IMG/VR virus record: IMGVR_UViG_3300006916_000207
Coordinates: 1-31,260 of that record
DNA: 31,260 nt
Direction: 5' to 3' (one strand)
Source: a virus
A program made the position numbers and the translations under genes. The notes under the pieces were generated by a model, which was not told where the DNA came from, ran no database searches, and worked only from the letters and a program-made list of their open reading frames with translations. Below, piece by piece: positions 1 through 31,260 of this stretch; the stretch's first letter is position 1, and every line of letters begins with the position of its first letter.

Positions 1-639
1 TTGCTTGTATGAGATGCAGAAAAAACAGCTACAAAAATATTGAATAAGTTTAATCAGTTAGTAGATGAACAACCATGAACAGCACTATGATTATTAAATG
101 CTAGAAAAGCACTTGATAACTGGATTAAATGACAAAAACCAAATGCTTTTACTGGAGACAAGGAAAATGCTCTTACTATTGCATTAAAGAGTATTAGAAC
201 TAATACTAATGATCTAATAGATACTAAGGCTATAGATATTCCTGTAAAAGAAACTCTTAAGAAACAATCAAACTTATATAGAGCCATAGATAATATTGCT
301 CCTAAAGCAAGATTAGAAGCTAGTAGTGGTTTATGAAGATTGATGCAAAAAATTAAAAAGTATACTTGAATCAAGTGAGAATTAGTTACTTGAGCTTGAT
401 TATTGTGATGAGCAACATTAACAACACTTGCTCCTGCTATAGCTGGTATATGAGTTGCTTGATTAACAGGAATTTGATTAATTAAATGAATGATTCATCC
501 TACAACAAGAAAATTCTTAGGAAAATCATTAATTAATATAAATAAAGTATTAGAAAAAACTCCTAATCCAGATCTACAAGCTATAAAGGTAGAAATAGAA
601 GAACTCTTATCTGATAATAATGAATTATGACTTGAATAA
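1..639 (+). CDS. C-terminal part of a helical virion or ejection-type protein with a Gly-rich membrane hairpin (5' truncated)
   Basis: The frame is open from base 1 to a TAA, so the true start lies left of the window. The visible 212 residues begin with a charged helical stretch and continue (about residues 120-165) into a Gly/Ala/Leu/Ile-rich hydrophobic segment in which most glycines are TGA. This looks like two membrane-crossing helices joined by a short turn. The tail is acidic and helical. I do not recognise a family. A long helical protein ending in a membrane hairpin next to fibre genes would suit an internal virion or ejection protein, or a tape-measure end, but that is inference. It overlaps the next small gene by 13 bases. 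Confidence 0.75.
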
Positions 640-716
640 TAACTATTATATTAGTAGTATTAGGTATATACTTTATATTACTATGAATATCAAATAGTGA
701 CAATGATACTGAATAA
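627..716 (+). CDS. 29-residue single-span membrane protein
   Basis: A tiny ORF starting inside the end of the preceding gene. Residues 3-21 form one hydrophobic span (Ile, Leu, Val, Gly, Tyr, Phe), followed by a short acidic polar tail ending in DNDTE. It lies between virion genes and could be a small lysis-related or membrane-modifying peptide. No family recognised. The start ATG has T before it like most genes here. An ORF this short could be chance, but the clean hydrophobic-then-polar layout and the overlap with its neighbour support it. Confidence 0.45.
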
Positions 717-733
717 TTTTTAACTAATATATT

Positions 734-1012
734 ATGCCTACTAAAAAGAAAAATGTATCTCTATCTGTGAAAAGATGAGAGAAGAGTAAAAAATGAGGTT
801 TAACTGAAAAAGGTAGAAAGAAATACAATAAAGCTACTTGAAGTAAGTTAAAAGCTCCTGTTACATGAAAAGTAAAAGCATGAAGTAAAGCAGCTAAAAG
901 AAGAAAGAGTTTTTGTGCAAGAATGAGTTGAGTAAAATGACCTATGAAAGATAGTAAATGAAAACCAACAAGAAAAGCTCTTGCATTAAAGAGATGGAAA
1001 TGTAAAAAATAA
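734..1012 (+). CDS. Conserved small basic phage protein (DUF6321-like)
   Basis: A 92-residue Lys/Arg-rich protein. Its C-terminal half contains KSFCARMSGVKGPMKD followed by KPTRKALALKRWKC, a block I recognise from small proteins of many unrelated tailed phages usually labelled DUF6321. Function is unknown; the basic composition and two conserved cysteines suggest nucleic-acid or metal binding. Conserved glycines of this block (S-G-V-K-G-P and K-G-K-P) are TGA here, which independently supports TGA = Gly. It sits among structural genes, as relatives often do. TAA ends it two bases before another ATG, but the next convincing gene starts at 1041. Confidence 0.85.
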
Positions 1013-1040
1013 TGGTAAATTATAATTTAATAGTTATACT

Positions 1041-1205
1041 ATGTGAAGAGAAGAAATAAATAGTAATTGGGATAGAGAAAGATACAATAGATTTTCACCT
1101 TTAGTAGATGTAAATGATGTTAATATATTAGATGTAAACAATGTCCAAATAGAAGTAGAATGATTTTGAGACTTTATACCAAAAATCCAAACAGAATGGA
1201 CTTAA
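1041..1205 (+). CDS. Small acidic hypothetical protein
   Basis: 54 residues with an Asn/Asp/Val-rich middle (VDVNDVNILDVNNV) and an aromatic C-terminal part with glycine from TGA. No signal peptide, membrane span or recognised motif. It lies between the basic conserved protein and the large fibre gene, all closely spaced and probably co-transcribed. Possibly a small virion or assembly protein; not identified. A shorter ORF starting at 1012 in another frame ends after 15 codons and is not preferred. Confidence 0.6.
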
Positions 1206-1222
1206 TTTTTAACTAAAAGACT

Positions 1223-3016
1223 ATGACAAGTTTTCCAAGTTGATTTCCTAAAAAAACTACTAATTTAGTTAGTGCAGACCAACTAATGTTAGCAGATAGT
1301 GAAGATGGAGATAATGTAAAAGTTATATGAGTAGATAAATTTATAACTCAATGACAAACATTTAGAAAAGTAACATTTGTAGTAACAAGTGATTTTGCTG
1401 CATGAGAAGTAATTAATCTAGCTACATGAGCATGAAGTATAAGTTGAACTTGTACAAGAACTGTATGAAGTAGTTGAGATATTACTACTTTATGAGTAAG
1501 TGCAAATGATTTTCAAGCTTCTCCAACACTTAATATTGAACTTAATAGGACTTGAACTTTAAAATGAACAGATGTGATTTGGAATAGTGCAACAACATTT
1601 CATTTCACAAGAGCTATCCCAACATGAGAATATTTTATTATAAGAAATTGAGCTGAATCATGAGGTTGAGCTTTATGAAGTACAACTATAGATTGAACTT
1701 TAGATGTTACTTGAGATACAACATTAAAAACTACTACAGTAGATGGAGATTTAACTATAGAAAATTGAGGAATTATTTTACCATGAGGTACTATATCTAA
1801 TGTAGCTTCTAATAAACTTATTATCAATCAAGAGTCAGATTTTCCAACACAAGATGCAACGACAATTACCTTAGCTGATAATGTAGTAGTAGAGATAGGT
1901 TCTTCTTTTTCAACATCTAAAAGAGTTATTCTAGGTAAGAACCCTACGATATTAGGACAGAATGGTTGACCTCTTCCTTGAAATGTATGGACATATACAG
2001 GTACATGAGATATGTTTACATGAGTAGACTCTTGATTGATAAGAATAGATAATTTAGCAGTAAGTTGTCCAAATGCTAGTCAAATATGGAATGTATCAGA
2101 TACACCTTGATCACCTGTTACAGAGTTTGTAGTATTTTCTATGTTTTGATATGTCAGTAATCAATTACTACCTGTATGTGAGAAATTTGGAACATTTACA
2201 GATATTGCTGTATTTAATGTTAGGAATATGAACTTTTTTACTTCTACTTCATGAATAGGTTTGAATGATGGTATTAGTATAGCAGGTACGACTGTAGGGA
2301 TTGTTACTATACAAGAAGTCTTATTCGGTAGTGCTACATCTGCTACATATATTTGATTAGATTTATGAACTACTGTAATTACTAATTTTTGTACTTTAGA
2401 GAATTTTATTAATGTATGATTAACAGCAGGTAGTATATGATTATCGTGATTAGCAAATAATGGTAATTTAACAGCTTGATTACAAGGTAGAGTATTAAGT
2501 AATGCTTATATATGAGTTATTACACCACTTAATAATATTTCATCTAGTAATGTACAATGGGAAATATTAAACAGTCCTCCAGTTGCTAATAGTTCTAAAA
2601 CTGCTGATGCTTTTTTAACAGCACAAGAAACAGTAACCATAGGAACAATAGGTGTCTTTGTACCTATAAATTGAACAAATTGGGCAAGTGATGTGTCTGA
2701 GAGATTTACTGTATCTACAGCATGATTAATTACTTATAATTGACTTACTGCTACTAAAATACAAGTTATTATTACTAGCACTGTCTCTAAAGTATGATGA
2801 TGATCTGATGAAATCAATTTAGCTATTGCAATAAATGGTACAGAACAAACAAAGACTATCTCAGGTACAGAAAATTCTACACCTACTTCTGTTACTGCAC
2901 TTTGAGTATTTACTGTAAATCCTACAGATACTATACAAGCATTTGTAGCGAATCAATGAAGTACATCAAATATTATTGTAGATAAAGCAGTAATATCAGT
3001 TATTAATGGATTTTAA
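1223..3016 (+). CDS. Large beta-rich tail fibre or baseplate structural protein
   Basis: 597 residues, rich in Thr, Ser, Asn, Ile, Val and Gly with few charges, the composition of trimeric beta-structured fibre or spike proteins. Hydrophobic and polar residues alternate throughout, glycine turns are mostly TGA, and there is no long helical or membrane segment. The C-terminus is a repetitive run of short Thr/Ser-containing strands ending in SVINGF. It is followed by a second fibre gene and a probable fibre-assembly protein, so host-surface binding or the fibre shaft is the likely role. No enzymatic motif was seen. The ORF has no internal TAA or TAG. Family not recognised. Confidence 0.8.
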
Positions 3017-3034
3017 TTTTTAATTACCAAGATT

Positions 3035-3940
3035 ATGACTTTGATAAACCCAAACGATATAAATTCTATACCTAAGTTTCAGGTTTGATTAGGTAATGTA
3101 GATAATACTAGTGATGCAAATAAGCCTGTTTCTACAGCACAACAAGCAGCACTAGATTTAAAGGCTGATAAAGATTGAGAGACTATTACTAATGCTAGTG
3201 TAAATGGAGTAACATTAAGTAGCACATGAAGTCCATCAAATTTTTTAAAAGAAGATTGAACATATTGAAGTGCTTGATGAACTCCAACTACTACTAAGTG
3301 AGACATGATAGTACACAACTGAACAACTGATGTAAGATTGCCTGTATGACCTAATTGACAAGTATTACGAGCTGATAGCACAGCTCCAGAGTGAGTAGTA
3401 TGGCAAGACCTATCTTGAACTCAAGATAGAGTATTATGAAATTTAATAGATACATCTTATAAGATACCTTTAAATTATATTAATGGAACTACATCAACTA
3501 TCAATAGAATTATTAATAGGTTATATTATTTTCCATTTCATTTAACAGCTTCTAAAACTATTAATGAACTTTGAGTCTATGTATGAAATTTTCCTATGAA
3601 TAACTGATGTAGAATGGGAATTTATACAAATTCATCTAATAGACCTTGAACATTAGTTGTCCAAACATCAGATGTTACAGGCACTTGATATATTAGTGAT
3701 TCAACACTAAGTGAAGATTTAGAACCTTGATTATATTGGTGAGCATTCGTTGCATGAGATAGTAATAGTTATATTAAAACGATTACTCCAGCATATACAA
3801 AGTCTATTTCATTAAGTCAAGCTGTAACAACAGTGTTTAATAATCACTACTATGAGTCATTAGGGTCTTTAGTAATGCCAACAACACCATGAACATTAAC
3901 AAATTGAACATGAGCAATTATGATTTTATTTACTAAATAA
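3035..3940 (+). CDS. Tail fibre / receptor-binding protein with a phage fibre GD-x-I repeat motif
   Basis: 301 residues. Residues 28-95 have the classic fibre neck: a helical stretch, then FLKEDGTYGSAG, then KGDMIVHNGTTDVRLPVGP and GQVLRADSTAPEGVVW. Similar blocks join the shaft to the receptor-binding head in many phage and prophage fibres. The C-terminal ~190 residues are beta-rich with aromatic residues and probably form a carbohydrate-binding head. Nearly all glycines of the motif are TGA, so the gene would look shredded in the standard code. It lies between the large fibre gene and the DUF4376-like gene, which fits a fibre operon. Confidence 0.85.
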
Positions 3941-3947
3941 TGTGATT

Positions 3948-4301
3948 ATGAAAATTACAAGACAAAGACTACAAGATTGAGAATGGATTGCCTTTGAAGA
4001 TGAAATGACAGAAGAAGAAATAAAAGAATTTAAAATTCAAATGAAATTAAGTAAATTAGAAAACCTTAAAAAAGAAATCTCAGAAACAATTATAGAGTTT
4101 AAATGATGAAAATTTAAGATAAGAAAAAAAGATATATGAGAAATCTGAGCTTACTTTGAATATGCTGATAAAACTAGTTTAGATCCTGTTCATATATTTG
4201 ATAGTGAATATAACATTATTCCAATGACATATAATGATTTTATCCAATTTTGACAATTAGTTTGAGCAAAAAAGATGGAAATCAGAACAAAACACATATA
4301 A
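3948..4301 (+). CDS. Probable tail-fibre assembly chaperone (DUF4376-like)
   Basis: 117 residues: a charged helical N-terminal half (MTEEEIKEFKIQMKLSKLEN), then a compact domain with FKIRKKDIGEIGAYFEYADK and IPMTYNDFIQF. A strand with an Ala-Asp pair, then a P-M-T step into a helix, is how I remember DUF4376 domains at the ends of fibres and in fibre-assembly proteins. Position directly downstream of the fibre gene supports a chaperone or accessory role. Function is inferred from layout and weak family resemblance only. Confidence 0.55.
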
Positions 4302-4420
4302 AAAACTAGACTAATGACACAAAAAGAGTAATATGTAAAAAAGTGTCCTGAAATTAATGTTATATTAATGTCTTATGAGTATAATGGTTGAGGGGACTTT
4401 ATTTTAAAACAAAAAGTGAC

Positions 4421-4786
4421 ATGGAAAAAATAGCAACAACTAGCACATTATACTCTGTATCTTGAGCACTAACATGAACAGGTGGAACAATTACATTATC
4501 TGAAACATTACTTACTAGAGCTTCATTGTTAGAATTACTAGTATTTACAGGATTATGTTTCTTAGCATATACATTCTGATTAGTGTTTGTTAGAGATGAG
4601 ACAAGGATAAAAGAGTTCTTAAAAGGAATAGTGTGGGCAATGTCAGTTTCTACATTTGGTTTCTTATTGATAAAACTATGAGCATTTAATGAAATGACAG
4701 TATATATTACTTGTGTAGTAGCATCTATCTTTCCTTTCTTGTTCTTAAATAGATTAAAAACACTTATTACAAATAAACTTAAATAA
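4421..4786 (+). CDS. Holin-like membrane protein with three spans
   Basis: 121 residues with hydrophobic spans at about 37-57, 67-87 and 93-111, separated by a charged loop (VRDETRIKEF), and a Lys-rich C-terminal tail. Size, three short spans and a basic cytoplasmic tail fit class I phage holins, which perforate the inner membrane at a programmed time. It opens a run of membrane proteins ending with the endolysin at 6310, supporting a lysis role. The stop overlaps the next start (TAATG), indicating translational coupling. The 119-base gap before it carries AT-rich repeats of ATTAAT and may hold a promoter, but I could not place -35/-10 boxes firmly. Confidence 0.6.
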
Positions 4787-5070
4787 TGGCACTTTTAGAT
4801 ATAATACAAATTTCTTGCCCTCTTTGGTTATTATTATTAGTTACTGCACTAGAGATAATATTTTCTATTGGGATATTGTTTAGTTTACAAAATAAGTCTA
4901 CTTGATTTATTCTTATTATGTTTATACTATGTAGTACAATATTAAATTTACTAGAGTATTATAGTGATCAACAAACATTATGGATTATTGCTCCAATATT
5001 GAATGTAGTATTTATAACATTCTTTACAAAAGTATTAATTAAAATGAATAAACTAAAGCCATGAAGATAG
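4786..5070 (+). CDS. Small three-span membrane protein, second holin candidate
   Basis: 94 residues with spans at about 13-34, 40-57 and 65-83 and a short basic C-terminus (KMNKLKPGR). It starts on the last base of the upstream stop and overlaps the next gene by 10 bases, so the three genes are probably translated together. Two adjacent small multi-span proteins resemble holin pairs or a holin with an antiholin. No family was recognised and the role is inferred from context. Confidence 0.5.
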
Positions 5071-5594
5071 TAGAAACATTAAATAAAACATTGTATTGAG
5101 CTATTCTTTGAGTGACTCATACTGTTTTTGATGATTGAAACAAGGTATATAGTTATGAATGATTAACTCCATTTTCAAAAAGAAAGTATAAAATATATAG
5201 TAGTAATGAATATTATAAGAAGACTAAAGAAATTATTAAGGAAAAAGAAATTCCTCCTATAGAGATATATGAAGCAGATTTACCTCATTATGCAATGTGT
5301 TATGACTTTATTGAATACCACTGAAGAAAGAACTGAATTGATGTTAGGGAATTTACAACTAATCGCTTAAAAGATAAAGCAATGTTTGCTTTTATTAAAT
5401 TTGTATTTTATTTAGTCTTCATTATAATAATACCATTAATAATATGAATAATCACTTATTATGTTTGAATAAATGTCTGACAAGGTAGACAAAACCAAGT
5501 GCATAAAATTCAAATGCAACATCTACAAGAACAGATACCAACAACATTACAACAATGTTGAGATATATTTAATTATGATATAATTATAGAATAA
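5061..5594 (+). CDS. Membrane-anchored protein of unknown function
   Basis: 177 residues. The first ~105 are soluble, rich in Tyr, Lys and Glu, with a short beta-like start (KTLYGAILGVTHTVFDDG). Residues about 110-137 form one long or two short hydrophobic spans (Phe, Ile, Leu, Val, Gly). The rest is a Gln-rich helical tail ending in an acidic segment. The arrangement resembles spanins or a lysis accessory only loosely: it has no signal peptide and no lipobox. It overlaps its neighbours on both sides, placing it in the lysis operon. Confidence 0.55.
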
Positions 5595-5683
5595 TGACAA
5601 AATGAAAAGCAACAGCTAAAAAAAGAAAGGTAGTAGGGAAAAAAAGGATAAAAGGAAGAGCAAAAGCTACTAAAAAGAAATAA
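5594..5683 (+). CDS. 29-residue highly basic peptide
   Basis: MTKGKATAKKRKVVGKKR followed by more Lys/Arg/Ala. About half the residues are Lys or Arg. The start overlaps the preceding stop by one base (TAATG), typical of coupled genes here. It resembles small histone-like or nucleic-acid-compacting virion peptides, or an antimicrobial-type lysis peptide. Nothing in the sequence decides between these. The compact coupling and strongly biased composition argue for a real gene. Confidence 0.5.
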
Positions 5684-5699
5684 TCTTTAAAATACGAGT

Positions 5700-6080
5700 A
5701 TGAAAACAATAGACTATATATTAAAAGAGTCTTGAGTTGATTTACAAGAACTAGCAAGACTTAAAAAATTATGAGTCTGCAACTGATGCGGAGGGAAGTG
5801 AGGCTTTAATTTCTCTAAGAATTTAGAGAGTATGCCTTATTTTCAATCTGAGAAGAAACAAAATCTATTATGAGATATGAGAACAGTCTGTGACATTCAT
5901 GATAGAGACTTTTATAGAGGAAAAACAATTAAAGACTTTATAGTAGCAAACTATAAGTGATGATTAAACTTGATTCAATTATTTCATTGGACAACATCAT
6001 GGAAGAGATTTATTATATTTAGTCTTTTTTTCTTCTGAACAACATTGTTTTGACGGACTTATTTTATAAATAAATGATAA
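5700..6080 (+). CDS. Phospholipase A2-like small membrane protein (putative)
   Basis: 126 residues. Near residues 27-35 is CNGCGGKGG, and at 64-72 is CDIHDRDFY. A Cys-Gly-x-Gly-Gly loop followed by C-x-x-H-D matches the calcium-loop and catalytic His-Asp layout of phospholipase A2-like domains, also found in some phage and parvovirus proteins. H67 and D68 would be the catalytic/metal pair. The C-terminal third has a hydrophobic span (about 103-120: IIFSLFFFGTTLFG). Placed among holin and endolysin genes, it could attack membrane lipids at lysis or entry. The family call rests on two short motifs; a zinc-binding protein is the main alternative. Confidence 0.45.
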
Positions 6081-6084
6081 TATT

Positions 6085-6300
6085 ATGAAAAACTTAGCAA
6101 AATACATAGTATGAGGGAGTGCATTAGCATTATTTATGTACTTAGACTATCTAGGTAAGGATCAATATGCTAGTCAATTATTTGGTGCTTTAATGTGAGT
6201 ATTTGGTATGATATTTGGACTAGATAGTAGAGAAGAGAGTAAAGATACTCCAACACCTTTAAAAACACTAAGTAAAGATGAAATAGATGATATTCTTTAA
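6085..6300 (+). CDS. Small two-span membrane protein, holin candidate
   Basis: 71 residues with two hydrophobic segments (about 6-20 and 31-48) joined by a short polar loop (LDYLGKDQYAS), then an acidic tail ending SKDEIDDIL. Two spans, small size and a charged tail are the features of class II holins, and the endolysin starts 10 bases downstream. This makes it at least as good a holin candidate as the gene at 4421. Family not identified by name. Confidence 0.55.
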
Positions 6301-6309
6301 TTAAGCTTT

Positions 6310-7209
6310 ATGAATTTAAAAGAGTTTATAAATAAATGGGATTGAAAAGTTGTTGATTATGACGGATATTATAAGTACCAATGTAAAGACTATTCTAATC
6401 AATATACTAAAGAGGTTTTTAACTATGAAAGTCCTAAGTGAAATGCTTATGAAGTCTTTTTTGCTGATTGGTGAGATAAATGGGAGAAGTTTAAAAACAC
6501 TCCTGATTTTTTACCTAAGGAAGGGGATATTTGTATATGGAAGATATGAGAATATTGACATATAGGTATTGTTCTTAGTGCTGATTTACAAACAATGATT
6601 ATATCAGATCAAAACACTTGAAGTGGTAATTGAGATTGAATATGAGATAATAAGATTAGAACACATCAATATAGTTACAAGAATGTTTATTGATTTATAA
6701 GATATAAGGTACAAAATAAGCCCTCAGAAGAGTTTTACATTAAAAATGGCATAAAGATACCTAAACAAATAAATGGAATACCTATAAGACTAGTAAATAG
6801 AGAAACTAAAAATACTATTGCTTATGCAAGTATTAAATGACTAATTCCAAAGTTTAAAAAAGATGAAATAGTTATTTATAATAATGCTTTTAGAAAGTAT
6901 CCAACACAAGAGTTGTTTGGTAAATTGTGTTTTCATGAATGGAGTCATATAGTTTATTACAAATATCTTAATGAAAACCAAAGAAAAGCTTGGGAGAGAA
7001 TTAGTAGAAGTATGAAAGAATATATATCTACCTATGCAAGCACTAATGTTTCAGAAGATTTTGCTGAAGTTCTAGCTTGGATTGATTATAAAGAAAGAAT
7101 TTGAAGTCTACCTAAGAATAAAAAATACAATCAAGTAATAGAAGATAAATATTACTTTGCTAAAAAATTATATGATTATTGAATGAAAAAATGTTTGAAA
7201 ATAAATTAG
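6310..7209 (+). CDS. Two-domain endolysin: CHAP amidase/endopeptidase plus HExxH metallopeptidase
   Basis: 299 residues. Residues 1-135 match a CHAP domain: C25 in YQCKDYSNQY (nucleophile), H84 in YGHIGIVLSAD (general base) and a following SDQNTG strand, with the usual GNAYEVFF and GDICIW steps. CHAP enzymes cut peptidoglycan peptides or the amide link. Residues about 150-280 hold a zinc protease: HEWSH at 209-213 (two zinc His and the catalytic Glu) and SEDFAEVLAW at 248-257, where E249 or E253 may be the third ligand, as in anthrax lethal-factor/PPEP-like gluzincins. The pairing suggests peptidoglycan plus envelope-protein cleavage. It lies directly after a holin candidate. Confidence 0.85.
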
Positions 7210-7382
7210 ATATGCATACACTTAGGTTAATAGACCTATACTGAATATGGATTAATGAATTTAACTCTTTAGAAGAGATTAAAAAAGAAATAGCTAGAAT
7301 TGTACTAGAAAGACAAGAAAAATTAATTAAAGTAACAAAACAAGTAATTAATGAAAATAAAAGATATAGAAAAAAAATATAA
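7191..7382 (+). CDS. Small helical hypothetical protein downstream of the endolysin
   Basis: 63 residues, entirely helical by composition, with an acidic first half (LYGIWINEFNSLEEIKKEI) and a Lys/Arg-rich end. It overlaps the endolysin by 19 bases and the next small ORF by 32 bases. No motif or membrane span. Could be a lysis regulator or part of the endolysin complex; not recognised. Confidence 0.5.
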
Positions 7383-7476
7383 TATAAGGATTTGAAAAGA
7401 CTCAAATATGAAAGTATCAACATATATAAGAAAAATAGGCTTTCCTAGTCTAGCTAATATACTTGAAAATAAATAA
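7351..7476 (+). CDS. 41-residue hypothetical protein
   Basis: Starts inside the preceding gene and ends at a TAA. It carries a basic N-terminal stretch (MKIKDIEKKYNIRIGKD) and a C-terminal piece STYIRKIGFPSLANILENK that looks like a short DNA-binding or HTH-type helix pair. A shorter version beginning at the internal Met (base 7408) is possible. Support is limited to an open frame and closely packed context. Confidence 0.35.
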
Positions 7477-7514
7477 AAAGAGCCTCAAAGAATATTATCT
7501 TATAAAAATACCAT

Positions 7515-7931
7515 ATGACTGAAAAAAGATTTTGAGAATTATTATGAGACATACAATGATTTATGTGATTAAGTATGTGGAATATAGTATATAAAATAGA
7601 AAAGCTACCACAAACTGATGAGAAATTTGCAGTAGCAGTGGTTGATAAAGTTTTGTATGATTACTTTAATGCTTCAATCAAATTTGATAAATCTCTATTA
7701 AAAGAAGATGATGACTATATAATACATAATATTTTCCATGAATTTAGCCATATCTATACACTTAATACTTTAACAGAATTTGAAGATAATAAAGAGTATT
7801 TTGCACATTATATTTGAGAACAAGCATTTATTGATTTAAAAAACAAATATGTATTCATAAATGAACAACAGACTGAACTACTTGCCAGAAGATTTAAAGA
7901 ACTGTATTATCAAACAAAAAAGAGCCTCTAA
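7515..7931 (+). CDS. Small putative zinc metallopeptidase (HEFSH)
   Basis: 138 residues. The motif HNIFHEFSHIYTLNTL places a zincin HExxH at residues 75-79, preceded by a strand/helix pair typical of the fold (KVLYDYFNASIKF). Downstream YFAHYIGEQAF may supply the third zinc ligand. It resembles in layout the C-terminal domain of the endolysin two genes upstream, so it may be a diverged stand-alone copy that works on host surface or phage proteins. No signal peptide is seen. Glycines near the N-terminus are TGA, and residues before M21 could be absent if the second ATG is used. A terminator covers its stop codon. Confidence 0.65.
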
Positions 7932-7944
7932 GGGCTTTTTTCTT
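7916..7944 (+). terminator. Rho-independent terminator of the lysis operon
   Basis: AAAAAGAGCC pairs with GGCTTTTTT across a six-base loop, with one G-T pair, and is followed by further Ts. The stem includes the stop codon region of the HEFSH gene. It separates the late lysis genes from the promoter cluster that follows. Confidence 0.8.
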
Positions 7945-7993
7945 TAACTAATTATTTTATAGGAGGATTCTATTATATTTATTTATTTTGTAT

Positions 7994-8021
7994 TTGCAAA
8001 TAAATAATAAATCAATATAGT
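7994..8021 (+). promoter_or_regulatory. Sigma70-like promoter TTGCAA-16-TATAGT
   Basis: TTGCAA, 16 bases, TATAGT, about 50 bases upstream of the gene at 8071 and just after the lysis terminator. Nearly the same pair (TTGCAT-16-TATAGT) precedes the portal gene at 23809, suggesting a common late or middle promoter class. The RNA 5' region holds ACATG and CATGT, which can pair. Confidence 0.5.
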
Positions 8022-8070
8022 ATATATTACTACATGTCTGTCTAAATTCATGTCATAAAAATTTATTTTT

Positions 8071-8505
8071 ATGGAAAAACCCTCTCTGATTATTGCTATT
8101 AGTTTAGGGTTTTTTATTTTGTCTTTTAGATTTCATGAGTATAATAATGTTGCACGACAAATTCCTTTTTATTATTTAAATTATAAGGTTATGTCACATA
8201 TATTACAACAAGAAGATAATATCACTATATTAGGTGATATTTATGAGTATCCAATATACAAATGAGATACTGAAGAAGTAAAAGAAAAAAGAACTGCTAT
8301 ACATTTACAAATAATTATAGTAGTGAATGGTAAACAGAAAATATTTAGAACAAATTATGATGTAAACGTTAAAGATAAATGATTAGTTGATTATGAATCA
8401 TGGTATAATTTATCACAATTCTTAGAGTCTATATGATATAATGTAGGCTTTGATATGCACAATCAGATAGAACAAATGATAGAACATAAAGAAATAGAAT
8501 TATAA
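8071..8505 (+). CDS. Membrane-anchored hypothetical protein
   Basis: 144 residues with an N-terminal hydrophobic anchor (about 5-20) after a short MEKPS start, then a soluble alpha/beta domain with strands such as HLQIIIVVNGKQKIFRT and a helical end. The topology suggests one anchor with the domain on the outer face. It is a single-gene transcription unit: promoter at 7994-8021 and terminator at 8509-8540. A lone promoter-gene-terminator cassette between modules is typical of a phage accessory gene such as superinfection exclusion, but that is only inference. Confidence 0.65.
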
Positions 8506-8508
8506 AAG

Positions 8509-8540
8509 AAAAACCATAAAGTCGTGCTTATGGTTTTATT
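8509..8540 (+). terminator. Rho-independent terminator
   Basis: AAACCATAA pairs perfectly with TTATGGTTT around the eight-base loop AGTCGTGC. The stem can be extended by A-T pairs at its base, and an AT-rich tail follows. It closes the single-gene unit 8071-8505. Confidence 0.75.
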
Positions 8541-8558
8541 ATTAAATACAATATAAAT

Positions 8559-8587
8559 TTGCAAATCTTAGTAAAGAAGAGTAGAAT
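8559..8587 (+). promoter_or_regulatory. Possible promoter TTGCAA-17-TAGAAT
   Basis: TTGCAA and TAGAAT with 17-base spacing directly after the terminator. The downstream leader contains a run of ten Ts (about 8601-8610), unusual for a transcribed leader, so this may be weak or non-functional. Confidence 0.3.
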
Positions 8588-8636
8588 ATTTATTTATTTC
8601 TTTTTTTTTTCTTTACACAATCTCTACATTAAACTA

Positions 8637-8664
8637 TTGACTTATACTAACCAATACATATACA
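8637..8664 (+). promoter_or_regulatory. Promoter TTGACT-16-TATACA
   Basis: Near-consensus boxes, 29 bases upstream of the small ORF at 8693. One of several closely spaced promoters between 7.99 and 9.6 kb. Confidence 0.45.
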
Positions 8665-8692
8665 CTATACTTGTTACTATTAACAATATATT

Positions 8693-8779
8693 ATGAAGAA
8701 ACATAATAAACATAACTGTATAAAGAAGATATCTAAACATAAAAAGATAGAAAGATATAATAAGATAAGAAACTTTTAA
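8693..8779 (+). CDS. 28-residue basic peptide
   Basis: MKKHNKHNCIKKISKHKK and a Lys/Arg/Tyr-rich remainder. It is the only ORF with a usual T-ATG start in the 8506-9361 stretch. Promoter boxes lie just upstream at 8637. It could be a small regulatory peptide or a leader peptide for the RNA genes that follow. Being short and Lys-rich in an AT-rich region, it may also be spurious. Confidence 0.35.
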   Translation: MKKHNKHNCIKKISKHKKIERYNKIRNF

Positions 8780-8786
8780 AAAAGAT

Positions 8787-8814
8787 TTGACAAGATTAGA
8801 AATATAGATAATAT
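8787..8814 (+). promoter_or_regulatory. Strong promoter TTGACA-16-TAATAT driving a small RNA
   Basis: Consensus -35 TTGACA, 16-base spacing and TAATAT. The predicted start is at about 8821, exactly where a 15-bp hairpin followed by a terminator begins, with no ORF between. Confidence 0.65.
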
Positions 8815-8820
8815 AGCCTT

Positions 8821-8914
8821 GTACACAAATTACATCTATCTACAAATAAAGCAACTTGCCTAATAATAGGTGTAGTTTGTAAAAAGACATTGAAGTAGAT
8901 AGCAATGTCTTTTT
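8821..8914 (+). ncRNA. Compact ~94-nt small RNA: 15-bp hairpin plus terminator
   Basis: Bases 8825-8839 pair with 8866-8880 in 15 consecutive pairs, two of them G-T: ACAAATTACATCTAT with ATAGGTGTAGTTTGT. The 26-base loop is single-stranded and A-rich, containing GCAACTTGC. The stem abuts directly on a 12-bp terminator hairpin. A consensus promoter lies seven bases upstream. Promoter, structured body and terminator with no ORF make a free-standing regulatory RNA likely. It lacks a tRNA cloverleaf or a TpsiC-like arm. The exposed loop would be the natural target-binding part. Confidence 0.65.
8881..8914 (+). terminator. Terminator of the small RNA
   Basis: AAAAAGACATTG pairs with CAATGTCTTTTT, 12 perfect base pairs, loop AAGTAGATAG, ending in a T run. 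The next promoter's -35 box begins two bases later. Confidence 0.85.
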
Positions 8915-8915
8915 G

Positions 8916-8945
8916 TTGCCTTAATGAATGAATGTAGTATATAAT
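8916..8945 (+). promoter_or_regulatory. Promoter TTGCCT-18-TATAAT driving the large structured RNA
   Basis: TTGCCT, 18 bases, perfect TATAAT. The predicted start is near 8952, seven bases before the first hairpin of the large RNA. It follows immediately after the small-RNA terminator, so the two RNAs are separate units. Confidence 0.55.
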
Positions 8946-8951
8946 AAAAAA

Positions 8952-9330
8952 ATAGTAATCTGATGGACGAGCCTCAGACTTTAAACTTAATTAAATCATA
9001 GTTATTATTCTATACAGATTATATATTACATCTATTTATTAAAAATAGTTAAGTTGGGATATGTAGGCAACTGACTTATGCATATCATAACCGACGCTAC
9101 CATTTGGTAGGGGGGAATATAGTCAGGGTAGGCAATGAAACTCGTCTGAAAAGTAATGTACAAACTCTTTAGATTTTATTCTCTACTGCTCCTCTAAGTG
9201 TAATATTAGAAACTTAGTTTTATACTAGGGTATTTAAACAGACCTTGTTTTTCAAGTAACTTTAAATTTAATTCTACTATTAATCTTAGAGGGAATGCAG
9301 TAAATAGGATAAAATCTGAACTGAAAGTAA
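8952..9330 (+). ncRNA. Large structured RNA (~380 nt) with a G+C-rich core and probable pseudoknot
   Basis: No plausible ORF crosses this stretch. Pairings by eye: TCTGA 8959-8963 with TCAGA 8974-8978, whose loop GGACGAG (8965-8971) matches CTCGTCT at 9141-9147; CTATTT 9032-9037 with AAATAG 9043-9048; AGTTG 9052-9056 with CAACT 9068-9072; GATATG 9058-9063 with CATATC 9081-9086; CTGACT 9071-9076 with AGTCAG 9121-9126, enclosing CTACC/GGTAG at 9097-9110. A 3' domain is closed by AGATTTTAT 9171-9179 / ATAAAATCT 9309-9317, with ACTGC/GCAGT and CCTCTAAG/CTTAGAGG inside, and holds CTTG-TTTTT-CAAG. Bases 9050-9150 are much richer in G and C than the surroundings. Some pairings exclude each other. 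The class is unknown to me. It could be free-standing or a long leader of the ORF at 9362. Confidence 0.6.
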
Positions 9331-9361
9331 TATACTAATTTAGAAATTAATAGAAAAAAGT

Positions 9362-9556
9362 ATGAAAATATTTGAACAAGATAGTTATAATGATGTGTGA
9401 AAAATGGAGAAAGTAATTTTTAAAATACCCTTTATTACTATTATTAATAGTAAATGGAATGCTATCAGATGACAATATACTATTATAACACATTTACATA
9501 TATTTTGAAAGATGTTTTATATATATAAGAGAACTTATTATGAAAGTCAAAGCTAA
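9362..9556 (+). CDS. 64-residue hypothetical protein after the structured RNA
   Basis: The frame starts 31 bases after the last RNA helix and ends inside the following terminator stem. The protein is rich in Ile, Tyr, Lys and Phe with a hydrophobic stretch (KVIFKIPFITII) and a Tyr-rich basic end. No family recognised. Its placement makes it the only candidate mRNA body for the structured leader, so it may be regulated by it, or it may just lie downstream. Confidence 0.5.
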
Positions 9557-9570
9557 ATATTTGACTTTTT
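9543..9570 (+). terminator. Rho-independent terminator
   Basis: AAAGTCAAA and TTTGACTTT, a perfect 9-bp stem with loop GCTAAATA and a run of seven Ts. The stop codon of the 64-residue ORF lies in the loop. The 3' arm also supplies the -35 box of the next promoter. Confidence 0.85.
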
Positions 9571-9590
9571 TTACTAACTTATGTTATAAT
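9561..9590 (+). promoter_or_regulatory. Promoter TTGACT-18-TATAAT for the early gene block
   Basis: TTGACT lies within the terminator's 3' arm and TATAAT follows after 18 bases. It leads into the gene at 9621. Terminator and promoter are therefore interleaved, which saves space and could couple termination with re-initiation. Confidence 0.6.
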
Positions 9591-9620
9591 GTAAACACTT
9601 TAATATTTAATTAGAAAATT

Positions 9621-9935
9621 ATGTCAGTGAGTATTGAATTAGTAAAAGCAACGCCAACTTGAACATTTTGGGATGAGTATACTTGGAAATGTCAAGTGTA
9701 TAATACTGAGAATATTGAATGGTTTGAAGATTATACAAATAATAAAAAGTATGTTAGAGATAATGAGTGGAGTTATCTTGAAGATGATTTTTATTGAAAA
9801 TGTAAACCCAAAGATTTTGTTAAAGTAAAAAAGTATATAAATAAACATTTTTATTGACACTATAAAGATATGCACTTAAAAGCAATTAAAGAGATAGAAA
9901 ATAATAGTGATGTATTTTATGAATTTTGATGGTAA
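9621..9935 (+). CDS. Hypothetical protein, aromatic-rich
   Basis: 104 residues rich in Trp, Tyr, Phe, Lys and Asp, with two Cys (WKCQVYN and GKCKPKDF), no membrane span and no recognised motif. First gene of the long early/middle block behind a near-consensus promoter, a position where phages often encode host-takeover proteins. The next gene follows after three bases. Confidence 0.6.
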
Positions 9936-9938
9936 ATT

Positions 9939-10628
9939 ATGATAGTATACACTAAAGAAAAAACACCTGAAACTATAAAAGAATACTTTGAGTTACTACA
10001 AAAGATGTGAGCTGATAATTACATTTGGCAACAAGACAAATTCTGATACTGTATCTTTTATAAAAAAGAGACTATAAAAAGAACTATAAAACAAATTAAT
10101 TTTGATGATACCCTCTTTTATGATAAATCTAAAGCAAGACAAGTATGTAAATTTATAGATGATCCTGTATTTAAAGAAGTTTATATAGAGTTTAGAAAGA
10201 CTAGAAAAGATAAACATAAGGATACAATGACTGAGAGAGCTGAACTTATGTTATTTAAAAAACTATGACAGAAGCATAGGCTAGTTGCTATAGATATGTT
10301 AGAAGAAGCTATAAAACATGAATGGAAGAGTATTTATGAAGATAATAAAAGAGAAGCTGATATTCTAGCTAAAGTGAGAATAGAAGAACAAAAAGAAAAA
10401 GAAAGACTAGAAGATGAGAAAAGAAAAAGAGAATCACAGGCAATTAGAGAATATAAACAAGAGATTTGAGAACTAATTAAACAAACTTGAAAAACTAAAG
10501 AATATTGGGAGGCACAGGCAAAACTAAAAATCTTATCTGAGAGAAATATAGAAGAAAGGTTTCTTTGACCTATGATACCATCTGTACTTAATAAACTAGT
10601 AAAAGAATATTTACACTTGTCAAGCTAA
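9939..10628 (+). CDS. Putative replication-initiation or replisome-organiser-like protein
   Basis: 229 residues. The N-terminal ~75 look like a small alpha/beta domain. Residues about 95-125 include RAELMLFKKLGQKHRLVAID followed by MLEEAIKHEWKSIYE. A helix with A-I-x-x-L-E-x-(S/A)-I followed by x-W-K-(S/G)-(I/L)-(Y/F) is common near the end of phage replication-organiser proteins. A strongly charged coiled coil (Glu/Lys/Arg, about 125-175) follows, then a C-terminal helical region with GPMIPSVLNKLVKEY. No DNA polymerase, helicase or primase is visible in the window, so a protein loading host replisome components is plausible. Moderate to low certainty. Confidence 0.45.
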
Positions 10629-10633
10629 AATAA

Positions 10634-10663
10634 TTGACTTTTAATATATAAATATGCTATACT
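10634..10663 (+). promoter_or_regulatory. Promoter TTGACT-18-TATACT
   Basis: TTGACT, 18 bases, TATACT. Seven bases after the -10 box, at the predicted RNA start (10670), begins the hairpin ACATTA-GAAA-TAATGT with a GNRA tetraloop. Confidence 0.6.
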
Positions 10664-10669
10664 ATTTGT

Positions 10670-10740
10670 ACATTAGAAATAATGTCTAACCTCGCACCCT
10701 TTATCACCCTCTCCAATATGGAGAGATGAGTGGTAGAGAG
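10670..10740 (+). promoter_or_regulatory. Structured C-rich leader RNA with two hairpins
   Basis: Hairpin 1 is ACATTA (10670-10675), loop GAAA, TAATGT (10680-10685). Hairpin 2 is CTCTCC (10709-10714), loop AATAT, GGAGAG (10720-10725). Between them is a C-rich stretch (CTAACCTCGCACCC) out of keeping with this AT-rich genome. No ORF crosses it. The leader continues to the gene at 10808 with a second promoter inside, so this may be a leader-encoded small RNA or a protein-binding leader. Confidence 0.45.
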
Positions 10741-10762
10741 AAACAAAACAAGTTAACTTTCT

Positions 10763-10791
10763 GTGACAACACATATTAACTTATATAATAT
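10763..10791 (+). promoter_or_regulatory. Promoter GTGACA-17-TAATAT within a CTGTGACAACA element
   Basis: The 11-base string CTGTGACAACA (10761-10771) recurs at 16356-16366, each time 35-50 bases before a small gene and with a -10-like box 17 bases after GTGACA. Could be a shared promoter class or an operator. Confidence 0.4.
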
Positions 10792-10807
10792 ACTTTAATA
10801 AATAATT

Positions 10808-10930
10808 ATGGATAGAACAATAAAAATTCATGAAGATAATATGCAAGAATATATGGATACTCATGATATTAATATAGTAAAACAACAAAAAGACTGACCT
10901 TATGTTTATGTGACTTATAATTTACACTAG
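10808..10930 (+). CDS. 40-residue hypothetical protein
   Basis: MDRTIKIHEDNMQEYMDT at the start, ending with an aromatic strand (YVYVTYNLH). It follows the CTGTGACAACA promoter and precedes the 127-residue basic gene by two bases. No family recognised; the acidic helix plus strand could be a small regulator. Confidence 0.45.
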
Positions 10931-10932
10931 TT

Positions 10933-11316
10933 ATGACTAAAATATATTTAAGATGAGTTAATAAGAAAATTTTAGTCTACCTAACATCTATTAAACAAAA
11001 GATTAGAGTTAGATTAAACAAACAATGCCCTCAGCATACTCATATAGTTATAAGAAAGTATAAACAAACTATTAAGAATAAGATTAAGTGGAGAATATTC
11101 TGAAGTAAGCAAGGTTTTGTTAAAAGAAATCTTACCAAATATATAAAACAATATGTTAGATGAATCAGAAGAACTAATGTATACTATAATATAGTGATAC
11201 AATGATATATAAAGCCTAGAAATATAGATGAAGACAAGATCTTCTCTAATTCTGACTTATTGTATTTATATAAACTTAATTGAGTAAATCTATTTGAATG
11301 AAACATAAAAAACTAA
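10933..11316 (+). CDS. Basic hypothetical protein
   Basis: 127 residues, very rich in Lys, Arg, Asn, Ile and Tyr. The middle (KQTIKNKIKWRIFGSKQGFV) is strongly cationic, so nucleic-acid binding is likely. One Cys-Pro-Gln-His-Thr-His segment could bind metal. No motif allows naming. It overlaps the next gene by 19 bases. Confidence 0.55.
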
Positions 11317-11465
11317 ATCCATTAGAGAAGATTCTACTTAACTATACTTGATTAGAAATTCAACTTGAAAAGTTTGATGACTTTATGAGAAAACAACAAT
11401 TTAAAATTATTAATCAAAAACTTAATGGAAAAACTAAAACATTGAGAAATAGCAAAAAGACATAG
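11298..11465 (+). CDS. 55-residue helical basic protein
   Basis: One helical segment (LEKILLNYTGLEIQLEKFDD) followed by a Lys/Arg/Asn-rich tail. Starts in the preceding gene and ends 41 bases inside the next. Long overlaps on both sides suggest translational coupling. Function not recognised. Confidence 0.45.
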
Positions 11466-11730
11466 ACGAATTAATGAAGTCATAACTGTTTCTTATGTAA
11501 CTGTCTGGGAGAAGACAGTAGTTGAATGAATGTCAGAAGAAGATATTATTATACAACTAAGAGTACCTAGAAGACATAAATATGCCCCATTTATCTGGAC
11601 TGATGCTATAGATACACAAATTACTGATATGTACAAAGAGAAATGCTCTTTAAAAGAGATTTGAGACAGCTTATGAGTTGCAATAACTACTATAAGAAGC
11701 AGACTAATTTATTTATGAAATTACAAATAA
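11425..11730 (+). CDS. HTH DNA-binding protein (Myb/GcrA-like or sigma4-like helix set)
   Basis: 101 residues. The C-terminal half reads FIWTDAIDTQITDMYKEKCS then LKEIGDSLGVAITTIRSRLI, the standard three-helix pattern W-T-x-x-x-D-x-x-I-x-x-M-Y ... S-x-K-E-I-G-x-x-L-G-V-x-x-x-T-I-R-S-R-L of phage DNA-binding proteins resembling Myb/SANT or GcrA N-termini. The N-terminal half is a second possible HTH (EVITVSYVTVWEKTVVEG). Probably a transcription regulator or terminase-type DNA binder of the early region. Confidence 0.6.
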
Positions 11731-11734
11731 TATA

Positions 11735-11929
11735 ATGGATTGATATAATGTTCCAGAGTAACTAAAACAACATAACTACATAAAATGATTAAAATTATTA
11801 ACAGAGAGACAAGCAGAACAACTAAAACAAGATATTGAAAATAGTAGAGTAGATTCTCAGATAAAAGCTTGAGTCACTGCTGTACTAGATAATTATAAAT
11901 TACTAATTGATGAATTAATATGCAACTAA
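11735..11929 (+). pseudogene. Small ORF interrupted by an in-frame TAA at codon 9
   Basis: Reading from the T-ATG at 11735 gives MDGYNVPE, then TAA (11759-11761), then an open frame LKQHNYIKGLKLLTERQAEQ and on to a TAA at 11927-11929. The continuation has no ATG, GTG or TTG start of its own, looks like coding sequence (charged helix with a Gly-Val-Thr step) and is followed by the usual overlapping start of the next gene. A CAA-to-TAA change would explain it. A recent nonsense mutation, population variant, read error or stop read-through are all possible. Confidence 0.45.
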
Positions 11930-12033
11930 ACAAAGAAATAAAACAACAAATACAAACTCTAAGAAGATTAGAGCAGATAGATAGCAAAAAGGCTATGGAG
12001 TTTATAAATAGAGAATGTTTATTTAATAAATAA
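11920..12033 (+). CDS. 37-residue helical hypothetical protein
   Basis: MQLNKEIKQQIQTLRRLEQI and a short basic end with one Cys. It overlaps the interrupted ORF by 10 bases and is six bases before the PcfJ-like gene. All helical; perhaps a small regulator. Weak evidence beyond packing. Confidence 0.4.
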   Translation: MQLNKEIKQQIQTLRRLEQIDSKKAMEFINRECLFNK

Positions 12034-12039
12034 GAAAAT

Positions 12040-13545
12040 ATGCAATTAAAAGCAAAAGAGTATTTATCTTTCAAACAAATGGAGGATACAACAAGAGAAA
12101 AACAAATAATATCTTTTATAGAAAAAAGAATAGATGATACAGCTGTTCAAGATGATATAGAACATATTATTGATTATTTAGTTTGAAGTACTCATAAAAT
12201 AGGTATAGCTCAAACTTATAAACAAACACTAGAAAAGGCTGAAAAATGGATGCAAACTCAGATTAAGAAGTGAAATAATATAGAAGAAAAGTCAGAAGAT
12301 ATAGAAGTTATTAAAGACTTTGATGATTGATTTAAAATAGTTAAATTAGTTTGAAAAAATGCCTTTGATAGAGAATGATTTCTTATGAGACATTGTGTGG
12401 CTAGCTATTATAATAGTGATACTACTATATATTCTCTTAGAGATAAGGATAATATTCCACATGCTACTTTAGAAGAATGACAACAAATTAAAGGTAAAGG
12501 AAATGGTAGTATAAATCCTAGATATGTTCATTATATAGTTTCTTTTTTAGAAGAGATTTGAATGACTGTTTGAGAAAATGAGATGAAAAATCTTTGATAC
12601 TATAAACTAGATAAAATAGATGAAGACTTAACTTGTGATGAACTATATAACTGATATGTATATGAAGATAATTTAGATAGAATTAAAGATAAAGATTGAA
12701 ATAAATATGAATGATTTTGATTATTAAATATTAAGTCATTATTTGATTTTGACTTAAATATGAAAGTAAAATTTAATTTTAATATTTCAAAGTTAACTAA
12801 TTACTTTAAAAGGTCTATAAAAAATGACAAAGGTTTAAAATCAGCAGAAGACTATGCAAAAGTATCAGCAGAAGACTATGCAAAAGTATCAGCAGAAGAC
12901 TATGCAAAAGTATCAGCAGAAGACTATGCAACAGTATCAGCAGAAGACTATGCAACAGTATCAGCAGGAAACTATGCAAAAGTATCAGCAGGAAACTATG
13001 CAAAAGTATCAGCAGGATACTATGCAAAAGTATCAGCAGGATACTCTGCAAAAGTATCAGAAGGAAACTATGCAAAAGTATCAGCAGAAGACTATGCAAC
13101 AGTATCAGCAGGATACTATGCAAAAGTATCAGCAGAAGACTATGCAAAAGTATCAGCAGGAAACTATGCAAAAGTATCAGCAGGATACTCTGCAAAAGTA
13201 TCAGCAGGAAACTATGCAAAAGTATCAGCAGGAAACTATGCAAAAGTATCAGCAGGATACTCTGCAAAAGTATCAGCAGAAGACTATGCAAAAGTATCAG
13301 CAGGAAAACAATCTATTGTATCTGTATGTAGAGAATGAGAGTTGACTAGTAATTGAGAAAACACCTTACTTGTGTGAAGAAAAGATACAAAAGCTAGAGG
13401 TAAGATATGAACTTGGTTAGTATTATGTGAAGAAGATGCAAACTATGGTATTACTAATGTACAGACAATTAGAGTTGATTGAAAAGTAATAAAAGAAGAT
13501 GTGTTTTATATATTACAAGACTGAGAATTTATAAAATGTGATTAA
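12040..13545 (+). CDS. PcfJ-like protein fused to 19 tandem octapeptide repeats
   Basis: 501 residues in three parts. Residues 1-250 contain GFLMRHCVASYYNSDTTIYS then LRDKDNIPHATLEEG and QIKGKGNGSINPRY, the signature I know from PcfJ-like proteins of plasmids and phages (function unclear; H118 and C119 conserved). Residues 268-419 are 19 copies of S-A-[EG]-[DNY]-[YS]-A-[KT]-V plus a partial copy. The last ~80 residues (LLVGRKDTKARGKIGTWLVL ... VFYILQDGEFIKCD) resemble the end domain of phage proteins with S-A-G-x-Y-S-type repeats (DUF7666, from memory). The repeats should form a regular beta-solenoid-like rod. Other frames across the repeat are open but are only artefacts of the 24-base period. 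Confidence 0.75.
12841..13305 (+). repeat. 24-bp coding tandem repeat, 19 full copies
   Basis: The unit is TCAGCAGAAGACTATGCAAA plus AGTA, with interchangeable variants in the third to seventh codons (EDY, GNY, GYY, GYS; K or T). Exact 24-base periodicity keeps the reading frame. Array variants are shuffled rather than ordered, which suggests expansion and contraction by recombination or slippage. No spacers are present, so it is not a CRISPR array. Confidence 0.95.
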
Positions 13546-13548
13546 AAT

Positions 13549-13599
13549 TTGCATTATATTAAAAAGTGTGAAATAATATTAGTACAGTGAGAAATCACT
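13549..13599 (+). promoter_or_regulatory. Possible promoter plus 5' GNRA hairpin
   Basis: TTGCAT (13549-13554) and TAATAT (13574-13579) have a long 19-base spacing. Seven bases downstream is AGTGA-GAAA-TCACT (13586-13599), a perfect hairpin with a GAAA tetraloop, as at 10670. The promoter match alone is weak; the hairpin at the predicted start is the stronger sign. Confidence 0.4.
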
Positions 13600-13624
13600 T
13601 ACTTTATAAGCTAATTATATTACT

Positions 13625-14464
13625 ATGGGAATAAATATAAAAAAAGGTTCTATGTCACCTAGAAGACATAAACACATAGAAAATAAAGAGGGTACTATTA
13701 ACCTTAAAAGTATGGTTAAAAACAACATAAGAGCTAATAGAAAAGCTAAAACAGATTATTCTATGTTAATACTATTGTGAGTTGTAGCTATATTCTTATT
13801 TGTACTTACTATTTGACTTAGTTATTTTACAGATAAAGAAGTAGAACAAAATCTTGTTAAAATTACAAATGCTTCATATGAACAAGATAACTATGAAAAT
13901 ATCATATCTGAATTGCAAGCAGAAGCATTAAAAATTGAAGCTGAGAAGACTTTAAAGGCAAAAGAGGTAGTAACAGACCCTATAAGAAATACAAAGACTT
14001 ACGATGAGTTTATGAATAGATGAGAAGAAATCCATAAAGCTAGATATGAGGAGCAAAAACCACTAGAAATATATATGACTTCCTATAATGCTGAAGTTTG
14101 ACAAACTGACTCAACTCCATGTATTGCTTGAGGTACTTGAACAAATATCTGTGATGCTGAGAAAGAATGAAGAAGAATAATAGCATTATCTCAAGAACTA
14201 ACAGCTTGGAGTATAATTTGAAGAGAAAGAAAAAAAATGAATTGTTGAAAGGCTTGTTTAACATTTGAGGCTAATTCAAAAGTATTTTTAAAACAAACAA
14301 AAACCAGTATTGAAAAACAATGATATAATTCAAGGTGTAATTGAGAGTTTGAAGTTGCTGATGCTATGAATGTAAGATATAGGAAAAGATGAGATTTATT
14401 CTTTAGTGATAGAGCTATGAACACATCTTGTGCAGTAGAAATACACAAAATCATTTTAGATTAA
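13625..14464 (+). CDS. Membrane-anchored 3D-domain protein, putative lytic transglycosylase-type enzyme
   Basis: 279 residues. A basic N-terminus and one span at about 47-66 (LILLGVVAIFLFVLTIGL) are followed by a helical linker and a C-terminal domain starting near residue 150: MTSYNAEVGQTDSTPCIAGG then TNICDAEKEGRRIIALSQEL. The T-x-Y ... Q-T-D-x-x-P ... C-D layout with D162 and D177 is the 3D/double-psi-barrel signature shared by MltA-like transglycosylases and RpfB/YuiC-like proteins that act on peptidoglycan. Six cysteines may form disulphides outside the cytoplasm. It is away from the lysis operon, so a role in entry, exclusion or envelope remodelling is possible. Confidence 0.65.
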
Positions 14465-14479
14465 TTAATAATAAACACT

Positions 14480-14701
14480 ATGAAAACAATAAAACTATTA
14501 ATATTACAATTACTATTAGCAACAATAGTTTCACTGGTAATTACTTGATGACTATATATTCTTATCTCCTTTATGGCTTTTGAATTTGACTCACTAACAG
14601 ATTATTGAGTTCCCTTTAGAGCATTATTTGTTATATTGTTTTGAATATCTTTTGTCCCTGATTTTAGAAACTCACTTAAAAAAGATTTTAACTTAAAATA
14701 A
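14480..14701 (+). CDS. Small two-span membrane protein
   Basis: 73 residues with hydrophobic spans at about 5-29 and 44-58 and a charged C-terminus (FRNSLKKDFNLK). It follows the 3D-domain gene by 15 bases and may work with it. Not identified. Confidence 0.5.
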
Positions 14702-14705
14702 AACT

Positions 14706-14873
14706 ATGTACCTATACAAAAACTGAAAACTAATAGAAAAAGTAGACTGAAAAGTATGAGATATAAAATCTTGCTCTCTAGCTCTACTAAAATACTGAAT
14801 CTATAGTGATAAGCCTTGAATAGATTTAATGAGTAAGGCAAGAGAACAATGATATAATATTATGAACTATTAA
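14706..14873 (+). CDS. 55-residue hypothetical protein
   Basis: A short beta-hairpin-like start (MYLYKNGKLIEKVDGKV) and a helical remainder with one Cys. Four bases after the previous gene, two before the HNH gene. Function unknown. Confidence 0.5.
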
Positions 14874-14875
14874 GT

Positions 14876-15142
14876 ATGAAGCATAAAGCAAAGTTTCGTA
14901 ATAAAACAAAAGAAGCTATATATGAAAGAGATAATAAGTGTTGTATAATATGCTGAGTAAATATAAACTTACAATTTCATCATGTATATTTTGGTACTCA
15001 AAGTATTTATACTAAAGATAGAAATAATGTAGAAATGTGAGTAACTATTTGTGCTGATCATCATAGAGAATGTCATTCTTGTAGTAAATGACAAGGCATA
15101 AGGCAAGATTGTATTAATTATTTAGAAAAACTATGAAAATAA
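14876..15142 (+). CDS. HNH endonuclease
   Basis: 88 residues. CCIICGV supplies a zinc Cys pair, FHHVYFGTQS gives the catalytic His of the beta-beta-alpha metal motif, and ICADHHRECHS gives the later Asn/His metal ligands and closing Cys/His. Small HNH proteins like this are nicking or double-strand endonucleases; next to RusA and recombination genes it may process branched or host DNA, or be an HNH homing enzyme. It overlaps rusA by 10 bases, arguing for a resident rather than a freshly inserted gene. Confidence 0.75.
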
Positions 15143-15501
15143 CACTACCTTGAAAGCCTGAGTCTACTAATCATCTATATAAGCATACTTGTAGATGAAG
15201 ATTCCCAACAGTCTATATGACTAAGAAGTGAAAAGATTTAAAAGAAACATATAAAATGTGTGCATATTCACAGTTTTTGTGATATGATAAATTTATGTGA
15301 GATATAGAAACATACATAAAAATATATTTTGATTCTCATAGAAAACATGATATAGACAACTATTCTAAAATCCTTCTTGATTCTCTTTCTTGAATAGTTT
15401 GGGAAGATGATAACCAAATACAGAAACAAACAGTAGAAAAGTTTTATGATAAAGAGAAACCTAGAATAGAAATAAAAATTAAAGAATATATAAATGACTA
15501 A
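15133..15501 (+). CDS. rusA: RusA-like Holliday-junction resolvase
   Basis: 122 residues, normal for RusA. The hallmark RKHDIDNYSKILLDSLSGIV then WEDDNQIQ contains the metal-binding Asp residues D73, D75 and D92/D93 and the family's D-x-D-N ... L-D-x-L-x-G-x-x-x-x-D-D-x-Q-I layout. RusA dimers cut four-way junctions made during recombination or replication. The N-terminus starts with a Pro-Gly strand (KITLPGKPEST) as usual. It overlaps both neighbours (HNH and zinc protein), so these are probably one translation unit. Confidence 0.85.
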
Positions 15502-16018
15502 GAAATATTGACATACTTGAACACTTTTTAAACAAACTAATTGAAAGTATAAATGGAGTTACAAGTTTGATTTTTGTCAACAGTGTAAAACTTGTAATTT
15601 TAAACATAAAGGAAGATGATTATGTACTAGTTGTTGGGATAAAGAAAGAAGCAAAAAGGCAAATAGGAAAGTAGTTAGATTTAAAGCTATGTGGAAACAT
15701 TATTATAAAACAAGAATACTTATGTATTTAGAAAAGAAATCACATAAACCATTTTGACCTAAAACTCATAAAACTATAGAAGAAAAACGATTACAAAAAC
15801 AAGAATGGTATAAAAATAATTCTGAAAGAATTAGTATATTAAGAAAAGCAGAAAGAAGATTAAAGAATTGATTACCCTGTTTAAAGTTAATTATTAATAA
15901 TAAAGAGGTGTATTTGCCGTTTGAAGATATAGATAAACCAAAAAATAATTTACAAGAGTATGATAAATGGAAGGAGAAAGTAAGGCAATTAGAATTAGTC
16001 AGGAATTTCTATATGTAA
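15494..16018 (+). CDS. Zinc-finger protein of unknown function
   Basis: 174 residues. FDFCQQCKTCNFKHKGRGLC then TSCWDKER gives C-x2-C-x2-C and C-x2-C groups that probably bind one zinc. The rest is basic and helical (RFKAMWKHYYKTRI ... EEKRLQKQEWYKNNSERI), suggesting DNA or RNA binding. Overlaps rusA by eight bases. It may be a recombination or transcription accessory factor; family not recognised. Confidence 0.6.
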
Positions 16019-16024
16019 TAATAT

Positions 16025-16052
16025 TTGTAATTAAACCAAAAATAAATATACT
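16025..16052 (+). promoter_or_regulatory. Promoter TTGTAA-16-TATACT
   Basis: TTGTAA, 16 bases, TATACT, ending 31 bases before the small gene at 16084. Confidence 0.5.
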
Positions 16053-16083
16053 ATAGCCATATATTAACATATAATAACACAAT

Positions 16084-16221
16084 ATGAAAGATACAAGAGT
16101 TTTAATAACAGAAAAAGAATATGCCATTTTAAATAAAGCAAAGATATATTTTAATATGTGAAGTAGAAAAAGAGCTTTAAGTAGAGTATTAGAAGAATTT
16201 GAGAGGGTACATAATTTATAA
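16084..16221 (+). CDS. 45-residue ribbon-helix-helix-like regulator
   Basis: MKDTRVLITEKEYAILNKAK followed by YFNMGSRKRALSRVLEEFER. A short strand, a helix, a Gly-containing turn and a second helix match the size and order of Arc/CopG-type ribbon-helix-helix repressors, although the strand is weak. It has its own promoter and is followed by another promoter and attenuator-like hairpin that it might control. Confidence 0.4.
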
Positions 16222-16258
16222 TAAGTCCAGAGAGGATTTAAAAAAGTCCAAAAAAGAT

Positions 16259-16287
16259 TTGACATTAAGAATAAAAAAGAGTACAAT
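16259..16287 (+). promoter_or_regulatory. Strong promoter TTGACA-17-TACAAT
   Basis: Perfect -35, 17-base spacing and a good -10. The best consensus promoter in the window, yet it points straight into a terminator-like hairpin beginning four bases downstream. Confidence 0.65.
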
Positions 16288-16290
16288 AAG

Positions 16291-16341
16291 AGTAAGTTAC
16301 AAAATAGTTAACTAAAAAACTATTAAACAACTTACTTTTTA
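16291..16341 (+). terminator. Nested hairpin with T run directly after the promoter (attenuator or tiny RNA)
   Basis: AGTAAGTT (16291-16298) pairs with AACTTACT (16329-16336), and inside AATAGTT (16303-16309) pairs with AACTATT (16318-16324). A T run starts at 16336. RNA from the strong promoter would be ~45-50 nt and almost fully base-paired. Either a very short structured RNA or an attenuator. Confidence 0.55.
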
Positions 16342-16357
16342 TTATATATGGAACACT

Positions 16358-16386
16358 GTGACAACATAAGACCATATAACTATTAT
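16358..16386 (+). promoter_or_regulatory. Promoter GTGACA-17-TATTAT within the second CTGTGACAACA element
   Basis: CTGTGACAACA at 16356-16366 repeats the element at 10761 exactly. GTGACA is followed after 17 bases by TATTAT. The gene starts at 16405. Confidence 0.4.
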
Positions 16387-16404
16387 TTCTTTATATTATA
16401 TATT

Positions 16405-16593
16405 ATGACAATAAACAAAGAAATTAAAAATACAATAGATGATCTAAAGGTATGAGATACTATACTAGATTATGAAGTTACAGAAATAGATAATTGAGAT
16501 ATATTTACTTTAATGGATAAAAAACATACTTGGCTAGTTAAAGACAGTTGAGAATTGTTTGATATGTTATATGAGAATTTTATTACTAACTAA
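16405..16593 (+). CDS. 62-residue hypothetical protein
   Basis: Acidic alpha/beta protein (LKVGDTILDYEVTEIDNGDI then FTLMDKKHTWLVKDSG). The V-G-D-x-I-L-x-Y strand pattern looks like a small beta-barrel of the kind seen in regulatory or DNA-modulating proteins. It lies at the head of the recombination cluster. No family named. Confidence 0.5.
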
Positions 16594-16601
16594 AAATAAT
16601 T

Positions 16602-17030
16602 ATGTGAAAATTACAAGATATAGAAAAATCAGTTTTAAGTATTAATGATTTACTATTAGATATAGAAAATGGAGAAATATCCCCTATTGTAGCTTATAAA
16701 TATCTTAGGAGTTTTGAGTGAACTATTAAAAATGCTTTGAAACTTATTGAGAATCAAACTAGAGATATGGTTGAAGAAAGTCCATTAGAATATAAAGAAT
16801 TTAGAATATCTATTAGAAAGACTTATGATATAAAATCTAATGCTTATTACAACTCTAAATATGAAGAATTACAAATAGCTGAAAAATTAGATGAAATGAA
16901 AAAGATTGAAAAACTAGTAAAAGTTGCAACAGATAACTGAGAAAGCATTATAACAGAAGATTGAGAGATAATAGAACCTGTTGAAGTAAAGAACAGTCAA
17001 ATACTCAGTTATACGCCTAAGAAAAAATAG
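16602..17030 (+). CDS. Gp157-like accessory protein of the annealing recombinase (putative)
   Basis: 142 residues. The N-terminal half is a helical coiled coil. Near 70-115 are RISIRKTYDIKSNAYYNSKY and EELQIAEKLDEMKKIEKLVK, and the end reads ITEDGEIIEPVEVKNSQILS. The order coiled coil, Y-D-x-K-x-S/N-x-x-Y-x-x-L, charged helix, D-G-E-I-x-x-P-V-x-V-K-x-S is what I remember from proteins encoded next to phage ssDNA-annealing genes (Gp157-like group). Its place 22 bases before the Rad52-like gene fits. The family call is from memory. Confidence 0.45.
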
Positions 17031-17052
17031 ATTATTTTAATAATATGTAATT

Positions 17053-17577
17053 ATGAAGATAGATTTAAAAAAACTAGCAGAACCTATGGACTACAAAACA
17101 AGGGTTTGACCTTGAGGTAAAGAGTTAGCATATATTGATGCTAGGCAGGCACAAGATAGACTTGATGAAGTGTGTGGTATAGAAAATTGGAAAGTAGAAT
17201 ATGCAGAACATAGATGAGAGCTATTTGCTTGAGTTTCTATAAAACTAGACTGAGAATGGATTACAAAGTGGGATTGAGGTTCTGAAAGCAATATAGAGAA
17301 AGAAAAGTGAGCTATATCCGATTCATTTAAAAGAGCTTGTGTTGTATGGGGTTTATGAAGATTCCTATATAATATTAAGCCTAGTAGTACAGGAAAGAAG
17401 GTTGCAGATGATAACTTACCTTGGTATAATGACTTTGATAAGCATATAGATAGAATTACAGCACAAATTAAAGAATGAAAGACAGCAAATGAGATAATCA
17501 CTAAACTAACAGAAAAATATAAAGTAAATAAAGAAGTTAGACAAAGTATAAAAGATATAGAAATTGATAATAAATAA
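17053..17577 (+). CDS. Rad52-like single-strand annealing protein
   Basis: 174 residues. YIDARQAQDRLDEVCGIENW opens the domain, followed by a beta-strand set (FAGVSIKLDGEWITKWDGG) and EKGAISDSFKRACVVWGLGR with a final FLYNI. This is the Rad52/Rad22 fold signature: Y-I-x-x-x-x-x-x-x-x-L-D-x-V ... G-x-E-x-x-x-x-x-x-x-x-x-A-x-x-D-(S/A)-x-K-R-A-x-x-x-x-G-x-G. Rings of this protein anneal complementary ssDNA in phage recombination and replication. It is flanked by Gp157-like and NinB-like genes. Confidence 0.8.
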
Positions 17578-17579
17578 TT

Positions 17580-17996
17580 ATGCCTAAATATACTTGAACA
17601 TCATCTGAAATACTTAAAGAAATAACTGAATACTTTGAAAGACAAGCAGAAGATAAGCAATTAATATGTATTATCTCAGACAAAGAGACTAAAGAAATGA
17701 TAAAACACACACAAAGAAAAATGTTGAGATGATTATGTAGTGAGATTTCTAAACATATGTGAGAACAGCCTGAAAGGGTAAAGCAAATTTTCCTTATATG
17801 ATGCTTTTGAGCTAAACCTATGAGTATGGGAAAGTTCCATACAGTTGTACCAAAGAAACCAACTACAAGTGAATTAACAAAGAAAGAAACTATATTCTAT
17901 ATAGAAACCATCTGGAAGTTTATTTGTGATAATAAGATTGCCTGTAAATACAGTCCTAAAGAGATACAAAGTTTACTAGAAAGTTATTCACACTAA
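17580..17996 (+). CDS. NinB/Orf-like recombination mediator (putative)
   Basis: 138 residues. RKMLRGLCSEISKHMGEQPE and KPTTSELTKKETIFYIETIW then KFICDNKIACKYSPKEIQSL follow the lambda NinB (Orf) plan: N-terminal strands, a helical core, an S/T-x-x-(L/M)-x-x-x-E entry into the long helix and a closing W-S/Y-S-like turn. NinB binds ssDNA and helps load the annealing protein, and the position next to the Rad52-like gene agrees. Sequence identity to lambda is low, so this is a fold-level guess. Confidence 0.4.
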
Positions 17997-18012
17997 AGTC
18001 AATTGCAATATC

Positions 18013-18041
18013 TTGTAATAAAAACAACATTATGTTAGTAT
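18013..18041 (+). promoter_or_regulatory. Possible promoter TTGTAA-17-TAGTAT
   Basis: Boxes lie in the 78-base gap between the NinB-like gene and the gene at 18075. A second -35-like TTGCAA sits nine bases upstream. Confidence 0.35.
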
Positions 18042-18074
18042 ATATACATCACTTTATTTATTAATTATTATTTT

Positions 18075-18350
18075 ATGTATAAATCAAGAGCAATAAAAAT
18101 ATTAGAAGCCTTTGAGAGAGCAAAATGTTTAAGTAATAGAGAACTTAATAAAATAGCCTGATGGAGATTTTCAGGTTACTTACACCAATTGAAACAATAT
18201 TGAATCAAGTTTACTAAGGTAAAAGGAAGTTGATACTTAGAAATATGGAGTATTCAACATATACCAGAGAATCTAAAATGGAAGTGAAGAACAAGTATAA
18301 AAGTTATACAAGATAAAAGAAGTTGGTTTGAAAGATTATTTACTAATTAA
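18075..18350 (+). CDS. Small winged-helix/HTH protein (HTH_39-like)
   Basis: 91 residues. AIKILEAFERAKCLSNRELN then KIAGWRFSGYLHQLKQYGIK. The order I-L-x-x-F/L ... L-(S/T)-N-x-E-L-x-x-(I/L)-A-G-W-R-(F/L)-x-x-x-(I/L)-H-x-L-(K/R)-x-x-G is that of a compact HTH common in phage early regions. A strand pair (GSGYLEIWSIQ) forms the wing. Likely regulator of the downstream small genes. Confidence 0.6.
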
Positions 18351-18389
18351 CAAGCAGTTACTTAGATTATTACTTAATAAATAGAAAAG

Positions 18390-18572
18390 ATGAAAACATT
18401 AATACCTATAGTATGATTATATTATATGAATATATGGTTTACTACAGAATCATTGAAATATGATATAAATAGTTGAGCTTCAAGAGGAATTGCACTTATT
18501 AGCACAATATGAACTTTATATCACATATGATGTTTAATATGATTAATCAAAGTTGTTAATTTTATTATATAA
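18390..18572 (+). CDS. 60-residue membrane protein
   Basis: Two hydrophobic segments: about 3-15 (TLIPIVGLYYMNI) and 34-60 (ALISTIGTLYHIGC and the Leu/Ile/Val-rich end). No charged loop pattern that would name it. Sits between the HTH gene and another small gene. Confidence 0.45.
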
Positions 18573-18584
18573 GAATAGATAGTT

Positions 18585-18854
18585 ATGAAATGATTAAGTA
18601 CTAAAATAATAGAATATATAAAGATTACAAGAAGGCTAGAAGAGTTAAACCATGCAAATCCTTATTGAGCCTATACTTTTTGTTATAGAAAGGATTTAGA
18701 AGAATCAATTTTATATTTTACTAAGCTAAAGCAAGTTAAAAAAGAAATAAAAGATTTAGTATGAAGATGGAACTATTTTCTTTTCTTATTCAATAGAACA
18801 TATTTTTATAAGAAATTTAAAATAAGTTTATTAACTCCTAACACAAATAAATAA
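18585..18854 (+). CDS. 89-residue hypothetical protein
   Basis: Helical and basic (IIEYIKITRRLEELNHANPY, then a Tyr/Phe/Lys-rich part, NYFLFLFNRTYFYKKFK). The aromatic C-terminal part may be weakly membrane-associated. Two bases before the YopX gene. Not recognised. Confidence 0.5.
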
Positions 18855-18856
18855 AT

Positions 18857-19210
18857 ATGGAAAGAGAAATAAAATTTAAATTTTGGAACAATGAAACTAA
18901 AACAATGAGTTGTTCTTGGAGTATTTGAGATTTAGAATATGAATGATTCCCTGAAGAATATAATTATGAAAACTGAAAGGTACTACAATTTACAGGTTTA
19001 AAAGATAAGAACTGAAAAGAAATATATGAAGGAGATGTGATTGAATTTAATGAAGAAGAATGGGGAAATAATACAACAAATATACATATTGTTGAATGGG
19101 ATGAAGATGAGGCTCAATTCTCTATGGGATGATGATGCCAAAAGAGTGATTGTGAATTTAGAACAGTTATCTGAAATATCTATGAAAACCCAGAGTTATT
19201 AAACAAATAA
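18857..19210 (+). CDS. YopX family protein
   Basis: 117 residues. It starts REIKFKFWNNETKTM and has [20 protein letters not shown] in the middle and VIGNIYENPELLNK at the end, the three conserved blocks of the YopX family (PF09643) found in many phages and prophages. The family forms small beta-barrels; function is still unknown, though some members are linked to host takeover. The glycines of G-K-E and V-I-G-N are TGA here, another check on the code. Confidence 0.85.
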
Positions 19211-19233
19211 ATATTAATTACTAAAAAAGACTT

Positions 19234-19425
19234 ATGAAAAAAATAATAATAGAAATAGATTTAGAATGAGCTAGTGATAGAGCAATAGAAGAATTATTAT
19301 GAGATGATGGTAGTATAGAACAACTTGTAAACACTTGATGTTTTATGTTCACAGAAAAAACAGAACACTTTAAAACAGATATAACTACTTATAAAATGCA
19401 AAGTGTTAATAGAGGAGCAGAATAA
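19234..19425 (+). CDS. 63-residue hypothetical protein
   Basis: MKKIIIEIDLEGASDRAIEE, an acidic helix with DDGSIEQL, then TEKTEHFKTDITTYKMQSVN. The start with a hydrophobic strand and D-L-E is typical of a small alpha/beta fold. Unknown function. Confidence 0.5.
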
Positions 19426-19445
19426 TAATTATTAATTAAAAACCT

Positions 19446-19607
19446 ATGCAAGAAATAAAATATACAAGATTTGAATATTTAAGTAACTATTATAAAGATT
19501 TATTAATTGCTAGATTACAATTAAATAATGAGAATTGGACAAAAGAAAAAAGAGCCTATTTATACAATTTTGCAAAGGATTATGTAGAAAAAAGACCTAT
19601 TGACTAA
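19446..19607 (+). CDS. 53-residue hypothetical protein
   Basis: Helical, Tyr-rich (MQEIKYTRFEYLSNYYKDLL ... AYLYNFAKDYVEKRPID). No motif. Placed between two small unknown genes and the exoribonuclease. Confidence 0.45.
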   Translation: MQEIKYTRFEYLSNYYKDLLIARLQLNNENWTKEKRAYLYNFAKDYVEKRPID

Positions 19608-19634
19608 TTTATATTAATATTTAAAGAAAAGAAT

Positions 19635-20252
19635 ATGAAAACAACTAAAATTTTTTTTGATTGTGAATTTACTTGATTACATCAAAATACAACATTAATT
19701 TCTATTTGATTAATTTCGGAATGTTGAAAAACATTTTATGCTGAGTTTACTGATTATAATAAAAATCAAGTTAATGATTGGATAAAAGAGAATGTAATAA
19801 ATAAACTTATTATTAGTTGAGAATGATGTAATATAAAATCAGATAAAGAAACAACTGTAAAAGGAGATACTGCTTATATACAATATGAACTTCTTGAATG
19901 GTTAGGAGATTTTGAATACATTGAAATATGGAGTGATTGTCTAAGTTATGATTGGGTACTATTTAATACCTTATTATCTAATTATTCTGATTGATATCCT
20001 CAGCTACCAGAAAATGTGTATTACATTCCTTTTGATATTTGTACTTTATTTAAGATAAAGTGAATTGATGCTGATATATCAAGAGAAGAGTTTGTAAAAG
20101 AATGAGAAGAATCATGGTTTTGAGAAGAAGAGAAACATAATTCTTTATTTGATGCAAGGATTATAAAAATGTGCTATGAGAAAATAGAAAAAGAAACTAT
20201 AGAAACAAATAAACAACTAGACAAGATTTTAGAAATGGTGTCAGTGATTTAG
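19635..20252 (+). CDS. 3'-5' exoribonuclease, DEDD superfamily (Rv2179c-like)
   Basis: 205 residues. FFDCEFTGL (D9, E11) is ExoI, WSDCLSYDWVLFNTL is ExoII with a central Asp, and KHNSLFDARIIKMCYE is ExoIII (H-x-x-x-x-D). YYIPFDICTLFKIKGIDADI is the block I know from the phage branch of Rv2179c-like 3'-5' exoribonucleases. It would trim RNA, probably host mRNA or phage transcripts, via two-metal catalysis. Glycines around the motifs are TGA. Confidence 0.8.
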
Positions 20253-20383
20253 ACTCCACACTTAAATTATGACAACTATATTGTCACAAGTGTTGAGAAG
20301 TGATTAATACAAAGGATGTAGAATATGACCCAGAGACAGATAAGAGATATTGCTATAAATGTGACTGTACTTTACCTATATAA
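20246..20383 (+). CDS. Short zinc-ribbon ORF without a normal start, overlapping the exonuclease end
   Basis: In the -1 frame relative to the exonuclease an ORF codes for SDLDSTLKLGQLYCHKCGEV then INTKDVEYDPETDKRYC and YKCDCTLPI before TAA. The two C-x-x-C pairs make a believable zinc ribbon. The frame is open back to 20213 but has no ATG, GTG or TTG. It could be reached by a -1 frameshift at the exonuclease end, giving a zinc tail, by an unusual start, or by a base error. I see no canonical slippery heptamer. Confidence 0.4.
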
Positions 20384-20392
20384 GAATAACCT

Positions 20393-20653
20393 ATGAAAAC
20401 ACATATAGAAACAGATGATATCTCTGTTATCAATCATATATACCAATATGTTCTTGATGAAGAGACTGTAAACCTAATTGATCAGGTAAGACTACAAGCT
20501 GAACATTGATTATCTATATCTGAAGAAGATATTAAAACAATCAAAGCTAAAGGAAAAGAATCTCTTGATTTCCTAGAAGAACAAGATGCCCTAGAATTAG
20601 CACAACCTCTAGTGCCTTTTGTAAAGTCTAGTGGTAATATTAGTTACGCATAA
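20393..20653 (+). CDS. 86-residue hypothetical protein
   Basis: Acidic and helical (DISVINHIYQYVLDEETVNL, LSISEEDIKTIKAKGKESLD). The middle I-S-E-E-D-I-K-T-I pattern could be a helical pair for protein binding. No family recognised. Ends 30 bases before the gene at 20684. Confidence 0.5.
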
Positions 20654-20657
20654 AAAC

Positions 20658-20685
20658 TTGATTTATTTTTTAATTTATGTATAAT
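20658..20685 (+). promoter_or_regulatory. Promoter TTGATT-16-TATAAT overlapping an ATG
   Basis: Perfect TATAAT (20680-20685) 16 bases after TTGATT. The last two bases of the -10 box are part of the ATG at 20684, so RNA from this promoter would start after that ATG. Confidence 0.4.
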
Positions 20686-20866
20686 GCTTAAGATAACAAA
20701 CCTATTAAAAGAAATAATAGAAAACCTACAACAAATAGTAAAAAGTAATGCTGAAATATCTAACCAACAATTAGAAATGATAGACAAACTTGATACTATT
20801 AGAATGAATACATACAACACTTCTAAGAATACTTTTACTTTACTTGATAAGAAAGATAAGTTTTAA
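20684..20866 (+). CDS. 60-residue coiled-coil protein
   Basis: No TGA codon. MLKITNLLKEIIENLQQIVK and following heptads of Leu/Ile at a and d positions indicate one long coiled coil, ending in a basic tail. The start is uncertain because the -10 box overlaps it; with the internal Met at residue 32 the product would be 29 residues. Read-through from upstream genes may still translate the long form. Confidence 0.55.
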   Translation: MLKITNLLKEIIENLQQIVKSNAEISNQQLEMIDKLDTIRMNTYNTSKNTFTLLDKKDKF

Positions 20867-20868
20867 TT

Positions 20869-21096
20869 ATGATACTTAATACAGATTATATTATTGCTAT
20901 TAAACAAGAAGTAGAGCATATAGGTTTATCATATTGAATACCTGTATGAGAAAGTATTTATTATTATATATTCACTACTTCTACAAAATTCTCTATAAGT
21001 ATCACACAGTTAGAAGATATTACTTTTATATGAAAAGAAAAAGAGTTTTACACAAAGTACTTAAAAGGTTTAATAGAAAAACATAAAGAAGAATAG
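20869..21096 (+). CDS. 75-residue hypothetical protein
   Basis: Alpha/beta protein (MILNTDYIIAIKQEVEHIGL ... YYYIFTTSTKFSISITQLED) with a helical basic-acidic end. Last gene before the hairpin region and the packaging operon. Not recognised. Confidence 0.5.
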
Positions 21097-21133
21097 ACCT
21101 AAATAAGTCTTAAAACTATTTTAATATACTATT

Positions 21134-21200
21134 ATCTACCTTATATGGTAGATTCTAATACATAATGGTGTTTATCTCCTTTTCATCTTATGTATTAGAA
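21134..21200 (+). promoter_or_regulatory. Two adjacent hairpins ahead of the packaging genes
   Basis: Hairpin A is ATCTACC (21134-21140), loop TTATAT, GGTAGAT (21147-21153). Hairpin B is TTCTAATACATAA (21153-21165), a perfect 13-bp partner of TTATGTATTAGAA (21188-21200), with a 22-base pyrimidine-rich loop. An AT-rich tail and a good ribosome-binding site (AAAAAGGA) follow. They could be a terminator or processing site for the early operon, a leader of the packaging operon, or a DNA element near the small terminase gene such as a packaging start. Confidence 0.55.
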
Positions 21201-21222
21201 TTTATTATATAAAAAGGATACT

Positions 21223-21594
21223 ATGCCAACACCTAAACCACATTCTTCAGATGATTTTAAAGATAACTATGTTATGGAAACCATTAAAACTAATGAACCT
21301 GAAGCAAAGAATATAAGCTCACAAACTAAATCTAACTGAGATATGACATTCATATATAAGGTTTGAAGAAAAAAATATACTATTCCTCTTACTAACTTAG
21401 AATATGAAAAATACATAGCAGATAAAAAGAAAGATTATGTTGAGCCTATAAAGCAATACCATGAAGAATTAGAAGAAGCTACTAAACCTATTAGAGAAAA
21501 ACATGAAGATATGTTAAAAGAATACCAAGAAATGCTTAGTAAAGAAACAGAGCAATTTGTAGTATGAAAGATTAATAATTATTTTAAGAAATAA
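21223..21594 (+). CDS. 123-residue protein at the head of the packaging operon
   Basis: The start has one of the few clear Shine-Dalgarno-like sequences in the window (AAAAAGGA, seven bases before ATG). The N-terminal third is polar and probably disordered, the middle has strands (MTFIYKVGRKKYTIPLTNLE) and the C-terminal half is a long charged coiled coil. Four bases before the small terminase gene. Could be a packaging or head-assembly accessory; not recognised. Confidence 0.55.
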
Positions 21595-21597
21595 ATT

Positions 21598-21969
21598 ATG
21601 CCTAGATGAAAAACAACATCTTCTGAAGATAAAGCTAAAGTAATAGAAGCCAAACTAAATAACCCTGATTTATCAACTAGAGATATAGAAAAACAAACAT
21701 GAGTAGAACATACTACAACAAGTAGAATACTGAAGAATGATATGCAACAAATTGCAACACAAAGTGAAACTATCACAAAACTCATAGATGATAATAATAA
21801 AATTCTTAATATAACTTGAATAAAACTATTAGAGAAGTTAGCAGATGAAGAATGAAAGATTAGATTAGATGAATTAACCAAAGCAAGAGATTTAGCATTT
21901 AGACAAAATGAATTAACTAAAGCTATGGAAAACCCAGATAAAGAAGTGAAAGTTACTTTTGAATTATAA
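21598..21969 (+). CDS. terS: Small terminase subunit
   Basis: 123 residues, a common TerS size. The N-terminal HTH (NNPDLSTRDIEKQTGVEHTT then TSRILKND) would bind packaging-site DNA. The middle is a coiled coil for ring assembly and the end (LTKAMENPDKEVKVTFEL) is a short strand tail that docks on the portal or large subunit. Called on domain order and position before the large subunit. A terminator follows directly. Confidence 0.65.
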
Positions 21970-22004
21970 AGTATAACAAGTTATGATTTATCTATAAGAT
22001 ATAG

Positions 22005-22034
22005 AGTAGATTTTTTGAAAATTATCTACTTTTT
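22005..22034 (+). terminator. Rho-independent terminator after terS
   Basis: AGTAGAT pairs with ATCTACT, with further T-A pairs in the middle and a T run after the stem. It separates terS from the large terminase operon, which has its own promoter. Confidence 0.7.
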
Positions 22035-22068
22035 ATTTTAGAATAGCTTAAATTGAAGTATATAAAAA

Positions 22069-22145
22069 GTCTTGAATGTAAAACAATTATGTTTTGACAT
22101 CAAGACAAAAAGGTATAAAATAAAGGTAAGCGACTAAACTTACCT
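22069..22145 (+). promoter_or_regulatory. Hairpin, promoter TTGACA-16-TAAAAT and 5' hairpin before the large terminase operon
   Basis: GTCTTGA (22069-22075) pairs with TCAAGAC (22100-22106) across a region that also pairs (TGT/ACA, AAAC/GTTT). The -35 TTGACA (22094-22099) lies inside this inverted repeat, and the -10 TAAAAT is at 22116-22121. AGGTAAG-CGACTAAA-CTTACCT (22124-22145) then forms a 7-bp hairpin near the RNA start. An inverted repeat over the -35 box is a plausible operator for the winged-helix protein encoded next. Confidence 0.55.
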
Positions 22146-22213
22146 CTTGAAGATACTATATGCAGAATTATTTAAATGACAAATTTAATTTAATAAATCT
22201 AAAATATAAGTTT

Positions 22214-22528
22214 ATGAAAGTAAACGTAGAGTTAGATACAGAGAAGATAGCTAATGATATATGAGTATTAAAATATTGATACTTAAGTTTAATAAAAGAT
22301 ACTCTTGATTCACAAAATAGAATTACACTAGATAGAATAAATATATCAGATAGTAACAAAAGAAGTTTAGAGGCATTTTTAAAAAGAAAGTGATTTATTG
22401 GGAAATTCAAACTTAAGTGAGATAGTAAGAAAATATTATATTTCAATCCATTATATGCACACTCTTGAAAAACAATTTCTAAAGAGTTATATAATGCTTT
22501 TGATGATATTAATAATAAAGTTTACTAA
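22214..22528 (+). CDS. Winged-helix regulator (RepL-like) between the terminase genes
   Basis: 104 residues. VLKYGYLSLIKDTLDSQNRI, then ISDSNKRSLEAFLKRKGFIG and KILYFNPLYAHSGKTISKEL. The helix-helix-K-R-x-G-(F/Y)-I ... Y-F-N-P-x-Y-x-x-x-G order is that of RepL-type winged-helix proteins of plasmids and phages. It probably binds DNA and may regulate its own promoter. The frame is also open from an ATG at 22160, which would add 18 residues; I prefer 22214 because it starts with MKVNVEL. Its place between terS and terL is unusual. Confidence 0.6.
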
Positions 22529-22529
22529 C

Positions 22530-23804
22530 ATGAATGTAACAATAGATTTAAAATTTTTAAGAGATTGGCAAAAAGAATTTATAAAAAACTCAAAGCAGTA
22601 TAATGTTTTAGTTGTTCATCGTAGAGCCTGAAAAACAACTGTAGCAATAGCTAAATTACTATATGAAGCTTTAAACACAAAAGGGTATTATTGATATATA
22701 AGCCCTTTTTATCGTCAATCAAAAGCGATAGCTTGGGATATATTAAAGAAGTTTGCTAAAGCTATACCAGATACAAAGACTAATGAGAGTGAATTAATAG
22801 TTGAATTACTTAATTGAAGTAAGATAAGACTATTTGGTGCAGATAATCCTGATAGTTTAAGGTGATTAGATTTAAGATGAGTTGTATTTGATGAGTATTC
22901 ACAACAACCTGCTAATATATACTGAGAGATTGTATTTCCTATGATACTTGCTAATAATGGTTGGGTATTATGGATATGAACACCAAAATGAAAGAATAAC
23001 TTTTACAAGATATATGCTAATTGAAAGAAAGACCCTAAATATTATACACTTTTATTAAAAGCTTCCGAGAGTTGATTATTAACTAATGAACAACTAAATG
23101 AAGCAAAAAATGAAATGACAGATGAAGAATATGAACAGGAATACCAATGTAGTTTTGAAGCAGCAATTAAATGAGCATATTATACTAAAGAGATAAATAG
23201 AGCTAGAGATGAAAAGAGAATAAAAGCTTGATTATATGACCCTTTGCTTCCTGTATATACAGTATGGGATTTGGGGATAAGTGATTATATGGCAATTATA
23301 TTTGTACAAATACATTGAAATACAGTAAGAATAATAGATTGCATCCAACATAATTGAGAGTGATTTGAATTTTATGCTAGATTAATCAGAGAAAAAGAAG
23401 CAGAGAAGTGATATACAGTAGATAAATTCTTTTTTCCACATGATATAGAAGTTAGAGAACTAACTACATGAGCTTCTAGATTAGAAACAGTTAGAGATAT
23501 ATTTGGAACAAGTAGAGTTTATGTATTGCCAAAGTTATGAATAATGGATTGAATTAATGCAGCTCGTAAGATATTCCATAATGTATGGTTTGATGAAGAT
23601 AGAACAGAAGAGTTAATTGAAGCTCTAAGTTTATATAAACAAAAGTATGATGAGAAAAGAGATATATTTTTAAATACTCCAGAACATGACTGGACATCTC
23701 ATTTAGCAGATGCTTTTAGATATATGGCAATAGCTTATAATGATTTAACTCGAGTTGAACGATATGAAGAACCATTAGTTATTGACTTTTCACAACAAAT
23801 ATAA
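22530..23804 (+). CDS. terL: Large terminase subunit (ATPase and nuclease)
   Basis: 424 residues. Walker A is HRRAGKTT with G34 encoded by TGA, K35 and T36. Walker B is VVFDEYS with D121 and E122, and the coupling motif is WIGTPKGKNN near 150. The C-terminal RNase H-like nuclease has VWDLGISDYM (D247) and HDWTSHLADAFRY with the last metal Asp. It pumps DNA into proheads through the portal and cuts it to length. Length and motifs match the podophage/siphophage TerL family. It starts two bases after the winged-helix gene. Confidence 0.95.
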
Positions 23805-23808
23805 AAAC

Positions 23809-23836
23809 TTGCATTTTATTTTAAAACATATATAGT
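23809..23836 (+). promoter_or_regulatory. Promoter TTGCAT-16-TATAGT for the head operon
   Basis: Almost the same boxes and spacing as at 7994. It lies in the 66-base gap between terL and portal. TTTAA and TTAAA follow the -10 box and can form a short stem. Confidence 0.55.
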
Positions 23837-23870
23837 ACATTTAAAGCACTTAAAATTCTAACTTCCTAAT

Positions 23871-25772
23871 ATGCCTAAATCAAGATTTCCTATTGATGAA
23901 TCAGCAATAATAACTCAAGTACAACAAGAGAAACAACTGTGAGTTAACTTTGTAGACCAAAAGAGACAATTATTTTTAGAAAGATTAAAACTATATACTA
24001 ATATAGCTGAAGATTGAGGTAAAGCAGATAAAGTATATGTAAGGACTATTCGCTCTACTATGTTAACTTTAATGAGTCTTTATTATTCAGATGCAATAAC
24101 TGTTAATTTCTCTTGAAGACAACTGTGAGATGATGAGATAGCAGATAATTATAATAATCTAGCTTTATTCGACTATGAAGAAATGGATTTAGAAAAACTA
24201 ACCTATGATGTTCAATGGAATAGGTTATTTTATGGTGTATGATTAAGAATCTTTGATTATCGGGATACAGTTAGAGATGTTCCTGTTTATAGAAGTATAG
24301 ACCCAATATCTTGGATTCCAGACCCTTTATGATATATAGATAATTATAGATTTCATGGTTTTGAATTAGAAATAAATGATTGAGATTTAACTACAGATGT
24401 ATATTTTAATGTAGATAAAGTTAAACCTAGTGTTTCAGATAGAGAACAAAGAAGAAGAAACCAAATACAACAATCAAGACAAGTAAATTGATGAACACCA
24501 CAAACAAATGAACAACCTATTTATTGAATATATAATCATTATACAACAATAAAAGGTAAAAAATATTTAGTGACATTAGCTAATGATGACAGCTTATTAA
24601 TAAGATTTGAAGAAATTAAACCAGTTTATGAAGAAGAAAAGAAAAACCCTAATCTGATTAAATTTCCTGTTATAGTCAATCATTATGAACCTTTTAAATG
24701 AGACCCATTTGGTATAAGTGTTCCAGACTTATTAGAAGATAAACAAAGAATAGAACAATTATTCTTAAATCTAAATAGAATTAAAGCAGAACATGAAGCT
24801 TGGTGAGATACATTCTTAGTAGATACAGATGCAATTAAAAATCTAAATGACTTAAGACAACATACTCAATGACCAAAATATGTTAGAGCTGATTTAAGAA
24901 AGAATCCTAATCCTATCAGAGAAGTAGAGAGAGGAAGAATCAAGCAAGATGCATTTAATATGGCACAAGTTATTAGACAACAAGGTTCTAATGATATGTG
25001 ATTAGATGAGAGAGCAGTATGATGAACACCAGATAAGAGTATAACAGCTACAGAGAATCAAAGAATCCAAAGAAATCAAAATGTTAAGTTAGTTCTTAAT
25101 AATAAGATTAATCAATGGTGAGAAAAAGATTTTTGGAGAAACTGGTTAAGAGCTTATTATGAATTTTTCCCTTTCAAATGAGAAAAAAATATAATGCTTC
25201 AAAATTCTTTTGGTAATGTTATACAATCAGTTAAGAGAAAAGATATAGATACTTGAGCTAATATTGATATTAAAGTTATCAATAAAAGTGATGAGGAATC
25301 TATGAAAGAGCAAGAAAAAGCTTGATTGTTAGTAATAGCTGATTTAGTTCTTCAAGATCCTAAGAGTCCAGAAATAAGTAAAACATTTGCTAAAAGAAGT
25401 ATTGCAAGAGCTAATTGAATAGATAAAGATAAAATCTCAGTATTATTTCCTGCTTCTATAGAAGAAATGAAAGCTAAGTTAGATTTAGAACTTCTTAATA
25501 GAAATATGGATGTTTGAGAAATAGAACAACTTGAAGAGGACCACATGAGTTATATTGTTATCTATTGAAAAGCAATGGATACAGATGCAAGAGATAGTGC
25601 TATAAGAGATAGAATGGATGCAATGATATTAAGTTGACAAAATATACAACAAGCACAGCCAGAACAATGAGGATGAGTATTATGAGCAACTGCTGCACAA
25701 GTTACAAATGCTCAAATAATGCAGTGATGAGAACAATGAGCTGCTAGTCTAGCAGATATTGCTACACAATAA
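23871..25772 (+). CDS. Portal protein
   Basis: 633 residues directly after terL, the usual portal position and size. Mid-region blocks include FPVIVNHYEPFKGDPFGISV, PDLLEDKQRIEQLFLNLNRI and VIRQQGSNDMGLDERAVGGT, typical of the wing and stem helices of P22/N4-like portals (P-F-G-x-S-V/L-P-D-L-L-x-D-x-Q-x). A Gln/Gly-rich C-terminal tail follows. The dodecamer forms the DNA gate of the head. Called on order, size and motif feel. Confidence 0.8.
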
Positions 25773-25782
25773 TTAAAAAACT

Positions 25783-26076
25783 ATGTGAAAGAAAAAACAA
25801 ACAGAATTAACACCAGAACAATTAGTGATAGCTAAAATGCAATCACTAATGGCTTCTGATTGATGGGCATATTTAATTGATGAACTAAAGAAAGACAAAG
25901 AAATATGTATTAGAAGTTTAGTATATGATTATAGAGGAATAGATGTTGAAAAGAAATTTAGTGATGCAGACATATTAAGAAATAAGATAGAGTTAATAGA
26001 TGATATAGTAGTTATGCCAACTAAGATTATAAATGAATATGAACCAACAATAAAGATTGATTCTCCAACTATTTAA
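25783..26076 (+). CDS. 97-residue protein between portal and scaffold
   Basis: Helical N-terminus (ELTPEQLVIAKMQSLMASDG), central W-A-Y-L and a charged C-terminal region with strands. Small genes in this position of podophages are sometimes head accessory proteins, but no motif identifies it. The 96-base gap after it has an AAGGAG sequence followed only by a two-codon frame and an 18-codon ORF at 26095 that I do not annotate. Confidence 0.55.
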
Positions 26077-26172
26077 GGAGAATGTAGTTCACAAATGACG
26101 ATTTGTTGATTGCTACTCTTTGAATACCTAGCAGAAACAACTGCACAATAAATTATTATATAACTTCTTATT

Positions 26173-26736
26173 ATGACAGAAGAAATTAAAAGCCAAGATG
26201 CAGGCATAAATGCAGACACAGTAGATGAAGAAACTATTGAAACTGAAGTAGAGGAAACTCAAACTGAAGAATCAAAAGACACTAAGGCTACTACAAAAGG
26301 TAAATCTAATGTACCTAAAATATTAGCTGAAAAGAATAAGTGGAAAGCTGAAGCTGAAAAGTGGAAAGCTGAAGCTGAGAGTAAAGAATTCTCAGAAGAG
26401 AAAGCACAAGCATTAATACAGCAAGCAATAGCTGAAAGTAAAATGAATGACTTGAAAGCAAATGAAAGAAATAATTTCCTTGAAACTTATTGAGAAGAAA
26501 ATCTTGAGGCTGTTGAATCTACTTTAGAACAACATCCAAGCTTAACTTATGAACAAGCAGCTACTATAGCAGGAATAGGATTTACACAACCTAGCAATCC
26601 TAATAAATATAGTGTTGCATGAAATACTCCTTCTTCAATTAGAAAACCAAAAACTGTTGCTGATATTTCTGATGATGATTTAAAAGCAAAACTTGTTGCT
26701 GAGTTTCAAGATGCAGGATTTAATAATGCAAGATAA
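26173..26736 (+). CDS. Scaffolding protein
   Basis: 187 residues, acidic and helical: an N-terminal Glu/Thr-rich disordered part (ETEVEETQTEESKD), a central coiled coil with a repeated KWKAEAE and a C-terminal basic-polar end (DISDDDLKAKLVAEFQDAGF). Placed directly before the capsid gene, this is a standard scaffold. Only two glycines are TGA against five GGN, unlike most neighbours. Confidence 0.75.
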
Positions 26737-26776
26737 TTGTTAGGGTAGCTATATATTAATTTCTAAATATTATACA

Positions 26777-27727
26777 ATGGCTACTACTACAACCTGAAAT
26801 ATAATGACTTCTGGTGCTTTAGGAGAATTTATCCAAAGAGAAGCTATCAGAAACTTTGAAAGAGCATTATTTTTCAAACAAACTTGAATGGTAAAACAAT
26901 TACCATTTGGAATGAATAAATATACTTTCCCAACTGTTGACAATAAAGATGGTGCAGCAATTCAATTAACTGAATGAGTAACTCCAACTGAAACTGCATT
27001 CTCTTTAACAAATGTTGAAGTAACATTAAACCAATATGGTTCTTTTGCACTTTTATCTGATGTTGTACTAACTGATGCTCCTGTTGATGCTGTACAAGAA
27101 GCAGCATTTGAATTATGAAGAGATTTAGCTAATAAAGCTGATCAAGTAATCCAAGCTGCAATAGATGCAGGTACAAATGTTATCTATGGATGAGATGCTA
27201 CATCAAGAGTAACTGTTGATGCTACTGATACATTAACTGCTGCTAAATTAGCAGAAGCTGTATCTAAATTAAAAAGTAATGATGCTCCTTTCTTTGATGG
27301 AGAAGCATATGTTGCTATAATGCATCCAGATGTTGCTTATGATTTACAACAAGAATCTGGTATAGGTACATTTATTGATTTAAATAAATATACTGATTCA
27401 CAAGTAAGAAAACCACTTAAATGAGAAATGGGTATGTTATTTGGTGCAAGAGTTGTTGCATCTTCTAATGTTCAATTCTTTGCTGATGGTGGTGCTGGTG
27501 GTACTGTTGATGTTTACCCAACTTATGTTGTAGGTAGAGATGCTTATGCTACTGTTATGTCTGGATGAATGGAAACATTTATCAATGGACTAGGTAGTGC
27601 AGGTACAGCAGATCCATTACACCAAAGGTTATCTGTTTGAGGTAAAGTAAGACTTGCTTCAGCAATAACTAAAGAGGAAGCTCTATATAGAGTTGAATCT
27701 GCTTCAAGCTTAGGTGCTAATACTTAA
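26777..27727 (+). CDS. Major capsid protein, N4-gp56 family
   Basis: 316 residues. TLNQYGSFALLSDVVLTDAP then VDAVQEAAFELGRDLANKAD and QVIQAAIDAG form the spine helix and P-domain pattern of the N4-gp56-like major capsid proteins (HK97 fold). IMHPDVAYDLQQESGIG and ETFINGLGSAGTADPLHQRL then SVGGKVRLASAIT are also family-like. No insertion domain is obvious beyond a Gly/Ala-rich loop (FFADGGAGGTVDVYPT). Glycine is TGA in 8 of 31 cases, against 19 of 24 in terL. A strong terminator follows. Confidence 0.85.
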
Positions 27728-27731
27728 TACT

Positions 27732-27758
27732 AAGAGAGATTTAAACCTCTCTCTTTTT
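27732..27758 (+). terminator. Terminator after the major capsid gene
   Basis: AAGAGAGA (27732-27739) pairs with TCTCTCTT (27748-27755), eight perfect pairs, loop TTTAAACC, followed by Ts. It would give the capsid gene a defined 3' end and allow a high transcript level relative to downstream genes. Confidence 0.8.
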
Positions 27759-27818
27759 GCTATATTTTTCACAATGTGGAAGATAAAGTAAAGAGTTTAT
27801 TTACTAATATACCAACAA

Positions 27819-28523
27819 ATGGATGTTAATTCAGTTATAGAACTATCTAGAGATATTACTCATACAGATGATATACAAATAACAGATACAAAAGCGTTAA
27901 GATATCTGAATATAGTATATCATACTATTGCTAATAGGATTATAGAGGATATAAATGAAGACTATTTTTGGGATGTCTTTACAACAGATACTATATTAAA
28001 TCAAAATGAATATACTTTTAATGAAGCTACAGCAACTACAAACTGAATGAATAAGATTCAAAGAGTTGAAGTAAAATGGAAGTCTACAGATGAATTTAGT
28101 ACATTAATAGAAGCAGATACATTAGCAAGCTATAAAACATCTGAATGAAGAATTAATAATAAGCTAAGTACAGATGAATGATTTTTTGATATAAAAGATT
28201 GAAGTATATTTATATACCCAGCTCCTACTGAAGCTGTTGAAGCATGAATGAGAGTACAATCCACAATAACTTTACAAGATTTAGTTCTTTGAGGTGCCGA
28301 ATCAACTATCTTCCCAAGAAATAGTGATTTAAGAGGATATCATCAAATTCTATCAGTATGAATGAAGCAGTATATATATAGTCAGCAAGGATTAACAAAT
28401 GAGAAAAATGATTCTATTAATGAATTCAATCAAAAATTAACTCAAATGATTAGTAATATCAAAGACAGGTATAATAATCCTGTTGAAGCAATACTACCAA
28501 ATGCAATAAATCTTAAAACTTAG
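27819..28523 (+). CDS. Head-tail adaptor protein
   Basis: 234 residues. VIELSRDITHTDDIQITDTK then ALRYLNIVYHTIANRII and INEDYFWDVFTTDTILNQNE are the helical start I know from podophage-type head-completion adaptors (D-x-x-A-L-R-Y-L-N-x-x-Y). A beta part (WGKST-like strands; IFIYPAPTEAVEAG) follows and a helical end. It joins portal to tail. First gene after the capsid terminator. Confidence 0.7.
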
Positions 28524-28525
28524 AT

Positions 28526-29956
28526 ATGCCAATACAAAAATTCCAATGATTTTTTAAATGAATAGCTCAAGATGATTATCAAACAAAATCCAATCAGGTT
28601 TTGTATAGTTCTTGATTAGATTTAAATAAAGAGACTTATTCAGTTGAGCTAGATGCATGATATACTTCTTTAGTTACTACTTGAGATAAGAATATTCTAT
28701 GTTGGTTTTATGTAGAAGACACTTGATGAAATAGAACAGCAGTTTGAGCTTGAGATAGTTGAGTAGTTTATAAATCAGATTGAACAGATGATACTCCAGA
28801 TTTTACGTTTTCAGATTGAAGAGCTGTAGTAAATGCAACTAATATGTGATGATTTGTTTATTTTATTAGGCCATCTTGAACATGACAAATCAGAGTTGGT
28901 AAAATGGATCAAACAAATACATCTATATCAAGTGTAACAGAAACTATTACACCATCAGCTTGAACATTTCCAGATTGAACTTTAAGAAGTAAATATCCTG
29001 TTTATAACTTTAATGACCAAGTATTAATTATCTGAGTTTGAGGAAAGCTTATTACATTAGATATCAATGATGCTGTAACCACTTATGATTTATTTGCAGA
29101 TTCTATAGTGTGAATAGAAAAAATAGGAAGTCAGTTTAAAGTATACTCTAGTGATTGAACAGTAGCATTTTGGACATTTGAAGCTTGATGAGTTAATGAA
29201 TCCTATAAAATAGATGATTTTATAAGATGAAGTAAGAATAAATGACAAACTGACTTTATGGTATCTTGATTTAATTCAACTCAAACTAATTTACATATAA
29301 CTTCTGGATATTCAGCTCCTATTATATGATTTCAATATGATTCTCCTAGATTAACCATTCCTAAATTTAAAACTAGAATGGATAGACCAACTCAATTATG
29401 AAGAATATGAGATAACATCTATTTTATTAATGAAAATGGAACTTATGATGCGTTATGGAGTTTCTGAAACAAAGTTAGATGACTCTGAGATGCATTTCAA
29501 GAAGTTTTCCCTATTAACCCTATCTCATCTAGTATAATAACAAGCCTATATGGCTTTCAATGACCTTGATTAGATACATTATTTATATGAGTAGCTATAG
29601 ATTGAATTGAACAAATAGTAAAATATGAAATTTGAGGGACAAAACAAACTTCTTGATATATGATACTACCAATAGTAGATTGATGAGATAGATTAATTAA
29701 AAAGAAATTAAAAAGAATCTATATTACTACTAGTTGAACAGATGAGAATAATACTGTTAAATTAAGTGCTAGTTATGATCAATGAGCTTATGAGGATATA
29801 AGAACAATAGACCAAGAATGAGATTCACTAAGAACAATAATCTCTGAACACACTAAAGAATGGACAGATGTAAATTTTAGAATAGATTTTACAAGAGTAA
29901 GTTGAAATCCAAAATTCCATTGATTAAAAATAGTTTATGAAATAATTAAAGACTAA
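28526..29956 (+). CDS. Beta-rich tail or head-completion structural protein
   Basis: 476 residues with repeating blocks of Trp/Tyr-Gly-Asp turns and short strands (VYKSDGTDDTPDFTFSDG, WTFEAGGVNESYKIDD), a beta-propeller-like organisation; almost all its many glycines are TGA. C-terminal KEWTDVNFRIDFTRVSG adds a jelly-roll-like end. Between the adaptor and the next small protein this fits a tail tube/needle or stabilisation protein of a short-tailed phage. Family not recognised by name. Confidence 0.7.
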
Positions 29957-30435
29957 TGGCAACAGAAAAAGAATTTAAACCAGATTTCTTACCAGATGAA
30001 AACTTTGAATCAGACATTCCTTGATTATGACCTGAGAAGTTAGATTGAAATGTAAGTGTAAGATGAGCTAGTGCTTGATGATGAGTGAAAGCATTAAACT
30101 TTTCAAGAGCTGCAAGTGTATGAACTTGATTACAACAGTTTACTTGATTTGGATTTACTCCATCTAGTTATAGTATTACTGCATGGCGTCAATGATTGTC
30201 ACTTGATATAACATGAAGTATATGATTATATGATTGAACTACTGAAAGAACATTTCAGATGGCAGATTGAGAAAGTAATTCATTCTCATGAGGAGTATTA
30301 AGAGTTTTTCATGTTAACCAACCATGATGATGAGAAACAGAAGCAAATCATAATACTTTTATAAGTGACTGAATAGAATTAAATTTTACTGATAGTACAG
30401 CAGATGTGTTCCTAATGATAACAGCATATAAATAA
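29956..30435 (+). CDS. Small beta-sandwich virion protein
   Basis: 159 residues. A short acidic start (FKPDFLPDENFESDIPG) leads into a Gly-rich part and a jelly-roll-like body: FTGFGFTPSSYSITAWRQGL, GLYDGTTERTFQMADG and GIELNFTDSTADVFLMITAY. The order strand, aromatic-Gly-Phe, strand, then FTDST ... L-M-I-T-A-Y-K at the end is common in phage head or tail decoration proteins and host-binding modules. It starts on the stop of the preceding gene. Inferred structural role. Confidence 0.65.
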
Positions 30436-30437
30436 AC

Positions 30438-30465
30438 TTGTCTTTATAGATAAAATGATTATATT
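30438..30465 (+). promoter_or_regulatory. Possible promoter TTGTCT-16-TATATT
   Basis: TTGTCT, 16 bases, TATATT, in the short gap before the last gene. Confidence 0.35.
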
Positions 30466-30485
30466 AATATAAATAACTAAAGATT

Positions 30486-31260
30486 ATGGCTAACTGAGAT
30501 AACATAACAACAGGAGCTTGAGCAACAGAAGCAGAAGAAATTAAAACAAAGATAGATGAAACAGCAATTACTCCAGAGGTAACTACTCCTGAAACATCTG
30601 TAGAAGCACAAGAAGCTACAGTTCCTTTAGAGCCTATTCAAGAATGAGTAGTGACCACAGAAGCTCCAACTACTCCAGAAGTAGCAGTAGCTGAGGAAGA
30701 AGTTACACCAACTATAGAAGAACCTGTTGATATTAGAGCAGTAAATGAAGAAAGAAGAAAAAGAGAAGAAGAAATTAAAAGAGTGCAAGCATTAAGAGAA
30801 GAATGAGTTGCTGAACCTGATATTATCACAAGAATTGAAGAGGAAAGAAAAGCACCTGTAATAGCTGAGAAAGTAGAAACTGCTGAAGATATCAAAACAA
30901 AACAACTTGCTATTAAAGAAACTGAAACAGCTCAACAAGAAGAAGCTAATAGAAAAGCTTTAACATCATTTACACAAGCTATAGATTCTGGAAATTTAGA
31001 TTTAGCTAAAGAATTAAGTACAAATAACCCATCTTTAAGAGGGGATTTTACAAGTATAGTTAAATCAAGATTCAAACAAAAATCAGATGCAGAGTTCTTT
31101 AAGAAATATAACTGAGCTACAAATGATGAGATGAGAGCTGCAGCAGAAAGCTGAGCTTTAGTTATATGAAGTGAACAATATAATTCTTTACCAGAAGCTC
31201 AAAGAAGAAGATTTGAACAGTTTAATAAACTAAATATTACTAAAAAGACAGACTTTACAA
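30486..31260 (+). CDS. N-terminal part of a probable internal virion or ejection protein (3' truncated)
   Basis: 258 full codons plus one base to the window edge. Residues 1-85 are Thr/Pro/Glu/Val-rich and probably disordered, with repeated PE-V-T-T-P. Residues 86-160 are a charged coiled coil. From about 165, FTQAIDSGNLDLAKELSTNN and RAAAESGALVIGSEQYNSLP look like helical repeats. Disordered acidic start followed by long helices is typical of ejection proteins in short-tailed phages. The left-edge CDS could be the far end of the same or a similar protein, but the phases do not join directly (31260 to 1 shifts frame). Confidence 0.7.

Follow-up and report, generated by a model that had tools for sequence, protein, structure and literature searches.

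A candidate structured RNA of no known family in a phage with the UGA-glycine code

The noncoding gap and its genome

The window, i.e., the whole stretch of DNA that was analysed, comprises the 31,260 bases of the viral record IMGVR_UViG_3300006916_000207, and its main genes all lie on the + strand. The genome is compact, and its largest noncoding stretch is an A+T-rich gap of 856 nt (8506–9361) located between the late and the early genes; the runner-up measures 329 nt. The gap holds, in order on the + strand, a possible small RNA, a promoter-like site and the candidate structured RNA (8952–9345), and is followed by a short ORF. An earlier reading of the locus (the sequence-only reading) claimed that no ORF crosses the stretch, and this agrees with a longest ORF of 22 aa on the + strand and 43 aa on the − strand in 8952–9345 when code 25 is applied. 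The 43-aa frame on the − strand briefly resembles a coding match, and a search for relatives of this frame found none. AGGG stands ahead of a 20-aa ORF at 9135, which was nevertheless discounted since the phage shows no Shine-Dalgarno use: the motif is present at one of 45 gene starts, compared with a background of 7%. Many of the 45 starts carry an A/T-rich TTTAATTA or TTAACTAA some 10–20 nt upstream.

The composition of the candidate RNA departs from that of the genome. The G+C content at 9050–9149 is 44% vs. a mean of 27%, as the sequence-only reading had remarked for 9050–9150, and 0.13% of the 100-nt windows reach this level. Close by, GGGGGG (9110–9115) is the sole run of at least five G in the + strand, where no run of at least five C occurs.

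In the genes of this phage, TGA is read as glycine (code 25). The terminase gene (22398–23804) contains 19 TGA codons; when these were compared with three standard-code terminases, 35 of 55 comparisons gave glycine and 0 of 55 tryptophan. The UGA-glycine code is used by Gracilibacteria and Absconditabacteria, and because the phage employs code 25, a host from one of these two groups is suggested. The nearest terminases (about 41% identity) are from HTVC010P-type Pelagibacter phages, and at 22398–23804 the window pairs a podovirus terminase of this type with a genome where TGA is glycine. Among the phage proteins scanned, none was recognised as a polymerase, primase, or helicase.

Predicted fold of the candidate RNA

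On the + strand, the 5′ domain is predicted to contain three hairpins and two loop pseudoknots. Hairpin 1 (8959–8978) has the stem TCTGA/TCAGA and the loop TGGACGAGCC. Within this loop, GGACGAG (8965–8971) forms the 5′ side of putative pseudoknot a and can pair with CTCGTCT (9141–9147) as the 3′ side, a complementarity that had been spotted in the sequence-only reading and is confirmed here. The base of the 3′ arm described below competes for the last three bases of CTCGTCT. Hairpin 2 (9053–9091) has a 12-bp stem with one mismatch, and its loop GGCAACTGACTTA presents CTGACT (9071–9076), the 5′ side of putative pseudoknot b; the 3′ side, AGTCAG (9121–9126), follows hairpin 3 (CTACC-ATTT-GGTAG, 9097–9110). 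CTGACT/AGTCAG had earlier been proposed to close a three-way junction. Both strands are present, but since CTGACT lies in the loop of the better hairpin at 9053–9091, the pair is more plausible as a second pseudoknot than as the closing stem of a junction. In the simplest model, a forked arm would then follow two nested pseudoknots.

By nested folding, the 5′ domain is unremarkable (z −1.2), but because ordinary folding ignores pseudoknots, the domain should be judged by these instead. The joint score of two hairpins with loop partners beats 99.7% of 4000 dinucleotide shuffles, and the resulting p = 0.003 is optimistic since the test was designed after the pairs had been seen. The double-pseudoknot score at this position is the best genome-wide on the + strand, whereas the best single loop pairing alone is ordinary (p = 0.11). 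Of the mutually consistent helices claimed in the sequence-only reading, what stands is that the fold and pseudoknot statistics exceed those of shuffles and of the rest of the genome; the junction is weaker than was claimed, and alternative pairings are present in the predicted folds.

The crossing helices with a hairpin between them, together with an S-like motif, recall the core of a group I intron, and the locus could accordingly be read as a degenerate group I-like RNA in which CTGACT/AGTCAG is P7, hairpin 2 is P3, hairpin 3 is P8, and GGAATATAGTC is the S element. The succession of hairpin 2 stem, CTGACT, hairpin 3, and AGTCAG would match the order P3-P7-P8, and we take ATATAGTC to resemble the group I S element. 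However, with only a few nucleotides separating CTGACT from the stem of hairpin 2, there is no room for P4-P6, a U-G splice-site helix is lacking, as are exons and a host gene to splice, and no group I model in Rfam matches at E up to 10. Kinship with group I introns is therefore highly improbable.

The 3′ domain (9145–9344, + strand) is predicted to be a long interrupted helix of about 71 pairs that ends in a fork with two hairpins (9213–9229 and 9232–9267). The whole 391 nt have a fold z of −4.1 on the + strand and −3.0 on the − strand, and nearly all of the nested-fold signal resides in 9150–9345 (z −5.6 on + and −3.6 on −). Among 311 genome-wide windows of 200 nt, 9150–9349 ranks first on each strand, which bears out the long 3′ domain of the sequence-only reading. 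Because the 71-pair domain contains five G-U pairs and the arm no A-C mismatch when read on the + strand, and because this strand folds better, it is favoured as the RNA strand. Two more intergenic stretches of the window, 21097–21222 and 21970–22159, are also strongly folded, the first with a hairpin of more than 20 bp.

An inverted repeat of this kind may also be a DNA element, i.e., a site for packaging or recombination or the relic of an inverted duplication, with the 5′ pairs arising by chance. The arm is nearly palindromic, to the extent that the + strand model also matches the − strand at 29 bits, and the z range of the domain on the − strand (−3.6 to −7.0) overlaps that on the + strand (about −5.6 to −6.6); the weak nested folding of the 5′ domain fits as well. 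What speaks for RNA is the better folding of the + strand, where all five imperfect pairs are G-U, and the p value of the pseudoknot pair. We regard a DNA element as improbable.

Relatives and known RNA families

Only one other copy was found, in IMGVR_UViG_3300006919_012066, which is 99.8% identical over 6.2 kb. The two copies differ at 13 positions over this length and at none within the RNA, too few changes for significance. Eleven of the 13 differences cluster at 7954–8074, in an intergenic stretch and the beginning of the ORF at 8071. The RNA and nearly all early genes are missing from records with 64–68% terminase identity, among them two contigs that cover most of one genome between them, and cmsearch with models built from single sequences of the core and of the arm found no copy in these terminase relatives. 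BLAST of annotated phages and plasmids returned chance matches only. DNA-pattern scans of viral and genome contigs gave no convincing copy beyond the near-identical contig: the matches with surroundings read are coding or at gene starts, and the remaining ones resemble the RNA around the pattern alone. Weak cmsearch matches near E = 0.02 in pattern-selected loci were rejected, as they sit on coding matches. With the neighbouring proteins as bait, the same near-identical contig alone was recovered. Going by these searches, the RNA is an orphan known from two copies that are essentially identical, and cannot yet be called a class.

A search of Rfam gave nothing at gathering scores and nothing relevant up to E = 10, in keeping with the earlier claim of a class without a known family, and supports a structured RNA outside known families. 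ROOL and GOLLD are ornate RNAs of phages and prophages (PMC12286853). Like these, the candidate is phage-encoded and noncoding, with predicted loop-loop and pseudoknot pairing, and has no known protein partner; unlike these, it has a single long arm and no Rfam match. Many GOLLD members exceed 800 nt, compared with about 390 nt here, and the GOLLD model, which covers the conserved 3′ region, does not match the candidate. The ROOL model is likewise unmatched, both at gathering score and up to E = 10, and while ROOL is often located near tRNA islands, ARAGORN found neither tRNA nor tmRNA in the 31-kb window. The comparison with ROOL and GOLLD in the sequence-only reading thus holds at most for the style of the RNA, but not for the family models or the tRNA context. 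ROOL and GOLLD assemble into multimeric RNA cages.

Other families were compared in the same manner. The OLE RNA is also large and structured with a small protein gene nearby, but it is bacterial rather than phage-borne, differs in sequence and fold, and its Rfam model is unmatched here. The models of RNase P RNA and tmRNA give no match, and a tmRNA was rejected for want of a tRNA-like domain or tag frame. A HEARO or IscB-associated RNA was rejected since the Rfam model is unmatched and no IscB gene lies beside the RNA; the closest HNH gene to be recognised lies apart at 14876, as an 88-aa ORF. A retron noncoding RNA was rejected as well, since none of the proteins scanned matched a reverse transcriptase. 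Between 7.3 and 22.3 kb, a single ORF (12040–13545) exceeds 300 aa; it is PcfJ-like at the N-terminus and continues as an array of repeats of about eight residues (SAEDYAKV and variants); the array is open in several frames on both strands.

Transcription unit, neighbouring small RNA, and possible roles

The sequence-only reading assigned the RNA its own promoter, TTGCCT-18-TATAAT. This sigma70-type promoter-like site is located at 8916–8945 on the + strand, matches the consensus at ten of 12 positions, and predicts a transcription start at about 8952. Such matches are common in the genome (23 found vs. 13.6 expected), for which reason the site is only permissive. Downstream of the arm, an intact ORF of 64 aa in code 25 (9362–9556, + strand) is followed by a terminator-like hairpin read from the sequence, AAAGTCAAA-8-TTTGACTTT and then T (9543–9572, + strand), which overlaps the next promoter, TTGACT-18-TATAAT (9561–9590). 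A consensus terminator scan of the window returned zero hits and did not pick up this hairpin either. The predicted transcription unit would span from the promoter-like site to the terminator-like hairpin and include the 64-aa ORF.

Because one promoter and one terminator enclose both the RNA and the ORF, the RNA could serve the 64-aa gene as a long structured 5′ leader, which would control it in cis by riboregulation or at the level of translation. From the end of the arm at 9344 to the ATG at 9362 there are 17 nt, and the start context AATTAATAGAAAAAAGTATG is like that of other starts in the phage. On the other hand, some 400 nt is long for a leader to a 64-codon ORF, no terminator or start-hiding alternative pairing was found, and DNA with 80% A+T and two stops not infrequently contains an ORF this long by chance. 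The downstream small gene noted earlier is present as an ORF, but is weaker than was stated: it matches no family, and the annotated phage collection contains no relatives. A role as leader is a serious possibility, but on balance unlikely.

Upstream, a second promoter-like site, TTGACA-16-TAATAT (8787–8814, + strand), precedes a possible small RNA of about 95 nt (8822–8916, + strand; fold z −3.6). It would consist of a 15-bp hairpin with TTGCCTA (8856) in the loop, followed by a perfect 12-bp terminator stem (8881–8892/8903–8914) that ends in T. This TTGCCTA is the sole copy in the genome, and complements the only two TAGGCAA (9064 and 9129), both of which are in the large RNA. Judged by sequence complementarity, pairing between the small and the large RNA is a lead; a 7-base match of this kind is expected about 0.06 times by chance according to a hand estimate, and was noticed afterwards.

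This arrangement is reminiscent of ColE1, where the primer transcript RNA II is tuned by RNA I. By analogy, the large RNA, or the DNA encoding it, might act at a replication origin, with the transcript priming via an R-loop and the RNA of about 95 nt tuning it. Shared features are a structured transcript, hairpin loops, a G run, and a nearby small RNA with a complementary loop. The location in an A+T-rich gap between late and early genes would suit an origin, as would the genome's only G run of this length being inside the RNA and the exclusive TTGCCTA/TAGGCAA match; the lack of recognised replication enzymes would require that host enzymes be recruited. However, RNA I is antisense to the primer, whereas the small RNA candidate lies upstream on the same strand with seven matching bases that were spotted only afterwards, and neither an initiator gene nor a clear strand-skew switch was recognised. 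We consider an origin rather improbable. The gene at 9939 was tried as a replication initiator and rejected; searches gave no support and the structure prediction was poor (pLDDT 53).

The explanation that we favour, albeit tentatively and at somewhat short of even confidence, is that the phage makes a genuine structured RNA from 8952–9345, as part of an early unit of its own, and that this RNA acts in trans via a bound partner. Counted in its support are the largest noncoding gap, the promoter-like site, the terminator-like hairpin, the fold z, the pseudoknot p value, the G+C island, and the absence from Rfam. Weighed against it are the weakness of the 5′ domain by nested folding, the arm that also folds on the − strand, and the 64-aa ORF, which fits a leader equally well. 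Host RNA polymerase would make the RNA from its early transcription unit, and a compact 5′ domain, with the G+C-rich core, would form as the loops of two hairpins pair with strands further downstream. The folded RNA would bind one protein or RNA partner, of host or phage origin, with the 5′ domain serving as recognition surface and the long forked 3′ arm as scaffold or stabiliser. Sequence features, the lack of an ORF, the missing Rfam match, and the fold and pseudoknot statistics are seen directly; transcription, the exact pairs, action in trans, and a partner are inferred.

A bolder proposal, which we consider doubtful and still less probable than an origin or a DNA element, is that the pseudoknotted RNA of about 390 nt and a dedicated small RNA of about 95 nt, joined via TTGCCTA/TAGGCAA, represent a new phage RNA class that controls replication or early expression in code-25 phages. 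If true, this class would work through paired large and small RNAs in phages with the code of Gracilibacteria and Absconditabacteria. In the literature, we found no report of large noncoding RNAs in phages with the UGA-glycine code. If transcribed and folded as predicted, the candidate would be a large noncoding RNA in such a phage, and would offer an example, open to testing, of how RNA might take the place of protein in a small phage where no replication enzymes are recognised.
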